Shown in pieces: positions 1 to 64,000 of a stretch of 64,000 bases of DNA. Position numbers and translations under genes: made by a program. Location: contig NZ_JAHOPH010000021.1 of assembly GCF_019798055.1 (NCBI RefSeq), positions 1-64,000 on the forward strand, in the 5' to 3' direction. This DNA is from Salsipaludibacter albus (lineage in GTDB: Bacteria > Actinomycetota > Nitriliruptoria > Nitriliruptorales > Nitriliruptoraceae). The notes beneath the pieces were generated by a model that was not told where the DNA came from, did not search any database, and saw only the letters and a list, made by a program, of their open reading frames with translations. Each line of letters opens with the position of its first letter. The stretch's first letter is position 1.

Positions 1-807
1 CCCCGGCCCCAGCCCCGACCGGAACCACGTGCCAAGTCCCGGCCCGCGCCACGCGCCGAACCCCGGGCCGCGCCACCGGCCGAGCTCGACGAGGACACGG
101 AGCGGCTCCGGATCCAGGTCGAGGCCCTGCAGCGCCAGTGCGACGAGCTCCGCGACGAGCTGGCCGAGCACGAGGCCGCCCGACGCGCCGCCGAGTCCGC
201 CGGCGAACACGCCCAGCGGGAGCTCGAGGACGTCCGACGTCACCTCGACGAGGCCACCGAGCGCGCCGACCGGGCGGCCAGGGCTGCCGACCAGGCCGTG
301 GCGGACCGGCGTGCGATGGAGGAACGCCTGGGTCGGGCACGTGACCGGGCCGCTGCCCGCCCCGGCGCCACGTCACCCGCGATCGCACCGGCCAGCGGCC
401 GCCCTGCGGCGGCCTCGATCGCACCGGTCGTGCCGGTGACCACCCGGGGCGACGAGGTCGACCGGCTGGTGCGACGGTTGCGTGACGCGCGCGCCTCCCA
501 GGCCCAGCGGCTGGTGGTGCTGGCGGCCCCGTCCGTGGCCGGGATGGAGCGCGCCGATCGCCGGCGGACGCTGGCGGCGGTCCCCGACGGCTGGGCCCGC
601 CAGCGGGCACTGCAACGACTGGTCGAAGCGGGCGCCGTGCCCCGTGGCGAGGCCGCGGACCTGCTGGGCATGCTGGGCTCGACGGGCTCGCAGGTCTTCG
701 CCGCCGGCACCATGGTGACGACCGGACTGGTCGGTGCCGACGACCTGGTCGACGTGCTGGAGCCGGGTGCCGTCATCCGCCTGCGACGGCGTGCGGGAGG
801 GTCCTGA
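1..807 (+). CDS. C-terminal part of a coiled-coil protein, function unknown
   Basis: The reading frame is open from the first base and stops at 805-807, so the start lies outside the window; 268 residues are visible. The visible part begins with a Pro/Arg-rich stretch of about 30 residues. It continues with a highly charged Glu/Arg/Ala heptad-like helix up to about residue 115, which looks like a coiled coil. After an Ala/Pro linker comes a compact, mostly helical C-terminal segment of about 120 residues ending in an Arg-rich tail. I do not recognise the C-terminal domain. A cytoskeletal or scaffolding role would fit the coiled coil, but nothing here proves it. The next gene follows after 51 bp on the same strand. 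Confidence 0.7.
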   Translation, partial: PRPQPRPEPRAKSRPAPRAEPRAAPPAELDEDTERLRIQVEALQRQCDELRDELAEHEAARRAAESAGEHAQRELEDVRRHLDEATERADRAARAADQAVADRRAMEERLGRARDRAAARPGATSPAIAPASGRPAAASIAPVVPVTTRGDEVDRLVRRLRDARASQAQRLVVLAAPSVAGMERADRRRTLAAVPDGWARQRALQRLVEAGAVPRGEAADLLGMLGSTGSQVFAAGTMVTTGLVGADDLVDVLEPGAVIRLRRRAGGS

Positions 808-822
808 GACCGGCCTCGACGA

Positions 823-828
823 TACGAT
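823..828 (+). promoter_or_regulatory. Possible -10 hexamer TACGAT
   Basis: TACGAT lies 30 nt before the ATG of the DUF4126 gene. It matches the TANNNT pattern seen before many genes in this window. No -35 element is recognisable at the usual distance. Confidence 0.3.
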
Positions 829-858
829 CGGACGACGCCAGGTGAGGAAGGGCCCGGG

Positions 859-1482
859 ATGGACGGCGGTCTCGCCGCACTGTTGGGCACCGGCTGGGCG
901 TCGGGAATCAACCTGTACGCCACCGTCACCCTGCTGGGGCTGCTGGGACGCTTCGCCGGGCTCGAGGGCGTGCCCGAGGCGGTCCAGTCCTGGCCCGTCA
1001 TCGTGATCGCCGGCGCCGCGTTCCTGGTCGAGGCGGTCGCCGACAAGGTCCCCTACCTCGACAATGCCTGGGACGCGGTGCACACGGTCCTTCGTCCGCT
1101 CGGGGCCGCCGTGCTCGGTGGCGCCATCGCGGCCGACTCGGACATCTCGACGATCCTCGGTGTCCTGACGACCGGTGGTGCGGCGCTGGGCGCCCACGCC
1201 ACCAAGGCCGGCACCCGGGTCGCGATCAACACCTCCCCCGAACCGGTGTCCAACATCGCGGTGTCACTGTTCGAGGACGGCATGGTCGCCGGGATGATCT
1301 GGCTGGTGGCCGAGTACCCGCTGGTGGCGGGGATCGCCGCCGTGGTCCTGCTGATCGCCGGTGCCGCGATCCTGGCCATGGCCTGGCGGGTCGTCCGCGC
1401 CGGCATCCGGCGGTTGCGACGTCGCGGCGACGACGGTGACGCCGGCGGATCGATCCGACCACCCGCGTCCACGCCGACCTGA
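859..1482 (+). CDS. DUF4126 family membrane protein
   Basis: The 207-residue product is almost entirely hydrophobic in its first 180 residues. It shows the pattern of DUF4126 proteins: an N-terminal segment with SGINLYATV, a Trp-Pro-Val helix near residue 46, a loop with VPYLDNAWDAVHT, and Gly/Ala-rich helices. The C-terminus is a short basic cytoplasmic tail. The ATG follows GAGGAAG closely enough to serve as a ribosome binding site. The family is common in bacteria and sits in the inner membrane, but its biochemical role is not established. It is probably transcribed on its own or together with the upstream coiled-coil gene. The identification rests on pattern memory rather than a profile search. 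Confidence 0.75.
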   Translation: MDGGLAALLGTGWASGINLYATVTLLGLLGRFAGLEGVPEAVQSWPVIVIAGAAFLVEAVADKVPYLDNAWDAVHTVLRPLGAAVLGGAIAADSDISTILGVLTTGGAALGAHATKAGTRVAINTSPEPVSNIAVSLFEDGMVAGMIWLVAEYPLVAGIAAVVLLIAGAAILAMAWRVVRAGIRRLRRRGDDGDAGGSIRPPASTPT

Positions 1483-1484
1483 CC

Positions 1485-3512
1485 TCAGTCGACCGCCGCG
1501 CCCACCAGGCTCGTCCAGCCGGGCGCCAGCGCGTCGCGTGACTCCAGCAGCCACGTCTCGGGGTCGAGCTCGCGGCCATCGCCGGCCGCCTCGTCCTCGT
1601 CGTCGGCGTCCTCGCCGGCCGCCTCGGGTTGGCGATCGGCGGTGGTGAGGCAGGGCTGGACCTGTTCACCGGCGAGGATGGCGGCCTCGTCCCCTGCGTC
1701 CTCGGTGTCCTCCACGACCTCGTCGACCACGACCACCGGACGCTGCAGCTCGCGCACGGCGAGGCAGCCGTCGCCCTCGCGGTACAGGGCGAGCTCGTCG
1801 ATCCCGTCCGCGTCCACGTCGACCGCGGTCAGGGTGGTGAACCCGGCGGTCAGCGGCCCTCCGAGGGCCGGTGTCTCCGCGGCGTCGGCCTCCGGCTGCT
1901 CGGACGACTCGTCGGCGTCCGACGACTCCTCGTCGGACTCGGGGAGCACCTCGGCGTCGACCGGCAGCCCGTCCTCGTCGACCAGGATGGGCGCGAGCGG
2001 GGCAATCGCGACGGTCACGTTGGCGAGGCCGTCGTCGTCGGCATCCGTGTCGAGGTCGACCAGGGTCGGGTCGGCGTCGTCGTCCACGCCGTCCTCGCCC
2101 TCGTCCGCATCCTCGTCCTCGTCGGTGTCCTCCGCCTCGTCGGCCTCCTCCACGGCGGCCAGGGCCTCGGCGTCGGCGAAGTCGAGCACCACGTGGTGTC
2201 CGTCGAAACGCCGGTACAGCAGCAGTTCGTCGTCCCCGTCACCGTCCACGTCCGGCGTGGCCGCGTTGCTGAAGAACACGTCCAGCGGGACGTCGGCGAC
2301 CGCCAGGGCCGGTCCGAGGTCACCGTCCTCACGCAGTTCATGGAGCGCCCACGAGCCGTCGTCGCCGCGGTACAGCAGGAGCTCGTCGTCCCCGTCGCCG
2401 TCGACGTCCGGCGTGGCCACCAGCGACCATCCCGGATCGAGCGTCGTCTCGCCCGGCAACTCGCTGCCCAGGCTCCCGTCCGAGCGAATCTCGCGCAGGA
2501 GGTGACGGCCGTCGACCTTGTCGTAGGCGAACAACTCGTCGTTGCCGTTGCCGCCGACGTCCGGTGTCGCCACGGCCGTCCAGCCGGTCTCGAGCTCCTC
2601 GGACGCCTCCTCGTCGGTGAACGTCGCGTCCTCGGCGACACCACGCAGCAGGAGGCGGCCGTCCTCGGCGTTCCATGCCAGCAGGTGCGCGTCGCGTGGA
2701 TCCCCCGCCGGCAGGTCGACCGGACCGTCACCCTGTCCCTCGTCGCTGCCACCCAGGAAGACCTCGCCGGTGTGGAAGCTGGTGAGCCCGTCCGCGCCCG
2801 CCTCGGACAGGGTGATGTGGACGTGGTCGTCATGGAGGTCGACGCAGTCGCCGTCGAGGTCGTTGATGTCGGTCACACCGGCGTCGGCATGCTGGCGGGC
2901 ACTCCAGCACCGGCCGTCCCACAACAGCTGCTGGACACCCATCACCCTGGCCCGGTAGTTCGGGATGCCGTCGACGGTGGCCAGCAGCAGGTTGGCGATC
3001 CGGTCACCCAGTTCCTTGCCCACCGGGGTCCCGTCCTGGTCCCCGGCCCCCCCGACGAACACGTCGATCGCCCGTCCGGCGGCATGGGTCGACCAGCAGT
3101 CCGATTCCGCCGGCGCTCGCCGACCCTGGCAGGAGGTCCGCGGGTTGTGGATCTCGCGACAGGTGAACCCGCTCAGCCCGGAGGTCTCGGGGAACGTCTC
3201 CGCCAGCCAGTCCATGATCGCCACGCGACCGGGGCGGGCGGCCGCCGAGTCGTGGCCCGGCCCGTCGCCGCAGATCTCCTCGATGCTGCCCGACAGGACG
3301 TCCGGGTCCCGTCCCCAGTCGTCGACCTGCGGGTCCGCCGACGCCGGACGTGCAACGCCCGCGAGCGCCACGACCAGCACCAGGACGAGGATGGCCAGGT
3401 GGACCGGGGACCGCCGGGGCGGCGCGGCGAGGTGCGGGCGGGTCACGCGGGATCGAGCCTTCCGGGACCGGTGGCCCCACGGGTCTGCTGGATGATGCAA
3501 CGTAGTGACCAT
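1485..3512 (-). CDS. Secreted M15-fold (ARB_07466-like) protein with FG-GAP repeats
   Basis: The 675-residue product has an N-terminal signal segment (hydrophobic core about residues 38-53, ending near ASA). A zinc-peptidase-like domain of the ARB_07466/M15 fold follows: H143 and D150 in STHAAGRAID, the conserved MGVQQLLW segment near 191-198, and the DHVHI motif with H230 and H232. The rest holds four VCBS/FG-GAP-like repeats of the form ATPDVDGDGDDELLLY, which are expected to bind calcium. Between the third and fourth repeats lies a very acidic insert of roughly 120 residues rich in Asp and Glu. It is probably exported and acts on or near the wall, but peptidase activity is unproven. The ATG at 3512 has only a weak ribosome binding site. 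A GTG at 3446, preceded by GGAAGG, would give a tighter signal peptide and may be the true start. Confidence 0.75.
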   Translation of the reverse strand: MVTTLHHPADPWGHRSRKARSRVTRPHLAAPPRRSPVHLAILVLVLVVALAGVARPASADPQVDDWGRDPDVLSGSIEEICGDGPGHDSAAARPGRVAIMDWLAETFPETSGLSGFTCREIHNPRTSCQGRRAPAESDCWSTHAAGRAIDVFVGGAGDQDGTPVGKELGDRIANLLLATVDGIPNYRARVMGVQQLLWDGRCWSARQHADAGVTDINDLDGDCVDLHDDHVHITLSEAGADGLTSFHTGEVFLGGSDEGQGDGPVDLPAGDPRDAHLLAWNAEDGRLLLRGVAEDATFTDEEASEELETGWTAVATPDVGGNGNDELFAYDKVDGRHLLREIRSDGSLGSELPGETTLDPGWSLVATPDVDGDGDDELLLYRGDDGSWALHELREDGDLGPALAVADVPLDVFFSNAATPDVDGDGDDELLLYRRFDGHHVVLDFADAEALAAVEEADEAEDTDEDEDADEGEDGVDDDADPTLVDLDTDADDDGLANVTVAIAPLAPILVDEDGLPVDAEVLPESDEESSDADESSEQPEADAAETPALGGPLTAGFTTLTAVDVDADGIDELALYREGDGCLAVRELQRPVVVVDEVVEDTEDAGDEAAILAGEQVQPCLTTADRQPEAAGEDADDEDEAAGDGRELDPETWLLESRDALAPGWTSLVGAAVD

Positions 3513-3592
3513 GCACGTCCCGCGTCGTGGACGTCCGTGTGATCGGCCCACCCCCGTGCGCCGATCGTGCACCGTGCGGGGTTCGGCCTGCC

Positions 3593-3598
3593 TAGAGT
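3593..3598 (+). promoter_or_regulatory. Possible -10 hexamer TAGAGT for ppk2
   Basis: TAGAGT lies 40 nt before the ppk2 ATG, giving a short leader that contains the ribosome binding site. No clear -35 is visible. Confidence 0.35.
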
Positions 3599-3638
3599 CG
3601 GGAGCACCGCACGCCCCGACCAGCGGGAGGTCCCCCAG

Positions 3639-4454
3639 ATGGCGCTTGATCATGTCCCGGAACCGGAGTACAACAAGAAGGGTCGCCTGAAGAAGCGGTG
3701 GTACGAGGCCGAATTGCGCCGTCTCCAGGAGGAGCTGGTCAAGCTCCAGTACTGGGTCCAGCGCGAGAACATCAAGGTGCTGGTGATCTTCGAGGGTCGG
3801 GGATCGGCCGGCAAGGGTGGCGTGATCAAGCGCATCACGGAGCGCACGAGCCCGCGCGCCGTGAGGGTCGTCGCCCTGCCCAAGCCGACCGAGCGCCAAC
3901 AGACCGAGTGGTACCTCAAGCGCTACGTCGAACACCTCCCCGCCGGCGGCGAGATCGTCCTGTTCGACCGGTCCTGGTACAACCGCTCGAACGTCGAGTG
4001 GGTCATGGGGTTCTGCACCCCGGACGAGTACCAGCGGTTCCTGGGGACGGTCCCGGAGTTCGAGCGCATGCTGGTGCGGGGCGGGCTCGTGCTGATCAAG
4101 TACTGGTTCTCGGTCAGCTACGAGGAGCAGCGCCGCCGGTTCGAGTCGCGCAACGAGGAGCCGCTGAAGCGCTGGAAGCTGTCGGACATGGACCTCGCGG
4201 AGCACCGGCTCTACACCGAGTACTCCAAGGCCAAGGACACGACCTTCGCCCACACCGACATCAAGCAGGCCCCGTGGTACGTCGTGCCGTCCGACGACAA
4301 GCGCAACGCCCGCCTCAACTGCATCCACCACCTGCTGTCGCAGTTCGACTACGAGGACCTGGTGCCCGAGCCGGTGGAACTGCCCGAGCGCGAGGAGATC
4401 CCGTACGTGCGTCCGCCGATGGACGAGCAGACCTTCGTCCCCCAGGTCTACTGA
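3639..4454 (+). CDS. ppk2: Polyphosphate kinase 2 (PPK2 family)
   Basis: PPK2 enzymes transfer phosphate between polyphosphate and nucleotides, usually making nucleoside di- or triphosphates from polyphosphate in the cytoplasm. The 271-residue product has the family P-loop GRGSAGKGG at 53-61, the Walker B-type DRSWYNR at 110-116, and the lid region with KRWKLSDMDL. Length and motifs fit single-domain PPK2. The start chosen is the ATG at 3639 because it follows CGGGAGG with 8 nt spacing and gives the usual PPK2 N-terminus; a longer reading from 3567 adds residues with no family resemblance. Whether it prefers ADP, AMP or GDP cannot be read from sequence alone. It is a single gene, divergent from the M15-fold gene and convergent with the SLC13 permease. 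Confidence 0.92.
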   Translation: MALDHVPEPEYNKKGRLKKRWYEAELRRLQEELVKLQYWVQRENIKVLVIFEGRGSAGKGGVIKRITERTSPRAVRVVALPKPTERQQTEWYLKRYVEHLPAGGEIVLFDRSWYNRSNVEWVMGFCTPDEYQRFLGTVPEFERMLVRGGLVLIKYWFSVSYEEQRRRFESRNEEPLKRWKLSDMDLAEHRLYTEYSKAKDTTFAHTDIKQAPWYVVPSDDKRNARLNCIHHLLSQFDYEDLVPEPVELPEREEIPYVRPPMDEQTFVPQVY

Positions 4455-4455
4455 G

Positions 4456-6213
4456 CTACAGGTTCACGACCATGGCGGTGACGATGGCGACGACCGTGAG
4501 GTTGAGCGGCAGGCCGACCCGGGCGTAGTCGAAGAACCGGTAGCCACCGGGGCCGTACACGATCGTGTTCGTCTGGTACCCGATCGGCGTCAGGAACGAA
4601 CACGAGGCCGCGACGGCGATCGCCACCGCCATCATGCGCAGGTCCACGCCGGTCTGCATCGCGACCGCGGTGGCGATGGGGAAGACGACCACGACGGCGG
4701 CGTTGTTGGTGACCAGCTCGGTCAGCAGGGTCACCGCCACGAGCAGGCCGAACACGATCCCGACGTCGCCGAACCCGTCGAACGCACCGATCACCGAGTC
4801 GGCCAGCAGCTCGGCCAGGCCCGTGGTCTCCACGGCCGCCCCGAGCGCGAACGACGAGGCGATCAGGATGATGACGTCGAAGTCGATGGCGTCGCGGACC
4901 TCGTTGGAGGTCAGCGTGCGCGTGGCCACCAGTGCGCCGGCGGCGAGCAGCGACGCCTCCAGGATGCTCAGCCAGCCCAGCCCCGCGACGAGCACCATCG
5001 CCGCGGTGATCGCCGCGACGAACGGCGCCCGCGAGGACATGTGCGGCGGGTCGCCGCCCAGCGACGAGATCAACAGGAAGTCGCGTCGCTCGGACCAGTT
5101 GGAGCGGAACTGGTCGTCGGCCAGGACCAGCAGGGCGTCACCGGGCCGGAACCGCACGTCGCGCGGGGCCTCGGTGACCCGCTGGCCGTCGCGGTGGATG
5201 GCCAGCACGACTGCCTGGTAGCGCGACACGAAGTTGACGTCGGACAGGGTGTGACCGGCCAGCGGCGAGGTCCGTCCCACCACCGCCACGTGCAGGCCGT
5301 GGGACGGCTGGGCGACGGCCTCGAGGTGGTCCTGGGCCGACGAGCGCAGCCCCGCGAGCCGGTACAGCCCGACGATCTCGCTGACCTCGCCGACGAACAC
5401 CAGCCGGTCCTCGCCCTCCAGCACCAGGTCCATGTCCACCGGCGAGAAGGTCTGCTCCTCGCGGAGCACCTGGGCGAGGTAGACGTGGCGTCGACCGACC
5501 AGGTCGGTGTCGCCCAGCCTGCGGCCGGCCAGGGGTCCACCGGGCAGCACCACCATCGTGACGACGAACTCGCGCACCGAGTCCTCGGCCTGTTCCTGCA
5601 CGGTCGAGCGGTCGGGCACCAGTCGCCAGGCGAAGCCGATCAGCACCACCATCCCCGCGACCGCCGCCGGCAGGGCGACCGGGGTGATCTCGAACAGGCC
5701 GAACGGCGCCTGGCCGATGTCCTGGAGCAGGCCGGAGACCACCAGGTTCGTCGACGTGCCCAGCACCGTGATGGTCCCACCGAGGATGGCCGCGAACGAC
5801 AGCGGCATCAGGAACCGGGAGGCGGCGAGGTGGCGTCGCTGGGTCAGCGCGACGATGTCGGGGGTCAGCATCGCGACCAGGGGCGTGTTGTTGAGCAGGG
5901 CCGAGGCCCCGGCGGTCGGGACCAGCAGGCGGGCCAGGTCGAGCCGCGTCCGCCCCTCCCCCAGCAGGCGGGCCGCCAGCGGTGTCAGCAGCGAGGTCTT
6001 CTCGGCGGCACGGGCCAGCACGTAGAGCGCCGCGACGGTGATCGGCGCCGGGTTGGCGAACCCCGACAGCGCCTCCTGGGTGGTGATCACGTCGGCCAGC
6101 AGCAGCGCCACGGCAGCGGACAACACGACCGCGGAGGGCGCGAGCCGGTCCCACGCCAGCATCCCGAAGGCCAGCACCAGCACGATCACGGTCACCCACG
6201 CGTCGCTGCTCAC
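4456..6213 (-). CDS. SLC13-type permease with two RCK_C (TrkA-C) domains
   Basis: The 585-residue product has hydrophobic segments in its first 200 residues, then two soluble TrkA-C-like domains (about 205-285 and 300-385), then a second block of membrane segments. This is the architecture of bacterial SLC13/citrate-transporter proteins with cytoplasmic regulatory domains. The paired Asn-Thr/Asn-Asn motifs of the family are present (ALLNNTPLVAM near residue 107 and ELVTNNAAVVV near 505). Related proteins carry sodium-coupled dicarboxylates or sulfate, so the substrate cannot be assigned. The start is GTG, preceded by GGGGGTGA. It stands alone, converging on ppk2 with only 1 bp between the stop codons. 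Confidence 0.85.
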   Translation of the reverse strand: MSSDAWVTVIVLVLAFGMLAWDRLAPSAVVLSAAVALLLADVITTQEALSGFANPAPITVAALYVLARAAEKTSLLTPLAARLLGEGRTRLDLARLLVPTAGASALLNNTPLVAMLTPDIVALTQRRHLAASRFLMPLSFAAILGGTITVLGTSTNLVVSGLLQDIGQAPFGLFEITPVALPAAVAGMVVLIGFAWRLVPDRSTVQEQAEDSVREFVVTMVVLPGGPLAGRRLGDTDLVGRRHVYLAQVLREEQTFSPVDMDLVLEGEDRLVFVGEVSEIVGLYRLAGLRSSAQDHLEAVAQPSHGLHVAVVGRTSPLAGHTLSDVNFVSRYQAVVLAIHRDGQRVTEAPRDVRFRPGDALLVLADDQFRSNWSERRDFLLISSLGGDPPHMSSRAPFVAAITAAMVLVAGLGWLSILEASLLAAGALVATRTLTSNEVRDAIDFDVIILIASSFALGAAVETTGLAELLADSVIGAFDGFGDVGIVFGLLVAVTLLTELVTNNAAVVVVFPIATAVAMQTGVDLRMMAVAIAVAASCSFLTPIGYQTNTIVYGPGGYRFFDYARVGLPLNLTVVAIVTAMVVNL

Positions 6214-6253
6214 GGGTCACCCCCGCCACGCGCACCGCGTCCCGTCGGCGACC

Positions 6254-6721
6254 TCACGTGGCGCCGATGTCGGCCAGCGCCGCCAGGTAGTCGCTCTCGT
6301 CGCGTGCGTCGCCGATGCCGTGGTGGACCGCGTGCACGATCACGCCGTCGCGATCGATCACGAAGGTCCCCCGCTCGGCCACGCCGACGTGCTCGTTGAA
6401 CACGTCGAAGGCCTGGGCGACCTCACCGTGGGGCCAGGCGTCCGACAGCAGGCGGAACGTGAAGCCCTGCTGGTCCGCCCAGGCCTTCAGGCTGGCGGTC
6501 GAGTCGGTGGACACCGCAAGGGTCACGACGTGCTCGTTGTCGAAGTCCGGCAGCTGGTCGCGGATCGAGCAGAGCTCGCCCTGGCAGGTACCGGTGAAGG
6601 CGAACGGGAAGAACACCAGCACGACCGCCCGGTCCCCACGGAAGTCGGCGAGGCTGACCGGGTTGCGGTCCTGGTCGTGGAGGGTGAAGTCCGGGGCGGT
6701 CAGCCCGACGGGGAGGGCCAT
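6254..6721 (-). CDS. ahpE: AhpE-type peroxiredoxin
   Basis: Peroxiredoxins reduce hydroperoxides and peroxynitrite with a cysteine thiol. The 155-residue product closely resembles mycobacterial AhpE: APDFTL near the N-terminus, FFPFAFTGTCQGEL around the active site, LLSDAWPHG and FNEHVGVAERGTFV. The peroxidatic cysteine is C46. A second cysteine, C51, sits five residues later, where mycobacterial AhpE has Asp. This C-x4-C spacing is that of BCP/PrxQ enzymes, so a disulfide between C46 and C51 may form. The ATG at 6721 follows AAGGATC; longer readings of this frame run through the spacer. A possible -10, TATCGT, lies on the minus strand at 6805-6800. Confidence 0.9.
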   Translation of the reverse strand: MALPVGLTAPDFTLHDQDRNPVSLADFRGDRAVVLVFFPFAFTGTCQGELCSIRDQLPDFDNEHVVTLAVSTDSTASLKAWADQQGFTFRLLSDAWPHGEVAQAFDVFNEHVGVAERGTFVIDRDGVIVHAVHHGIGDARDESDYLAALADIGAT

Positions 6722-6848
6722 GTGGGACGATCCTTGGGCGTCGTGCCGTGGTTCGTGGTGCCGGGGGCACGGGGGCACCCGTGCACGGGATGGGAGGTGA
6801 CGATAGCCAACCCCGTCCGGCCTCCGGGCGATTGCGACCCGAAATCGC

Positions 6849-8042
6849 TCAGCTCGCGGCTTCGTCGACGTCCTCGCGTGGCGCCAGGGCCAGGACGGCG
6901 GCGGCCCGCTCGTCGTGGTGCAGGTCGTCGATCGCCTCGAGCTGGCGCTCCAGCTGGCGCCGCCGGACCCCGTTGACGGTGTCGAAGGCACGCTGGGCGG
7001 ACGTGATCCGGTCGCCGACCTTCTCGAGGTGCTCCACGAAGCGCTCCCACTGGTCGGAGAAGCCGTTGAGGGCGTCGAGGATCTCGGCCGAGCGCTGCTC
7101 GGTCATGTGGTCGTCGACGGCCTGGCGGATGACCGCCAGCACCGCGAACAGGGTGACCGGCGAGCACAGGATGATGCGCTGGGACAGGGCCTCGTCGAGC
7201 AGGCCGGGCTCGACGTCGTGCAGGAAGGCGTAGACCTGCTCGTTGGGCAGGAACAGCAGGACCTCGTCCAGCGACCCCTCGGTCGTGTCGCCGTAGTCGC
7301 GACGGGCCAGCTCGCGGACCCGGTTGCGGGCGTCCTTGACGAAGGCGCGGACGGCCTGGTGGGCGACGGCCTCGTCGTCGCACTCCAGCGACTTCAGGTA
7401 GTTGTCGAGCGGGAACTTGACGTCCATGTGCAGGTGACGGCCCGCGGGCAGCAGGAAGGTGATGTCGGGCCGACCGCGGGAGGTCGTCTGCTGGACCTCG
7501 TAGTTGATCCCCTTGACGAACCCGGCGGCCCGCAGGACGTCCTCGGCCATGCGCTCGCCCCACTGGCCCCGAGCCCGCGACGACGCCAGCGCCTCCTTGA
7601 GCGCCCCGGTGGTGCGCGACAGCTCGCCGGTGGCCCGCGACGCCTCCTCGAGACGCCGCTGCAGGTCGCCCATGCCCCGGGAGCGCTCGCGGTCCAGCTC
7701 CGCGACGAGCTCACGCATGCGCTCGAACTCGGCGGTCATCCGGGACGCGCGCTCCTCCAGGGTGCGGTCCCGCTCCTCGAGCATCGCCCGGGAGGCGGCG
7801 TTCTCGGTGGTGAGCTTGTCCCCGGCGAGGTCGACGACCGTGCGGACCGCGTCGTGCAGGGCCCGGCTGTTGCGCTCCTCGAGCACGGAGCGCTGCGCGT
7901 CCAGCTCGGTGCGCAGGGCGTCCCAGTGGTGCTCGGTTGCCGCGTCCTGGCGCCTCGTGAGGCTCCGGACCGCCATCGTGGCCGCGATCGCGGCCACGCC
8001 AGCGACCACCAACACCAGCGCGACCCAGGCCACGGTCGTCAT
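6849..8042 (-). CDS. rmuC: RmuC family DNA recombination protein
   Basis: RmuC proteins are predicted nucleases that limit rearrangements at inverted repeats. The 397-residue product has an N-terminal membrane anchor (about residues 5-25), a long coiled coil (30-150) and the RmuC core. The core carries the conserved GQWGE segment, RPDITFLLPAG, the MDVKFPLDNY stretch that holds the PD-(D/E)xK-like acidic residues, FLPNEQVYAF and SPVTLFAVL. The start is an ATG with a poor ribosome binding site; no better start keeps the membrane anchor. It is divergent from the hydrolase gene at 8209 with 166 bp between them. The upstream peroxiredoxin gene lies 127 bp beyond its 3' end. Confidence 0.9.
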   Translation of the reverse strand: MTTVAWVALVLVVAGVAAIAATMAVRSLTRRQDAATEHHWDALRTELDAQRSVLEERNSRALHDAVRTVVDLAGDKLTTENAASRAMLEERDRTLEERASRMTAEFERMRELVAELDRERSRGMGDLQRRLEEASRATGELSRTTGALKEALASSRARGQWGERMAEDVLRAAGFVKGINYEVQQTTSRGRPDITFLLPAGRHLHMDVKFPLDNYLKSLECDDEAVAHQAVRAFVKDARNRVRELARRDYGDTTEGSLDEVLLFLPNEQVYAFLHDVEPGLLDEALSQRIILCSPVTLFAVLAVIRQAVDDHMTEQRSAEILDALNGFSDQWERFVEHLEKVGDRITSAQRAFDTVNGVRRRQLERQLEAIDDLHHDERAAAVLALAPREDVDEAAS

Positions 8043-8158
8043 GTCGTCGGGGTCCGTTCCGTCGGGGGGCGCGACGAGGAGAACCGTACGGCTGGGGTGG
8101 GACAAACCCACGGAACCGACGCACGACGGACCCGGCCGGACGAGGATCCGTGGGGACG

Positions 8159-8164
8159 TACGCT
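8159..8164 (+). promoter_or_regulatory. Possible -10 hexamer TACGCT
   Basis: TACGCT lies 44 nt before the hydrolase ATG, in the divergent spacer shared with rmuC. No -35 is visible. Confidence 0.28.
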
Positions 8165-8208
8165 GCACCACCGATCGACCCACCGCCGGCACGGGAGACA
8201 CACCGAAC

Positions 8209-9222
8209 ATGGGCACCCTGGACCTCGTCGCGGACGCCCCCACGGACTGGGGCGAGCGCGACGATCGCTGGGCGGGCGTCCGCTCGGACACGGTCGTCGT
8301 GTCCGGGCACCCGGTGTCGGTGTTGCGGGCCGACCCGCCCACGTCGGGCGACCTCGGCGACGGCGACGGCCTGCCGATCCTGCTGGTCCACGGCCTGGCG
8401 GGAGCCGCGACCAACTGGCTCGAGGTCATGGGTCCCCTGGCGGCCCGGGCAGGTCGACCGGTCGTCGCGGTCGACCTGCCCGGCTTCGGCAACACCGAGC
8501 CGCCCGGCCCCCGGGCGGCCCGGATCCGGGTCCAGGAGCGCTTCCTGCCCCACCTGCTGGACGCGCTGGGGTGGGAGCAGGCGGAGGTCCACGGCAACTC
8601 CATGGGCGGGCTGCTCACTGCCATGCTCGCCGGGACCACGCCGGAGCGCGTGGGCCGGCTCGTGCTGGTCTCCCCGGCCCTGCCACCGCCGTGGCCGCCC
8701 GACCGCGAGGCCCTGCGTGCCCTCGACCGTGGTGTGCTGGCCCGCTTCGCCCCCTTCCTGCTGTCGTGGCGACTCGGTCGCGCCGCCGTCCGTCGCCTCT
8801 ACGCCACCGCCACTCCCGAGGACGTGTTCGCGGGGACCGAGGGCCTGGTCCTGGGCACGAACCAGCCGATGCGCGAGGCCATGCGCGCGATCGGGATCGA
8901 GCAGGCGACCGCCAGCCAGCAACGCCCGTGGCGGGTCGACAGCCTTGCACGGGCGACCAACACCCTCCTGGGCACCTACGTCACCGACCGCAACCGGGTG
9001 CGCGACACCGTGGCCGCCATCACGGCGCCGATCCTGGTCCTGTGGGGCACCGAGGACCGCCTGGTCGGCACGCGCGTGATCGACGACCTGCTGGCGGCGC
9101 GTACCGACGCGACCCGGATCGACCTCCCCGACGTGGGCCACGTCGCCATGATCGAGGTCCCCGACACCTACTGCGAGCTGGTGGCCGACTGGCGCGAAGG
9201 CCTCGACGGGCAGGCGGACTGA
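8209..9222 (+). CDS. Alpha/beta hydrolase
   Basis: The 337-residue product has the alpha/beta hydrolase fold signature. The oxyanion-hole HGLAG is at 61-65, and the nucleophile elbow GNSMGG places the catalytic serine at S131. An acidic residue in WGTEDRLV and a histidine in DVGHVAMIE complete the likely triad. There is no signal peptide, so it acts in the cytoplasm. The substrate is unknown; related actinobacterial enzymes include esterases and ring-cleavage product hydrolases, and no catabolic neighbours narrow the choice. The ATG follows CGGGAGA. It is transcribed toward glpD, 82 bp away, but the two need not form an operon. Confidence 0.8.
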   Translation: MGTLDLVADAPTDWGERDDRWAGVRSDTVVVSGHPVSVLRADPPTSGDLGDGDGLPILLVHGLAGAATNWLEVMGPLAARAGRPVVAVDLPGFGNTEPPGPRAARIRVQERFLPHLLDALGWEQAEVHGNSMGGLLTAMLAGTTPERVGRLVLVSPALPPPWPPDREALRALDRGVLARFAPFLLSWRLGRAAVRRLYATATPEDVFAGTEGLVLGTNQPMREAMRAIGIEQATASQQRPWRVDSLARATNTLLGTYVTDRNRVRDTVAAITAPILVLWGTEDRLVGTRVIDDLLAARTDATRIDLPDVGHVAMIEVPDTYCELVADWREGLDGQAD

Positions 9223-9268
9223 CATCCCGGCAACGCCACCGGCAGGGTCGGGACGGTCGCCTGCCAAG

Positions 9269-9274
9269 TACCCT
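9269..9274 (+). promoter_or_regulatory. Possible -10 hexamer TACCCT for glpD
   Basis: TACCCT lies 30 nt before the preferred GTG of glpD. The leader between them contains GGGAG at 9292-9296. Confidence 0.3.
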
Positions 9275-9304
9275 CGCCAGCCCCGACCCGTGGGAGCCGA
9301 CCCG

Positions 9305-11053
9305 GTGTCAACGACCGTTCCGACCTCGACGTCGACACCTGCGTCACCCCGCCTGCACCAGTTCGACGCGCTCAGTCCGGCCCAGCGGGCGACCGCGCTG
9401 GACCGGATGCGCACCGAGACCTTCGACGTGGTGGTGATCGGGGGCGGCGTCACCGGCGCGGGCGCGGCGCTGGACGCGGCGACCCGCGGCCTGAGTGTCG
9501 CCCTGGTCGAGATGCGCGACCTCGCAGCCGGGACGTCGTCGCGGTCGTCCAAGCTGATCCACGGGGGCCTGCGCTACCTCGAACAGCTCGACTTCGGGCT
9601 GGTCCGCGAGGCGCTGTCCGAGCGTGGCCGGCTCCTGACCGACCTCGCCCCCCACCTGGTCAAGCCGGTGTCGTTCCTGTACCCGCTGACCCATGCCGTG
9701 TGGGAGCGCCCCTACGTGACGGCCGGAGTCACCCTCTACGACCAGCTGGGCGGCGCCCGCAACCTCCCCCGTCACCAACAGCTGTCCCGTCGTGGCGCCC
9801 TGCGGTTGGCACCCGGGCTGCGTCGCACCGCCCTGGTCGGCGCGATCCGCTACTGGGACGCCCAGGTCGACGACGCCCGCCACACCATGGAGATCGCCCG
9901 CACTGCGGTGCGCTACGGGGCGGCGGTCGCCACGTCGGCCCGGGTCGTCGACGTGCTGCGCGAAGGCGAACGGGTGGCCGGCGTGCGCATCGACGACCTC
10001 GAGGGCGGCGACACCATCGACGTGCGGGGTCGCCAGGTCATCAACGCGACCGGGGTGTGGACCGACGACATCCAGGAGATGGTGGGCCGCGGCCGCATCC
10101 AGGTCCGGGCGTCCAAGGGGATCCACCTCGTCGTCCCGCGCGACCGCTTCCCGTCCGACAGCGGGATCATCCTGCGGACCGAGACGTCGGTGCTGTTCAT
10201 CATCCCGTGGGGTCGCCACTGGCTGATCGGCACCACCGACACCGACTGGGAGCTCGCCAAGTCGCACCCGGCCGCCTCGGCCACCGACATCCAGTACCTG
10301 CTGGACCGCACCAACCGGTTCCTGCGCACGCCACTGACCCACGACGACGTCGAGGGCGTGTACGCCGGGCTGCGACCGTTGCTGTCCGGCGAGTCCGAGG
10401 ACACCTCGCAGCTGTCCCGCGAACACGCCGTCGCCTCGACCGTGGCCGGCATGGTCACGATCGCGGGGGGCAAGTACACCACCTACCGCGTGATGGCGGC
10501 CGACGCGGTCGATGCCGCGTCCCACGGACTGGCCGAGAAGGTGCCGGACTCGATCACCGAACGGGTGCCGCTGCTCGGCGCGACCGGCTACCACGCGATG
10601 TGGAACCAGCGCCACGACCTCGCGGCCGAGTCCGGGCTGCACGTGGCCCGCATCGAGCACCTGCTCGACCGCTACGGCTCCCGCACGACGGAGCTGCTGG
10701 ACCTGGTCGCCGACGACCCCGAGCTGGCCACGCCACTGCCCAAGGCCGACGACTACCTCGAGGTCGAGGCGCACTACGCCGCCAGCCACGAGGGTGCGCT
10801 CCACCTCGACGACGTGCTGACCCGGCGGACCCGGATCTCGATCGAGTCGTGGGACCGCGGCCTGGCCGCGGCCGCCCCGGTCGCCCGGCGGATGGCCGAG
10901 GTCCTGGACTGGGACGACGAGACCCGTGAGCGCGAGCTCGCCCACTACCGGGGCCGCGTGACCGCGGAGCGGGACTCGCAGGCGATGCCCGACGACCGGA
11001 CCGCCGACGCCGCCCGGATGGGTGCCCCGGACGTGCGGACCGGGGCGGCCTGA
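9305..11053 (+). CDS. glpD: FAD-dependent glycerol-3-phosphate dehydrogenase
   Basis: GlpD oxidises sn-glycerol 3-phosphate to dihydroxyacetone phosphate at the membrane and feeds electrons to quinone. The 582-residue product shows the FAD-binding GGGVTG near 46-51, the GTSSRSSKLIHGGLRYLE signature, the substrate-domain segment GTTDTDWE, AGGKYTTYR, and a C-terminal helical domain. The start chosen is GTG 9305, which has GGGAG eight bases upstream. A GTG at 9290 adds five residues and lacks a ribosome binding site. The downstream SURF1 gene begins at or just after the glpD stop codon, so the two are likely cotranscribed, although glycerol oxidation and oxidase assembly are only loosely linked. 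Confidence 0.92.
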   Translation: MSTTVPTSTSTPASPRLHQFDALSPAQRATALDRMRTETFDVVVIGGGVTGAGAALDAATRGLSVALVEMRDLAAGTSSRSSKLIHGGLRYLEQLDFGLVREALSERGRLLTDLAPHLVKPVSFLYPLTHAVWERPYVTAGVTLYDQLGGARNLPRHQQLSRRGALRLAPGLRRTALVGAIRYWDAQVDDARHTMEIARTAVRYGAAVATSARVVDVLREGERVAGVRIDDLEGGDTIDVRGRQVINATGVWTDDIQEMVGRGRIQVRASKGIHLVVPRDRFPSDSGIILRTETSVLFIIPWGRHWLIGTTDTDWELAKSHPAASATDIQYLLDRTNRFLRTPLTHDDVEGVYAGLRPLLSGESEDTSQLSREHAVASTVAGMVTIAGGKYTTYRVMAADAVDAASHGLAEKVPDSITERVPLLGATGYHAMWNQRHDLAAESGLHVARIEHLLDRYGSRTTELLDLVADDPELATPLPKADDYLEVEAHYAASHEGALHLDDVLTRRTRISIESWDRGLAAAAPVARRMAEVLDWDDETRERELAHYRGRVTAERDSQAMPDDRTADAARMGAPDVRTGAA

Positions 11054-11054
11054 C

Positions 11055-11933
11055 GTGGTGGGCCCCCGCACCCGCCGGGAGGACGCCGCCCCGACGGCGA
11101 CCGGGCCACGGCCGACCGACGACCGCGGGAGTGGCCGCCATCCGCTGCTGAGGCCGATCTGGATCGTCGGGCACGTCGTGGTCCTGGTCGTGCTGGTCAC
11201 CTTCCCGATGCTCGGCCTGTGGCAGTGGGACCGCTACCAGCAGGAGCAGGCGGTCGCAGCGGCACAGTCGGCACGACTCGACGCCGCGCCGGTCCCGCTC
11301 GCCCAGGTGCTGGGACCGTCCGTCACGGAGGAGCAGGCCGCGACGCTGGAGTACACGCCGGTCACCGTCTCGGGCACCTGGGCGGCCGACGAGCAGGTCG
11401 CCCAGCGCAACCGCGACCTCGACGGCCAGCTGGGGTTCGACCTGCTGGCGCCCCTGGAACTCGGCGACGGCACGGCCGTGCTGGTGCGCCGTGGCTTCGT
11501 CCCGCCGGACGGGCCCAGCAGCGCGGACCCGACCGCGGACACGCCGATCGCCGGCACGGTCACCGTGACCGGCTTCCTCGAGGTCAGCGGTCGACAGCCC
11601 GAGGGACTCGGGGCGCGTGACGCCGACGACGGGGTGCTGTCCACGGTCTTCCACGCCGACGTCGACCGCCTCGACCGCCAGTCCGAGGCCGACCTCCTCC
11701 CCATGGTCGTGCACCTGACCAGCCAGGTGCCGTCCGACGGGCCCCTGCCGGTCCCCCAGCCCGCCCCGACGCCCGACCCGACCCAGAACCTGTCCTACAC
11801 GCTCCAGTGGTTCGCCTTCACGGTGATCGTCGGGGTCGGCTACGCGTTCGTGCTGGTGCGCCGGGTCCGCGACCACCGCGACGGCGTCGACAGCGACGTC
11901 GACCCGCTCCTGCGAGACCGGGACCCGCGATGA
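11055..11933 (+). CDS. SURF1 family protein (cytochrome c oxidase assembly)
   Basis: SURF1 proteins help mature haem-copper oxidases, and their presence points to aerobic respiration. The 292-residue product has one transmembrane helix near residues 35-55, followed by the family GLWQWDRY motif. A periplasmic domain with YTPVTVSGTW, LVRRGFVPP and VTGFLEVS follows, and a second helix near 250-270 is preceded by NLSYTLQWFAF. This two-helix layout is diagnostic. Several starts are possible. GTG 11055 or 11058 begins just beyond the glpD stop, whereas ATG 11022 would overlap glpD by 32 bp and adds nothing conserved. The stop overlaps the start of fdhD by 4 bp (ATGA). Confidence 0.88.
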   Translation: MVGPRTRREDAAPTATGPRPTDDRGSGRHPLLRPIWIVGHVVVLVVLVTFPMLGLWQWDRYQQEQAVAAAQSARLDAAPVPLAQVLGPSVTEEQAATLEYTPVTVSGTWAADEQVAQRNRDLDGQLGFDLLAPLELGDGTAVLVRRGFVPPDGPSSADPTADTPIAGTVTVTGFLEVSGRQPEGLGARDADDGVLSTVFHADVDRLDRQSEADLLPMVVHLTSQVPSDGPLPVPQPAPTPDPTQNLSYTLQWFAFTVIVGVGYAFVLVRRVRDHRDGVDSDVDPLLRDRDPR

Positions 11934-12763
11934 CCGAGCGGCCCTCCACCCACCAGGTCACCGTGCGATCGCTGGACGGCCGTGCCCGCGCGGACGTCGT
12001 GGCGATCGAGGAGCCGCTGACGATCCGACTGGCGACCCTGGCCGGTGCCACCAGCGACGTCGCGGTCACGATGCGCACCCCGGGCCACGACGACGAGCTG
12101 GCCGTGGGGTGGCTGGTCGCCGAGGGGATCCTGTCCGGACGACGTGACGTGGTCGACGTGGCGCCGTGCGCGCTGGGTGCCGACGACGACGCGGTCGGCA
12201 ACGCCGTGCAGGTCACCCTGGCGGCCGACCGGCTGCCGGACCTGTCGTCCCTGGATCGCCACGGCCTGGTCACGTCGGCCTGTGGGGTCTGCGGACGCCG
12301 GACGCTGGAGGCACTGGCCGACTCCGGGATCACGCCGGTCGCGTCGCGGGTGACCGTCGACGCGGACGTCGTCCGCGGACTGGGGGCCAGCCTGCGTGCG
12401 GCCCAGCCGACCTTCGGGCTGACCGGCGGTGTCCACGCCGCCGCCGCGGCGACCCCCGACGGCGACCTGGTCGACCTGCGCGAGGACGTCGGCCGACACA
12501 ACGCCCTGGACAAGCTGGTGGGATCGGCGGTGCTGGACGGCCGGTCGCTCGCCGAGCACGTGCTGGTGCTGTCCGGCCGTGCCTCCTACGAGCTGCTCAT
12601 GAAGGCGGCGGTTGCACGCATGGAGGTGGTGGTGGCCATGGGCGCAGCGTCGAGCCTGGCGGTCGACGTCGCGGACGCGTTCGCCCTCACGCTGGTGGGC
12701 TTCGCCGCCGGTCGGGACCCCAACGTCCACACCCGCCCCGACCGGGTCCGCTCGGCCCCCTGA
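11930..12763 (+). CDS. fdhD: FdhD sulfurtransferase for molybdenum cofactor of formate dehydrogenase
   Basis: FdhD carries sulfur from a cysteine desulfurase to the molybdenum cofactor of formate dehydrogenase-type enzymes. The 277-residue product has N-terminal EEPLTIR, PGHDDELAVGWL, the functional cysteine pair C118/C121 in ACGVCG, LTGGVHAAA, and the nucleotide-binding EDVGRHNALDK. These are the hallmarks of the family. The ATG overlaps the SURF1 stop. A probable client, a YdeP-type molybdopterin oxidoreductase, lies 7.5 kb downstream at 20303-22678. A hairpin at 12765-12785 just after the stop may end the transcript. Confidence 0.93.
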   Translation: MTERPSTHQVTVRSLDGRARADVVAIEEPLTIRLATLAGATSDVAVTMRTPGHDDELAVGWLVAEGILSGRRDVVDVAPCALGADDDAVGNAVQVTLAADRLPDLSSLDRHGLVTSACGVCGRRTLEALADSGITPVASRVTVDADVVRGLGASLRAAQPTFGLTGGVHAAAAATPDGDLVDLREDVGRHNALDKLVGSAVLDGRSLAEHVLVLSGRASYELLMKAAVARMEVVVAMGAASSLAVDVADAFALTLVGFAAGRDPNVHTRPDRVRSAP

Positions 12764-12764
12764 T

Positions 12765-12785
12765 CCCGCGCCCCTCGGGTGCGGG
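12765..12785 (+). terminator. Hairpin after fdhD
   Basis: CCCGCGCC at 12765-12772 pairs with GGTGCGGG at 12778-12785 (one G-U pair) around a 5-nt loop. It starts 1 nt after the fdhD stop. There is no T-run, so termination is plausible but not assured. Confidence 0.4.
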
Positions 12786-12860
12786 GTGTGCGAGTGCCGT
12801 GCGCGGAGGCACGACCGGAGCACACCGTGGTGGAACGCCCCGCCGAGGCCGACCGATCGG

Positions 12861-12885
12861 CGTTCATGGTTCGTTCATGGCGTTC
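12861..12885. promoter_or_regulatory. Direct repeat CGTTCATGG with 11-bp period
   Basis: CGTTCATGG occurs at 12861-12869 and 12872-12880, followed at once by a partial third copy, CGTTC. The period of 11 bp, about one helical turn, would place copies on the same DNA face. It lies 82 bp before the redox lipoprotein gene. This could be a binding site for a regulator; no protein is assigned. Confidence 0.4.
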
Positions 12886-12966
12886 GGGAAGGTGGGCCGC
12901 GACCATGGACGTTGCGACGTGCGACCATCGACGATCACTGCTGGACCCTCGACCCGAAGGCCGACC

Positions 12967-13692
12967 ATGTCATTGACCTCGACCCGCCACCGTGGACGCC
13001 TGCTCGTCGTGGGCGTGGCCGCCGGCCTGGTGCTGTCGGCCTGTGGAGGTGACGACGGGGCCGACCCGACCGACACCGCCAGTGCCACCGAGGAGATGGC
13101 GACGGAGCCGGACGAGACCCAGGACATGGCGCCGTCCGAGGACATGGCGCCGTCGGAGGACATGGCGCCGTCCGAGGAGATGGCGCCGTCCGAGGAGATG
13201 ACCGACGAGGCCTCGGACGCGATGTCCGAGGAGGACTCGGCCGAGACCGAGGCCGCGGCCACACCGTCCCTGGACATCGTCGCCACGAAGCCCGACGGTT
13301 CGACCGTCACGCTGGCCGACCACGCCGGGCAGCCGGTGTTCGTCGAGACGTTCGCGACCTGGTGCAGCAACTGCCGGTCGCAGCTGGGCGACACCCAGCA
13401 GGCCGCCGCCCAGGCCGGCGACGACGCGGTGTTCCTCGCCCTGTCGGTCGAGACCGACCTCGACCCCGCCAGGCTCGACGCCTACGCCGCGGAGAACGGC
13501 TTCTCGAACATGACCTTCGCGGTCCTGGACGACGCCTCGCTCGCGACGCTGGCCGAGCAGTTCGGCAACGGGGTGCTGGTGCCGCCGTCGACGCCGAAGT
13601 TCACCGTGGCCGCAGACGGCACGGTCAGCGAGCTGACCACTGGGTTCGAGTCGGCCGACGAGATCCTGGCACAGCTCGACACCGCTGCGTGA
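12967..13692 (+). CDS. TlpA-like thioredoxin-fold lipoprotein
   Basis: The 241-residue product is an exported thiol-disulfide protein. A signal peptide ends in the lipobox LSAC, with C26 as the lipidated residue. A low-complexity acidic spacer (about 30-98) follows and contains four tandem copies of (D/E)MAPSE. A thioredoxin-like domain then carries the C133-x-x-C136 pair in TWCSNC and a cis-proline-like VPPSTPKF. It should act outside the membrane as a reductase or oxidase of thiols. Its stop overlaps the start of the CcdA-type gene (GTGA). CcdA-type proteins pass electrons from cytoplasmic thioredoxin to such lipoproteins, so the pair is probably one redox relay. Confidence 0.87.
   Translation: MSLTSTRHRGRLLVVGVAAGLVLSACGGDDGADPTDTASATEEMATEPDETQDMAPSEDMAPSEDMAPSEEMAPSEEMTDEASDAMSEEDSAETEAAATPSLDIVATKPDGSTVTLADHAGQPVFVETFATWCSNCRSQLGDTQQAAAQAGDDAVFLALSVETDLDPARLDAYAAENGFSNMTFAVLDDASLATLAEQFGNGVLVPPSTPKFTVAADGTVSELTTGFESADEILAQLDTAA
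13123..13200 (+). repeat. 18-bp tandem repeat coding for (D/E)MAPSE
   Basis: Four units of GA(C/G)ATGGCGCCGTC(C/G)GAG run from 13123 to 13194, and a further GAGATG follows. The repeat is in frame inside the lipoprotein gene and lengthens the acidic spacer between the lipid anchor and the thioredoxin domain. Confidence 0.9.
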
Positions 13693-14339
13693 ACGAGTAC
13701 CTCCAGGCCTTCGCGCTGGGCAACGCCGCCATCCTGGGCAACGTGTGCCTGCTGCCCCTGTACCCGGGCCTGTTCGCCCTGTTGGCCGCCAAGTCCGAGA
13801 CCGACGAGCGCTCGGTGCGGTGGATGGGGCTGTGGGTCCTGGCCGGGGTGCTGACCGCCATGACCGCGGTGGCAGCGGTCCTCTACACCGTCAACCGGGT
13901 GTTCGCCGACGTCGTGCCGTGGATCCTCCCAGTGGCGTTCGGTGCCGTGATCCTGCTGGGCCTGCTGATGCTGGCCGGTCGCAACCCGCTCGAGCGACTC
14001 GGGACCGGGACGGCGCCGGTGGTGCGCTCGGCGTCGGGCAGCGCGTTCCTGTACGGGCTCGCGCTGGGACCGATGACCCTGCCGTGCACCGGGCCGGTCA
14101 TCCTGTCGGCGTTCCTGCTCGGCGGCGTGTCGGGCACCGGCGCGCTGCTCGACGGGGTGGCCTACTTCCTGGTCTTCGGGATCGGCTTCGGCTGGCCACT
14201 GGTACTTCTGCCCCTGCTGGCCTCGGCCCGCCAGCGGTCCTTCACCCGCTTCCTGGCCCGCCACCACGGGGTCGTCACCCGTGTCTCCGGTGCCCTGCTG
14301 GTCGTGGTCGGCATCGTCAGCCTGGTCATCGAGTACTGA
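13689..14339 (+). CDS. CcdA/DsbD-type thiol electron transporter
   Basis: The 216-residue product has about six membrane helices and two cysteines, C20 (ILGNVCLLPLYPG) and C133 (TLPCTGPV). Their positions match the CcdA pair that shuttles reducing equivalents across the membrane. The protein is somewhat short but complete for CcdA. It starts with GTG overlapping the stop of the TlpA-like lipoprotein, which is its likely electron acceptor. Possible final targets are cytochrome c maturation or other exported thiol proteins; no cytochrome c biogenesis genes are in the window. It is convergent with the FAD oxidase gene, 6 bp apart. Confidence 0.85.
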   Translation: MNEYLQAFALGNAAILGNVCLLPLYPGLFALLAAKSETDERSVRWMGLWVLAGVLTAMTAVAAVLYTVNRVFADVVPWILPVAFGAVILLGLLMLAGRNPLERLGTGTAPVVRSASGSAFLYGLALGPMTLPCTGPVILSAFLLGGVSGTGALLDGVAYFLVFGIGFGWPLVLLPLLASARQRSFTRFLARHHGVVTRVSGALLVVVGIVSLVIEY

Positions 14340-14345
14340 CGCCCG

Positions 14346-15752
14346 TCACTCCGACGGGGCGATGTTCTGGTTCAGGTGGAACACGTTGTCGGGGTCGTGG
14401 ACACGCTTGAGCGCACGCAGCCGACGATGCGTGGCCGACCCGTAGGCGGCCCGGACGCGGTCGTCGCCCTCCTCCATGAGGAAGTTGACGTAGACCCCGG
14501 TCTCGTGGGCTGCCAGGGCGTCGCCGAAGCGACGCACCCAGGCCCGCTCGTGCGCGAACCCTTCCGCACCGGCCGTGATCCCGGTGATGTTGAACACGAA
14601 CCCGGCGTCGCGACCGCCGAACGCACCTGCGTCAGGGCCGGGACGGGCGACGGCCCCACCGAGCTGCCAGGCGATCACGCTCGACCGGGGCGACTGCATG
14701 CGACCGACGTGCTCGACGGCGGTGGCGATCACCCCGTCCGACAGTTCGGCGACGTTGCACGCCCGCGTGTGCACCCAGATGCCGTGTGGGTAGGACCCGT
14801 CCAACATCGACTGGTGGTCGACGAACGCGCGCGGCTGGGTGAGGTCGACCAGGGGCGTCCCGTGCGCCCGGATCCGCGCCCAGGCCCGCTCGCCCGCACC
14901 GATCGGTCCCGACCAGCAGCCGATGACCCCGACCACGGGTCGTCCCCGGACCTCCTCGGGGATGTCGTCGGCGTCGGGGGCATGGCGGAACAGCAGCGCA
15001 CTGGTGAGGTCGTCGGGCTGTCCGGCACACCACGCGCGGTAGGCACGTGCGACGACCTCCGCCTCCTCCAGGGGCCACAGCACCAGGCCCGACAGGACGG
15101 TGGGTCCCACCGGTCGGAGGTCGAACGTGAACGAGGTGACGACGCCGAAGTTGCCCCCGCCGCCGCGGAGCCCCCAGAACAGCTCGGCGTTGCGGGACCG
15201 GGACGCCACGAGCCGGCGCCCGTCGGCAGTCACGAGGTCCACGGCACGCAGCCGATCGATGGTCAGCCCGTACTTGCGCATCAGCCAGCCGATCCCCCCA
15301 CCCAGGGTGAGGCCGGCGACCCCCGTGTGGCTGACTGCTCCGGTCGGCACCGCCATCCCGTGCTGCTGCGTCGCCCGGTCGAGCTCGCCCAGCAGCACGC
15401 CGGCCTGGACCCGGACGGTGCGCGCCCGGGTGTCGACCGTGACGTCCTTCATCATCGACAGGTCGACCACGACACCGTCATCGACCACCGACAGGCCCGG
15501 GAAGCTGTGACCACCGCTGCGCACGGCGATCTCCAGGTCCTGGTCCCGTGCGAACGCGATCGTGCGAATCACGTCGGCGGGATCGGCGCACCGCGCGATC
15601 AGCCGAGGCCGACGATCGATCGCACCGTTCCACACCGCCCGACGTCGGTCGTAGTCCGCATGCTCCGCCGTCACCAGGCGACCGGTGAACCCTGCCCGCA
15701 GCGCGCCCAGCCCACGGGCATCGAGCGTGCGCCGAGTCGTCTCCGTCACCAC
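14346..15752 (-). CDS. FAD-binding oxidase, berberine-bridge-like family
   Basis: The 468-residue product has an N-terminal PCMH-type FAD domain. It includes the RSGGHS motif with H82, the usual site of covalent FAD attachment, and LTLGGGIGWLMRKYG. A substrate domain follows, and the C-terminal berberine-bridge motif is DPDNVFHLNQNI. The segment that holds the second flavin-linking cysteine in bicovalent enzymes reads GAVSHTGVAG here and has no Cys, so one covalent bond is likely. Members oxidise sugars, alkaloids or lipids, and the substrate is unknown. The chosen start, GTG 15752, follows GAGGGGG; another GTG is at 15767. A 5-bp-stem hairpin lies at 15769-15782, between this gene and the Crp-type gene transcribed toward it. 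Confidence 0.82.
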   Translation of the reverse strand: MVTETTRRTLDARGLGALRAGFTGRLVTAEHADYDRRRAVWNGAIDRRPRLIARCADPADVIRTIAFARDQDLEIAVRSGGHSFPGLSVVDDGVVVDLSMMKDVTVDTRARTVRVQAGVLLGELDRATQQHGMAVPTGAVSHTGVAGLTLGGGIGWLMRKYGLTIDRLRAVDLVTADGRRLVASRSRNAELFWGLRGGGGNFGVVTSFTFDLRPVGPTVLSGLVLWPLEEAEVVARAYRAWCAGQPDDLTSALLFRHAPDADDIPEEVRGRPVVGVIGCWSGPIGAGERAWARIRAHGTPLVDLTQPRAFVDHQSMLDGSYPHGIWVHTRACNVAELSDGVIATAVEHVGRMQSPRSSVIAWQLGGAVARPGPDAGAFGGRDAGFVFNITGITAGAEGFAHERAWVRRFGDALAAHETGVYVNFLMEEGDDRVRAAYGSATHRRLRALKRVHDPDNVFHLNQNIAPSE

Positions 15753-15801
15753 CGTCGTCCCCCTCACTCACCCGTGAGGGTGCGGGCCTTGCGTCGTCGC
15801 G

Positions 15802-16512
15802 TCAGGAACTCAGGTTCCACTCCTCCTCGGCAGCGAGCCGGGCGGGGTCACGCACCAGGATGGTGGTGCGCCCCGTCTCGACCAGCCCCTCGTCGCGCAG
15901 TTCCCGCAGGGTCCGGACGACCACCTCGCGGACCGTGCCGGCCGCGTCCGCGAGTTCCTGCTGGCTGACGGACACGACGACGCCGTCCGCCTGCCGGGCG
16001 CCGTGGTGATCCGCTGCCAGGTCGAGCAGGTGCCGCACGACTCGCTGGCGCACCGTCGAGAACGCATTGCCCGCGATCTCGTCGAGGAACCGGTCGGCGC
16101 GCGCACTCACCTCGCGCAGCAGGGCCTCGGCCACGGGCCGATGGCCGACCATGTCGACCACCCGCCGAGGCGAGAAGCGCAGCACCCGGGTCTCCACCAG
16201 TGCCTGGGTCGTCGCGGGCATGACGAAGCCGTCCCGGTACAGCGACATCGCGCCAAGCAGACCGCCACGGCGGCAGTACCGGATGGTCATCGTGCGGCCG
16301 TCCGGTGCGGTCACGAACACCCGGACCACGCCGCTGACCACCAGCTCGAGGTGCGCGGTCGCGTCTCCCTGCCGATGCGTGATCGACCCCTCCTCGACGA
16401 CCTCCTCGATCGCGTCGGCGAGCAGGTGGCCGAGCAGCTCGGACGGGACCGTGCGCAACGCCGATGCCGCGAGCGCGTCGGACAGGTCGACATCCACCTC
16501 GCTGCCCCTCAC
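15802..16512 (-). CDS. Crp/Fnr-family transcriptional regulator
   Basis: The 236-residue product has a cyclic-nucleotide-binding-like beta-roll domain (about 10-130, with LELVVSGVVRVFV and RGGLLGAMSLY) and a C-terminal winged helix. The recognition helix segment is SQQELADAAGTVREVVVRTLREL. The cysteines and residues that would mark an Fnr oxygen sensor are absent, and the effector is unknown. The start chosen is GTG 16512; a TTG at 16515 is also possible. A minus-strand TAGGGT at 16532-16527 may be its -10. The FAD oxidase gene follows 49 bp downstream in the same direction and is the most likely target or operon partner. Confidence 0.85.
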   Translation of the reverse strand: MRGSEVDVDLSDALAASALRTVPSELLGHLLADAIEEVVEEGSITHRQGDATAHLELVVSGVVRVFVTAPDGRTMTIRYCRRGGLLGAMSLYRDGFVMPATTQALVETRVLRFSPRRVVDMVGHRPVAEALLREVSARADRFLDEIAGNAFSTVRQRVVRHLLDLAADHHGARQADGVVVSVSQQELADAAGTVREVVVRTLRELRDEGLVETGRTTILVRDPARLAAEEEWNLSS

Positions 16513-16585
16513 CAAGCCCTTGCTCCACCCTAGGAGCCCGTGGGGCGGCGTGGCCGTCGGCGCGGGTCGGCGGGTCCGTGCGCGC

Positions 16586-16591
16586 TAGCGT
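16586..16591 (+). promoter_or_regulatory. -10 hexamer TAGCGT, nearly leaderless start
   Basis: TAGCGT ends 8 nt before the ATG of the DinB-fold gene, and no Shine-Dalgarno sequence intervenes. Transcription would start at or 1-2 nt before the ATG. Confidence 0.45.
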
Positions 16592-16599
16592 GACGCGTC

Positions 16600-17118
16600 A
16601 TGCCGCGACCTCCCGCTCCTCCACTCCCCCGCGCAGGTGACGAGCGCGCCACGCTGACCGCCTTCCTGGACTTCCACCGGGCGGCACTGATCGACCGCAC
16701 CTGGGGGCTCGACGACGACCAGTTGCGCATCACCCACCCCCCGTCGACCCTGACCCTCGCACGCCTGGTCAGCCACATGGCCTGGGTGGAGCAGACCTGG
16801 TTCCGTGCCCGCTTCGCCGGCGAGCCCATGGCCGAACCGTTCGCCTCGCTCGACTTCACCGACGACCGTGACGCGGAGATGACCCGTGGCCAGGACTGGT
16901 CGCGGGCCGAACTGCTCGCCGCGTTCGAGGCCGCGGTGGACGACGCCCGGGCGCGCACGGCCGGCGCGTCGCTGGACCAGCTGTCGGTGCGCACCGACCG
17001 GGCGGGCGAGCGGTGGAGCCTGCGCTGGATCCTGGTGCACATGATCGAGGAGTACGCGCGCCACTGCGGCCACGCCGACCTGCTGCGGGAGTCGATCGAC
17101 GGCGACGTCGCGAGCTGA
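16600..17118 (+). CDS. DinB-fold (DUF664) protein
   Basis: The 172-residue product fits the DinB/DUF664 four-helix-bundle family, whose members often bind a metal and include thiol-dependent transferases. Visible markers are the first helix with RAALIDRTWGL, SHMAWVEQTWF near residue 60, and the C-terminal histidine-rich helix LVHMIEEYARHCGH. These supply the expected three metal-ligand histidines. Actinobacterial members may use mycothiol, but that is inference. It is a single gene between divergent and convergent neighbours, with an apparently leaderless start. Confidence 0.82.
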   Translation: MPRPPAPPLPRAGDERATLTAFLDFHRAALIDRTWGLDDDQLRITHPPSTLTLARLVSHMAWVEQTWFRARFAGEPMAEPFASLDFTDDRDAEMTRGQDWSRAELLAAFEAAVDDARARTAGASLDQLSVRTDRAGERWSLRWILVHMIEEYARHCGHADLLRESIDGDVAS

Positions 17119-17152
17119 CCCCGGGCGACACCCGGTGACTCCGGCCCGACGG

Positions 17153-17872
17153 TCAGGCGAGGTCGGCCACGCCGAACCCGACCGAGAAGCGCTCGCACCA
17201 GATCACGACGCTCGCGACGTCGGCCGGGTCGAGATCGTCCGGGACGTCGTAGACCTGGGTGCCGACGTTGCCCTTCAGCCCACCCAGCGACGTCGCACCG
17301 TCGTCGTAGCCGTACCAGTCGCCGGGAACGCCGGCCTTCGGCGACAGGATCACCCGCAGGTCGGGTCCGTTCGACGTCGCGAGGTCGGTGAGGACCACCT
17401 GGAGGTCACCGTCGTCGTCCAGCAGCGCCACCGTCCCGGTCGTCTCGTGCTCGAGCGAGATCCACTCGCCCCGTGCCAGCACCGTCGGCCCCGCCCCCTC
17501 GACCTCGGCCGGGGTGTCCTCGGCGGGGGTGTCCTCGGCGGGGCCGGACTCGGGCTCGACCGCTGCCGGCTCCGGCTCGGCCGCCGGCTCCGGTTCGACA
17601 CTGGCCGGGCTGGGCGACGCGGTGGGAGACGACGGCTCGGCCGAGGGCGTCAATGCCACCGGCTCCGCCGAGGAGGTCGGGCCCACGACCTCCGGGCCGG
17701 GCGTCGGGGAGGTGGCGAGCGCAGCGGCGACGCCGGCGTCCAGCTCGTCGTCGACGACCCGGTCGGTGAACAACGCGTCCGGTCGGAACCACAGGAACGC
17801 CGCGACCAGCAGGACCACCAACACGGCCCCTCCGGCCAGGAGCAACGGACGTCGGTCGGTGGGCAGGTCCAT
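17153..17872 (-). CDS. Membrane-anchored DM13 domain protein
   Basis: The 239-residue product has one N-terminal transmembrane helix (residues 9-28). A Pro/Glu/Ala/Ser-rich spacer with short PAEDT repeats follows to about residue 140, and the rest is a DM13 domain. Its markers are GEWISLEHETTG, GPDLRVILSP, SLGGLKGNVGTQVYDVP, and the VVIWCERFSVGFGVA end with the conserved cysteine. DM13 domains are predicted to carry electrons or act in hydroxylation outside the cell. The repeats in the spacer are also visible in DNA near 17511-17540. The ATG at 17872 is preferred because it puts the membrane anchor first. Confidence 0.82.
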   Translation of the reverse strand: MDLPTDRRPLLLAGGAVLVVLLVAAFLWFRPDALFTDRVVDDELDAGVAAALATSPTPGPEVVGPTSSAEPVALTPSAEPSSPTASPSPASVEPEPAAEPEPAAVEPESGPAEDTPAEDTPAEVEGAGPTVLARGEWISLEHETTGTVALLDDDGDLQVVLTDLATSNGPDLRVILSPKAGVPGDWYGYDDGATSLGGLKGNVGTQVYDVPDDLDPADVASVVIWCERFSVGFGVADLA

Positions 17873-18100
17873 GGCGATGCCTGTCGTGCACCGTCGCGCC
17901 AGTCGCGCCGGAGCTGCCCACGACAACGTCGCATGGACGCCCCCGCCCTCCCGCAGGACCCCGTGGGGCACGACCGTTCACGATTCGGCAAGACCCGCGA
18001 CGCCGGGACGACCTCCTCCCAGACCCCTTGCGGCGAGGTCGCACACGTGCTTGGATGGATCGATGTACACGATGCGCACGTTCGTTCGCACAGCGAACAC

Positions 18101-18126
18101 GGCCCTTTCCGGCCGTCCGAAGGGCC
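18101..18126 (+). other. Inverted repeat in the esterase leader
   Basis: GGCCCTT at 18101-18107 and AAGGGCC at 18120-18126 form a 7-bp stem with a 12-nt loop, ending 33 nt before the esterase ATG. It could shape the leader RNA or bind a regulator; it may also be chance in G+C-rich DNA. The rest of the 287-bp spacer 17873-18159 shows nothing convincing. Confidence 0.3.
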
Positions 18127-18159
18127 CAGAAGCCCAAAATCATCATGAGGGGACCACAC

Positions 18160-19227
18160 ATGTATCCGACCAGCAGCCTCCACCGACGCACCACCAGGCT
18201 GGTCCTCGGCCTGGCTGCCACCCTGGCACTCACCCTGGCCATCGTCACGCCGACGAGCGCCGCGCCGGTGGGCGAGACGACCGAGATCTCCGACCTCGCC
18301 TACGGACCCGCCGTGCCGGGCAACCTGCTGGACCTGTACCTCCCCGACGTCGCGGGCGACGCGGCACTGCCCCTGGTCATCTGGCACTCGGGCTCGGCGT
18401 GGTTCAGCAACTCGGCCAAGGACTCCGCGGACGCGGGGGCGGTGGCGGAGGAGTTCACCGCCCGCGGCTACGCCGTGGCCACCATCAGCATCCGCTCAAG
18501 CTCCGACGCCCGCTTCCCGGCTCAGGGCCACGACGTCCGGGCGGCCGTGCGGTGGCTGCGTGAGCATGCCGACGCCTACGGCCTGGACGCGGACCGGTTC
18601 GCCTTCATGGGCAACTCGTCGGGTGGCTGGGCGACGGCATTCGCTGCAACGACCAGCGACACCCTGGAGCTGCCGGGCGAGGAGGGCGTCGATGGCACGT
18701 CCAGCGCCGTCCAGGTCGCCGTGCCCTTCTTCCCGCCCACGGACTTCCTGTCCATGGACGCCTTCGCGGCGGCCAACGACCTGCCGATGGGCTTCGCCTA
18801 CCCCCATGACGCCCCGACGTCGCCGGAGGGCCTGCTGGTCGCGTGCCCCGGGGAAGTGTTCCCGACGACGCTGCTGAGCATCCAGGACTGCCCCGACGAG
18901 ACCGAGTCAGCAGACCCGACCAGCTACATCGACGGCGCGGAGATCCCGGTGTGGGTCCTGCACGGCCTGGCCGACCCACTCCTGCCCTACAACCAGAGCC
19001 TGCTGGTCTACGAGGCGACCACCGCTGAGGGCAACGAGGCGAAGTTCACGCTCGTGCCGTCCGCAGGTCACTCGGTCACCGACATCATCGACGCCGAGGA
19101 GGCCACGACCTGGCAGACCAACCGGGGTGGCCACGAGACCATCGAGGAGTCGACCGGACCGAGCTGGGACGACGTCGAGGCGTTCCTCCGCGTCAACCTC
19201 AACCGGGCGCGTGGCACCGGCCGCTGA
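18160..19227 (+). CDS. Secreted alpha/beta hydrolase (esterase/lipase-like)
   Basis: The 355-residue product has a signal peptide (basic residues 9-13, hydrophobic core 14-29, likely cut after TSA or SAA near 33-35). The mature part is an alpha/beta hydrolase of the BD-FAE/acetyl-esterase type. PLVIWHSGSAWF carries the oxyanion region, GNSSGG places the nucleophile at S153, and an Asp in GLADPLLP and a His in SAGHSV complete the triad. Its target is probably an extracellular ester such as an acylated sugar or lipid. The start is an ATG after GAGGGGA. A strong hairpin at 19238-19273 ends the transcript. Confidence 0.83.
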   Translation: MYPTSSLHRRTTRLVLGLAATLALTLAIVTPTSAAPVGETTEISDLAYGPAVPGNLLDLYLPDVAGDAALPLVIWHSGSAWFSNSAKDSADAGAVAEEFTARGYAVATISIRSSSDARFPAQGHDVRAAVRWLREHADAYGLDADRFAFMGNSSGGWATAFAATTSDTLELPGEEGVDGTSSAVQVAVPFFPPTDFLSMDAFAAANDLPMGFAYPHDAPTSPEGLLVACPGEVFPTTLLSIQDCPDETESADPTSYIDGAEIPVWVLHGLADPLLPYNQSLLVYEATTAEGNEAKFTLVPSAGHSVTDIIDAEEATTWQTNRGGHETIEESTGPSWDDVEAFLRVNLNRARGTGR

Positions 19228-19237
19228 ACTGCCGCCT

Positions 19238-19273
19238 GCGGCGCCCGGGTTCGGTCACGGACCCGGGCGCCGC
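19238..19273. terminator. Strong bidirectional hairpin terminator
   Basis: A perfect 13-bp stem, 19238-19250 paired with 19261-19273, encloses a 10-nt loop. It begins 10 nt after the esterase stop and lies between two convergent genes, so it could serve both strands. The T-run of a classical terminator is missing, as often in high-G+C actinobacteria. Confidence 0.7.
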
Positions 19274-19399
19274 GAACACCAGGATGTCACGGACTGGCAG
19301 GACCGTGCCCGGCGTTCCACCGGTGCAGCACACGGACCGAACGCCACCGGACTGGTGCGAGGTCCCCGAACGGCAACGTGCGCGATCGGCCCGGCAGGG

Positions 19400-20047
19400 T
19401 CAGGACGAGACGGCCAGCCCGACGGCGACGGCGTGCAGGGCGACGGCGACGAGGGTCAGGGCGTGGAAGACCTCGTGATAGCCGAACGTGGCCGGCCAGG
19501 GGTCCGGGCGGCGGCGCGCGTAGACGATCGCCCCGACGGTGTAGGCGAGTCCGCCGGCCACGACCAGGACCAGCACCGCGGGCGACAACCGCCACAGCGA
19601 CGGGATCAGCACCACCGACACCCAGCCCAGCACGAGGTACGGGGCCGTGCGGACCCACGAGGCGGCGTGGTGGGCGACGTTGTTGACCACGATCCCGGCG
19701 ATCGCACCCGCCCACACACCGACCGGCATCCAGGTCCGCCACGACCCGTCGAGCGCGGTCACGATGAACGGGGTGTAGGTCCCCGCGATCCCGATGAAGA
19801 TCGCGGAGTGGTCGGCCCGTCGCAGCACGGGCAGCCACCGGGCCGGCCAGGCCACGACGTGGTAGGCGGCGCTGGTGCCCAGCATCGCCACGACCGAGAC
19901 GACGAACACCGCCACCGCCCACCGACGACCGGGCGAGTTGGCCACGAGCAACAGCCACGGGCAGCCCACCACCAGCAGGGCGGTGCCGACGAGGTGGAGG
20001 CGTCCGCGCAGGGTCGGACGCCCGGCGCGCTCGGTGAGCGTGTCCAC
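19400..20047 (-). CDS. Hemolysin III / TrhA family membrane protein
   Basis: The 215-residue product has about seven membrane helices and the conserved motifs of the HlyIII/PAQR superfamily: SAAYHVV, DHSAIFIGIAGTYTPF, and the C-terminal YHEVFHALTLVAVALH. The metal-binding histidines and the acidic residue lie in these motifs. Bacterial members are inner-membrane proteins, and links to lipid homeostasis have been proposed; true haemolysin activity is unlikely. The start is GTG 20047, directly preceded by GAGGGGG. It is divergent from the molybdopterin oxidoreductase gene across a 255-bp spacer, where a possible minus-strand -10 (TACCGT) lies at 20107-20102. Confidence 0.88.
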   Translation of the reverse strand: MDTLTERAGRPTLRGRLHLVGTALLVVGCPWLLLVANSPGRRWAVAVFVVSVVAMLGTSAAYHVVAWPARWLPVLRRADHSAIFIGIAGTYTPFIVTALDGSWRTWMPVGVWAGAIAGIVVNNVAHHAASWVRTAPYLVLGWVSVVLIPSLWRLSPAVLVLVVAGGLAYTVGAIVYARRRPDPWPATFGYHEVFHALTLVAVALHAVAVGLAVSS

Positions 20048-20264
20048 GGCATCCCCCTCGTCCTGCAGTCCGTCGGCCAGCGGGCGCGGCGACGTGTCGG
20101 CACGGTATCCAGGCGGTCCGCGCCGCCCGACGCACGAACCGGGCCCGCCGGCCACCGCCTCCGACCGCGGCGACAGGGGGCGTGTGCCGATCCCGTGCCG
20201 ACGGGCACGGCACCGGCACACCGACGCTCGGTGCCGGGCCAGCGCGGGCCTCCGCCGGGTTGCC

Positions 20265-20270
20265 TACCTT
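20265..20270 (+). promoter_or_regulatory. Possible -10 hexamer TACCTT
   Basis: TACCTT lies 32 nt before the ATG of the molybdopterin oxidoreductase gene, and the leader contains GAGGA. No -35 is seen. Confidence 0.3.
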
Positions 20271-20302
20271 CGCAGGCACGTCGAACCGTGAGGACGCACG
20301 AC

Positions 20303-22678
20303 ATGTCCGCACCAACCAGTCCACGCGCGTCCACCCCCGAGTCGACCGACGACCTGGCGCGGCGACGTCGGGCGCTCGGGCCGACCACGTTGACCGGCGA
20401 CTTCGAGCGCACGCCGATCAAGGACACGGCCGCCGGGGTGACGGCCGTGGCGGTGACCGCCAGGCAGCTGCTGCGGACGGGCGTCACCCGTGGCCTGCCG
20501 CTCCTCCGCGACGTCAACCAGCGTGGGGGCTTCGACTGCCCCTCCTGCGCGTGGCCGGACCCGCGGGGCGAGCGCTCGTTCGCCGAGTTCTGCGAGAACG
20601 GCGCCAAGGCCGTGGCCGACGCCGGGGACCGCCGCGTCGTGACCGCTGACCACCTCGCCCGGCACAGCATCGACGAACTGGCCGGCTGGCGTGACAAGGA
20701 CCTCAACGCCTGGGGGCGACTGGCCGAGCCCGTCGTGCGCCGCCCCGGTGACGACCGGTACCGCCCGATCGGCTGGGAGGACGCGTTCACCCTGGTGGCC
20801 GAGCACCTCCAGGGACTCGACTCGCCCGACCAGGCCTCGTTCTACACCTCCGGCCGGACCTCCAACGAGGCCGCCTTCCTCTACCAACTGTTCGTCCGGG
20901 CCTATGGCACCAACAACCTCCCCGATTGCTCGAACATGTGCCACGAGTCGTCCGGCTCGGCGCTGTCCCCCACCATCGGCATCGGCAAGGGCACGGTCCT
21001 GCTCGAGGACTTCGACGAGGCCGACGTGATCGTCATCATGGGCCAGAACCCGGGGACCAACCACCCACGGATGCTGACCGCCCTGCAACACGCTGCCGAG
21101 GGCGGGGCGACGATCGTCGGGGTCAACCCGGTGGCCGAGACCGGGCTGAACGCGGTCCGCAACCCCCAGGACTTCAAGGACCCGCGCCGGGTGAAGGAGG
21201 CGATCACCGGGACGCAGCTGTCGTCGATGCACCTGCCGGTCCGGATCGGTGGCGACCTCGCGCTGGTGACCGGTGTGCTCAAGGAGCTGCTCGCACGGGA
21301 CCGGGACGGCCGGGACGGCATCGACCACGAGTTCGTCGAGGCCAACGTGACCGGCCACGACGAGCTGGTCGCCCACCTCGACACCGTCGACTGGGCCACC
21401 GTCGAGCGCGAGGCCGGGATCGGTCGCGACCGGATCGCCGCGTTCGCCGACCTGCTGGCCGGCACCGACCGGATCATCGTGTGCTGGGCGATGGGCCTGA
21501 CCCAGCACACCCATGCCGTCGACACCATCCGCCAGCTCGCCAACCTCGTCCTGTGGCGCGGCGCGATCGGCAAGCCGGGCGCCGGCCTGTGCCCGGTGCG
21601 GGGCCACTCCAACGTCCAGGGGGACCGCACGGTCGGCATCTGGGACAAGCCCCCGCCGGCCTTCCTCGACCGGCTCGCCGAGGCGGTCGGCTTCGCGCCC
21701 CCGTACGACCACGGCGTCGACGTCGTCGACACGATCCGCGGGCTGCGTGACGGCAGCATCCGCGTGCTCATGTCGATGGGCGGCAACCTGCTGTCGGCCG
21801 GGCCGGACACGATCGCGACGGCCGAGGGCCTCGAACGCGCCGAGCTGACGGTGCACGTCGCCACGAAGCTGAACCGGTCGCACCTGGTCTGTGGCGAGAC
21901 GTCGCTGATCCTGCCGTGCCTGGCGCGGACCGACGTGGACGAGCAGGCGGCCGGCCCCCAGTTCGTCACCGTCGAGAACTCGATGGGGATCGTCACCACG
22001 TCGCGGGGCACGAACACGCCGGTGTCCGACGCCCTGCGGTCCGAGCCGGCCATCGTCGCCGGGCTGGCGAGCGCGACGCTGGGCGCCGAGCACCCGGTCG
22101 ACTGGGGCTGGCTGGTCGACGACTACGACCGCATCCGTGACCTGGTCGAGGCGTCGGTCGCCGGCTTCGACGACTACAACACGCGGGTCCGCGCCGACGA
22201 GGGACTGGAGCTGGCGAACCCGGCCCGACACGGCGACTTCTCGTCCCTGCCGGAGGGCCGTGCCCGCCTGAGCGTCGCCGAGGTCCCGGTCACCGACCTG
22301 CCCGACGACGTGCTGGTGATGATGACGATCCGCAGCCACGACCAGTTCAACACCACGATCTACGACCACGACGACCGCTACCGCGGCGTCCGGGGCGAAC
22401 GCCGGGTGGTGCTGCTCAACCCCGACGACCTCGCCGCCCACGGGCTGGTCGAGGGCGACGTCGTCGACCTGGTCAGCCAGGACGGTGAGCGGCTCGCCGA
22501 GACGTTCCTGGCCCTGCCCCACGACCTCCCCCGGGGAAACTGCGCGACCTACTTCCCGGAGGCCAACGTGCTGGTGGACCTGGACGCGGTCGCCCGCGAG
22601 TCCAACACCCCGGTCAGCAAGCACGTCCCGATCCGGTTGCGCGCGGTCGCCGCGGCCGACGTCTCGGGCCGGTCATGA
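20303..22678 (+). CDS. YdeP-type molybdopterin oxidoreductase (formate dehydrogenase-like)
   Basis: The 791-residue product belongs to the FdhF/YdeP branch of molybdopterin enzymes (oxidoreductase alpha subunit, TIGR01701 type). Visible markers are a C79-x-x-C82 pair in FDCPSCAWP, GWEDAF, FYTSGRTSNEAAFLYQL, NLPDCSNMCHESSG around the likely metal-site cysteine, IVIMGQNPGTNHPRM, and the C-terminal molybdopterin-guanine-dinucleotide domain with HDQFNTTIYDHDDRYRG. The family is related to formate dehydrogenases, but the reaction of most members is untested. An FdhD homologue in the window could sulfurate its cofactor. The stop overlaps the DUF3105 gene start (ATGA), so the two are cotranscribed. 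Confidence 0.9.
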   Translation: MSAPTSPRASTPESTDDLARRRRALGPTTLTGDFERTPIKDTAAGVTAVAVTARQLLRTGVTRGLPLLRDVNQRGGFDCPSCAWPDPRGERSFAEFCENGAKAVADAGDRRVVTADHLARHSIDELAGWRDKDLNAWGRLAEPVVRRPGDDRYRPIGWEDAFTLVAEHLQGLDSPDQASFYTSGRTSNEAAFLYQLFVRAYGTNNLPDCSNMCHESSGSALSPTIGIGKGTVLLEDFDEADVIVIMGQNPGTNHPRMLTALQHAAEGGATIVGVNPVAETGLNAVRNPQDFKDPRRVKEAITGTQLSSMHLPVRIGGDLALVTGVLKELLARDRDGRDGIDHEFVEANVTGHDELVAHLDTVDWATVEREAGIGRDRIAAFADLLAGTDRIIVCWAMGLTQHTHAVDTIRQLANLVLWRGAIGKPGAGLCPVRGHSNVQGDRTVGIWDKPPPAFLDRLAEAVGFAPPYDHGVDVVDTIRGLRDGSIRVLMSMGGNLLSAGPDTIATAEGLERAELTVHVATKLNRSHLVCGETSLILPCLARTDVDEQAAGPQFVTVENSMGIVTTSRGTNTPVSDALRSEPAIVAGLASATLGAEHPVDWGWLVDDYDRIRDLVEASVAGFDDYNTRVRADEGLELANPARHGDFSSLPEGRARLSVAEVPVTDLPDDVLVMMTIRSHDQFNTTIYDHDDRYRGVRGERRVVLLNPDDLAAHGLVEGDVVDLVSQDGERLAETFLALPHDLPRGNCATYFPEANVLVDLDAVARESNTPVSKHVPIRLRAVAAADVSGRS

Positions 22679-23265
22679 CGGCCCGACGTCGCCCCGGACG
22701 GCTGCGTGGTCTCGTGGCCGCCCCCCTGGTCGTGGTCGTCGTCGCGTGTGGGGGTGGTGACGAGCCGGCCGCCGCACCGACCACGGCCGACGCGCAGGAC
22801 GCCGGCCAGGCCACGGCGACGGGGCCCATCGAGGGCGTCGAGGAGTTCACGGACCTGGCCCAGGACCACACCGAGGAGGACGTGGACTACCCGCAGAACC
22901 CGCCGGTCGGTGGTCCGCACGCACCGGCGTGGCAGAACTGCGGGGTCTACGACACCGAGATCGCCGACGAGAACGGCGTCCACTCGCTCGAGCACGGCGC
23001 GGTCTGGATCACCCACGACCCCGGGCTCGACGAGGCGCAGGTCAACGCCCTGCGCGCCCGTGCCGCCGTCGACACCCACGTGCTGGTGTCGCCCCGCGCC
23101 GACCTCCCGTCCCCGGTGGTCGCCAGCGCGTGGGGTGTCCAGGTCCAGCTCGACGGCCCGGACGACGAGCGGCTCGACCGGTTCGTCGCCGAGTACGCCC
23201 AGGGTCCGCAGACCCCCGAGCCCGGGGCGGCCTGCGCCGGCGGCATCGGTGAGCCGCTGACCTGA
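22675..23265 (+). CDS. DUF3105 lipoprotein
   Basis: The 196-residue product starts with an Arg-rich signal peptide and a lipobox ending at C25 (VVVAC). The domain shows the DUF3105 pattern: PPVGGPHAPAWQNCGVYD, HSLEHGAVWITHDP, and a closing cysteine region. The conserved His and Cys residues suggest metal or cofactor binding, but no function is established for the family. It is probably anchored on the outer face of the membrane. It starts inside the stop of the molybdopterin oxidoreductase gene, so a partnership with that enzyme is possible. Confidence 0.85.
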   Translation: MTARRRPGRLRGLVAAPLVVVVVACGGGDEPAAAPTTADAQDAGQATATGPIEGVEEFTDLAQDHTEEDVDYPQNPPVGGPHAPAWQNCGVYDTEIADENGVHSLEHGAVWITHDPGLDEAQVNALRARAAVDTHVLVSPRADLPSPVVASAWGVQVQLDGPDDERLDRFVAEYAQGPQTPEPGAACAGGIGEPLT

Positions 23266-23286
23266 CCGCCCGGCGGCGGTCTCCAC

Positions 23287-23303
23287 ACCCCTCTGCAAGG
23301 GGT
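23287..23303 (+). terminator. Small hairpin after the DUF3105 gene
   Basis: ACCCCT (23287-23292) pairs with AGGGGT (23298-23303) around a 5-nt loop, and TTCT follows. It begins 22 nt after the DUF3105 stop and before the methyltransferase operon promoter, so it may separate the two transcription units. Confidence 0.45.
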
Positions 23304-23356
23304 TTCTCGGCGGATTCGTCGTGAACGCTCGACAGGTGGTCGCGGGTGTGGCATTC

Positions 23357-23391
23357 TCCCACCATGCGGGACGGTTCCGTATGGTGGAACC
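23357..23391. promoter_or_regulatory. Tandem palindromic operator over the -10 of the methyltransferase operon
   Basis: Site 2 (23373-23391) is GGTTCC-N7-GGAACC, a perfect palindrome with a 7-nt spacer. That spacer contains TATGGT (23380-23385), a good -10 candidate. Site 1 (23357-23371) is TCCC-N7-GGGA. Its reverse complement matches most of site 2, including GCATGGTGG versus GTATGGTGG. The centres are 18 bp apart. TTCC/GGAA arms are of the kind bound by IclR-family proteins, and an IclR gene ends this cluster. Binding by that protein is inference. Confidence 0.6.
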
Positions 23392-23444
23392 CGTTGCTCA
23401 TGGAGCAACGCCACCGCCCGCCAGTACGAACGCACGAGGCCAGC

Positions 23445-24176
<732 letters not shown>

Positions 24177-24178
24177 AC

Positions 24179-24802
24179 GTGGCCGCGCCCGCGCCCCCTC
24201 GGCTGCTCGTCCTGGCCTGCGGGGCGCTCGGCCAGGAGCTGCGCTGGATCCTGGACACCAACGGGATGGACCACGTCGACCTGCAGTTCCTCACGGCCGA
24301 CCTGCACAACCGACCCCGTGACATCCCGGCGGCGGTCGACGCCCGACTGGGCGAGATCGGCGCGGACTACGACGAGGTGCTGGTGGGCTATGCCGACTGC
24401 GGCACCGGCGGCGCCCTCGCACCGGTGCTCGAGCGACACGGCGCGACCATGCTCGGCGGCTCGCACTGCTACGAGTTCTTGGCAGGGTCGGAGCGATTCG
24501 CCGACCTGCACGACGCGGAGCCCGGGACCTTCTACCTCACCGACTACCTCCTACGACAGTTCGACCGCCTGGTCTGGCGCGGGCTGGGCCTGGACCGCCA
24601 CCCGCAGCTGCGCGACGACTACTTCGGCAACTACACCCGGCTGTGCTGGCTCGCCCAGTTCCCCACCGACGACCTGCACCTGCGCGCCCAGGAGGCCGCG
24701 GACCGGCTGGGGCTACGACTTGAGCGCCACGACGTCGGCACGGGCGACCTCGGCGGCCAGGTCGTCGCGGCCCGTGCCCGGCTCCCGGTGCTGGCCCCGT
24801 GA
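24179..24802 (+). CDS. DUF1638 protein of the methyltransferase operon
   Basis: The 207-residue product matches DUF1638. Visible features are LLVLACGALGQEL at the N-terminus, a YADCGTGG segment, GGSHCYEFLAG, and TFYLTDYLLRQFDRLVWRGLGLD. Conserved cysteines (CG, DCG, HCYE) suggest metal or cofactor binding. Genes of this family occur beside methylamine and betaine methyltransferase genes in methanogens and bacteria, but their task is not known. It starts with GTG 2 bp after the corrinoid gene and overlaps the next gene by 4 bp (GTGA), so it is certainly part of this operon. A role in corrinoid handling is a guess from context. Confidence 0.85.
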   Translation: MAAPAPPRLLVLACGALGQELRWILDTNGMDHVDLQFLTADLHNRPRDIPAAVDARLGEIGADYDEVLVGYADCGTGGALAPVLERHGATMLGGSHCYEFLAGSERFADLHDAEPGTFYLTDYLLRQFDRLVWRGLGLDRHPQLRDDYFGNYTRLCWLAQFPTDDLHLRAQEAADRLGLRLERHDVGTGDLGGQVVAARARLPVLAP

Positions 24803-25230
24803 GTCCCCGTGCCCCCCGTCGCCGTGGCCGGTCCACCGGGCCGACCCTGACCTCGATCTGGTGGCGTGACATCCCGGTCCAGGTCCGGGCGACCGACCCA
24901 GGCGACGACGGCGGCGAACCGGTCCGGGCCGAACTGCCCGCGCGCTTCGCCCATGCCGTGGACCGAGCCGCGATGGGCGCGGGGCTGGCCGGCACCGACG
25001 CCTACCTCGAGCAGTGGGACCGACGCACCCGGCCGTGTGGGCCGGACCTGGCCGCGGAGGTGGAGGCGGAGGTCGAGCGACTCGTGGCCGCCCACTCCCG
25101 CGACGTGCTGTCCGCACTGGTGGACAACGATGCGCGCACCCCTGCGGACGACTCCTCCCCCACCTCCGAGACCGCCACGACCGGCGCGACTCCCGTCCCA
25201 TCCGAGCCCACCGACGAGGTGCCGACGTGA
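24799..25230 (+). CDS. 'Virulence factor' domain protein (PF13769-like)
   Basis: The 143-residue product shows the short domain misnamed 'virulence factor': LTSIWWRDIPVQVRA, ELPARFAHAVDRAAM, and DAYLEQWDRR. A helical segment follows, then a Ser/Thr/Pro-rich acidic tail of about 35 residues. The domain recurs beside MttB-type methyltransferase clusters, mostly in Alphaproteobacteria, and has no known function. There is no sign of secretion or toxicity. It overlaps both neighbours by 4 bp, so it should be made in step with them. It may be a small subunit or assembly factor of the methyl-transfer system; that is inference. Confidence 0.8.
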   Translation: MSPRAPRRRGRSTGPTLTSIWWRDIPVQVRATDPGDDGGEPVRAELPARFAHAVDRAAMGAGLAGTDAYLEQWDRRTRPCGPDLAAEVEAEVERLVAAHSRDVLSALVDNDARTPADDSSPTSETATTGATPVPSEPTDEVPT

Positions 25231-26147
25231 CCGAGACCGTGATCAGTTCCCCCACGCGCGAGGTGGTGATCGGGCACGACCGAGCCTTCACCGTCATCGG
25301 CGAGCGCATCAACCCGACCGGCCGCAAGGTGCTGGCAGCCGAGATGCAGGCGGGTGACTTCTCCCGCGTCGAGGCCGACGCCGTGGCGCAGGTCGAGGCC
25401 GGTGCGCACATGCTCGACGTCAACGCCGGCATCCCGCTGGCCGACGAGCCCGCGATCCTGGCCCAGACCGTCAAGCTCGTCCAGTCACTGGTCGACGTGC
25501 CGTTGTCGATCGACTCGTCGATCGTGGCCGCGCTCGAGGCTGGCCTGGCGGTCTACGAGGGCAAGGCGCTGGTCAACTCGGTGACCGGCGAGGAGGAGCG
25601 ACTCGAGCAGGTCCTCCCCCTGGTCGCCAAGCACGGCGCGGCGGTCATCGCCATCACCAACGACGAGACCGGCATCTCGGAGGACCCCGACGTCCGTTTC
25701 GAGGTGGCCCGCACGATCGTGAACCGGGCCGCCGACCACGGCATCCCGGCCGCCGACGTCGTGGTCGACCCGCTGGTCATGCCGATCGGCGCGATGCGTG
25801 GCGCCGGACGACAGGTGTTCACCCTCGTGCGCCGGCTGCGTGACGAGCTGGGCGTCAACACGACCTGCGGTGCGTCCAACGTGTCGTTCGGACTGCCCAA
25901 CCGGCCGGGCATCAACGCCGCGTTCCTGGCCATGGCGATCAGCAACGGGCTGAGCTCGGCGATCACCAACCCGATCGAGGGTGAGATCCGCTCGGCCGTC
26001 ATGGCGGCCGACGTCCTGGCCGGCAACGACCCGGACTGTGCCGCCTGGATCGCCTCGCACCGTGATCCCGGCGGCACGCAGGGAGCCGCACGAGGACGTC
26101 GCGGCGGTCGTCGTGGCCGGCGGGGCGGGAGTCGGGACGACGGATGA
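25227..26147 (+). CDS. Corrinoid:tetrahydrofolate methyltransferase (MtgA/AcsE-like)
   Basis: Enzymes of this pterin-binding TIM-barrel family move a methyl group between a corrinoid protein and tetrahydrofolate. The 306-residue product has VIGERINPTGRK near the start, DVNAGIP, the substrate-pocket DSS in PLSIDSSI, NSVTGEEERL, an ITNDETGI segment, DPLVMPIGA, and GASNVSFGLPNRPGIN. All of these are features of methyltetrahydrofolate methyltransferases. The last 27 residues form a Gly/Arg-rich basic tail not expected in the family. It starts with GTG overlapping the upstream stop, and its own stop overlaps the activator gene. In this operon it is the likely acceptor step, producing methyl-tetrahydrofolate. 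Confidence 0.9.
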   Translation: MTETVISSPTREVVIGHDRAFTVIGERINPTGRKVLAAEMQAGDFSRVEADAVAQVEAGAHMLDVNAGIPLADEPAILAQTVKLVQSLVDVPLSIDSSIVAALEAGLAVYEGKALVNSVTGEEERLEQVLPLVAKHGAAVIAITNDETGISEDPDVRFEVARTIVNRAADHGIPAADVVVDPLVMPIGAMRGAGRQVFTLVRRLRDELGVNTTCGASNVSFGLPNRPGINAAFLAMAISNGLSSAITNPIEGEIRSAVMAADVLAGNDPDCAAWIASHRDPGGTQGAARGRRGGRRGRRGGSRDDG

Positions 26148-28183
26148 GTCCGACCGGCAGCGACCGGGTCGCGGTCACGTTCACCCCGTCGGGACGACGG
26201 GGTGAGCTGGCCGCGGGCACGACCGTGCTGGACGCGGCCCGCGAGCTGGGGGTCGACCTGGACTCGGTGTGCGGCGGTCGTGGCATCTGCGGCCGGTGCC
26301 AGGTCGCCGTGGGGTCGCGTCCCGGCACCGACGCGCGTGCCGACCGGCTCAGCGCACCCGGCCCGACCGAGGCCACCTACGCCGACAGTGCGATGGGTGC
26401 CCGTCGTCCGCTGGAAGGTCGCCGGCTGGGGTGCGCGACCGCGATCCACGACGACGTCGTACTGGACGTCCCCGCCGCCAGCCAGGTGCACCGCCAGGTG
26501 GTGCGCAAGGAGGTCGGTGACCTGCGGGTGACCCTCGACCCGGTCGTGCGACCGTTCTACGTCGAGGTCCCCGCCTCCGGGATGGACGAGCGGGTGGGCG
26601 AATGGCAGGCACTGCAGGCCGCGCTGGCCGACCAGTGGGAGCTGGACGAGGTCTCGATCGGCGTGTCGGCACTGGCCGACCTGCAGGCGGCACTTGAGGA
26701 CGGCGACCGTGCCGTGACCGTGGCCGTGCGCACCGACGACGGCGAGCTGGTGGCGGCGTGGCCCGGGTTCGTCGACCGCCTGGTCGGGGTCGCGGTCGAC
26801 GTCGGGTCCACCACGATCGCCGGCCACCTGTGCGACCTCACCACCGGCCGCGTGCTGGCGTCCGCCGGTCGGATGAACCCCCAGATCGCCTTCGGCGAGG
26901 ACCTGATGAGCCGGGTCAGCCACGTGATGATGCACGACGACGGCCAGCGCCAGCTGACGACGGCCGTGCGCACGGCGCTGGCCGAGCTCGTCGCCGAGCT
27001 GTGCGACGAGGCAGGCGTGACCACGGACCGGGTCCTGGACGTCGTGGCGGTCGGCAACCCCATCATGCACCACCTGCTGTACGGGCTCGACCCACGACCA
27101 CTGGGTGCAGCGCCCTTCACCCTGGCAACGACCGACGCGGTGCAGGTCACGGCCCACGAGCTGGACCTGCACGACCTGCCGCGGGGCGCACGGGTCTGGA
27201 GCCCGCCGTGCGTCGCGGGCCACATCGGTGCCGACGCGATGTCGATGACGCTGGCGGACGGCCTGCACCGGCGAGACGAGCTCAGCCTGCTGATCGACGT
27301 CGGCACCAACGCCGAGATCGTGCTGGGCAGCGCCGAGCGTGTGTGGGCGGCGTCGTCACCGACCGGGCCGGCGTTCGAGGGGGCCCAGATCTCGTCCGGC
27401 CAGCGGGCTGCTCCCGGGGCGATCGAGCGGGTCCGCATCGACCCCCAGACCCTCGTGCCCCGTGTCCGGGTGATCGGGTCGGACCTGTGGTCCGACGAGT
27501 CCGGGTTCGCCGACGCGGTCGCCGCCACGGGGGTCACCGGCATCTGCGGCTCCGGCATCATCGAGGTCCTCGCCGAGCTGCACCTCGCGGGCGTGATCAC
27601 GGTGGACGGCACGATCGTGGACCCGACCGGGACCGGCGCCGCCGGCCGCATCGTCACCCGCGGCCGCACCCTGGCCTACCGCCTCCACGGCGACATCGAG
27701 GTGACCCAGAACGACGTCCGCGCCATCCAGCTGGCGAAGGCGGCACTGCAGGCCGGCTGCCGGCTGCTGATGGCCCACGCGGGCGTCGGGGCGGTGGACC
27801 GGATCCGACTGGCGGGCGCCTTCGGCAGCCACATCGACCCGTTGCGGGCCATGGTCCTGGGACTGGTCCCGGACTGTGACCCGGCCGCCGTCAGCGCGAT
27901 CGGCAACGCGGCCGGCACGGGTGCGGTCCAGGCCCTGCTGTCCCGGGCCGCCCGCGACGAGGTCACCGCCCTCGCCGGCCGGGTCGTCAAGGTCGAGACC
28001 GCGACCGAGGCAGCCTTCCAGGACGAGTTCGTCGGGGCCATGGGCCTGCCCCACACCTCGGCGCCCTACCCCCGGCTCGAAGCCGTGGTGCCACTCCCCC
28101 GGTCGCGGCCGTCGCATGGCGCGGGCGCGGGGGCCGACACCGCGCCCCGTCGCCGGCGACGCCGCCGCGCGACCACGCCCTGA
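26144..28183 (+). CDS. RamA-like [2Fe-2S]/ASKHA reductive activator of corrinoid proteins
   Basis: Corrinoid methyl carriers are inactivated when cobalt is oxidised to Co(II). RamA/RACo-type proteins reduce it back with ATP. The 679-residue product has an N-terminal [2Fe-2S] ferredoxin domain with ligands C43, C49, C52 and C97 (VCGGRGICGRC and LGCA), a linker domain, and an actin-like ATPase domain (DUF4445). The ATPase shows VAVDVGSTTIAG, LLIDVGTNAEIVL, CGSGIIEVLAEL and LAGAFGSHIDP. The C-terminus ends in a run of seven arginines. The ATG overlaps the stop of the upstream methyltransferase gene. The electron donor is not identifiable in the window. Confidence 0.92.
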   Translation: MSPTGSDRVAVTFTPSGRRGELAAGTTVLDAARELGVDLDSVCGGRGICGRCQVAVGSRPGTDARADRLSAPGPTEATYADSAMGARRPLEGRRLGCATAIHDDVVLDVPAASQVHRQVVRKEVGDLRVTLDPVVRPFYVEVPASGMDERVGEWQALQAALADQWELDEVSIGVSALADLQAALEDGDRAVTVAVRTDDGELVAAWPGFVDRLVGVAVDVGSTTIAGHLCDLTTGRVLASAGRMNPQIAFGEDLMSRVSHVMMHDDGQRQLTTAVRTALAELVAELCDEAGVTTDRVLDVVAVGNPIMHHLLYGLDPRPLGAAPFTLATTDAVQVTAHELDLHDLPRGARVWSPPCVAGHIGADAMSMTLADGLHRRDELSLLIDVGTNAEIVLGSAERVWAASSPTGPAFEGAQISSGQRAAPGAIERVRIDPQTLVPRVRVIGSDLWSDESGFADAVAATGVTGICGSGIIEVLAELHLAGVITVDGTIVDPTGTGAAGRIVTRGRTLAYRLHGDIEVTQNDVRAIQLAKAALQAGCRLLMAHAGVGAVDRIRLAGAFGSHIDPLRAMVLGLVPDCDPAAVSAIGNAAGTGAVQALLSRAARDEVTALAGRVVKVETATEAAFQDEFVGAMGLPHTSAPYPRLEAVVPLPRSRPSHGAGAGADTAPRRRRRRRATTP

Positions 28184-28223
28184 CCGCACCGATCCCCCGA
28201 GCCCGACCGAACCGGAGCCGACC

Positions 28224-29759
28224 ATGCCACGCCGAACCCGCCCCGGTGGCGGACGTGCCGCCCGACAGGCCGCCCGCACGGCCGACGCCGTCGCGAGCGT
28301 CCCGTACCTGACCCGCTCACTCGACCCGGTCGAGGTGCTGTCCACCGAGGGCCTCGAACAGATCGAGCACCATGCCGACCTGTTGCTGGCCGAGGTCGGC
28401 ATCGAGATCCACGACGACCCCGAGGCCCTCCAGATCTTCGCCGACGGAGGGGCCGACGTCGACGGCACCCGGGTGCGCTTCCCCGACGGCATGGCGCGCG
28501 AGCTGGTGACCGCGACCGCGCCGTCGTCGTTCACCCAGCACGCCCGCAACCCCGACCGCAGCGTGGTGATCGGCGACCCGCACATGGTGCTGGCGCCGGC
28601 CTACGGACCACCGTTCGTGTCCGACCTCGACCATGGCCGGCGCTACGCGACGCTCGAGGACTTCCACAACTTCGTCAAGCTCGCCTGGCTCTCGCCCGCG
28701 CTGCACCACTCCGGCGGGACGGTGTGCGAGCCGGTCGACCTGCCGGTCAACAAGCGTCACCTCGACATGGTCGCCGCCCACGTCCGGCTCTCCGACAAGC
28801 CGTTCATGGGCTCGGTGACCGCACCCGAGCGCGCCCAGGACACCGTCGAGCTGGCCAGGATCGTGTTCGGCGCCGACCGGCTCGAGACCGACACCGTGCT
28901 GCTGTCGCTGTGCAACGCCAACTCGCCGATGTCGTGGGACCGGGCGATGCTGGGCTCGGCGAAGGTCTACGCCGAGAACAACCAGGCCTGCATCATCACC
29001 CCGTTCATGGTGGCCGGCGCCATGTCGCCGGTGACGGTGGCGGCGACCGCGACCCAGACGCTGGCCGAGGCGCTGGCCGGCATGGCCTTCACCCAGCTGG
29101 TCCGGCCGGGCGCACCGGTGGTGTTCGGCTCGTTCGCCCCGTCGATGTCGATGCAGACCGGCGCGCCGACCTTCGGCACGCCCGAGCCTCAGTTGGTGCT
29201 GTTCCTGGTCGCCGCACTGGCCCGACGGCTGGGCGTCCCGTTCCGCTCGGGCGGGAACTTCACCTCGTCGAAGACGCTGGACTACCAGGCCGCCTACGAG
29301 TCGGCCATCAGCTTCCTCGCGACGATGCAGGCCGGGGTGAACTTCGTGCTGCACAGCGCCGGGTGGCTCGAGGGCGGCCTGGTCATGGGCTACGAGAAGT
29401 TCGTGCTCGACGCGGACCAGGCGGGCATGGTCCCGCGGTACGCGGCGGGCGTGGCCACCGACGACAACGCGATGGCGCTGGACGCCATGCGCAGCCATCC
29501 CCCCGGTGAGCACTGGCTCGGCCACCCGCACACGCTGGCCAACTTCGAGTCGGCGTTCTGGGTCTCGGCGATGGCCAACCACGCCAGCTTCGAGCAGTGG
29601 GAAGCCGATGGCGCGCTGGGTGCCGAGCAGCGGGCCAACGCCCGTTGGAAGGAACTGCTCGCCGGCTACGAGGCCCCACCGCTGGACGACGCGATCGACG
29701 CCGAGATGACCGAGTGGATCAGCCGCCGCAAGGCCGAGTTCCCCGACTCGGACGTCTGA
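28224..29759 (+). CDS. MttB-family methyltransferase without pyrrolysine (MtgB-like)
   Basis: MttB enzymes strip a methyl group from a methylated amine onto a corrinoid protein. The 511-residue product has the family core: VGIEIHDDPEALQIF, APAYGPPFVSDLDHGRR, SGGTVCEPVDLP, TPFMVAGAMSPVTVA, FGSFAPSMSMQTGAP, and LHSAGWLEGGLVMGYEKFVLDADQ. The archaeal trimethylamine enzyme needs a pyrrolysine encoded by an in-frame TAG. This frame has no internal stop, so it belongs to the non-pyrrolysine group, whose characterised members use glycine betaine, proline betaine or carnitine. The exact substrate is unknown. The N-terminus is Arg-rich. The ATG follows a 40-bp gap after the activator gene, with GGAG seven bases before it. 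Confidence 0.93.
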   Translation: MPRRTRPGGGRAARQAARTADAVASVPYLTRSLDPVEVLSTEGLEQIEHHADLLLAEVGIEIHDDPEALQIFADGGADVDGTRVRFPDGMARELVTATAPSSFTQHARNPDRSVVIGDPHMVLAPAYGPPFVSDLDHGRRYATLEDFHNFVKLAWLSPALHHSGGTVCEPVDLPVNKRHLDMVAAHVRLSDKPFMGSVTAPERAQDTVELARIVFGADRLETDTVLLSLCNANSPMSWDRAMLGSAKVYAENNQACIITPFMVAGAMSPVTVAATATQTLAEALAGMAFTQLVRPGAPVVFGSFAPSMSMQTGAPTFGTPEPQLVLFLVAALARRLGVPFRSGGNFTSSKTLDYQAAYESAISFLATMQAGVNFVLHSAGWLEGGLVMGYEKFVLDADQAGMVPRYAAGVATDDNAMALDAMRSHPPGEHWLGHPHTLANFESAFWVSAMANHASFEQWEADGALGAEQRANARWKELLAGYEAPPLDDAIDAEMTEWISRRKAEFPDSDV

Positions 29760-29821
29760 CGCCCACATCTGCAACGGCGCCTGACACGGACGCCAGGACG
29801 CCCGACCACTCCGGAGCCACC

Positions 29822-30580
29822 ATGCCCCGCACCCACGCCCCGCCCACCGTGCAGTCGGTGGATCGTGCGTTCGCGATCCTCGACCTGGTCGCGTCGGGGT
29901 CGCGGACCTTCAGCGCGGTCGCCGGACAGGTCGACCTGCCCCGCTCCACCGTGTCCCGGCTGCTCACCACGCTCGAGGCCCTCCGGGCGATCGAGCGGAC
30001 TCCCGACGGCTACCACATCGGCACCCGGGTGTCGGACCTGGTCCCGGTCCTGCACGGGTGGACGTCACTGCGGACGCTGGTCCACCCCCACCTCCAGTCG
30101 CTGGCCGAGCGCCTCGGCGAGGCCACGGGGCTGGCCGTCCCCGACGGGGACGGCGTGCGCTACGTCAGCCATGTCGAGAGCCCCAACCCGGTCCAGGTCC
30201 GCGACTACACCAACCTCGTCACCCCGGCCCACATCGGCTCGCCGGGCCTGGCGATGATGTCGCGGTGGGACCCCGAGCGCGTCGACGCGTACCTGGCACG
30301 GCCCCTGGACCAGCACACGGCGACCACGGTCGTCGATCCCGACGCGATCCGCGCACGCCTGGTGACGATCCGACGGAAGGGCTACGCGGTCGTGCGCGAC
30401 GAGTTCGCCGACGGGATCTCGTCGGTGGCGGCCTGCCTGCTGGACCACGACGGGGTCCTGATGGGCACGATCCACGCCCACGGGCCGACCTACCGGTTCC
30501 CGGCCGAGGGCATGGCGGACGCCATCGGCCTGACCATCGCCCACACGTCCCGGGCGATCCTGGCCCGGGCAGCCGCCTGA
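29822..30580 (+). CDS. IclR-family transcriptional regulator
   Basis: The 252-residue product has an N-terminal winged helix (residues 8-65, with SVDRAFAILDLVASG and LPRSTVSRLLTTLEAL) and a C-terminal IclR effector domain. The effector domain shows HLQSLAERLGEATGLA, HIGSPGLAMMS, GYAVVRDEFADGISSVAA, and a terminal helix. IclR proteins bind small carbon compounds and act as repressors or activators. It lies 62 bp after the MttB-family gene in the same direction, so it is probably in the operon and controls it. Likely binding sites are the two palindromes at 23357-23391. The effector may be the amine substrate; this is inference. Confidence 0.9.
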   Translation: MPRTHAPPTVQSVDRAFAILDLVASGSRTFSAVAGQVDLPRSTVSRLLTTLEALRAIERTPDGYHIGTRVSDLVPVLHGWTSLRTLVHPHLQSLAERLGEATGLAVPDGDGVRYVSHVESPNPVQVRDYTNLVTPAHIGSPGLAMMSRWDPERVDAYLARPLDQHTATTVVDPDAIRARLVTIRRKGYAVVRDEFADGISSVAACLLDHDGVLMGTIHAHGPTYRFPAEGMADAIGLTIAHTSRAILARAAA

Positions 30581-30609
30581 GCCCAGGCCCGCGCCGGACC
30601 TCCCGGGGA

Positions 30610-31485
30610 TCAGCGGTCGTCGAGGTCGTCGACCAGTTCGCGGATCGCCTGCTCCAGGGTCACGGTCGGGGTCCAGCCCCAGGACCGGGCCCGCTCGGCG
30701 ATGATCCGACCGGTCCAGGCGGGCTCGTCGGACCAGGTCGGCTCGACCCCGAGCGCGGTGGCGACCGGTTCGAGGTAGTCACGCCACGTGGCGTCCGGGG
30801 CCGCGACGTTGACCGCCGTGACGTCCCCGTCCGCCGGACCGGGCGTGGCGACGCCGGTCGCGACGTCGGCCAGGAAGCGGGCGAGGTCGTCGACGTGGAC
30901 CCAGGCGAAGGTCTGGTCCGGGTTCGGTGCCAGCGACGACGGGTCCTCTTCCAGTCGCGCCGGTCGCAGGGTGTTCCACACCGAGGTCGGGCCGGGCCCC
31001 ATGATCGCGGGGGGACGGACGAGCACGCGGGTGATCCCGTCCAGCTCGGCCAGTTCGAGGTCCGCGTCGCGCTTGGTCACCGCGTAGGCACCGCCGTCGT
31101 CGTCCACGTAGGCCGAGGTCTCGTCGACATCGCCCTGCTCGGGGTCCCGGTCGTAGACGGCGCAGGTCGACACGTGCACGAGTCGACCGACACCGGCGTC
31201 ACGGGCCACGGCCGCCAGCATCGTCGTCCCGTCCACCGAGACCCGGTGCTGGGTCTCCTGGTCGGCGCCCATCGGCGCCACGGTCGTCACCACGGCATCG
31301 ACGCCGTCGACGAATCCCGGGGCCGCGTCGGGGTCGTCGAACTCCCCGACCACCTCGGTGACCCCGTCCCGGTCGGGTGCCGTGCCGGCGCGACGCACCA
31401 GCGCGCGCACCTCGACCTCCCGATCGGCCAGCTCGTGGCACAGGCGGGACCCGACGAAGCCATTGGCACCCGTGACCAGGATCAT
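30610..31485 (-). CDS. NAD(P)-dependent epimerase/dehydratase (extended SDR)
   Basis: The 291-residue product is an extended short-chain dehydrogenase. The dinucleotide-binding GANGFVG is at 6-12, HVSTCAVYD holds the catalytic Ser/Thr position, and the active-site pair is Y134 and K138 in GAYAVTKRD. A downstream PAWTGRIIAERARSWGW segment resembles NAD-dependent epimerases. The substrate, probably a nucleotide sugar or a related alcohol, cannot be named. It begins with an ATG that overlaps the stop of the aldo/keto reductase gene (ATGA). The two redox enzymes are therefore translated together and may share a pathway. Confidence 0.82.
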   Translation of the reverse strand: MILVTGANGFVGSRLCHELADREVEVRALVRRAGTAPDRDGVTEVVGEFDDPDAAPGFVDGVDAVVTTVAPMGADQETQHRVSVDGTTMLAAVARDAGVGRLVHVSTCAVYDRDPEQGDVDETSAYVDDDGGAYAVTKRDADLELAELDGITRVLVRPPAIMGPGPTSVWNTLRPARLEEDPSSLAPNPDQTFAWVHVDDLARFLADVATGVATPGPADGDVTAVNVAAPDATWRDYLEPVATALGVEPTWSDEPAWTGRIIAERARSWGWTPTVTLEQAIRELVDDLDDR

Positions 31486-32372
31486 GCGCTGGCCACCGAG
31501 TCGAGGGCGGTCATCTGCTCGTTGGACAGTTCGAGCTCCGCCGCCCGGACGTTCTCCTCGAGGTGGTCGAGCGAGGACGTCCCGGGGATCGGCAGCATCA
31601 CCGGCGAGGTCGCCAGCAGCCAGGCCAACGCCACCTGCGCCGGGGTCGCCTCGAGGTCGTCGGCGACGTCGGACACCGCTCCGCCGCCGTCGACCAGCTC
31701 GGAGCCGGCGATGGGGAACCACGGGACGAACCCGATGCTCAGCGCCTCGCACCGCTCCAGGACGTCGTGGGAGGACCGGTCGGCGAGGTTGTAGAGGTTC
31801 TGCACGGCCACGATGTCGGTGATCTCGCGGGCGTCCTCGAGCGTCTCGACGTCGACCTGGGACAGCCCGATCGCGGCGATCTTGCCCTCCTCGCGCAGGT
31901 CGGCGAGCTCACCGACCTGGTCGGCCATCGGCACGTCGGCGTCGATCCGGTGCAGCTGCAGCAGGTCGATCTGCTCGACGTCCAGGCGACGCAGGCTCAT
32001 CTCGACGCACTGGCGCAGGTAGGCCGGGCGGCCACACGGGATCCACTTCTCGGGACCCGTGCGCAGCAGGCCGGCCTTGGTGGCGACGGTCAACCCGTCG
32101 TAGGGGTGCAGGGCCTCCCGGATGAGGTCCTCGGACACGAACGGTCCGTAGGAGTCGGCCGTGTCGATGAAGTCGACCCCCAGCTCGACGGCCCGGCGCA
32201 GGATCGCGATCGCCTCGTCGGGGTCGTCGGGCGGTCCCCAGATCCCGGGTCCGGTGATGCGCATCGCGCCGTAGCCCATCCTGGTGACCTCGGGGCCACC
32301 CAGGAAGTGGAAGGTGCCGGCGCGATGGGCGGGCTGGTCGATGTCGGTGGCCGCATCGGCAGGCGTGGCCAT
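31482..32372 (-). CDS. Aldo/keto reductase
   Basis: The 296-residue product is a TIM-barrel NADPH-dependent aldo/keto reductase with the complete catalytic tetrad D70, Y75 (DTADSYG), K99 (VATKAG) and H141 (LQLHRID). The C-terminal cofactor site is recognisable in PIPGTSSLDHLEENV. It resembles the stress-related YajO/Tas-like group of soluble enzymes, so carbonyl detoxification is possible. The ATG at 32372 is the natural start; the upstream reading runs through the divergent spacer. A minus-strand TACGCT at 32425-32420 may be the -10. The epimerase gene overlaps its stop. Confidence 0.87.
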   Translation of the reverse strand: MATPADAATDIDQPAHRAGTFHFLGGPEVTRMGYGAMRITGPGIWGPPDDPDEAIAILRRAVELGVDFIDTADSYGPFVSEDLIREALHPYDGLTVATKAGLLRTGPEKWIPCGRPAYLRQCVEMSLRRLDVEQIDLLQLHRIDADVPMADQVGELADLREEGKIAAIGLSQVDVETLEDAREITDIVAVQNLYNLADRSSHDVLERCEALSIGFVPWFPIAGSELVDGGGAVSDVADDLEATPAQVALAWLLATSPVMLPIPGTSSLDHLEENVRAAELELSNEQMTALDSVASA

Positions 32373-32479
32373 CGGGATCCTTTGTCGCGGGTCGGGGGAA
32401 GACGCACGAGTGCGGGCACAGCGTAGGCGTTCCCGGTCGGGCCGTCGGAGCCCGGTCGTGCGGGCCCGCGGGACACCCC

Positions 32480-32485
32480 TAGCCT
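32480..32485 (+). promoter_or_regulatory. -10 hexamer TAGCCT, leaderless start
   Basis: TAGCCT ends exactly 7 nt before the ATG of the ABC-F gene, so transcription would begin at the A of ATG. No Shine-Dalgarno sequence fits between. Confidence 0.5.
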
Positions 32486-32492
32486 GTCGCAC

Positions 32493-34220
32493 ATGCACAT
32501 CCTCTCCGCCTCCGGACTGGGCCACGGCTACGACGGCCGGACCCTGTTCCACGACCTGTCGTTCGGACTGTCCGACCGCGACGAGGTCGCCGTGGTCGGA
32601 CCGAACGGGTCCGGGAAGTCGACCCTGTTGAAGATCCTCGCGGGGGAGGTCCAGCCCGACGAGGGCCAGGTGACGGTCAACCGGGACGCGCGCATCGTCC
32701 ACCTCGAACAGCACCCCGACCTGCCCGACGACCTGCTCGCGATCGAGGCCGCGGCGGCGGCCCCCGACGTGCGACGCCACGAGGCCGAGCCCCTGCTGGA
32801 CCAGTTCGGCGTGGACCCCGGGCAGCCGGTCGGACGCCTGTCCGGGGGCCAACGACGCCGCGTCACCCTGGTGGGAGCACTGGTCACGCCGGCCGACCTG
32901 TTGGTGCTCGACGAGCCGACCAACCACCTCGATGCCGACGCGATCGAACGGCTCGAGGACCACCTGCGACACCGCAACGGTGGCCTGGCACTGGTGACCC
33001 ACGACCGCTACCTGCTCGAACGGGTCACCACCCGCCTGTTGGACCTCCACGACGTGCCGACCTGGATCGACGGCACCTACTCGGACGTGCTGGCCGACCG
33101 CGCGCAGCGCGCCGACGTCCGGGACCGGGCGGCACGCGCCCGCCGCAGCCAGTTGCGTCGCGAGCTGGCGTGGCTGCAACGCGCTCCCAAGGCGCGTGGC
33201 ACGAAGGCCGACCACCGGGTCGACCAGGCGGTCAGGCTGCAGGCCCAGGTGGCGGACGACGCGGCCGACGACGACCGTGAGCTGGCCTTCCCCACCGGAC
33301 GACGCCGGCTGGGCACCAAGGTCCTAGAGGTGGAGGGGCTGGCGGTGCAGCGTGGGGAGCGCACGGTGCTGTCGGGCGTGGACCTGCTGGTCGGCCGGGG
33401 TGACCGTGTGGCGCTCGTCGGCCGCAACGGGTCGGGCAAGACCTCGTTGCTGGCCGCCCTGCACGGCGAGGTCGAGCCGGCCGCCGGCGTGGTCGACTGG
33501 GGTCCGACCGTGGAGCGGGCGATGTACCACCAGGAGGCACGCACGGCGCCGAGTGACACGACCGTCATCGACACCGTGACCGCCATCGCCGACTTCGTGC
33601 CGATGGCCGACGGCTCACAGCTGTCCGCCGGCCGGCTCGCGGAGCGGTTCGGGTTCGACGACCGCCTCGCCCACACCCGGGTCAACGACCTCTCGGGTGG
33701 CGAGCGGCGTCGCCTGGCGCTGCTGCACCTGCTGGTGGCCGCCCCGAACGTGATCCTGCTGGACGAGCCGACCAACGACCTCGACCTGGACACGCTCCGG
33801 GCCCTGGAGCACCACCTGGAGGGGTTCGACGGCACCCTGGTGGTCGCATCGCACGACCGCTTCCTGCTGGACCGGACCACCGACCGGATGCTGGCGGTGC
33901 AGGGGGGGCGACTGACCGAGGTGGCCGACTGGGCGGACTACCGCCGCCTGCTCGACACCACGTCGTCCACGGGATCGGGCACGTCGGACGGCGACGATGC
34001 CACGGCGGAGGACAACCGCGCCCGCCAGCGACGCCGCCGCCACGTCCGGTCCCTCGACACGCAGATGCATCGACTGGAGCGCCGGGCCCGCGAGCTGGAG
34101 TCCGAACTGGCCCAGGCCGGCAGCGACGTCGAGACCGCCACCCGGTTGCACGCCGACCTCCAGGCGGTCCGCGACGAGCTCGCCGCGGTCGAGCACGAGT
34201 GGCTCGAGGCCACCGTCTGA
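32493..34220 (+). CDS. ABC-F family ATPase (Uup/EttA-like)
   Basis: ABC-F proteins are cytoplasmic twin-ATPase factors that act on ribosomes, and some give antibiotic resistance. The 575-residue product has two nucleotide-binding domains. The first has the P-loop GPNGSGKST at 36-44, signature LSGGQRRR and DEPTNHLDAD. The second has P-loop GRNGSGKT near 313, LSGGERRRLAL and DEPTNDLDLD. A helical linker with RRELAWLQRAPKARGTKA lies between them. A C-terminal coiled coil (about 500-570) resembles the Uup tail, which binds DNA in E. coli. No membrane part is present. The start appears leaderless. Confidence 0.9.
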   Translation: MHILSASGLGHGYDGRTLFHDLSFGLSDRDEVAVVGPNGSGKSTLLKILAGEVQPDEGQVTVNRDARIVHLEQHPDLPDDLLAIEAAAAAPDVRRHEAEPLLDQFGVDPGQPVGRLSGGQRRRVTLVGALVTPADLLVLDEPTNHLDADAIERLEDHLRHRNGGLALVTHDRYLLERVTTRLLDLHDVPTWIDGTYSDVLADRAQRADVRDRAARARRSQLRRELAWLQRAPKARGTKADHRVDQAVRLQAQVADDAADDDRELAFPTGRRRLGTKVLEVEGLAVQRGERTVLSGVDLLVGRGDRVALVGRNGSGKTSLLAALHGEVEPAAGVVDWGPTVERAMYHQEARTAPSDTTVIDTVTAIADFVPMADGSQLSAGRLAERFGFDDRLAHTRVNDLSGGERRRLALLHLLVAAPNVILLDEPTNDLDLDTLRALEHHLEGFDGTLVVASHDRFLLDRTTDRMLAVQGGRLTEVADWADYRRLLDTTSSTGSGTSDGDDATAEDNRARQRRRRHVRSLDTQMHRLERRARELESELAQAGSDVETATRLHADLQAVRDELAAVEHEWLEATV

Positions 34221-34243
34221 CCGGAATCCTTCACACGGCCACC

Positions 34244-35638
34244 TCAGGGGCTCGGGCCGTGCTGGTCCGGTCGGGGCTGGGTCGTGGTCGGGCGTGTGGC
34301 GAGGTGCGGGGGCCGAGGTTGGGAGATCGCGTAGCCGGAGCGGGACTGGGTCCACGTGCGGGTGCCGTCGGCGTGGCGGGTCAGCCGCCAGTGACCGTCG
34401 GTCTTGTCGGTGTGCCATCGGCGCGACAGCAGGCCCAGGTTGGGTGCGTCGGTCGGGCCGCCGGACTCCCAGGCGCGCACGTGGTCGACGTCGCAGAACG
34501 CCGCCGGGGTGGTCGAGCAGGGTGCGGTGTCGTGCAGGTCACGCGCGACGATCGCGTCCCGCAGCCATCCTCGGGCGTGGCGTTGGCGACGGCCGTACCC
34601 GACGACCTCGCCGCAGTCGTCGAACAGGAACACGCTCGCGTCCGCCCCGGCGACGTCCAGCCACCGCCGGGCGGTGGCCGAGGTGACCGAGATGCGGCCC
34701 CCGAGCCGGTTGAGCACCCAGGCAGGCGCAGTGCCCTCCAGCAGGGCCTGGACGGTGCAGGTGATCGAGACCGAGGGGCGGCCCGACGACCGGGTGCCGT
34801 CGGCCATCGGGGCGAGGGTGTCGTGGTCGCAGCCGGTGACCAGTTCGAAGAGTGCCTTCGCTCGACGCGAAGCAGTACGGCCCCGCACCTGCCACGCCCT
34901 GCGGTGCGCCTCCGTGGGCGCCGTGTCGTCGGCATCCTCCGGCAGGTCGTCCGTGTCGGGCTCGGCCTGGAACGGATGCCGATGATCCGCGGCGTTGTCG
35001 ATCGCCTGGACGAACAGCGGGAAGTGGTCCGCGTCCCACTCCGAGAACGACGTGCCGGACCCGTCCAGTCGCGGGGTCAGGCAGGTGCGGTTGACCTCGA
35101 CCGACTGCGCCTCGCGATCCTGTTGGTGCCGGGCGACCAGGTGGTCGACCAGCCAGTCGACCTCGTGCACCACCGCATCGGCCTCGTGGTCGCGGTAGTC
35201 GTGGGCGATCCGACCCACCAGGGCATCGACCTGGTCGCGGTCGGCCACGGGCACGCGACGGACCGCGGTGACGATGGCCTTGACGTGGCTGAAGGAGATC
35301 CAGTCCTCTCGGAAGGCCTGGCGGACGGACGGCATCGCGACGAGGGTGGTGGCGACCCGCAACAGCGTGGTGCGCTCGAAGCGGACCATGCGTGCCGACT
35401 GCGACAGCACCAGTTCCACCGCCACCCCCAGCGCCTCGTCGGTGGCCCCGGACTCGACGACCCGGACCAACGACTCCACCACCTGCACGGCCATCCGGTC
35501 CCACGCGTGCACGGCGTCCAACAGTCGGCCCACCGACGCCTCCGCCGGCGACCCGGCCCAGTCCAGCTCGGGGACGGCCGCGGGTACCGGGGCACTGCCG
35601 GCCAGGTCGGCGACGGGGCGGAGCGGCTTCGACGTCAT
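34244..35638 (-). CDS. DUF222/HNH endonuclease-domain protein (13E12-like)
   Basis: The 464-residue product has an N-terminal DUF222 region, typical of the mycobacterial 13E12 repeat family, and a C-terminal HNH motif. The HNH part reads CDVDHVRAWESGGPTDAPN followed by LLSRRWHTDKTDG, with the His and Asn residues expected for metal binding and catalysis. A 60-residue acidic linker sits between. These proteins are numerous in actinobacteria, and whether they cut DNA in the cell is uncertain. Some copies behave like mobile elements, but no terminal repeats or transposase are visible here. A minus-strand TACGGT ends 6 nt before the ATG, pointing to a leaderless transcript. Confidence 0.88.
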   Translation of the reverse strand: MTSKPLRPVADLAGSAPVPAAVPELDWAGSPAEASVGRLLDAVHAWDRMAVQVVESLVRVVESGATDEALGVAVELVLSQSARMVRFERTTLLRVATTLVAMPSVRQAFREDWISFSHVKAIVTAVRRVPVADRDQVDALVGRIAHDYRDHEADAVVHEVDWLVDHLVARHQQDREAQSVEVNRTCLTPRLDGSGTSFSEWDADHFPLFVQAIDNAADHRHPFQAEPDTDDLPEDADDTAPTEAHRRAWQVRGRTASRRAKALFELVTGCDHDTLAPMADGTRSSGRPSVSITCTVQALLEGTAPAWVLNRLGGRISVTSATARRWLDVAGADASVFLFDDCGEVVGYGRRQRHARGWLRDAIVARDLHDTAPCSTTPAAFCDVDHVRAWESGGPTDAPNLGLLSRRWHTDKTDGHWRLTRHADGTRTWTQSRSGYAISQPRPPHLATRPTTTQPRPDQHGPSP

Positions 35639-35644
35639 GGTGGA

Positions 35645-35650
35645 ACCGTA
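35645..35650 (-). promoter_or_regulatory. -10 hexamer TACGGT on the minus strand, leaderless start
   Basis: On the minus strand TACGGT is followed by 6 nt and then the ATG of the DUF222/HNH gene. A GGGAGG further upstream is 15 nt from the ATG and would lie before the -10, so it cannot serve as ribosome binding site if this promoter is used. Confidence 0.4.
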
Positions 35651-35830
35651 CGACCTCCCTGCGACACTCCAATGCCTTCCGTGCAGTTCCACGTGCGTTC
35701 GGCGCGCGCTCGACGTCCTCGATGTCGGAGGCGCGCGGGTTCGCGCCGGGCGGGCCGGGGCCCGTCATCGACCCGGCGGTGCGGGCATGCTGTCCCCGGA
35801 CCCCCCGTTCGCCGAACGACAGGCCGAACC

Positions 35831-36331
35831 GTGCACGTGCGTGCTGCCACTGCCGAGGACCTGCCCGCGATCGTCGAACTCCTCGCTGACGACGAGCTCG
35901 GCCGGACCCGCGAGGACCCCGACGACCTCGGGACGTACCGGGCAGCGTTCGCCGCCATCGACCAGGACCCCAACCAGGAGCTGGTCGTGCTCGACGACGA
36001 CGGCCGGCCCATCGGCACGCTCCAGCTCAGCCTGGTCCCGTCCCTGACCCACCGTGGCAGTTGGCGCGGCCAGGTCGAGGGTGTCCGGGTCGCCGCGGAC
36101 CGCCGAGGCGAGGGCTTGGGCGCCGTCCTGCTCCGCTGGGCCATCGACCGGGCCGCCACCCGTGGCTGTCGCATGGTCCAGCTCACCACCGACCGCCGCC
36201 GTCCCGACGCACATCGGTTCTACGAGTCGCTGGGTTTCACCGCCACGCACCTGGGCATGAAGCTTGCGCTGGACGGCGAACCCCGACCCGGCCACGGGCC
36301 CGTGCCGGGTCAGGCGACCTCGGAGAAGTAG
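35831..36331 (+). CDS. GNAT family N-acetyltransferase
   Basis: The 166-residue product is a single GNAT domain. The first strand is VRAATAEDLPAIVELLADDELG. The acetyl-CoA loop follows the pattern RxxGxG in VAADRRGEGLGAVLLRWAI, and the final motif is AHRFYESLGFTATHLGMKL. Length and motifs match small-molecule acetyltransferases whose acceptors are usually unknown. The start is GTG 35831 after ACAGG. Its 3' end overlaps the convergent small gene on the minus strand by 22 bp. Confidence 0.83.
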   Translation: MHVRAATAEDLPAIVELLADDELGRTREDPDDLGTYRAAFAAIDQDPNQELVVLDDDGRPIGTLQLSLVPSLTHRGSWRGQVEGVRVAADRRGEGLGAVLLRWAIDRAATRGCRMVQLTTDRRRPDAHRFYESLGFTATHLGMKLALDGEPRPGHGPVPGQATSEK

Positions 36332-36612
36332 CGCCGGATCCCGGCGGCGGCGTGGATCATGGTGGCGAGCTCGTCCAGGCGCGCGAACTCCGGCCGGTCC
36401 GGGACGGCCTGGGCGTCCGCGAGGTCGGCGAACCAGCCCTCGATGACCAGGACGTGGTCGGGCTCCGGGAACCCCGGCTCCGCCAGCGGCCGCGCGACCT
36501 CGACCCGCTCCGCGACGTCCAGGCCACGCACGAGCGCGACGTACTCGTCCAGGGGGAGCCCGGCGACGTCGCCGTTCGCGGGGCACTCGATGACTTCGGT
36601 GACCTTGTACAT
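36310..36612 (-). CDS. Small conserved-looking protein, function unknown
   Basis: The 100-residue product begins MYKVTEVIECP. It is mixed alpha/beta with an acidic middle and an RRYFSEVA end, and resembles small dimeric ferredoxin-like-fold proteins in size and strand pattern. I do not recognise the family. The ATG follows GGGAGGACAGC, a good ribosome binding site, which supports it being real. It overlaps the end of the acetyltransferase gene tail to tail. Confidence 0.6.
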   Translation of the reverse strand: MYKVTEVIECPANGDVAGLPLDEYVALVRGLDVAERVEVARPLAEPGFPEPDHVLVIEGWFADLADAQAVPDRPEFARLDELATMIHAAAGIRRYFSEVA

Positions 36613-36664
36613 GCTGTCCTCCCGGGCCCCAGCCCGGTGTCTCCGGACTCGTGGCTAGGACGAT

Positions 36665-36670
36665 TAGGGT
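36665..36670 (+). promoter_or_regulatory. Possible -10 hexamer TAGGGT for the SARP gene
   Basis: TAGGGT lies 47 nt before the preferred GTG at 36718. An in-frame GTG at 36676 begins only 6 nt after it and could be a leaderless start adding 14 residues. Confidence 0.33.
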
Positions 36671-36717
36671 GGTGAGTGGGGGTTGCGAGGCGGTCGCGAT
36701 CCGCTGGAGGGAGCGTG

Positions 36718-39702
36718 GTGGACGGGGGCCTGCAGCCAGGCGTCGCGGTCAACTTCCTCGGGCCGCTGGAGGTCGTCGTGGGGGGCCGGCAACGCGACGT
36801 CGCGGGACGACGCGAGCGCCACCTGCTGGCCCTGCTGGCCTCCGAGGCCGGTCGACCGGTCGGCGTGGGGCGGATCATCGACCTGCTGTGGGGCACCGCG
36901 CCGCCCCGCACGGTCGACAAGTCCCTCCAGACCCACGTCTCCCGGGTGCGCACGATGCTCGACCTGGACCTCGACGTCCTGGCCCGGCGAGGCCGTACCT
37001 ACGTCCTCGACCTGCCCGCAGAGGCGGTGGACGGACTGGCCTTCCGGACCGAGCTGGCCAGCGGGACCGACGCCCTCGCCGCGGGCGACGCCGCGGCGGC
37101 CGCGGACGTGCTGGGACGCGCGCTTGCCCGCTGGCGCGCCGACGAGCCGGCCGGGCTCGGCGACACCGACGCGGCCGCGGCCTGGCGACGTCGATGGGTC
37201 GAGGCCCGCCTCCAGGCGGTCGAGGCGTGGGCACGCGCCCGGGTCACGACCGGACGACTCGACGGCCTGGCCGGCGAGCTCGAGGCCGTGCTGGCGAGGC
37301 ATCCTGACCGGGACGGGTTGTGGCTGGCCCTGATGGCCACCCACGACGCCGCAGGCGAGCGCACCGTCGCGATCGAGGCCTACCACCGGGCGCGGCGACA
37401 CCACGCGGACGAGCTCGGCCTCGATCCCTCCCCCGCGCTGGAGGACGCCTACGAGCGGCTCCTGTCCCGCGACCCGCCGGGCGCCGCCGCTCCACGGGCA
37501 CCCGCCGGCGCCGGTGTCGGAGACCGGCCCGGACCGGCCGCCCGGGTGGCACGACCGGAGCTCGACCGGCTCGCCGACCGCGTGCCCTCACCACCGGCCC
37601 TGGCCGCGCTCGTCGGTCGGGACGCCGACGCCGCGACGGTCACCGCGGCACTGGTCGACGGGCGGCTGGTCACGATCACGGGGACCGGTGGGGTCGGCAA
37701 GACGGCCCTCGCGGCGGTGGTGGCCGGCAACGGCCCCGGCCCGGTGGCATGGGCGGACCTGGTGGTGCGCCCGGTCGACTCGTCGATCGCCAGGGCGGTG
37801 CTGACGGCCATCGGTGGCAGGTCCGGCCCGGAGGACGATCCCCTCACCACCGCCCAACGACTGGTTGGCGCGACTGACCTGCTGCTGGTGCTGGACAACT
37901 GCGAGCACGTGCTCGACGACGCCCGCGCGACCGTGGCACGACTCGTGCGCCACTGCCCGCGGCTGCGGGTGCTGGCGACGTCCCGGCAGCCCCTGGGGTT
38001 GGCCGGCGAGCACGTCGTCGCCCTGGCGCCCCTGGCGTCGGGCGCCCACGGGCCGGCCGCGTCACTGCTGCAGCGAGCCGTGGCCCGGCGAGGCGGCACG
38101 CTCGACGACGTGGACCCGGAGCGGGTCGCGGTCCTGTGCGAGCGCCTCGACGGACTGCCGTTGGCCCTGGAACTGGCCGCGCCGCTGGTGGAACGACTCG
38201 GGGTCGAGGCCGTCACGAGCGGGCTGGACGACCGGTTCGGGCTGCTGGACGTGGCGTGGGACGCCACCGGCCGGCGACGTGACCTCGCCGGGACGGTCGC
38301 CTGGTCCGAGGCGCTGCTCTCGCCGCGGCTGCGCACGCTGCTGCGCCGGCTGGGGGTCTTCACCGGCCCCTTCGACGCCGACATGGTCGTGCAGGTGTGC
38401 GCCGAGCCGGACACGACGCCGGCCGAGACCGAACGCGACGTGTCCGCCCTGGCCGACCGTGGCCTGGTCGAGTCCCTCGGCGGCACGCCATCCCGGTTCC
38501 GCCAGCTGGAGACCGTCCGCGCCCACGCGCGTCGGGCCCTCGGCGGTCGCGGACTGGCGCGGATGCGGGCCCGACACGCGACGTGGGTGGCCGGCCTGGC
38601 CGACCGCGTCGCCGCCGACTACCTGTCGGCGGCGGAGCCGGCGATGGCGATGCTCGTCGACGACACCCTCGACGAGATCCTGGCGGCCCACGACTGGGCC
38701 ATGGATGGCGGCGACGCGGACGTCGCCCTGCGGATCGCGGCGGGCGTCGCCCAGCCGATGTGGTGGGGGGTCCGCGGTGACCTGGCTGCCGTCGTCGAGG
38801 GGACGCTCGAGACGTTCGGCGGGCAGCCACATCCCCTGGCCAGCGAGGTCTGGGCACACGGCGCCCTGTGGCGGCTACACCTGGACGACCGTGCCGCCGC
38901 GATCGCCGCACTGGCACACGCCGTCGTGGCGGCCGAGGCCGTCGGCCAGCCACTGCCCGTGACGTGGTGGCGGTGTGACGTCGAGCTGCGAGGACGCGCC
39001 TACGACCTCGCTGGGGCACGTGACGCGCTCGAGCGCGCGCGCGACACGGGTCTCGACGCGGTCGGCCTGGGCCTGGTCGAGGCCGGGATCGTCCCGTTCG
39101 AGGCGTACCGGGGGGAACTGGCCCGGGCGGCGACGCGCTCGCGGCGCCTGCACCGGATGGCGTCGGACCTGGGCAGCCCGGGACTGCTCGCCTGGGCGGA
39201 GGCCGGCCTGTCCGCCACCCCGGGACTGTCACCCGACGAGTCCCTCGCGACCCTCCGGTCCGCGGTCGAGCACGCCCGGGCGGCACGCAACTGGCTGGCC
39301 GAGAGCATCATCCTGATGCTGATCGCGGCGCAGGCCGGGCGGGTCGGGGACGACGTGGCGGCGGCGCGGGGGTTGGCCGCGCTGCTGGGACAGTGGGGGC
39401 GTCGCGGGTCGTGGCGGTACGAGTGGAACACCGTGCGCGAGGCGATGGTGGTCATGGCCCGGCACGACCGCCACGAGGAACTGCTCGTCCTGCTGGCGGC
39501 CGGCGAGGTCTCGGACGCGGCCCCGGGGCTGCTCGGTGAGCAGCGCCGCCAACTGGTCGACGCCGGCGACGAGGCCGCCCGGGTACTGGGCCCCGAGCCC
39601 ACCGCGCGAGCCCGCGAACGCGGCCGCGGGCTCGGGGACGCGGACGCGGCCTGGCTGGCCCGGGAGGTGCTGCTCGACCTCGTGGACACCACGTTCCCCT
39701 GA
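36718..39702 (+). CDS. SARP/AfsR-like regulator with BTAD and NB-ARC ATPase domains
   Basis: The 994-residue product has an N-terminal OmpR-type DNA-binding domain (VNFLGPLEV to about residue 90), a BTAD tetratricopeptide domain (about 95-255, ending HADELGLDPSPALEDAYERLL), and an NTPase domain with P-loop TGTGGVGKTA near 320-329. The ATPase shows LLVLDNCEHVLDDA and LATSRQPLGLAGE. A long helical repeat region follows to the end. Such proteins control secondary metabolism or stress genes and may sense nucleotides. No biosynthetic cluster lies nearby, so the target is unknown. GTG 36718 follows GGAGG at 7 nt; GTG 36715 and a leaderless GTG 36676 are alternatives. Confidence 0.87.
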   Translation: MDGGLQPGVAVNFLGPLEVVVGGRQRDVAGRRERHLLALLASEAGRPVGVGRIIDLLWGTAPPRTVDKSLQTHVSRVRTMLDLDLDVLARRGRTYVLDLPAEAVDGLAFRTELASGTDALAAGDAAAAADVLGRALARWRADEPAGLGDTDAAAAWRRRWVEARLQAVEAWARARVTTGRLDGLAGELEAVLARHPDRDGLWLALMATHDAAGERTVAIEAYHRARRHHADELGLDPSPALEDAYERLLSRDPPGAAAPRAPAGAGVGDRPGPAARVARPELDRLADRVPSPPALAALVGRDADAATVTAALVDGRLVTITGTGGVGKTALAAVVAGNGPGPVAWADLVVRPVDSSIARAVLTAIGGRSGPEDDPLTTAQRLVGATDLLLVLDNCEHVLDDARATVARLVRHCPRLRVLATSRQPLGLAGEHVVALAPLASGAHGPAASLLQRAVARRGGTLDDVDPERVAVLCERLDGLPLALELAAPLVERLGVEAVTSGLDDRFGLLDVAWDATGRRRDLAGTVAWSEALLSPRLRTLLRRLGVFTGPFDADMVVQVCAEPDTTPAETERDVSALADRGLVESLGGTPSRFRQLETVRAHARRALGGRGLARMRARHATWVAGLADRVAADYLSAAEPAMAMLVDDTLDEILAAHDWAMDGGDADVALRIAAGVAQPMWWGVRGDLAAVVEGTLETFGGQPHPLASEVWAHGALWRLHLDDRAAAIAALAHAVVAAEAVGQPLPVTWWRCDVELRGRAYDLAGARDALERARDTGLDAVGLGLVEAGIVPFEAYRGELARAATRSRRLHRMASDLGSPGLLAWAEAGLSATPGLSPDESLATLRSAVEHARAARNWLAESIILMLIAAQAGRVGDDVAAARGLAALLGQWGRRGSWRYEWNTVREAMVVMARHDRHEELLVLLAAGEVSDAAPGLLGEQRRQLVDAGDEAARVLGPEPTARARERGRGLGDADAAWLAREVLLDLVDTTFP

Positions 39703-39775
39703 ACCGCGACCGATTCGCAACCGGTCCGCGACCACCGGCGACGACGGTGGTGGCACTCGCGGAGACGGAGCGGCC

Positions 39776-40000
39776 ATGCCGACGACCACCACCCACCACC
39801 CGACGTCAGAGCGGCTGCCACGCACGACCACGCACCGGCGCGACCGCCGGCGACGGCGGCGGTCGACCCCGGCCGAGCGGGCCGCCCGGGCCGAGCAGGT
39901 GATGGCCGACGTGCGCCGGGCCGCGGGGCCGTGGGCCTTCTTCTGGTTGCCGGCATCGGCGTGGACCCGCCACGTGCCCCGGCCGCCCGAGCGCGGCTGA
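39776..40000 (+). CDS. Small basic protein, function unknown
   Basis: A 74-residue frame with many Arg and Thr residues: a disordered basic first half, a short helix (ERAARAEQVMADVRR), and an aromatic AFFWLPASAW stretch. ATG 39776 follows GGAG at a workable distance. It lies between the SARP gene and the PrmC-like gene on the same strand. I do not recognise it, and it could be a chance frame. Confidence 0.4.
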   Translation: MPTTTTHHPTSERLPRTTTHRRDRRRRRRSTPAERAARAEQVMADVRRAAGPWAFFWLPASAWTRHVPRPPERG

Positions 40001-40015
40001 CCACCACCACGGGGG

Positions 40016-40021
40016 TAGCGT
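40016..40021 (+). promoter_or_regulatory. -10 hexamer TAGCGT, leaderless start
   Basis: TAGCGT ends exactly 7 nt before the ATG of the PrmC-related gene, which places the transcript start on the ATG. Confidence 0.5.
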
Positions 40022-40028
40022 CGGCGGG

Positions 40029-40862
40029 ATGGACCCGTCGACCGCCCGTTCCGACGACCGACGGGCCGCGATCGCGGCCCGGCTGCGGGCGGCCGGCTGC
40101 GTCTTCGCCGAGCGCGAGGCGGACCTGCTGCTGGAGACGTCCGACACGCCCGCGGAGCTCGAGCGGATGCTGGCCTCCCGGATCGAGGGAAGGCCACTCG
40201 AACAGGTCGTCGGCTGGGCGTCGTTCCTGGGCCTGCGCGTCGGCGTGACCCCCGGCGTGTTCGTGCCACGACGACGCACGGAGCTGCTTGTCCGGGAGGC
40301 CGCCGCGCTGGCACGGCCCGGCGCCGTCGTGGTGGACCTGTGCTGCGGCAGTGGGGCCGTCGGGCTCGCCATCGCCACCGCCGTGCCCGCGATCCGGCTG
40401 TGGGCGGTCGACGTCGACCCCGTCGCGGTGCGGTGTGCCCGCGACAACCTCCCGGCGGACGCCGAGGTCGCCCGGGGCGACCTGCTGCAGGCGCTCCCAC
40501 CCGACCTGCAGGGATGGGTGGACCTGGTCGCCGTGAACGCGCCCTACGTGCCGACCGCGGCGATCGCGCTGCTGCCCCGCGAGGCACGGCTCCACGAACC
40601 CGTGGTGGCGCTGGACGGTGGGTCCGACGGACTGGACGTCCAGCGCCGGGTCCTGGCCGAGGTGGGCGACTGGCTGGCGCCGGGCGGGGCGATCGCGATC
40701 GAGACCAGCCGCGACCAGGTCGGTCGCACCGTCGACCTGGTGCAACGCCGAGGGTTGTGGACGCGGGTGGTGACGTCCGACGAGCTGGAGGCGACGGTCG
40801 TCGTCGGTGAACGGCTCGCAGTCGGGGAATCACCCGGGGCACGTCGATCGGACGCGACGTGA
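40029..40862 (+). CDS. PrmC/HemK-related N5-glutamine methyltransferase paralogue
   Basis: The 277-residue product has an N-terminal helical domain and a Rossmann methyltransferase domain with VVDLCCGSGAVGLA for S-adenosylmethionine and VDVDPVAVRCARDN. PrmC methylates the Gln of the GGQ motif in release factors and uses an NPPY catalytic motif. Here the motif reads NAPYVP. That variant marks the actinobacterial PrmC-related subgroup (TIGR03704 type), whose protein substrate is not known. The canonical prmC is not in the window. The stop overlaps the start of the acetyltransferase gene (GTGA). Confidence 0.85.
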   Translation: MDPSTARSDDRRAAIAARLRAAGCVFAEREADLLLETSDTPAELERMLASRIEGRPLEQVVGWASFLGLRVGVTPGVFVPRRRTELLVREAAALARPGAVVVDLCCGSGAVGLAIATAVPAIRLWAVDVDPVAVRCARDNLPADAEVARGDLLQALPPDLQGWVDLVAVNAPYVPTAAIALLPREARLHEPVVALDGGSDGLDVQRRVLAEVGDWLAPGGAIAIETSRDQVGRTVDLVQRRGLWTRVVTSDELEATVVVGERLAVGESPGARRSDAT

Positions 40863-41413
40863 GTGGCGAGTCGGACGGATCGACGGGCTTCTCGACGCGC
40901 CGCTACCGGGTGCGGCCCCTGACCGGCGACGACCTCGAGGACTTCCACGAGGTGTGGAGCGACCCTGCGGTGATCTGGTGGGGTGCCACGGAGGACCTTG
41001 CCACGTCGCGTCGTCTGCTGGGCGAGTTCCTGGGACGCCGGGTCGCCGGGGTCCCGGACTCCGGATGGTGCGGGATCTGGCGTCGGCGCGACGGCGCGTT
41101 CATGGGCGACGTGGTGCTCCAGCCCGGCGGCTGGGACGCCACGCTGGTCGAGATCGGCTGGCACGTCGCCGTCGCCCACCAGCATCGCGGCTGCGCCACG
41201 GAGGCAGCGGCCGGGATGCTCGCCCACGCCGCGCGCCACGGCGTCGACCGGGTGTGGGCCGCGATCGTGCCCGCCAACACGGCGTCGCAGGCCGTGGCGG
41301 GGCGACTCGGGATGGCGGCCGTCGACGAGGTGGTCCATGCCGGCCGTCCCCACCAATTGTGGGCCGTCGACCTCGCCCCCGGCGACCAGCCGGCGCGACC
41401 GGAAGGGTTGTGA
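40859..41413 (+). CDS. GNAT family N-acetyltransferase (RimJ/RimL-like)
   Basis: The 184-residue product resembles acetyltransferase_3 proteins. It has RYRVRPLTGDDLEDFHEVWSD at the start, IGWHVAVAHQHRGCATEAAAGML around the acetyl-CoA loop, and a C-terminal VPANTASQAVAGRLGM motif. This group includes ribosomal-protein N-terminal acetyltransferases and antibiotic acetyltransferases. The GTG start overlaps the stop of the PrmC-related gene, so a shared role in protein modification is possible. Confidence 0.82.
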   Translation: MSGESDGSTGFSTRRYRVRPLTGDDLEDFHEVWSDPAVIWWGATEDLATSRRLLGEFLGRRVAGVPDSGWCGIWRRRDGAFMGDVVLQPGGWDATLVEIGWHVAVAHQHRGCATEAAAGMLAHAARHGVDRVWAAIVPANTASQAVAGRLGMAAVDEVVHAGRPHQLWAVDLAPGDQPARPEGL

Positions 41414-41432
41414 CGCGTCGTGCACCCTGGCC

Positions 41433-41438
41433 TATGGT
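41433..41438 (+). promoter_or_regulatory. -10 hexamer TATGGT, leaderless start
   Basis: TATGGT ends 6 nt before the ATG of the methyltransferase gene, without a Shine-Dalgarno sequence. The same hexamer occurs in the operator before the corrinoid gene at 23380. Confidence 0.42.
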
Positions 41439-41444
41439 CACCAG

Positions 41445-42257
41445 ATGTCCCCACGTGACACCTACACCCACGGCCACCACGACAGCGTGCTGCGGTCGCA
41501 CCGGAGCCGGACCGTCGCCACGTGCGCCGCCTACCTCCGCGACGAGCTCCGACCCGGCACGTCCGTGCTGGACGTGGGCTGTGGTCCGGGCACCCTCAGC
41601 GTCGACCTCGCTCGCCACGTCGCACCGGGCAGGGTTCTGGCCATCGACGTGGCCGGAGCGCCGCTGGACGAGGCCCGCGACCACGCCGACGCGGCCGGGG
41701 TCGACACCGTCGAGTTCGCCGTCGCGGACGGCTACGACCTCGACCTGGCCGGCGACGCCTTCGACCTGGTCCACGCCCACCAGGTCCTCCAGCACGTGTC
41801 GGACCCGGTCGCCATGCTGCGGGAGCTGTCCCGGGTGACCCGCCCCGGGGGCACCGTCGCGGCCCGTGACGCCGACTACGGCGCCTTCGCCTGGTACCCA
41901 CACGTCCCCGGGCTGGACGCCTGGCGCGACCTGTACACGACGGTCGCCCGGGGCAACGGGGCGGAGCCGGACGCGGGTCGCCACCTCCTCGCCTGGGCCA
42001 ACGCGGCCGGATGCACCGACGTGCGCCCGTCAGCCTCCACGTGGTGCTTCGCGACGCCCGAGGACCGCGCCTGGTGGGGTGGCCTGTGGGCCGAGCGGAG
42101 CGAGTCGTCGGCCTTCGCCACGCAGGCCCTGGACCGCGGCCTGGCGGACCACGACGACCTGGCCGGGATCGCCGACGCGTGGCGACGCTGGGCCAGCGAT
42201 CCCGACGGTTGGTTCGTCGTCCCGCACGGCGAGGTCCGCTGCCACCCCCCGGCCTGA
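41445..42257 (+). CDS. SAM-dependent methyltransferase (UbiE/type 11-like)
   Basis: The 270-residue product has the class I methyltransferase motifs VLDVGCGPGTLSVDLARHV, VLAIDVAGAPLDEAR, and HAHQVLQHVSDPVAMLRELSRVTRPGGTVAARD. Helical C-terminal additions follow. The acceptor could be a quinone, lipid or small metabolite; nothing in the neighbourhood decides it. It starts 31 bp after the acetyltransferase gene from what looks like its own leaderless promoter. Confidence 0.85.
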   Translation: MSPRDTYTHGHHDSVLRSHRSRTVATCAAYLRDELRPGTSVLDVGCGPGTLSVDLARHVAPGRVLAIDVAGAPLDEARDHADAAGVDTVEFAVADGYDLDLAGDAFDLVHAHQVLQHVSDPVAMLRELSRVTRPGGTVAARDADYGAFAWYPHVPGLDAWRDLYTTVARGNGAEPDAGRHLLAWANAAGCTDVRPSASTWCFATPEDRAWWGGLWAERSESSAFATQALDRGLADHDDLAGIADAWRRWASDPDGWFVVPHGEVRCHPPA

Positions 42258-42296
42258 CCGACGACGTCCCACCCGCCGCACGAGCGTGCCGGGACC

Positions 42297-43409
42297 GTGT
42301 CCGCGTTAGCCTCCGGCGCGACGCCCGAACCCGGGACCCTGCCCATCACCCAGTCACCTGACCCCGCTGTCGGTGCCGCCCCGGACACGAGGCGGGCCGG
42401 TGTCCTGCTGGCCGTCGCGGTGCTCGCCGTGTCGACGTCGGCGGTGATCGCGACCTGGCTGCTGGGCGACCCGCCCGAGCCGCGGCTGGGCATCAGCGTC
42501 GCACTGTGGCGCTGCGCCGGCGGTGCCACCGTGCTGGCACTGGTGGCGCTGCGGTCGCGGCGGGTCCGGCTGGACGCGCGGCAGTGGCGCTGGATCACCG
42601 CGTCGGGGGTCTTCCTGGCGGTGCACTTCGCCCTGTTCCACGCAGCACTCGGCCTGACCTCGGTCGCCGCCGTCACGACGCTGGTCACGCTCAGCCCGGT
42701 GTTCGTCGCGATCGGGGCCCGGGTGTTCCTCCACGAGCCACCAAGTCGCATGACGGTGCTCGGCGTGGGCATCACGGTCGTCGCCGGCGTGGCGCTGACC
42801 GCCTCGGACGTGCTCGGGACCACCTCGCCGACCGCCCTGGCCGGTGACCTGATGGCCCTGGCGGCGGCCGCCGCCGTCGCCGGCACCCTGCTGGTCGGCC
42901 GACGCCACCGCGCCGCCGTTCCCGCCGCGCAGTACTCCGCCGTGGTGTTCGGTGCGGCGACGATCACGCTGGTCGTCGTCGCGCTGCTGGCCGACGCCCC
43001 CCTCGCACCGTGGTCCGGCCGCCAGTGGTGGGCCGTGGCGGCCATGGTCGCCGGCCCCCAACTGCTGGGCCACTTCCTGCTCCAGACCGTGCTCAGTGAC
43101 CTGCCGCCCACGCTGGTGGCGACCGCCGTCCTCGCCGAGCCCGTGATCGGGTCACTGCTGGCCTGGTGGCTGCTGGGACAGCTCCCCCCGACGGGACTGC
43201 TGCTGTCGGGCCCGGTGGTGCTGCTGGGGGTCGCCCTTGCGGCACGTGGCACGACGCGTGACGCGGCCCCGGTGACGACCACGACGACGGCGGTCGACGC
43301 GGCCGGCCCGGGTCCGGCTCACTCGCCCCCATCGTCCTCGGCCCCGTCGTCCTCGCCCCCGTCCTCTCCCCCGTCCTCTGGGGGAACGGCGAGGCTGCAC
43401 GACGAGTAG
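42297..43409 (+). CDS. EamA-type (DMT superfamily) transporter
   Basis: The 370-residue product has about ten membrane helices arranged as two EamA repeats: VLLAVAVLAVSTSAVIATW to VAGVALTASDVLG, and LMALAAAAAVAGTLLVG to LLLGVALAARG. Each repeat has the usual terminal EP motif (LHEPPSR and AEPVIGSL). EamA proteins export metabolites such as amino acids, so the substrate is unknown. The C-terminal 50 residues are an added Thr/Pro/Ser tail whose last 90 bp are antisense to the end of the amidase gene. The GTG start has no good ribosome binding site and is uncertain, since a TAGCCT hexamer lies just inside it at 42307. Confidence 0.82.
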   Translation: MSALASGATPEPGTLPITQSPDPAVGAAPDTRRAGVLLAVAVLAVSTSAVIATWLLGDPPEPRLGISVALWRCAGGATVLALVALRSRRVRLDARQWRWITASGVFLAVHFALFHAALGLTSVAAVTTLVTLSPVFVAIGARVFLHEPPSRMTVLGVGITVVAGVALTASDVLGTTSPTALAGDLMALAAAAAVAGTLLVGRRHRAAVPAAQYSAVVFGAATITLVVVALLADAPLAPWSGRQWWAVAAMVAGPQLLGHFLLQTVLSDLPPTLVATAVLAEPVIGSLLAWWLLGQLPPTGLLLSGPVVLLGVALAARGTTRDAAPVTTTTTAVDAAGPGPAHSPPSSSAPSSSPPSSPPSSGGTARLHDE

Positions 43410-44599
43410 TCGTAGGGCTCAGCGCCGCCCGGCGTGAACTCGATCGGTTCGTTGACCTCGGACCCGGTGGCCTCGGTCGCGAGGAACCGGACCAGCGCGC
43501 GGTACAACGCCGCGGCGTAGATCTCCTGGAACTCGTCGGTCGCGGCCAGCTCCTCGGCCGCCGGGTCGGACAGGTACACCGCCTCGGCGATCACCGCCGG
43601 CACCCGGGCCTCCTCCAGCACCGTGTAGTAGTCGGTGCCGTCGGGGTCCTCACGACCGATCGTCCCCGCGAGCGTCGTGCCGCGCCACTGGTCCGCCAGG
43701 GGCGCCAGCGACCGACGGAGTTCCTCGAGGACGAGCCCGGCCAGTCGGCCCGACTCCTCGTCGGCCACCGAGTAGAACACCTCCGTCGGTGGCTCGTCGA
43801 AGGTCCGGGTGTCGCCCGCGTTGTGGTGGACGGACACGAAGGCATCGGCGCCGGCCCCGGTCGCCAGGCGGCCGCGGAAGGTCAGCGCCGTGCGCTGGTC
43901 ACCACCCTTGCCGTCGTCGGGGTCCCGGGTCATCACCACGGCGGCGACCGGGGGGACCGTGTCGCCCGGGGTCACCTCGCCGGTCTCGTCGTCGATGTCG
44001 TTGGCGCGCTCCAGCAGGTCACGCAGGCGCACCGCGACGGCGAGGTTGACCTCGCTCTCGAGCACCCCGGCGGGGCCACTCGCCCCGGCGTCGAGCCCAC
44101 CGTGGCCCGCATCCACGACGATCACGGCCCCGGCCATGCCCGCACCCCGGGCGACGTCCGGACGCTCGACGTCGTCGGCGTCCACCCAGCCGTCACGGGC
44201 GCAGTGCGTCGCCACCCGGTAGCCGCCGTCGACCTCCTCGAGGATGGGCCAGGTGAGGCCGGGTGCGGCGACCTCGTCGATCGGGCCGCCGGGCGTCGCG
44301 GCCAGCGCGGCGCCGTCCGGGCCGGCCACGACCCAGGAGGCCGGATCCCCCACCGGGCGTGGCGGGGGCGTCGGCGTGGGACGGGGACTGGCGGTGGCCG
44401 CGGCGGCCAGCTCGGCGCCGACCGGACGGGTGGTCTCGACGTCGGTCGGGGCAGCGGGACCATCGGCGACGGTGGCGGCCACCATGGCGGTCGCGACCAC
44501 CGCGGCGACCAGGACCAGGCCGAGCCGTTCCGTGACCGGGCGGGGCGAGTCGGGTGTCCTCGCCCGCCGGTGGCCGGAGCCGGTGTCGCGTGGCGTCAC
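43319..44599 (-). CDS. N-acetylmuramoyl-L-alanine amidase (Amidase_3)
   Basis: These zinc enzymes cut the bond between muramic acid and the stem peptide during cell separation. The 426-residue product has a signal anchor (about 25-47), a Pro/Thr spacer, a small SH3-like region (about 85-145) and the amidase domain. Zinc ligands and the catalytic Glu lie in VVDAGHGGLDAGASG, the Glu of ESEVNL, SVHHNA, and AEAVYLSD. A Gly/Asp/Glu-only tail of about 20 residues ends the protein. The start is GTG 44599, overlapping the stop of the upstream small gene (GTGA). The tail overlaps the transporter gene by 91 bp, end to end. Confidence 0.9.
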   Translation of the reverse strand: MTPRDTGSGHRRARTPDSPRPVTERLGLVLVAAVVATAMVAATVADGPAAPTDVETTRPVGAELAAAATASPRPTPTPPPRPVGDPASWVVAGPDGAALAATPGGPIDEVAAPGLTWPILEEVDGGYRVATHCARDGWVDADDVERPDVARGAGMAGAVIVVDAGHGGLDAGASGPAGVLESEVNLAVAVRLRDLLERANDIDDETGEVTPGDTVPPVAAVVMTRDPDDGKGGDQRTALTFRGRLATGAGADAFVSVHHNAGDTRTFDEPPTEVFYSVADEESGRLAGLVLEELRRSLAPLADQWRGTTLAGTIGREDPDGTDYYTVLEEARVPAVIAEAVYLSDPAAEELAATDEFQEIYAAALYRALVRFLATEATGSEVNEPIEFTPGGAEPYDYSSCSLAVPPEDGGEDGGEDDGAEDDGGE

Positions 44600-45060
44600 G
44601 AGAACAGGGGCAAGCCCGTGGTGGCCTCGCCGACGCCCACGATCGCACCGAGCAGGTCACGTCGTCGGGCAGCCTCGTCCAGTCGGCGGGCCACGTCCCG
44701 GGGTGTTTCGTCCGGGTCGAGGTCGAGGGCGTGTCCGGCCAGCAGCATCGTGCCCTTCATCGCCAGCGCCGCCCGACGCCACTCCCGGTCGACACCCGAT
44801 CGGTCCATGCGAAGCAGCTTGTCCCCACCCTCGGTCTCCAGGCGCAACTCCCCGGTCTCGAGGACCCAGCCCAGCCGGGCGCCGCGAGGCAGGTCGGTAC
44901 CGAAGAACGACTCGATCACGACCATGCCGGATTCGAGCAGCGAGCGGTACAGGCCCGGTTCGAGCACTGGGCCGTCGGGCCGCTCACCGTCGATGTCGAG
45001 TGCCATGAGCGGCTGGCCACGTGCCACCAGGAAGCGGACGGCGGTGGTCGACACGGACAT
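44596..45060 (-). CDS. Conserved-looking protein of unknown function
   Basis: The 154-residue product begins MSVSTTAVRFLVARGQPLMA and includes ESFFGTDLPRGARLGWVLETGELRLE broken by turns, then a helical end. It looks like a soluble alpha/beta protein, and I do not recognise its family. ATG 45060 follows AGGAGTGC. The stop overlaps the amidase start, so it probably belongs to the amidase operon and may have a cell-wall-related role. A minus-strand TACCCT at 45169-45164 may be the -10. Confidence 0.7.
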   Translation of the reverse strand: MSVSTTAVRFLVARGQPLMALDIDGERPDGPVLEPGLYRSLLESGMVVIESFFGTDLPRGARLGWVLETGELRLETEGGDKLLRMDRSGVDREWRRAALAMKGTMLLAGHALDLDPDETPRDVARRLDEAARRRDLLGAIVGVGEATTGLPLFS

Positions 45061-45191
45061 GCACTCCTGGGATTCTGGGGATCGAGGGGGATTGATGGGG
45101 GCGTTGCGGGGGCGCTGGTCGGGCGGGCGTTCGGGCCGCCGGGGACCCTCGACGTTCGCGTTCAGGGTAGTGGCGTGGCACAGCCCGCCGA

Positions 45192-45211
45192 TACGGTGAC
45201 CGGACGTCCGG
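45192..45211. promoter_or_regulatory. -10 TACGGT followed by a 12-bp palindrome at the start site
   Basis: TACGGT at 45192-45197 is followed by the perfect palindrome CCGGACGTCCGG at 45200-45211. A start site 7 nt after the hexamer would fall on the palindrome centre. This resembles a repressor operator for the exonuclease gene starting at 45283. Confidence 0.4.
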
Positions 45212-45282
45212 ACGTGACCGTCGGGCGACCGGTTCCCTCCCTGCGAGGACCCCGGGCACGAACCCACGACGAGGACGACTGC

Positions 45283-46368
45283 ATGCACCTGCTGGCCGTG
45301 GACGGCAACTCCATGGCGCATCGCGCGTGGCATGCCATCCGCGACGGTGACGACGCCGTCGGCGCGTTCGTCCTGGGTGGTGTGGTGACCCTCGTGGCCG
45401 GCGTCTGGCACCACGGGCCCTTCGACCTGGTGCTGGTGGCGCTGGACGACGAGGTGAACCAGCGCAAGCAGTCCCATCCCACCTACAAGGCCGATCGGTC
45501 GACGGACCCGGACCTGCGCACCCGGTTGCGGGAGCTGCCCGGCCACCTCGCCGACGCCGGCATCGCCACCGCCACCGTCGCGGGCGCCGAGGCGGACGAC
45601 CTGCTGGCGGCCGCGGCCCACCAGGCGACCAGCCGTGGCTGGCGCACGTCGATCCTGTCCGGCGACCGCGACCTGCTCCCACTCGTCGACGACCGGGTCC
45701 GGCTGCTGCGACCGCGGGCGACGATGTCGGACCTGGTGGTCTACGAGCCGTCGACCGTGGTGGCCGAGTACGGCGTCGAGCCCGTCGCCTATCGCCATCT
45801 CGCGGCCCTGCGAGGTGATCCCTCCGACGGCCTGCCGGGGGTGCCCGGCATCGGCGCCAAGACCGCGGCCCGCCTGCTGGCCGAGCACGGCGACCTCGAC
45901 GGGCTCTACGCGAACCTGTGCTTCCTGCCCCCTCGCGACGAGCGGGCCCTGCGACAGGGCCGGGCCGTCGCCTACGACAACCTCGCCGTCATGACCCCGC
46001 TGGACGTGACCGTCGACCTGGACGCGGTGGGACCGCTCGACGTCGACCGGGCCCGCCAGGCCCTCGACGCGCTCGACCAGTCGCGGGCGGGCCGACGACT
46101 GGCCCAGCACCTGGACCTGGCCGAGCGCAACGCCGTCCTGCCACCGGCCTGGGAGCCACCGCGGGAGCCGCCGCCACCCGACGTCCTCGAGGAGTGGGAC
46201 GATCTCGAGGCGGCCAACCCTGTGGCGACCGACCCCGAGGCGGCCGAACCCGAGGCGGCGGACCCCGACACGGATCTGCACCCGGACGACGCCATCCCCG
46301 TGGGGCCGGCGCCGGTCGACCTCGGCCGGCTCGTGCCCCAGCACGGCGAGCAGCCACAACTGTTCTGA
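45283..46368 (+). CDS. 5'-3' exonuclease (Pol I-type FEN domain)
   Basis: The 361-residue product is a stand-alone flap/5' exonuclease. The PIN-like active site is built by LLAVDGNSMAHRA, a DDEVNQRK loop, the AEADDLLAAAA acidic cluster, and SGDRDLLPLVDD. The helix-hairpin-helix DNA-binding element is GLPGVPGIGAKTAARLLAEHG. Such proteins remove RNA primers or flaps. A Pro/Glu-rich disordered tail (about 285-361) ends in EQPQLF, which resembles a sliding-clamp-binding peptide. It is followed by the RidA-type gene 38 bp downstream. Confidence 0.9.
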   Translation: MHLLAVDGNSMAHRAWHAIRDGDDAVGAFVLGGVVTLVAGVWHHGPFDLVLVALDDEVNQRKQSHPTYKADRSTDPDLRTRLRELPGHLADAGIATATVAGAEADDLLAAAAHQATSRGWRTSILSGDRDLLPLVDDRVRLLRPRATMSDLVVYEPSTVVAEYGVEPVAYRHLAALRGDPSDGLPGVPGIGAKTAARLLAEHGDLDGLYANLCFLPPRDERALRQGRAVAYDNLAVMTPLDVTVDLDAVGPLDVDRARQALDALDQSRAGRRLAQHLDLAERNAVLPPAWEPPREPPPPDVLEEWDDLEAANPVATDPEAAEPEAADPDTDLHPDDAIPVGPAPVDLGRLVPQHGEQPQLF

Positions 46369-46406
46369 CCCCCGACGGACCACCCGCCACGGACCCCGAG
46401 GCCAGC

Positions 46407-46814
46407 ATGACCACCGGCCCCCGCCACCACGTGTCCAGTGGCTCGACCTTCGAGGAGCAGGTCGGCTACAGCCGGGCGGTCTACGACGACGACACGGTCT
46501 GGGTGGCCGGCACCACCGGGTTCGACTACGCAACGATGACGATCGCCGACGACGTCGTCGACCAGTGCCGCACGACCCTCGACAACGTCGCACAGGCGCT
46601 CGCTCCCGCCGGAGCCGGCCTCGACGACGTCGTCCGGGTCCGCTACCTGCTGGTCGACGCCGACGACTTCCCACCCTGCTGGCCGGTCCTGCGCGAGGCC
46701 TTCGCGGTCGCACGGCCGGCAGCCACGATGCTGGTCGTCGCGGGACTTGCCGACCCGCGGATGCGCATCGAGATCGAGGCGACGGCCCGCCGGCCACGCC
46801 CAGGTGCGGCGTGA
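46407..46814 (+). CDS. RidA (YjgF/YER057c/UK114) family protein
   Basis: RidA-type proteins hydrolyse reactive enamine/imine intermediates or related compounds. The 135-residue product shows the family fold: GYSRAVYDDDTVWVAGTTG, a helix with CRTTLDNVAQALAPAGAGLDDVVRVRYL, and the C-terminal RPAATMLVVAGLADPRMRIEIEA with the expected arginine. It fits the Rid subgroup with an extended N-terminus. The ATG follows a short gap after the exonuclease gene, and the stop overlaps the glycosylase gene (GTGA). Confidence 0.88.
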   Translation: MTTGPRHHVSSGSTFEEQVGYSRAVYDDDTVWVAGTTGFDYATMTIADDVVDQCRTTLDNVAQALAPAGAGLDDVVRVRYLLVDADDFPPCWPVLREAFAVARPAATMLVVAGLADPRMRIEIEATARRPRPGAA

Positions 46815-47752
46815 CCGGGACCCCGGTGCGGCACCGCACCCTCGAGGTCGACGGACCACTCGACCTGCGTCGGACGCTGGCCGCCCTGCGGGTCGGCCAC
46901 CGCGACCCGACCATGCGGCTGGACGACCGCACGCTGGTGCGGGCCACGTGGACCCCCCAGGGCCCGGCCACCCTGCGCGTCGACCTGGATGCGGCGACGG
47001 GCCGACTCGACGCGGTCGCGGCAGGCCCGGGGGCGGACCACGCCCTGGAGCACGTCCCGGACCTGCTGGGACTGCACGACGACCGCCGCGGCTTCGCGCC
47101 CGACCGCCACGAGGTGGTGGCCCGCTACGACCGCCGCCTCCCCGGATTCCGCATCGGTCGCACGCTGCAGGTGGTCGACGTGCTCGCCCCCACGATCCTG
47201 GCCCAGAAGGTGACGGGAGGCGAGGCCGTCGAGTCGTTCCAGCACCTGGTCCGCGTGGCCGACCACCCCGCGCCGGGCGGGCCCGACCTGCCGGACGACC
47301 TGCTCCTGCCCCCACCGGCCGAGTGGTGGGGTCACACGCCGACCTGGCAGTACACCGCGGCTGGCGTGGACGGCACGCGCGCCCGCACGCTCATCGAGGC
47401 CCACCGGCGCATCGACCGGCTGGAGGAGGCGATCGCCATGACGCCGGCCGACGCCCGGGTCCGCCTGACCGCGATCCGTGGCATCGGTGCCTGGACCGCG
47501 GCGATCGTGGAGCGGCTGGCCCGCGGTGACCCGGACGCGATCGAGGTCGGGGACTTCCACCTGCCCAACACCGTCGCGTGGAACCTGGCACGGGAACCCC
47601 GCGCCGACGACGAGCGGATGCTCGCCCTGCTCGCCCCGTTCGCGGGCCACCGGGGCCGGGTGGCGCGGCTGTGCGAGTTGGCCGGGTCGTTCGCCCCCAA
47701 GCGTGGCCCGCGTCACCAGGTCCGCAGCTTCGGGGCCCGTCGACGACGGTGA
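46811..47752 (+). CDS. DNA-3-methyladenine glycosylase II-like (AlkA/HhH-GPD)
   Basis: The 313-residue product has an N-terminal beta domain and a HhH-GPD base-excision domain. Its markers are ILAQKVTGGEAV, the helix-hairpin-helix LTAIRGIGAWTAAIV, and the catalytic Asp in VGDFHLPNTVAW. The family removes alkylated bases from DNA. It starts with GTG overlapping the RidA-type stop, in a group of three with the exonuclease, so DNA repair is a shared theme. It converges with the PBP4-type gene, 7 bp apart. Confidence 0.86.
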   Translation: MTGTPVRHRTLEVDGPLDLRRTLAALRVGHRDPTMRLDDRTLVRATWTPQGPATLRVDLDAATGRLDAVAAGPGADHALEHVPDLLGLHDDRRGFAPDRHEVVARYDRRLPGFRIGRTLQVVDVLAPTILAQKVTGGEAVESFQHLVRVADHPAPGGPDLPDDLLLPPPAEWWGHTPTWQYTAAGVDGTRARTLIEAHRRIDRLEEAIAMTPADARVRLTAIRGIGAWTAAIVERLARGDPDAIEVGDFHLPNTVAWNLAREPRADDERMLALLAPFAGHRGRVARLCELAGSFAPKRGPRHQVRSFGARRRR

Positions 47753-47759
47753 GGACGAC

Positions 47760-49379
47760 TCAGTCGTCGGGGCAGACCCGCTGCCAGCCACCGTCCTGCA
47801 GGTACGGGCCGGGGTCGTCGACCGTCGCGGGCACCGCCGTCGTGGTCTCGGTCGGCGCCGGGGCGTCCGACGACTCCGGAGCCGGGCTCGCATCCGCAGC
47901 GCCGGTGCCTTCCTCCGCCGGCACCTCCACGGTCACCTCGCGGACGCGTCGGCACCCGTCCAGGGCGTCGGTCAGGACCAGCGCGAGCTCGTCGGCCAGC
48001 ACCGAGGCCAGGTAGCGGATCCCCGTGTCCACGTCGTTGACGATCATCGCGAAGTGGTAGCGGGCGTCGTCGGTCCCGACCACGTGGCCGACCAGCGCCC
48101 GGACGTCGGCCAGGGTGCCGGTCTTGCCGTAGAGGCGGCCCTGGGCCGACGTGCCCAGCAGGCGGTTCTGCAGCGTGCCGGACTCGCCACCCACGGCGAG
48201 CATCGAGGACCAGGTGTCGCCGAACGCGGTGGTCAGGCCGACGTCGGTCAGGACGAGTTGGGTCGGGGTGACGCGGTTGTTGCGGGACAACCCGGAGCCG
48301 TCCGCCACGACCAGGCCACCCGTGTCCACGCCCAGGCCGTCGAGTGCCTCGCGGACACGGCCGTCGGCCGCCGACCACGAGCCGTCCCCGGTCTCCCGCA
48401 GGGCGGCCGTGCGCACCAGGGTGTCGGCCATGTGGTTGTCCGACTCGCGCAGCATGAAGCCCAGCACCTCGGTCATCGGCGGCGACTTCACCCGGCCGAG
48501 CGGGACCATGCCCGCACTCGGCCCCAGGGATCGCCGGGCGTAGCGATCGATCGTCACGCCGCGGTCGGCGAGCGCCTCGGCGAGCGCCACCGTCGCGCCC
48601 AGGGCGGGATCGGCGTCGTGGCCCATGACCACCCGCGGCGGGCTGGACGACTCGTCGACCAGGACGTCCCGGCCGGTGTCGACCGACAGGGACGCCAGCC
48701 GATGGGCGTCGAAGTCGGCGAAGTAGCGCTCCGGCCACCCTGCGGCCGTCTGCGAGGGACCGAAGCGTGACCCGTCCCCCACCAGGTCGCCGGTGATCCG
48801 GGTGATCCCGGCAGCCACGATCGTGTCGGCCAGGCCCTCGATCTCCGTGGACGGCCGGGACGGGTAGATCCACCGTCGGTAGTCGTCGGTGGTCAGGGTC
48901 GGGTCGCCACTGCCCACCACCACCACGTCGCCGTCGACCACCCCGTCGCCGTCCACCGGCGCGGTCGCGGCCGCCCCGGTGTGCACGACCCCGGTGGGCC
49001 CGAACTCGTCGAGCACGCTGGCCGCGGTCAGCACCTTCATCGTCGAGGCCGGCATCAGCGCCCGGTCGGGCCCGGCCGACCAGATGCGCTCGCCCTGGTC
49101 GTCGGTGACCACGACGGACACCGTGGACGAGCCCGTCAGGTCCCCGAACCGCGCCATGACGGCGTCGAGCCGGGCAGGCAGGTCGGTCGCCGGATCGGCG
49201 GCCGTCGCATCCTTGGGTGGGGCGTCGGTCCCCGGCGGCGACGGGGTGGCGTCCACGGGCTGGGCCGCCGTCGCCGCGGGCTGGCCGAGCACGAGCGCGA
49301 GCACCAGCATCCCGGCCAGCGCGGTCGCCAGCCGTCCCGGCCCGGCGCCGACCCGGGCATGCATCACCGTCGACCTCAC
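47760..49379 (-). CDS. dacB: D-alanyl-D-alanine carboxypeptidase (PBP4/DacB type, S13)
   Basis: The enzyme trims or cuts peptide crosslinks in peptidoglycan outside the membrane. The 539-residue product has a signal peptide (core about 18-33) and a short Pro/Ala linker. A class C penicillin-binding fold follows, with the serine motif in PASTMKVLT, the SDN motif in RESDNHMADT, and the KTG motif in GRLYGKTGTLADV. A Pro/Thr/Ala spacer and a Trp/Cys end close it. Length and motif order fit S13 peptidases. GTG 49379 overlaps the sigma factor stop (GTGA); ATG 49364 is an alternative start. Its link to the sigma gene suggests cotranscription. Confidence 0.9.
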   Translation of the reverse strand: MRSTVMHARVGAGPGRLATALAGMLVLALVLGQPAATAAQPVDATPSPPGTDAPPKDATAADPATDLPARLDAVMARFGDLTGSSTVSVVVTDDQGERIWSAGPDRALMPASTMKVLTAASVLDEFGPTGVVHTGAAATAPVDGDGVVDGDVVVVGSGDPTLTTDDYRRWIYPSRPSTEIEGLADTIVAAGITRITGDLVGDGSRFGPSQTAAGWPERYFADFDAHRLASLSVDTGRDVLVDESSSPPRVVMGHDADPALGATVALAEALADRGVTIDRYARRSLGPSAGMVPLGRVKSPPMTEVLGFMLRESDNHMADTLVRTAALRETGDGSWSAADGRVREALDGLGVDTGGLVVADGSGLSRNNRVTPTQLVLTDVGLTTAFGDTWSSMLAVGGESGTLQNRLLGTSAQGRLYGKTGTLADVRALVGHVVGTDDARYHFAMIVNDVDTGIRYLASVLADELALVLTDALDGCRRVREVTVEVPAEEGTGAADASPAPESSDAPAPTETTTAVPATVDDPGPYLQDGGWQRVCPDD

Positions 49380-50521
49380 CGGGAGACCTCGACGCTGTCG
49401 AGGAGTCCACGCAACTGGAAGCCCCGCGAGGGGTGACGCAACTTGGTCAAGGTCTTCTTCTCGATCTGGCGGATGCGCTCCCGAGTCAACCCGAACTGCG
49501 AGCCGATGTCCTCCAGCGTGTGCTCCTCACCATCCATCAGCCCGTAGCGCAGCATCAGGACGGTGCGCTCGCGGTCGGTCAGCGCGGACAGCGCGCGCTG
49601 GACCTCGTGGCGGGCCATCGTGGCCGTGGCACTGACCGCCGGGTCCAGCGCGTCGTCGTCGGCGACCAGTTCCCCCATGGTCGCGTCGCCGTCCTCGCCG
49701 ATGGGCTTGTCCAGGGACGCGACGTCCTGGGCCGCGATCTTGACCTCACGGAGCCGATCGACGGTCAGGCCCAGCTCGTCGGCGATCTCCTCCTCCGTGG
49801 GATCACGGCCGAGCACCTGCAACAGGGCGAACTCGGCGTAGCGGATCTTGCCCATGAGCTCGTGGACGTGGACCGGGAGTCGCACCGTCCGGCCGGTGTT
49901 GGCCAGGCCCCGCTGCAGCGCCTGGCGGATCCACCACGTGGCGTAGGTCGAGAACTTGTAGCCCTTGGTGTGGTCGAACTTCTCGACCCCCCGGATCAGT
50001 CCGAGGTTGCCCTCCTGGATCAGCGCCAGGAGGTCCACGCCGCGACCACGGAACTTGCGGGCGACCGACACGACCAGCCGCAGGTTGGCGCGGATCATGT
50101 GGTCCTTCGCGCGCCGCCCCTGGCGCATGATCAGGCGCAGCTGGGCCCGTTCACGGGCGTTGAGGTCCTGGCGTGCACCCAGCACCCGGGCGGCGTGCAG
50201 GCCGGCCTGGTACCGCTTGGCGAGGTCGACCTCCTCCTCGGCGGTCAACAGCTCGGTGCGACCGATCTCGTTGAGGTACTGGCGCACCGAGTCGGCCGAC
50301 GCCGACAGCGGGTTGACCTCCGGGCGCTCGGAGTCCTCGACGAGGTCGTCGATGACCTGCATCCCCAGGTCCCGGGCACGCTGCGCGGTGTCCTCGACCC
50401 AGTCGTCGGGGTGCAGCAGCGGGTCGTGGAGCTCGGTGAGCTCCGACAGGAGCATGTAGCCACGACTGGCCGCGCGCTCGAACAGCTCCGAGAGGAGCGT
50501 TGCCTGGTCGTGGTCAACCAC
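49376..50521 (-). CDS. Sigma-70 family RNA polymerase sigma factor (RpoD/SigA-like) 1
   Basis: The 381-residue product contains sigma regions 1.2 (SVRQYLNEIGRTELLT), 2 ([52 protein letters not shown]), 3 (ATMGELVADD precedes its end) and 4 ([21 protein letters not shown]). Region 1.1 is missing, and a short unique helical N-terminus takes its place. The start is placed at GTG 50521 by alignment with the paralogue at 54110-55273; a GTG at 50560 would add 13 residues. It could be a group 2 factor or the housekeeping one. The downstream dacB overlaps its stop. Confidence 0.9.
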   Translation of the reverse strand: MVDHDQATLLSELFERAASRGYMLLSELTELHDPLLHPDDWVEDTAQRARDLGMQVIDDLVEDSERPEVNPLSASADSVRQYLNEIGRTELLTAEEEVDLAKRYQAGLHAARVLGARQDLNARERAQLRLIMRQGRRAKDHMIRANLRLVVSVARKFRGRGVDLLALIQEGNLGLIRGVEKFDHTKGYKFSTYATWWIRQALQRGLANTGRTVRLPVHVHELMGKIRYAEFALLQVLGRDPTEEEIADELGLTVDRLREVKIAAQDVASLDKPIGEDGDATMGELVADDDALDPAVSATATMARHEVQRALSALTDRERTVLMLRYGLMDGEEHTLEDIGSQFGLTRERIRQIEKKTLTKLRHPSRGFQLRGLLDSVEVSR

Positions 50522-50679
50522 CCATGGGCCGCCCTGCCATGCGGCCCGGGATCCGTGCACCGGCCGGGGGCCGCGCCCGCCCGGCTGGCGCCAGCGTACG
50601 GTCGCACCGGGACGGTGTCAGAGCGCCCGTCGGACGCCGGGCCGTGGGAGGCCGGGACCACACCGGCAGCGCGGGGCGT

Positions 50680-52533
50680 TCAGTCCGACGACTGGTCGAC
50701 ATCCACCTCGTCGCCCGCCGGGGCACCGTCGAGCGACTCGCTGGCCACGACGACGGCGGGCAGCTCACCGGTCGACAGCGGGTCCTGCTCGGCCGCGGAG
50801 GCCACCGCCGCGGCGACGTCGGACGGACGCTGGCTGCCCTCCACCGCCCCGTCGCTGGTCGGGATCACCAGGACCCGGATGTCGGGTGCGGCCTGCCCGG
50901 TCACGTCCTCGACGATCGACGACGCCGATCCCCGACGCGGGAACGGCTCGCCCAGCACGATCAGGTCGGCGCCCACTCGGCGGGCCGTCGACACGATCGT
51001 GTCGGCCACGCTGGCTCCGGTCGCGGTCACGTGGTCGAAGGGCACGTCACGCGCCGCCGCGACCAGGCTGACGAACCGCAGTGCCGGTGGGATCGGTCCG
51101 TCCACGGGCTGGTCGGGGCCGACGACGTGCAGGCCGGTCAGCGCGGCACCCGTGGAGGCGGCCAGGTCGACGATCTGGGGGGCCTTGCGCCGCGCCATGC
51201 CGGGGTTGGACAGCGGGACCAGGATGCTGTTGACGATCTGCTGTGCCCCGGGCTCGCCGCCGTCCTCGTCCGTCGACGAGTCCCCGACGGTGTCCAGGGC
51301 ACGTCCGACGGCGATCGGCCCCGCGAGTTCGAACACGACCACCGACCCCAGCACGATGGCCGAGACCTGCGACCCGAAGGCGTCGAGGCCGGCCTCCGTC
51401 GCCCGCTCCAGCGTGAAGGCCGCCAGCCCGATGGCCATGCCGGCGAACGGGGACAGGGCCGCACCGATCCAGGGTCCCCAGCCGGCCCGCCGGCCGGACC
51501 GGGTCAGCTCGGCCCCGACCCAGCCGCCGCCGACCTTGCCGATGGTGCGGGCGAGCACGTAGACCAGGCCCGGGATCCCGACCGTGGCCAGTTCCTCGAG
51601 GTGGATGCCGGCCCCGGCCACCACGAAGAAGATCAGGAAGATCGGTGCCTCGAGCGTCTTGATGGCCCCGAACAGCGGCCGGGTGTCCCGCGGGTCGTTG
51701 GCCACCACCGCGCCCATGATCAGCGTGGAGATCACGACCGGGGCGCCGACGGCCCGCGAGACCGCCACGACCGCGATCAGCGTGACGAAGACGAACAGCA
51801 GGCGCTCACCCGAGCGGTGCAGCGTGGCCATCAGCCACCGCATCGCGTAGGCGCCGACCAGCCCGATGACGGCCGAGAACACGATCAGCTGCACGAACGC
51901 CAGCACGCCCTGGCTGACCCCCGGGGAGGACGCCGTCAGGATGATCGGCAGTCCCAGGCCGTACAGCAACGCGGACACCAGGTTGTTCAACGCCGTGAGC
52001 GACAGCATGTGGTCGGTGAAGCGACCTCGGGCGTTCTTCGTCGCGATCACCGCGACGAGGGTGGTGGGCGAGGTCGACACGGCGATCGCGGCCAGCAGGT
52101 AGGCCGCACCGGGCCCGAGTCCGACGAAGGTCAGGCCGAGGAACACCAGCCCGAACACGGCCGCGTTCTCGAGCAGGGCGATCGGGGTCAGGGTGGAGCG
52201 CAGGCGTCGCAGGACCGGCAGTTCGAGTCGCTCACCGATCGCGAAGACGATCGCACCCAGCGCGACCGAGATGACCGGGTCCAGGGCCGACAGGGTCTGG
52301 GCCGTGACGAGGTTCAGCACGTCCGGCCCGACCAACACGCCGATGGCCAGGAAGACGATCACCTCCGACACCCAGCGCTGCGTCACGTGGCCGACCAGGA
52401 AGGCGACCACCCCCAGGCCGGCGATCAGCATCAGGCCGCGCTCGTTGGCGAGCCCACTGCTGGCAGTGGACGCCTCGGTGGCCAGCCACGGGCCGACGGC
52501 TGAGGCGGCCGCTGCGAACGAGGTCATCGGCAT
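50680..52533 (-). CDS. CPA2-type cation/proton antiporter with UspA-like C-terminal domain
   Basis: The 617-residue product has about 12 membrane helices in its first 400 residues. Transporter motifs include the ISVALGAIVFAIGERLEL helix, STSPTTLVAV, and ALNNLVSALLYGLGL. A soluble C-terminal domain (about 425-570) has strands and a VGADLIVLGEP motif like universal stress proteins, followed by an acidic tail. This arrangement fits monovalent cation/proton antiporters of the CPA2 family that help with pH and salt balance. The ATG at 52533 follows AGGAG with 6 nt spacing. It is upstream of the sigma factor gene with a 158-bp gap. Confidence 0.86.
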   Translation of the reverse strand: MPMTSFAAAASAVGPWLATEASTASSGLANERGLMLIAGLGVVAFLVGHVTQRWVSEVIVFLAIGVLVGPDVLNLVTAQTLSALDPVISVALGAIVFAIGERLELPVLRRLRSTLTPIALLENAAVFGLVFLGLTFVGLGPGAAYLLAAIAVSTSPTTLVAVIATKNARGRFTDHMLSLTALNNLVSALLYGLGLPIILTASSPGVSQGVLAFVQLIVFSAVIGLVGAYAMRWLMATLHRSGERLLFVFVTLIAVVAVSRAVGAPVVISTLIMGAVVANDPRDTRPLFGAIKTLEAPIFLIFFVVAGAGIHLEELATVGIPGLVYVLARTIGKVGGGWVGAELTRSGRRAGWGPWIGAALSPFAGMAIGLAAFTLERATEAGLDAFGSQVSAIVLGSVVVFELAGPIAVGRALDTVGDSSTDEDGGEPGAQQIVNSILVPLSNPGMARRKAPQIVDLAASTGAALTGLHVVGPDQPVDGPIPPALRFVSLVAAARDVPFDHVTATGASVADTIVSTARRVGADLIVLGEPFPRRGSASSIVEDVTGQAAPDIRVLVIPTSDGAVEGSQRPSDVAAAVASAAEQDPLSTGELPAVVVASESLDGAPAGDEVDVDQSSD

Positions 52534-52675
52534 CGAGGCTCCTGGGTGGGACCGGGGACGAGATCACGGCCGCGACGGGTGGCAGCAGCCGCGGCCGGGG
52601 GCGGCAACGGGGCAGGACGTCGGCCGGTGGTGGACGATGAGGTTAGGTGACCGGCTCGTGGGATGTCGTGACCGG

Positions 52676-53923
52676 TCACGTCGACGGGCCCAGCTCGGAG
52701 GTGCCGGACGACGCCGCGGGCGGCTGCGTCCGGGTCGTTGCGGCCGCGTCGGGCCCCGTGCCCGGCAGCTCGCCGCGGTGGCCACGGTCGCGCCGGCTGC
52801 GCTCGACCTCGAGGTCGTCCCGCCTGCTGGCCAGGACCGCCGCGAGGGCCGTGGTGATGGGGACCGCGGCGACCAGGCCGAGCGAGCCGACCAGGGTCTT
52901 GACCAGCTCGGTGGCGACGAGTTCGGACGTGGCGATCTCGGCGATCTGGCGTCCGGAGGTCGAGAACAGCACCAGCAGCGTGAGCGACGCACCGGCATAG
53001 GCCAGGAAGAGCGTGTTGACCGTCGAGGCGATGTGGTCGCGCCCCACCGACATCGCCGAGCGGAACAGGTCCCACGGTCCCTGGCGTGGATCGGTGTCGT
53101 GGAGGGCCCACACCGTGGCCGCCTGGGCCACGGTGACGTCGTCGAGGACGCCCAGCGCGGCGATGATCAGCCCCGCCAGCACGAGACCGGCGACGTCGAG
53201 TCCCTCGACCACCACGCGGGCGAACCGTGCCTCCTCGGAGGCGAACCCCGAGATCGCGGCCCAGTCCACGAACACCACGCCCAGGGCCACGGTGATCCCC
53301 AGGGCGATCGTGGTGCCGATGACCGCGGCGGTGGTCCGTGGTGACACGCCGTGGGTGAGGTAGAGGGTGGTGAGCATCACGGCGACCGCACCGACCAGCG
53401 CCACCAGCGCCGGTGGCTGCCCGGCAAGGATCCCGGGGACGATGAAGCGGGTCACCAGCAGCAGGCTCAGCCCGAGTCCCAGCAGTGACCGCACGCCATG
53501 CCATCGGCCGACCAGCAGCACGACGCCGACGAACAGGGCGACGAGCCAGGCCAGCGGTGACGAGCGCTGGAAGTCGGCGATGTAGAGCGTCTCGTCGGCC
53601 TCGCCGGCACGAGCCACCAGGACCTCGTCGCCCACCGACAGGTCGGGCATCCCCTCCAACTGGGTGTCGACGACCTCGGTCCGCCCGGCCAGGTCACCCC
53701 CGGTCACCTCGAACCCCACGGTGGCCTGTGCGCCGCCCATGTCGTCCTCGGGCAGTGGCTCGACGGAGGTGATCGTGGCCGGCAGCAGCGGTGCGGGAGC
53801 GGGCCGGTCGTCGACCACCGCCGGTGGCCACAGCACGACCAGCCCCACGACCGTGGCGACGACGATGACACCCACCGCCACCGCCAGGACCGGAATACGT
53901 CGTGGTGGTCGTTCCAACGCCAC
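52676..53923 (-). CDS. YibE/F-like membrane protein
   Basis: The 415-residue product has a short N-terminal membrane helix, an extracytoplasmic region with VEPLPEDDMGGAQATVGFEVTGG-type strands interrupted by turns, and then about seven helices. The conserved YibE/F block is VLDDVTVAQAATVWALHDTDP followed by RSAMSVGRDHIASTVNTLFLAYAGASL. The family is widespread in actinobacteria and Firmicutes, with no proven role. The start is GTG 53923, chosen because it puts the first helix at the N-terminus; further upstream lies a repeat region. It shares direction with its neighbours but is separated by over 140 bp on both sides. Confidence 0.85.
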   Translation of the reverse strand: MALERPPRRIPVLAVAVGVIVVATVVGLVVLWPPAVVDDRPAPAPLLPATITSVEPLPEDDMGGAQATVGFEVTGGDLAGRTEVVDTQLEGMPDLSVGDEVLVARAGEADETLYIADFQRSSPLAWLVALFVGVVLLVGRWHGVRSLLGLGLSLLLVTRFIVPGILAGQPPALVALVGAVAVMLTTLYLTHGVSPRTTAAVIGTTIALGITVALGVVFVDWAAISGFASEEARFARVVVEGLDVAGLVLAGLIIAALGVLDDVTVAQAATVWALHDTDPRQGPWDLFRSAMSVGRDHIASTVNTLFLAYAGASLTLLVLFSTSGRQIAEIATSELVATELVKTLVGSLGLVAAVPITTALAAVLASRRDDLEVERSRRDRGHRGELPGTGPDAAATTRTQPPAASSGTSELGPST

Positions 53924-54109
53924 GGCGAACTGACCTCGTCTCGGCGAATGGGTGCGGGCGCCCGTCGAGCGCGGCGAACTGAGCCTTCTCCGGAGCCGGG
54001 CTGGCCGTTGCGAGCGAAGCGAGCAACTCCAACCTGACGCGAAGGTAGGCGCTCTACGAAGCCGGGCTGGAGTTTGCCGTTCTTGCAAACTCCAACCTGA
54101 CGCGAAGCG
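53924..54109. repeat. REP-like pair of hairpin repeats between YibE/F and sigma genes
   Basis: Two units share AGCCGGGCTGG at their left end and a 20-bp right end that is identical at 54025-54044 and 54088-54107 (offset 63 bp). Each right end follows a hairpin arm. The second unit has a perfect 10-bp stem, 54068-54077 with 54085-54094. The first has an imperfect stem around GTTGC...GCAAC. The decamer GGCGAACTGA also occurs twice, near 53924 and 53973. The rest of the spacer shows nothing else. The second unit begins within 3 bp of the sigma stop and could act as its terminator. Confidence 0.75.
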
Positions 54110-55273
54110 TTACGCGGCGATCGCCTTCTCGAGCACGCTCAGCAGGCCCGACAGGTGGTGGGCACGGGACGGGTGGCGCAGCTTCGACAACGCGCGATTC
54201 TGCATCTGGCGGATGCGCTCGCGGGTCAGCCCGAAGTGCTGGCCGACCTCCTCGAGGGTGCGTGGTTCCTGGCCGTCCAGGCCGAAGCGCAGGATGAGGA
54301 TGACGCGCTCGCGCTCGTCGAGCTCGCCCAGGGCGGCCTCGATCTGCGCGACGGCGTCCTCCTTCTGGGCCGACTCGGCCGGGTCGGAGCCACCCTCGTC
54401 GGCGATCAGGTCGCCCATGGTGGCGTCGCCGTCCTCGCCGATCGGCTTGTCCAGCGACACGAGGTCCTGCATCGCGTCACGGACCTCGCGGACCCGCTCG
54501 GCGGTCAGGCCGACCTCGTCGGCGACCTCTTCGTCGGTCGGGTCGGCGCCCTTGCGCTGGCGGATCCGCGTCTCGGCCGAGCGCAGCTTGCCGTACAGCT
54601 CCCAGACGTGGGCCGGGACCCGGATCGTGCGCGCCTTGGACGCGACTCCACGCTGCAGCGCCTGCCGGATCCACCACACGGCGTAGGTCGAGAACTTGTA
54701 GCCCTTGGTGTGGTCGAACTTCTCGACCGCCCGGAGCAGGCCGAGGTTGCCCTCCTGGATGAGCTCGATGAAGTCGAGGTCACGACCGGAGAACTTGCGG
54801 GCCTGCGGGACCACCAGGCGGAGGTTGGCCTGGACCATGCGCTCCTTGGCACGACGGCCGTCGGAGGAGATCCGTCGCAGCAGGCGCTTGCGTGCCGCGT
54901 CCATGTCCTCGTCGGCGGTCATCATGGCCTCGGCGGCGAGGTGGGCCTGGTAGCGCTTCGCCAGGTCGGCCTCGTCCTCCTTGGTCAGCAGTGCGTGCTT
55001 GCCGGCGTCGTTGAGGTACTGACGGACCAGGTCGGTGGTGAGGTGGCCCGTGTCGTACTCCACGCCCTCGGGGGCGTCGTCGGCGACGTCGTCGATGACC
55101 TCCAGGCCGGCCTGGCGCACCCGGCCGAGCGAGTCCTCGATGAAGTCCTGCAGGGCCGGGTCGGGCTGCTCGATCTCGTTGATCTCGCTCAACAGCACGA
55201 AGCCGCGCTCCTGGGAACGCTCGATCAACTCCTCGACAGCGACTTCGGCAATCGGCAGGTCGACACTGCTCAT
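54110..55273 (-). CDS. Sigma-70 family RNA polymerase sigma factor (RpoD/SigA-like) 2
   Basis: The 387-residue product is a paralogue of the sigma factor at 49376-50521. It has region 1.2 ([16 protein letters not shown]), region 2 ([41 protein letters not shown]), region 3 and region 4 ([23 protein letters not shown]). Region 1.1 is absent. Region 4.2 differs from its twin in the part after the helix-turn-helix, and region 2.3-2.4 keeps the housekeeping-type sequence. The ATG follows AGAGGAG, one of the best ribosome binding sites here. A 371-bp spacer lies upstream with a strong inverted repeat at 55453-55472. Confidence 0.9.
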
Positions 55274-55644
55274 GGCTTCTCCTCTCGCCCCGCACGGCTG
55301 GTGGCCGGGGTCGGGCCAGCCCCGGTCACGGCGGACTCGCGTCCGCAGCGGTGGTCCGCCGGGCTGGCGACAGCTCGACGGGGACGTCCGGGACGGGCCC
55401 GGTCGGCCCTCCATGGTCGCACATCGTGGTGCGAAACCGAAATCGCCACCACTGTCGACGGGGCCGTCGACACCGGCAAGCTGCTCCGGACGCACGATGG
55501 GACGAACACGTGGGGATCGTCGGGCGGGCAGGCTGCGAGCCCGTTGTGGACCGGCCACCTCGGGGCAGGGTGACCGCGGTCGACGAGGATAACGGGGCAC
55601 GGGACCCTCGTTGTTCCCGAGCCTGCCCGATCGGGCCACGTGGG
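55274..55644. other. 371-bp spacer upstream of the second sigma gene
   Basis: No gene is supported here. The stretch holds the perfect inverted repeat at 55453-55472, an imperfect hairpin (GTGGTG at 55426-55431 with CACCAC at 55447-55452), and a 12-bp palindrome GCCCGATCGGGC at 55625-55636 just after the ATL-VOC gene, which could help end that transcript. No convincing promoter hexamer pair is visible. Confidence 0.5.
55453..55472. promoter_or_regulatory. 20-bp inverted repeat upstream of the second sigma gene
   Basis: TGTCGACGG and CCGTCGACA form a perfect 9-bp inverted repeat with a 2-bp centre, 180 bp before the sigma ATG. It may be an operator; with so short a loop it is less likely to be an RNA hairpin. 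Confidence 0.4.
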
Positions 55645-56466
55645 TCAGCCCGCGGAGCCCTCGGGCGACGTCGCCACGACCTCGACCTTGAGCCCGTCGG
55701 GGTCCTCGAAGAACACCGCGTAGTGGTCCGCGCCGCCGGCATGGGGGTAGCGGTCGTCGTAGAGCAGCCGGACCTCGCGTTCTGCCAGGTCGTGACGCAG
55801 GTCGTCGACCAGCTCGGGGCTGGTGAGGGCGAAGGCGAGGTGGTTGAGCCCGGCAGCCCGCCGATCCAGGCGGCGACTGTCGTCGGGTGCCTCGACGAAC
55901 ACCAGGTAGGTCGACGGCGTGCGGAACGAGATCCCGTCGTCCCACTCCTGGAACGGCTCGTAGCCGAACCTCCCCAGCAGCCAGCCCCAGAACCGCGCGG
56001 ACCGCTCGAGGTCCGACACGTACAGCTCCAGGTGGTGGATCGCCCCGGGGGCGGCCGCCGGGGTGGTCACCGACGGGCCCGAGGCAGGGCCGGGTTCGGC
56101 TGGGGGCACGACAGCGTCTTTCGCGACGGGTGGGCCGCCACGGTAGGCAGCCGGCGGCCCGGCTGTCGACGCCGACCGGTGGTCGTCACTCGAGCCGTCG
56201 CCCCTGCGCACGCGCCCGTCCACCACGTCCACCCCCTCGGACCGCAGGCGGGCCGACTGGCGATCCACCAGGTGGTCGGCCAGGCGCCCGGACGCCGACA
56301 CCACCCGCCACCACGGCAGGTCCGCTCCGGTGTCGCGCAGGGCCTGGCCGACCGCCCGGGCAGCCCCGGGGTGACCGATCTCGCGGGCCACGTCCCCATA
56401 GGTGACGACCGTGCCCGGAGGCAGTCCGGCGACCAGGTGCCGGACCCGCCGGCGGAAGGCCGTCAC
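55645..56466 (-). CDS. Fusion of alkyltransferase-like (ATL) and VOC/glyoxalase domains
   Basis: The 273-residue product joins two domains. Residues 1-90 match the DNA-binding domain of O6-alkylguanine-DNA alkyltransferases ([27 protein letters not shown]). The active-site PCHR is replaced by P51-W52-W53-R54, as in alkyltransferase-like proteins that bind alkylated bases and flag them for repair without removing the alkyl group. A 50-residue Pro/Ala linker follows. Residues 141-270 form a VOC domain with [25 protein letters not shown], and [10 protein letters not shown] carrying probable metal ligands. GTG 56466 overlaps the stop of the HDIG gene. No frameshift is needed to read both parts. 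Confidence 0.82.
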
Positions 56467-58769
56467 CGACCGGGGGCGACCACGTCGGGCGCCGGCTCAC
56501 CGGTTGCCGGCTCGTCGGGCGTGGCCTCGGCCTGGCGGGGCGAGGGCCCGGCCGCGTCGGCCCGACCGGACGACGCCCCGTCGAGGGCGGGCCGCGCGGA
56601 CCTCCCACCGGCATCGTCGGGCCGCGAGCCACCGGGGTAGGCGATCCGCGGGTGGTAGATCCCCTCCAGCGCGGCCACGACCGATTCCTGGACCTGGCGC
56701 AGTTCGTCGAAGGTCAGTGCGGACTGGTCGAACTGTCCGTCGTCGACCCGCGCCCGGACGAGCCCGTCGACGGTCTCCTCGATCGCGGCCCGCGACAGGG
56801 TCCCCTCCTTCATCGCCATCGACCGGGTCGCGGCCTCGCTGCAGTCGGCGATCACCAGGACCGCGGCCTCCTTGGAGCGGGGCTTTGAGCCCTTGTAGCG
56901 GAAGGTGTCCTCGTCGACGTCGTCGGCGTGCCCGGCCGCCTCCACCGCCTTGTTGTAGAAGTAGCTGACCACCATCGTGCCGTGGTGGGAGCCGATCGCG
57001 GCCACGACCTCCGGCGGCAGCTTGTACTCGGTCGCCATGCGGACACCGTCGATGACGTGGTCCATGATGATGACCGCCGAGACCTCGGGCTCGAGCTCGT
57101 CGTGCGGGTTGGGGATCCCGTACTGGTTCTCGATGAAGAAGTGGGGCCGGCGGATCTTGCCGATGTCGTGGTAGAGCGCCGCGACCGAGCCGAGCAGCGG
57201 GTCGGCGCCGATCTCGCGACAGGCCCGCTCGGTCAGCGAGGCGACCATCACGGAGTGGTTGTAGGAGCCGATCGCCTTGGTCTCGAGCTCGCGCAGCAAC
57301 GGGTGGTTGCGGTCGGCGAGGTCGAGCAGGGCCGTGACGGTCGGCAGGCGGAACAGGGTCTCGAGGAACGGCAGCACGCCCTGGACCAGCAGGGCGATCA
57401 GCAGCCCGTTGAGGGCCGCCGCACCCACTGCCTCCCAGAACTCGGCCCGGGGACCGAACACCAGGATCGAGATGGCTGCCAGCACCGGCATGGCCAGGCC
57501 GGCCCGGAACGTCGCCGACCGCAGGTCGGACCGGGACTGCAACCCGATCGACAGCGGCACGGACAGCAGGACGGCCCCCGCCGTGAACACCGCCACGCCG
57601 TTGGACAGCGGGGCGGACAGGGTGACCAGGGCGACCGCGGGCAGCATCGAGGCGATGGCGACGACGGGATGGATCAGCAGCGACACCAGCATCGCCAGTG
57701 CCCCGACCGGAACCAGGTACCACCACGCGACCTGCCCGGGCTCGGCGAACAGGCTCACGCCGGTGACGAGCGCCGCGTAGCCCGCGATGATCGAGGCCAG
57801 CAGGACGATCTTGCGGGACGAGTTCCACACCCGCGGTTGCATGCGCCACAGGTACACGCCGGTCACGACCAGCACGAGGGCCATCGCCCCCAGGGAGCGC
57901 AGGAACCGGGCCCACGCCGACGAGCCCTCCAGCCCGGACTCCTGGAGCGCCTGGGCGGCGAGCGGGGTCACGATCCGGCCCTCGGTCACGATCGGGTCCC
58001 CCGGGCCGAACGTCTCCGAGACGGGCTCGACCTCGGCCTCGGCCTCGTCACGGGCGGTCGCCGTGGCCTCGGCGTCGACCACCATTGTGGGCTGGACCAT
58101 CGCTTCGAGCACCGGTGTCACGATCTCGGTCCCGGCCCCCTCGGGCAGGTCGCGCAGTGGGAGCTCGACCGCCAGCAGGTCGTCGAGGGTGGCGTCGACG
58201 TTCTCCTCGACCACGTCCTCGCGCACGAAGAACTGGGCGATGCCGACGGTCTCCTGTCGCACGCGCAGCAGCTCCTCGTCGTCGAGGGCGACGAGGGCGT
58301 CGAGGGTGGCCATCGGCAGCTCGGGGTACTGCGCCTCGAGGATCGCCACCTGTTCCTCCGCTGGCGGCGGCTCGGCCTCGGCCGCGCCATCCGCGCCGGG
58401 GGCCGCGCTGGGGGCCGCCGTCGGACCGACCGGCTCGCGCGCGGCGACGACGGCGCTGAACAGCCCACGGACATCGTCGACGATGGCCGACCGGGCCGCC
58501 TCGAGCGGCACGATGATCGGGTCCACGCCCTCCCGCGCACGGTCCTGGGCCAGCGTGGTCGCCTCCTCGTCGACGACCGTGATGACGTCGTCGGCCAGGA
58601 TGGTCCGCGGTGCCGGCTCGCCGACGGTCGCCGTGGTGGCGTCGTCGAGCGCGCCGATGGTCAGCAGGGCGGGCACCACCAGGAGCAGGATCGCCGCCGC
58701 GAGACCGCGGAACACCCACGGTGACGTCCAGACCCGGGAGGACTGCCCGGGATCCTGCTGCACGGACAC
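56463..58769 (-). CDS. HDIG/7TM-HD receptor-type phosphodiesterase (PgpH-like)
   Basis: PgpH proteins are membrane phosphodiesterases that break down cyclic di-AMP. The 768-residue product has one N-terminal helix (about 18-38), an extracytoplasmic domain to about 290, a block of about seven helices (290-480), and a cytoplasmic HD domain. The metal site is seen in [13 protein letters not shown] (near 502), LYHDIGK (near 530) and GSHHGTM (near 590). The tail is low-complexity. GTG 58769 follows GAGG by 8 nt; the longer reading upstream is antisense to other genes. Its stop overlaps the ATL-VOC gene. It is divergent from coaA. Confidence 0.9.
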
Positions 58770-58873
58770 GGTGGTGACCTCGTCGACGACGGTGGGGGAA
58801 CTCGCGTGCGCCTGCCCGACGATGGTAGGTCCCGGGGGTCCGGGGCGCACCGGGCTCGCCACTGGCCCGGCAG

Positions 58874-58879
58874 TAGTCT
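58874..58879 (+). promoter_or_regulatory. Possible -10 hexamer TAGTCT for coaA
   Basis: TAGTCT lies 46 nt before the chosen coaA start. No -35 match is seen in the 156-bp divergent spacer. Confidence 0.3.
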
Positions 58880-58925
58880 GACGCCGTCGACGATGCCCAC
58901 GATGTCCGACGACACCAGGACCCGC

Positions 58926-59873
58926 ATGGACGCCGCTCGCACCGACGCCGTCCGACCGGGGGTGTGGGTGGACTTCGACCGTGCCGAGTGGGCGCGTCTT
59001 CGTGCGGCCACACCGCTGACACTCGACGACGACGACCTCGACGAGCTGCGCGGCCTCAACACCGCCCTGGACCTCGACGAGGTCACCGACATCTACCTGC
59101 CGCTCAGCCGCCTGCTCAACCTGTACGTCGCCGCCACCCAGAACCTGCACCGGGTCGCTGACGTGTTCCTGGGCGGACCGGCCGACAAGGTCCCGTTCGT
59201 CATCGGGATCGCCGGCTCGGTCGCCGTCGGCAAGTCCACCACGGCGCGCGTGCTGCAGGCGCTGCTCAGCCGGTGGCCGGACCACCCGCGGGTGGAGCTG
59301 GTCACGACCGACGGCTTCCTCAAGCCCAACCGGCAGCTGCAGGCCGAGGGGTTGATGGACCGCAAGGGCTTCCCCGAGTCCTACGACCAGCGCCGCCTGG
59401 TGGACTTCGTGGCGGCGGTCAAGTCCGGCGAGGACGACGTGGACGTGCCGGTCTACTCCCACCTCACCTACGACATCCAACCCGACGCCGACGAGACCCT
59501 GCGTCGACCCGACATCCTGATCCTGGAGGGCCTCAACGTGCTGCAGACGGGCATGGGGTCGTCCCGCGCGTTCGTGTCGGACTTCTTCGACGTGTCGATC
59601 TACGTCGACGCCGATCCCGACGACATCCGGCGCTGGTACCGGGACCGCTTCCTGACCCTGCGGCGGACCGCCTTCGCGGATCCCCGCTCGTACTTCCGTC
59701 GCTACGCCGACCTGGACGAGGACGAGGCCCGGCGGGTCTCCAACGACATCTGGGACCGGATCAACGGCCCCAACCTCGAGCTCAACATCGCGCCGACCCG
59801 GACCCGCGCCGACGTCATCCTCACCAAGGGTCCCGACCACGGCGTCGACCGGGTCCAGCTCAGGAAAATATGA
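58926..59873 (+). CDS. coaA: Pantothenate kinase type I
   Basis: CoaA phosphorylates pantothenate with ATP, the first step of coenzyme A synthesis. The 315-residue product equals the usual length and has the P-loop GSVAVGKS at 97-104, [37 protein letters not shown], and the C-terminal block [29 protein letters not shown] 58926 is chosen because CAGGA precedes it by 5 nt and the length is right; ATGs at 58893 and 58902 add residues that are not conserved. The ferrochelatase gene follows 90 bp downstream in the same direction. Confidence 0.95.
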
Positions 59874-59963
59874 TGGCGGCCGCGGAGGCCGACGCGGGGT
59901 CGGCCGACGCGGCGCACCGCGCCGTCCCGGCGGCGCCCGTTCCCAGCCCCTCCAGGAGCTCCG

Positions 59964-61049
59964 ATGACCCCGACCGAGTCGACCTACGACGCCGTGCTGC
60001 TGACCTCGTTCGGGGGGCCCGAGGGCCACGACGAGGTGATGCCGTTCCTGCGCAACGTGGTCGCGGGCCGCGACGTGCCGGACGATCGGCTCGCCGAGGT
60101 CGCCGAGCACTACCACGCCAACGACGGGCGCAGCCCGATCAACGACCAGAACCGGGCACTGGTGGCGGCCCTGGAGGACGAGTTCGCCGACCGCGGGATC
60201 GACCTGCCGATCCTGTTCGGCAACCGCAACTGGCACCCGCTGCTGGCCGACACGCTCCGGGACGCCGACGCCGCCGGCCAGCACCGACTGCTCGCCCTGG
60301 TCACCAGCGCCTACTCGTCGTACTCCGGCTGCCGGCAGTACCGCGAGGACCTGGCCGCGGCGCGTGACGAGGCCGGGGTCGACGTCGCCATCGACAAGGT
60401 GCGGGTGTACTTCAACCACCCCGGGTTCGTGTCGGCCCAGGCCGACCGGGTGCGCACGTCCCTGGCCGAGCTCGACCCGGACCTGCGAACCGACGCCCGC
60501 CTGGTCTTCGTCACCCACTCGATCCCCCTGACGATGGCGCGCCACGCGTCCTACGTCGCCCAGCACCAGGAGGCCTGTCGCCTCGTGGTCGAAGTGCTGG
60601 CAGACGACGACGAGGTCGACTGGCGCGGTGGCTGGGACCTGGTGTTCTGCTCGCGGTCCGGCCCGCCACAGGTCCCGTGGCTCGAACCCGACGTCAACGA
60701 CCACCTCGCCGCCCTGGCCGCGGCCGACACCCCGGCGGTGGTCGTCGTGCCGGTCGGGTTCGTGTCGGACCACATGGAAGTGATCCACGACCTCGACGTC
60801 GAGGCGGCCGAGACTGCCGACGACCTCGACCTGGTGATGGAGCGGGCCGGGACCGTCGGCACCCACCCCGACTTCGTCGCCGGGCTGGCCGACCTGGTGG
60901 CGGAGCGCACCACCGGTGGGCCACGCGACAGCCTGGGCACGATGGGTCCCTGGCACGACGCCTGCCCGCTGGACTGCTGCCGCATCCCCGACCGGGAGTA
61001 CCCGTCGGCGGTGGCCGACGCTCCCCCGACCAGACGACCGACGGGCTGA
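59964..61049 (+). CDS. hemH: Ferrochelatase / coproporphyrin ferrochelatase
   Basis: The enzyme inserts iron into a porphyrin to make haem; actinobacteria use coproporphyrin III (CpfC activity). The 361-residue product has LLTSFGGPEGHDEVMPFL, GNRNWHPLLADTL, LVTSAYSSYSGCRQY, the metal-site His in THSIP, and the Glu in DHMEVIHD. The C-terminal WHDACPLDCCR carries cysteines placed like the [2Fe-2S] ligands of actinobacterial ferrochelatases. ATG 59964 follows CCAGGAG. The 90-bp gap from coaA contains nothing notable. Confidence 0.93.
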   Translation: MTPTESTYDAVLLTSFGGPEGHDEVMPFLRNVVAGRDVPDDRLAEVAEHYHANDGRSPINDQNRALVAALEDEFADRGIDLPILFGNRNWHPLLADTLRDADAAGQHRLLALVTSAYSSYSGCRQYREDLAAARDEAGVDVAIDKVRVYFNHPGFVSAQADRVRTSLAELDPDLRTDARLVFVTHSIPLTMARHASYVAQHQEACRLVVEVLADDDEVDWRGGWDLVFCSRSGPPQVPWLEPDVNDHLAALAAADTPAVVVVPVGFVSDHMEVIHDLDVEAAETADDLDLVMERAGTVGTHPDFVAGLADLVAERTTGGPRDSLGTMGPWHDACPLDCCRIPDREYPSAVADAPPTRRPTG

Positions 61050-61139
61050 CCGCGACCCCGGCCGTTCGCCGGCGAGGACCCCGACGATGGTCCGTGCTGG
61101 TTCCGGGCAGCCGCCATCGACGTGTGCGACCCTGCGCCC

Positions 61140-62516
61140 ATGGACACGCGTGCGACCGACGATCGTGCCGACCTGGGGAGCGAGCCCGATTGGGGCCCGC
61201 CCATGGCCGGCGGTGGCACCCGTGGGTCGACGCCCCCCCGGCGCGGCCGGGGCCGGCGGACGCTCCGCCGGATCGGGACGGTGCTCCTGGTCGTGCTGCT
61301 GGTCGTGGTGGCCTGGGGCGCGGCACTGGCCTGGCACCTCGACTCGTCGATCCAGCGGGTCGAGGTCAGCGGCCTGACACCGCGGGACGGCGCGCGGGTC
61401 AACCTGCTCGTCGTCGGGTCGGACTCCCGCGCCGACCTCAGCGACGAGGAACGCAACCAGCTGACCACCGGCGACGCCGAGGGGGAGCGCACCGACTCGA
61501 TCATGGTCCTGTCGGTGCGTGGCAGCGAGGCCAGCCTGACCGCCTTCCCCCGTGACCTGTGGGTGACCCGCTGTGACGGCAGCGAGGGCCGGATCAACGC
61601 CGCCCTCGGGATCGACGGCCCCGGGTGCCTGGTCGACACGATCGAGGGCCTGAGCGACGTCCCGATCCACAACTGGGCCGAGGTCGACTTCGGTGGTTTC
61701 CGCGAGCTGGTCGACGCCGTCGGGGGGGTCGAGATCTGTGTCGACACGGACCTCGTGGACCCGCTGGCCGGGCTCGACCTGGCGGCCGGCTGCCAGGTCC
61801 TGGACGGCACCCAGGCCCTGGGCTACGTCCGCACCCGCAAGCTCGACAACGACCTCGAGCGCATCAAGCGCCAGCAGGAGTTCCTCGGGGCACTGGCCCG
61901 ACGCCTCGCCACGCCACGCACCGTCCTGGACCCCGTCCGCGCCTGGCAGACCACCGGTGCCGTGGGCGCCGCCCTGCGGGCGGATCCCGGACTCGGGCTG
62001 GTGGAGTTCGCCCGGCTGGGATGGGGTGGACGTTCCATGGCGGCGGGCGAGGTCACGACCAACACGGTCCCCGGCACGCCGACCACGATCAACGGCGCAG
62101 CCGTGCTCGAGCCGGACCTGGTCGCGGCCGAGGAACTGTTCGCACCGCTGCGGACCGACGCGGCACCGGTCGGGGATGCCTCGGCGAGGCCGACCGTGGC
62201 CATGCCCGACCGCAGCGCCATCGAGGTCACGGTCCTCAACGCCGGCGACGTGCCCGGACTGGCCGGGACGACGGCCGACGCCCTGTCGGTGCTGGGCTAC
62301 GACGTGGTCGAGGTGGGCGACACCTCCGACGTCGCCACGACCACGATCGTCGCGGGTCCGGACGGCGAGGGTGCGGCCCGGCGGGTCGCCGCCGACCTGC
62401 CCGTCGACCCGACCATGGACACCGGTGGCAGCTTCGACGGTCGGACCGTGACCGGCGACGCCGTCGTGCTGGTCCTCGGTGGTGACCTCGGGGCGGACGA
62501 CCTCCCGGCGGAGTGA
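61140..62516 (+). CDS. LytR-CpsA-Psr (LCP) family phosphotransferase
   Basis: LCP proteins attach glycopolymers such as teichoic acid or arabinogalactan to peptidoglycan outside the membrane. The 458-residue product has a basic cytoplasmic N-terminus, one helix (about 45-65) and the LCP domain, with NLLVVGSDSRAD, RTDSIMVLSV, LTAFPRDLWV, INAALGIDGPGCL, VDFGGFRELVDAVGGVEICVD in pieces, and a YVRTRKLDNDLERIKRQQEFL block carrying catalytic arginines. A C-terminal LytR_C domain (about 355-455) follows. The ATG at 61140 has a weak ribosome binding site, and an upstream in-frame GTG at 61122 is possible. Confidence 0.9.
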   Translation: MDTRATDDRADLGSEPDWGPPMAGGGTRGSTPPRRGRGRRTLRRIGTVLLVVLLVVVAWGAALAWHLDSSIQRVEVSGLTPRDGARVNLLVVGSDSRADLSDEERNQLTTGDAEGERTDSIMVLSVRGSEASLTAFPRDLWVTRCDGSEGRINAALGIDGPGCLVDTIEGLSDVPIHNWAEVDFGGFRELVDAVGGVEICVDTDLVDPLAGLDLAAGCQVLDGTQALGYVRTRKLDNDLERIKRQQEFLGALARRLATPRTVLDPVRAWQTTGAVGAALRADPGLGLVEFARLGWGGRSMAAGEVTTNTVPGTPTTINGAAVLEPDLVAAEELFAPLRTDAAPVGDASARPTVAMPDRSAIEVTVLNAGDVPGLAGTTADALSVLGYDVVEVGDTSDVATTTIVAGPDGEGAARRVAADLPVDPTMDTGGSFDGRTVTGDAVVLVLGGDLGADDLPAE

Positions 62517-62529
62517 ACACGTTTCGTTG

Positions 62530-62560
62530 CACCTCGGATCACGACATGACGACCGAGGTG
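62530..62560 (+). terminator. Hairpin after the LCP gene
   Basis: CACCTCGG (62530-62537) pairs with CCGAGGTG (62553-62560) around a 15-nt loop, 13 nt after the LCP stop. There is no T-run. A possible -10, TACGAT at 62586-62591, follows for the next gene. Confidence 0.4.
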
Positions 62561-62719
62561 GGACGGTCGGCGCAGCAGCGTCCGGTACGATCCTGCTCGT
62601 TGGCCCGCTGACCCGGACACGACCACGCCCAGCACGGCGACGTGGGCGCCGGGCCGGGCGGTTGGCCGGCCTCGACGGCCCGAAGACCGTCCGAGTCGCT
62701 GCCCTGACCGGATCTCGAC

Positions 62720-64000
62720 GTGCACGACGAAACCCCTTCCGAACCGGCGTCCCGCGACACCGGTGACTCCGGCCCCCGGCCGCTGTTCGCGTCCCGGGCC
62801 GAGTCGTCCACGCGTGCCGACGGCGACGCGACGACGGCGACCGCCACGACGACCGAGGTGCCCGCCCACGACCCGGACGCGACCACCGCCATCCCGGTGA
62901 CCGAGGGCCCGGACCGGGACCGTCCCGTCACCGAGACCTCCGCGACCACGCCCGCCGGCCCGACCGGACCCAGCGACTCCCGGCGTGGGATGCCGTCGTG
63001 GCTGCCGTGGGCCGCCATCCCGCTCGTCCTGCTGCTGATCGTCGGTGCCTGGATCGGCTGGCTGTTCGCCGACAGTTCCGGGACCGCGCTCCCCGGCGTG
63101 ACGGTGGAGGGGTTCGACGCCTCCGGCATGGACGCCGCCGCGATCACCTCCAACCTCGACGAGATCGTCACCAACCGCCGCACCGCCCAGATCGTCGTGG
63201 AGGTCGGCGAGCCGCTCGACCAGCAGGCGACCTTCACCCTGGGGGCCGACGGCTACGAGGCCGACGTCCAGGGCACCGTGGACCAGGCGCTGTCCGCGGG
63301 ACGCAACGGGCCGTTCGGCTCCGTCGCGTCCCACGTGCGGGCCGCGTTGGGCCAGCGGACGTGGACCATCCCACTGCAGGGCGAGTCCGTGGACGCCAAC
63401 GTCGACACGTTCCTGGAGGACCTCGCGGCCGAGGTCGACCGGGAACCGACCGCCGGCGACGTCGCGATCGACCCCGACACGCTCGAGGTGACGGTCGAGG
63501 AACCGGTCGAGGGCTACCAGGCCGAGGTCGACGAGGTCCGGTCCCAGCTCGAGGAGCTCGCGGGCACGGGCGAGGACGCCTCGCTGACCCTGCCGGTGAC
63601 CACGCTGCCGCCGGTCGTCGACCCGGCGAACGTCGAGGAGGTCGCCGAGCGCGCCCGCGGCGTGCTGTCCGAGGGCTACGTGCTGGTCAGCGGCGAGGAC
63701 TCGATCACGGTCGACCCGTCGCAGGTCGTCGGGGTGCTGTCGATCGACCGGGGCGATGACGGGTACGCACTGTCGATCGACGCCGACGGCGTCGTCGGGT
63801 TGATCGAGGACCGGGGCGAGCGCTTCGAGGTCGCGCCGAAGTCGGCTGGCTACGAGGTCGAGGAGGTCGACCGGACCTTCGACGACAAGGGATCGGCCAC
63901 CTTCGACCCCTCCCCCGCGAACGTGTCCGTCGTCGAGGGCAGCACCGGTCGCGCCTTCAACCCCGAGGTCGCCGCCGCACGCCTGGTCGAGCTGTTCGAG
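62720..64000 (+). CDS. VanW/YoaR-like exported protein, 3' end beyond the window
   Basis: The frame is open to the last base; 427 codons are visible. A Thr/Asp-rich cytoplasmic stretch of about 90 residues precedes one transmembrane helix (about 93-115, WLPWAAIPLVLLLIVGAWIG). Repeated extracytoplasmic domains follow, beginning GVTVEGFDASGMD, with alternating beta strands and acidic loops of the peptidoglycan-binding type found in front of VanW domains. The VanW domain itself would lie past the window. It is probably anchored in the membrane and faces the wall. GTG 62720 gives the only sensible start; its ribosome binding site is poor. Confidence 0.78.
   Translation, partial: MHDETPSEPASRDTGDSGPRPLFASRAESSTRADGDATTATATTTEVPAHDPDATTAIPVTEGPDRDRPVTETSATTPAGPTGPSDSRRGMPSWLPWAAIPLVLLLIVGAWIGWLFADSSGTALPGVTVEGFDASGMDAAAITSNLDEIVTNRRTAQIVVEVGEPLDQQATFTLGADGYEADVQGTVDQALSAGRNGPFGSVASHVRAALGQRTWTIPLQGESVDANVDTFLEDLAAEVDREPTAGDVAIDPDTLEVTVEEPVEGYQAEVDEVRSQLEELAGTGEDASLTLPVTTLPPVVDPANVEEVAERARGVLSEGYVLVSGEDSITVDPSQVVGVLSIDRGDDGYALSIDADGVVGLIEDRGERFEVAPKSAGYEVEEVDRTFDDKGSATFDPSPANVSVVEGSTGRAFNPEVAAARLVELFE

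Follow-up and report, generated by a model that had tools for sequence, protein, structure and literature searches.

Two neighbouring palindromes before a corrinoid methyltransferase operon of Salsipaludibacter albus, op1 and op2 (Table 1), are predicted from comparison of sequences to form a tandem operator, very probably that of the operon's own IclR-type repressor. This reading is drawn from the recurrence of the pair, equally spaced, before the same operon and other one-carbon genes in distant bacteria carrying the repressor. The analysis started from the window, i.e. the whole stretch of 64,000 nucleotides presented above, and was extended to the rest of the genome and to related loci.

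Table 1. Features of the predicted op1/op2 operator region and of the operon that follows it.
Feature	Positions	Strand	Basis or remark
Probable -35, TCGACA	23329-23334	+	Inferred; 17 bp from CATTCT; best promoter score
Probable -10, CATTCT	23352-23357	+	Inferred by comparison; overlaps the first two bases of op1
op1, first (weaker) predicted operator palindrome, CTCCCACCATGCGGGAC	23356-23372, centre 23364	.	Second-best motif match; tandem in relatives
op2, second (strong) predicted operator palindrome, 17-bp core GTTCCGTATGGTGGAAC	23374-23390, centre 23382	.	Motif match; genome uniqueness
Perfect 8-bp inverted repeat, CGTTGCTC-ATG-GAGCAACG	23392-23410	.	Begins just after op2; not claimed as operator
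Corrinoid (B12-binding) protein, MtgC-like	23445-24176, alternative in-frame ATG 23400	+	PF02310, PF02607; relatives 67-86% identical
DUF1638 protein	24179-24802	+	PF07796
PF13769 'Virulence_fact' domain protein	24799-25230	+	Name historical only
Methyltetrahydrofolate:corrinoid methyltransferase, MtgD-like	25227-26147, start approximate	+	PF00809; NF005719 above cut-off
RamA/RACo-like corrinoid reductive activase	26144-28183	+	PF14574, PF17651
MttB-superfamily methyltransferase, MtgB-like	28215-29759, start approximate	+	PF06253; PDB 4yyc, 9yce
IclR-family regulator, proposed op1/op2 ligand	29828-30580, start approximate	+	PF09339, PF01614

The exact palindrome GGTTCC-N7-GGAACC with TATGGT in its spacer, from which the sequence-only reading had started, is confirmed at 23373-23391. 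Read directly, GGTTCC occupies 23373-23378, GTATGGT 23379-23385 and GGAACC 23386-23391, i.e. the core of op2 plus its outer bases. In the whole genome (4,246,067 bases), this is the sole exact copy, and the tighter pattern GTTCCRYNNNRYGGAAC again gives one exact match, at op2. As base composition predicts, by our own estimate, ~0.5 exact copies of such a 12-letter palindrome per genome, the lone palindrome is unremarkable, and the weight therefore lies on the pair and on its conservation. The centres of op1 and op2 are exactly 18 bp apart, with 1 bp separating the two 17-mers, and stand 81 and 63 nt upstream of ATG 23445 (36 and 18 nt from ATG 23400). A degenerate, inverted copy of the palindrome had been claimed at this distance upstream of op2; the spacing holds to the base pair, whereas the term 'inverted' is a mere matter of reading, both elements being quasi-palindromes.

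Both sites can be compared with a published operator class. The survey of Suvorova and Gelfand 2021 (PMC8222616) describes an IclR group-1 motif, GKTYCRYW3-4RYGRAMC, and tandem arrangements with a spacing of 18-22 nt for 94 orthologous groups, together with a GTT-11-AAC subgroup (GTTYCRYW3RYGRAAC) reported from Actinobacteria and Chloroflexi. By direct reading, op2 matches the consensus GKTYCRYW3RYGRAMC at 16 of 17 letters and op1 at 13 of 17. Their 18-bp spacing lies at the lower limit of the published range and would set the dimers on different helix faces.

Scored as two 17-mers at 18-bp spacing (maximum 20), the op1/op2 pair reaches 17, the runner-up in the 64 kb, both strands considered, being at 14. 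A symmetrised matrix built on 14 other loci, with the window left out (consensus GTTCCGCAATGCGGAAC), ranks op2 first (23.6 bits) and op1 second (9.5 bits) among the ~64,000 17-mers of the 64 kb. The pair sums to 33.1, and the next pair, itself containing op2, to 11.8. Nevertheless op1 is weak, as the corresponding values in the training loci are 12.8-22.6 bits. With the same matrix, no operator was found upstream of the oxidoreductase, DUF3105, MttB and IclR genes that the window contains. The thresholds of the dual-site score were set after the first loci had been inspected; independent testing was provided by the leave-window-out matrix and by the scan of 396 genomes described below.

For the comparison of homologous operons, 91 loci were used: the window, 10 relatives whose corrinoid proteins are 67-84% identical, and 80 genome contigs, several of the genomes being drafts. 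Nine of these loci, window included, score at least 16 of 20, all others scoring at most 14, and 0 of 2730 first-order Markov shuffles attained 16. The nine belong to Acidimicrobiia, Chloroflexota and unplaced genomes. The 18-bp tandem precedes the same corrinoid gene in ~15 other loci of Actinomycetota and Chloroflexota and is absent from the proteobacterial loci. An IclR gene is near in eight of the nine tandem loci, mostly divergent and adjacent (L041 and L060 included), and the tandem is found in 8/10 loci with a nearby IclR versus 1/81 without (L106; Fisher p = 5e-9). L052 has an adjacent IclR gene, yet no clear 18-bp tandem. In G262, a genome of the window's class, the corrinoid protein is 86% identical and the gene order is that of the window, with the IclR gene last (52% identical); its tandem, ATGCCACCTGGTAGAAC-A-GTACCGCATAGCGGAAC, keeps the 18-bp spacing and was missed by the genome-scan pattern. 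A palindrome search before homologous operons, which the sequence-only reading had proposed as a check, recovered the tandem in other genomes, most of which carry orthologous IclRs, usually encoded next to it and in one case unlinked. A similar tandem with 21-bp spacing was seen at L190 (G140, 10850-10887), where it precedes an IclR gene that is co-oriented with the corrinoid gene and immediately upstream of it.

When 396 genomes of the window's phylum were scanned blind with a 34-letter tandem pattern (≤3 mismatches), 8 genomes matched; the reversed control pattern gave 2 matches. Eight distinct sites were found besides that of the window. Five stand immediately upstream of the corrinoid operon (L140, L141, L142, L143 and L147) and two before fhs, one of which (L144) simply precedes the gene while the other (L148) is flanked by divergent genes for formate-tetrahydrofolate ligase (fhs) and formate dehydrogenase alpha (fdhA). 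The eighth site (L145) falls inside a reading frame and seems to be a chance match. In genomes reached via other loci, the pattern marks mtgB (L164, site at 1501, in the genome of L035), formate dehydrogenase (L161) and fhs (L159), with a further tandem among such one-carbon gene sites (mtgB, fhs, formate dehydrogenase set) at L152. Judged by these gene contexts, the tandem is a mark of betaine demethylation and of the oxidation of methyl groups, not of random genes. The regulator probably governs both betaine demethylation and oxidation of the methyl groups set free, because the same operator precedes mtgB, fhs and formate dehydrogenase in other genomes. Elsewhere in the window's genome (G000, contig C67, 107276-107403; L208 and L209), 2-3 GTTCC-N7-GGAAC-like sites occur in a 2-kb stretch, a tannase/feruloyl-esterase-like gene following two of them, and they probably constitute another IclR-type regulon.

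All 13 IclRs linked to the site or to an mtgC operon, that of the window included, fall together with three others into one clade with support 100/100. The three members with no known site are L126, L127 and L129, and the grouping that excludes them is weakly supported (48/84). When the 396 genomes were searched with an IclR probe, the top five matches came from precisely the other five genomes that have the operon site; G262 was next. This probe has 96 residues, the first 70 from L165 and the last 26 added ad hoc from no real protein; the 70 residues of L165 alone recover the same genes in the genomes tried. In G289, which carries the site without an adjacent IclR gene, an ortholog (75% identical in the HTH region) is found on another contig. 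In the draft genome G422 (L106), the site is present, and the IclRs found are all distant ones. The sequence-only reading had suggested an operator placed to block RNA polymerase and bound by the IclR of the cluster end; the published motif class and spacing, the tandem accompanying orthologous IclRs and the clade formed by these regulators all argue for it.

As to the promoter, a -10 at CATTCT and a start near 23364, within op1, are probable from the comparison with relatives. TCGACA-N17-CATTCT has the best promoter score of the region (9.0); a sigma-70 consensus scan at a threshold of 9/12 reported no promoter. With numbering from the start of op1 (+1), TANNNT is found at offset -3 in 6/14 related loci (~4 independent cases, as two pairs are close relatives), and the closest relative, G262, has TAGAAT at this offset with CTCGAC at the same distance as in the window. 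In other relatives, the -10 is slightly farther upstream, as in L038 with TAGTCT at -8 and TGGACA-N17, and also in L041, L074 and L039. The -10 had previously been assigned to TATGGT inside op2, where the repressor would cover it directly while op1 would cover the -35 region. Although TATGGT is fair as a -10 (6.8 bits alone) and would leave a leader of normal length to ATG 23445, this assignment is unlikely and finds no support in the relatives: none of the 14 has TANNNT in its register (+25), whereas it stands immediately upstream of op1 in the 6/14 and in G262. Moreover, the -35 that would accompany TATGGT is poor (CTCCCA), for a total of 6.7, and the spacer letters are accounted for by the operator's own symmetric core.

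With the -10 before op1, op1 and op2 would span from the -10 edge to ~+27, which is a repressor's position. In the absence of the inducer, IclR would bind both 17-bp sites, as two dimers or as one tetramer across 35 bp. Once bound, it would cover the 3' end of the -10, the start region and the first transcribed bases, so that RNA polymerase would be unable to open or leave the promoter. The inducer would release IclR; candidates are glycine betaine, another betaine akin to it and a product formed further down the pathway, while the sequence-only reading had named amines as candidates. Since the IclR gene is within the operon it controls, the regulator would also limit its own synthesis.

Some IclR proteins are activators, e.g. 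PcaU and PobR, and a tandem through which IclR recruits or repositions RNA polymerase would have such precedents. This is improbable here, as the tandem, in the window as in G262 and most relatives, runs into the probable -10 or lies downstream of it, an arrangement typical of repression. The motif class is common to many IclR proteins and the genome holds a second IclR at C79:111947 (L138), so that a paralog encoded elsewhere could be imagined at the site instead of the operon's IclR; such an exchange of partners is very improbable, because the C79 protein falls outside the clade and the proteins that accompany the site, usually from an adjacent gene, are orthologs of the operon's IclR. Finally, chance palindromes without function would agree with a copy number close to the compositional expectation, but they are scarcely credible in view of a tandem with an exact 18-bp spacing, conserved ahead of this operon in numerous genomes from two phyla, at a score that the shuffles never reach. 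Repression by the operon's own IclR is the reading retained.

The inverted repeat following op2 was considered as a third operator and rejected, as it scores 2.7 bits (rank 87 of ~64,000) and is not conserved. Its core GTTGCTC-N3-GAGCAAC occurs once in the genome, its right half is ATGGAGCAA, which starts the corrinoid gene in G262, and the whole-leader folding z-score is -1.0. The repeat could be a leader hairpin hiding the in-frame ATG 23400, or could be due to chance. The corrinoid gene has two candidate starts, ATG 23400, which gives MEQ as in G262, and ATG 23445, which has the better ribosome-binding site.

The operon matches by its gene set the aerobic betaine demethylase system MtgBCD, and a betaine substrate is predicted from similarity. 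The MttB-family protein resembles the proteins of PDB 9yce and 4yyc (glycine betaine methyltransferase). The MtgC-like protein scores 205 bits against NF047996, under the cut-off of 370. The MttB-family protein does not qualify as a pyrrolysine MttB, as the frame is open without in-frame TAG and the TIGR02369 score is 255 bits versus a cut-off of 525. DUF1638 proteins are implicated in B12 reactivation according to PMC5764234 and PMC12478193. The PF13769 protein is present in most related loci, from Actinomycetota to Proteobacteria, and Phaeobacter mutant data exist for its neighbour DUF1638. The IclR gene, last of the cluster, encodes an HTH domain (PF09339) and an effector domain (PF01614). 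Upstream of the operon and on the same strand are genes for an FdhF/YdeP-type oxidoreductase and a DUF3105 protein. In a relative of the same family (L117, 10058-11134), a ProV-like ABC transporter ATPase gene is divergent from the corrinoid operon, a hint of a betaine substrate.

The window's own family (L006-L015) has kept the operon, and the 18-bp tandem is absent there. The regulator thus appears to have been swapped around a conserved operon in the nearest relatives of the window's organism, since these are without the tandem and have other candidate operators. L116 has a divergent LysR gene with TATTAG-type sequences as candidate operators, and L008, L009 and L012 have GTTGY-N7-GCAAC candidate sites at the promoter. 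The candidates of these family members (L006-L014, L015) lie 60-160 nt upstream of the corrinoid gene, and GTTGTGC...GCACAAC palindromes are also found over the promoter.

Taken as a whole, these comparisons lean towards an IclR repressor, for which 'MtgR' is a candidate name, that would use a rigid 18-bp tandem to coordinate betaine demethylation and methyl oxidation (mtgC operon, mtgB, fhs and formate dehydrogenase) in Actinomycetota and Chloroflexota alike, and that would have been exchanged in close relatives, where a LysR gene with TATTAG-type sites or GTTGY-N7-GCAAC sites are seen in its place. Aerobic corrinoid-dependent demethylation of glycine betaine has been described only recently. 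A conserved operator with its cognate repressor would give a handle on when soil and water bacteria turn this pathway on. The operator allows targets to be found from sequence alone, as with fhs and formate dehydrogenase, and the inducer becomes testable.

Among known pathways, the operon shares a corrinoid protein, a MeTHF methyltransferase, an MttB-family protein, RamA and DUF1638 with MtgBCD(E) and with the split methionine synthase, as described in PMC12478193 and PMC5764234, respectively. It differs from them in being one compact actinobacterial operon that includes an IclR gene, and the window's genome also has a full-length MetH-like gene (1206-residue frame, C45). In the open-access papers covered, no regulator of mtgBCD was found described, and none mentions IclR and MttB together.

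Among named regulators, the nearest NCBIfam models to the window's IclR are BhcR (127 bits, cut-off 350) and PcaR/PcaU/PobR (103 bits, cut-off 285), with scores far under the cut-offs and other pathways. TtgV and BlcR have ligands and operator sequences other than those proposed here. As solved relatives that bind as tetramers (PDB 2xro and 3mq0), they are nevertheless examples of an IclR protein on a multi-half-site operator covering the promoter, although their similarity to the window's IclR is low (E 1e-16 and 8e-8). The closest likeness in operator design is with the group-1 tandem operators, with which op1/op2 share the motif fit, the 18-nt tandem and a linked IclR with HTH and effector domains; spacing is mainly 19-21 in that survey, whereas it is 18 in almost every case for sites of the window's type, and the accessible part of the survey has no mention of corrinoid methyltransferase operons as IclR targets (PMC8222616). 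As far as these comparisons reach, op1 and op2 would represent an IclR group-1 tandem operator, an already known class, placed before a target that appears to be new.
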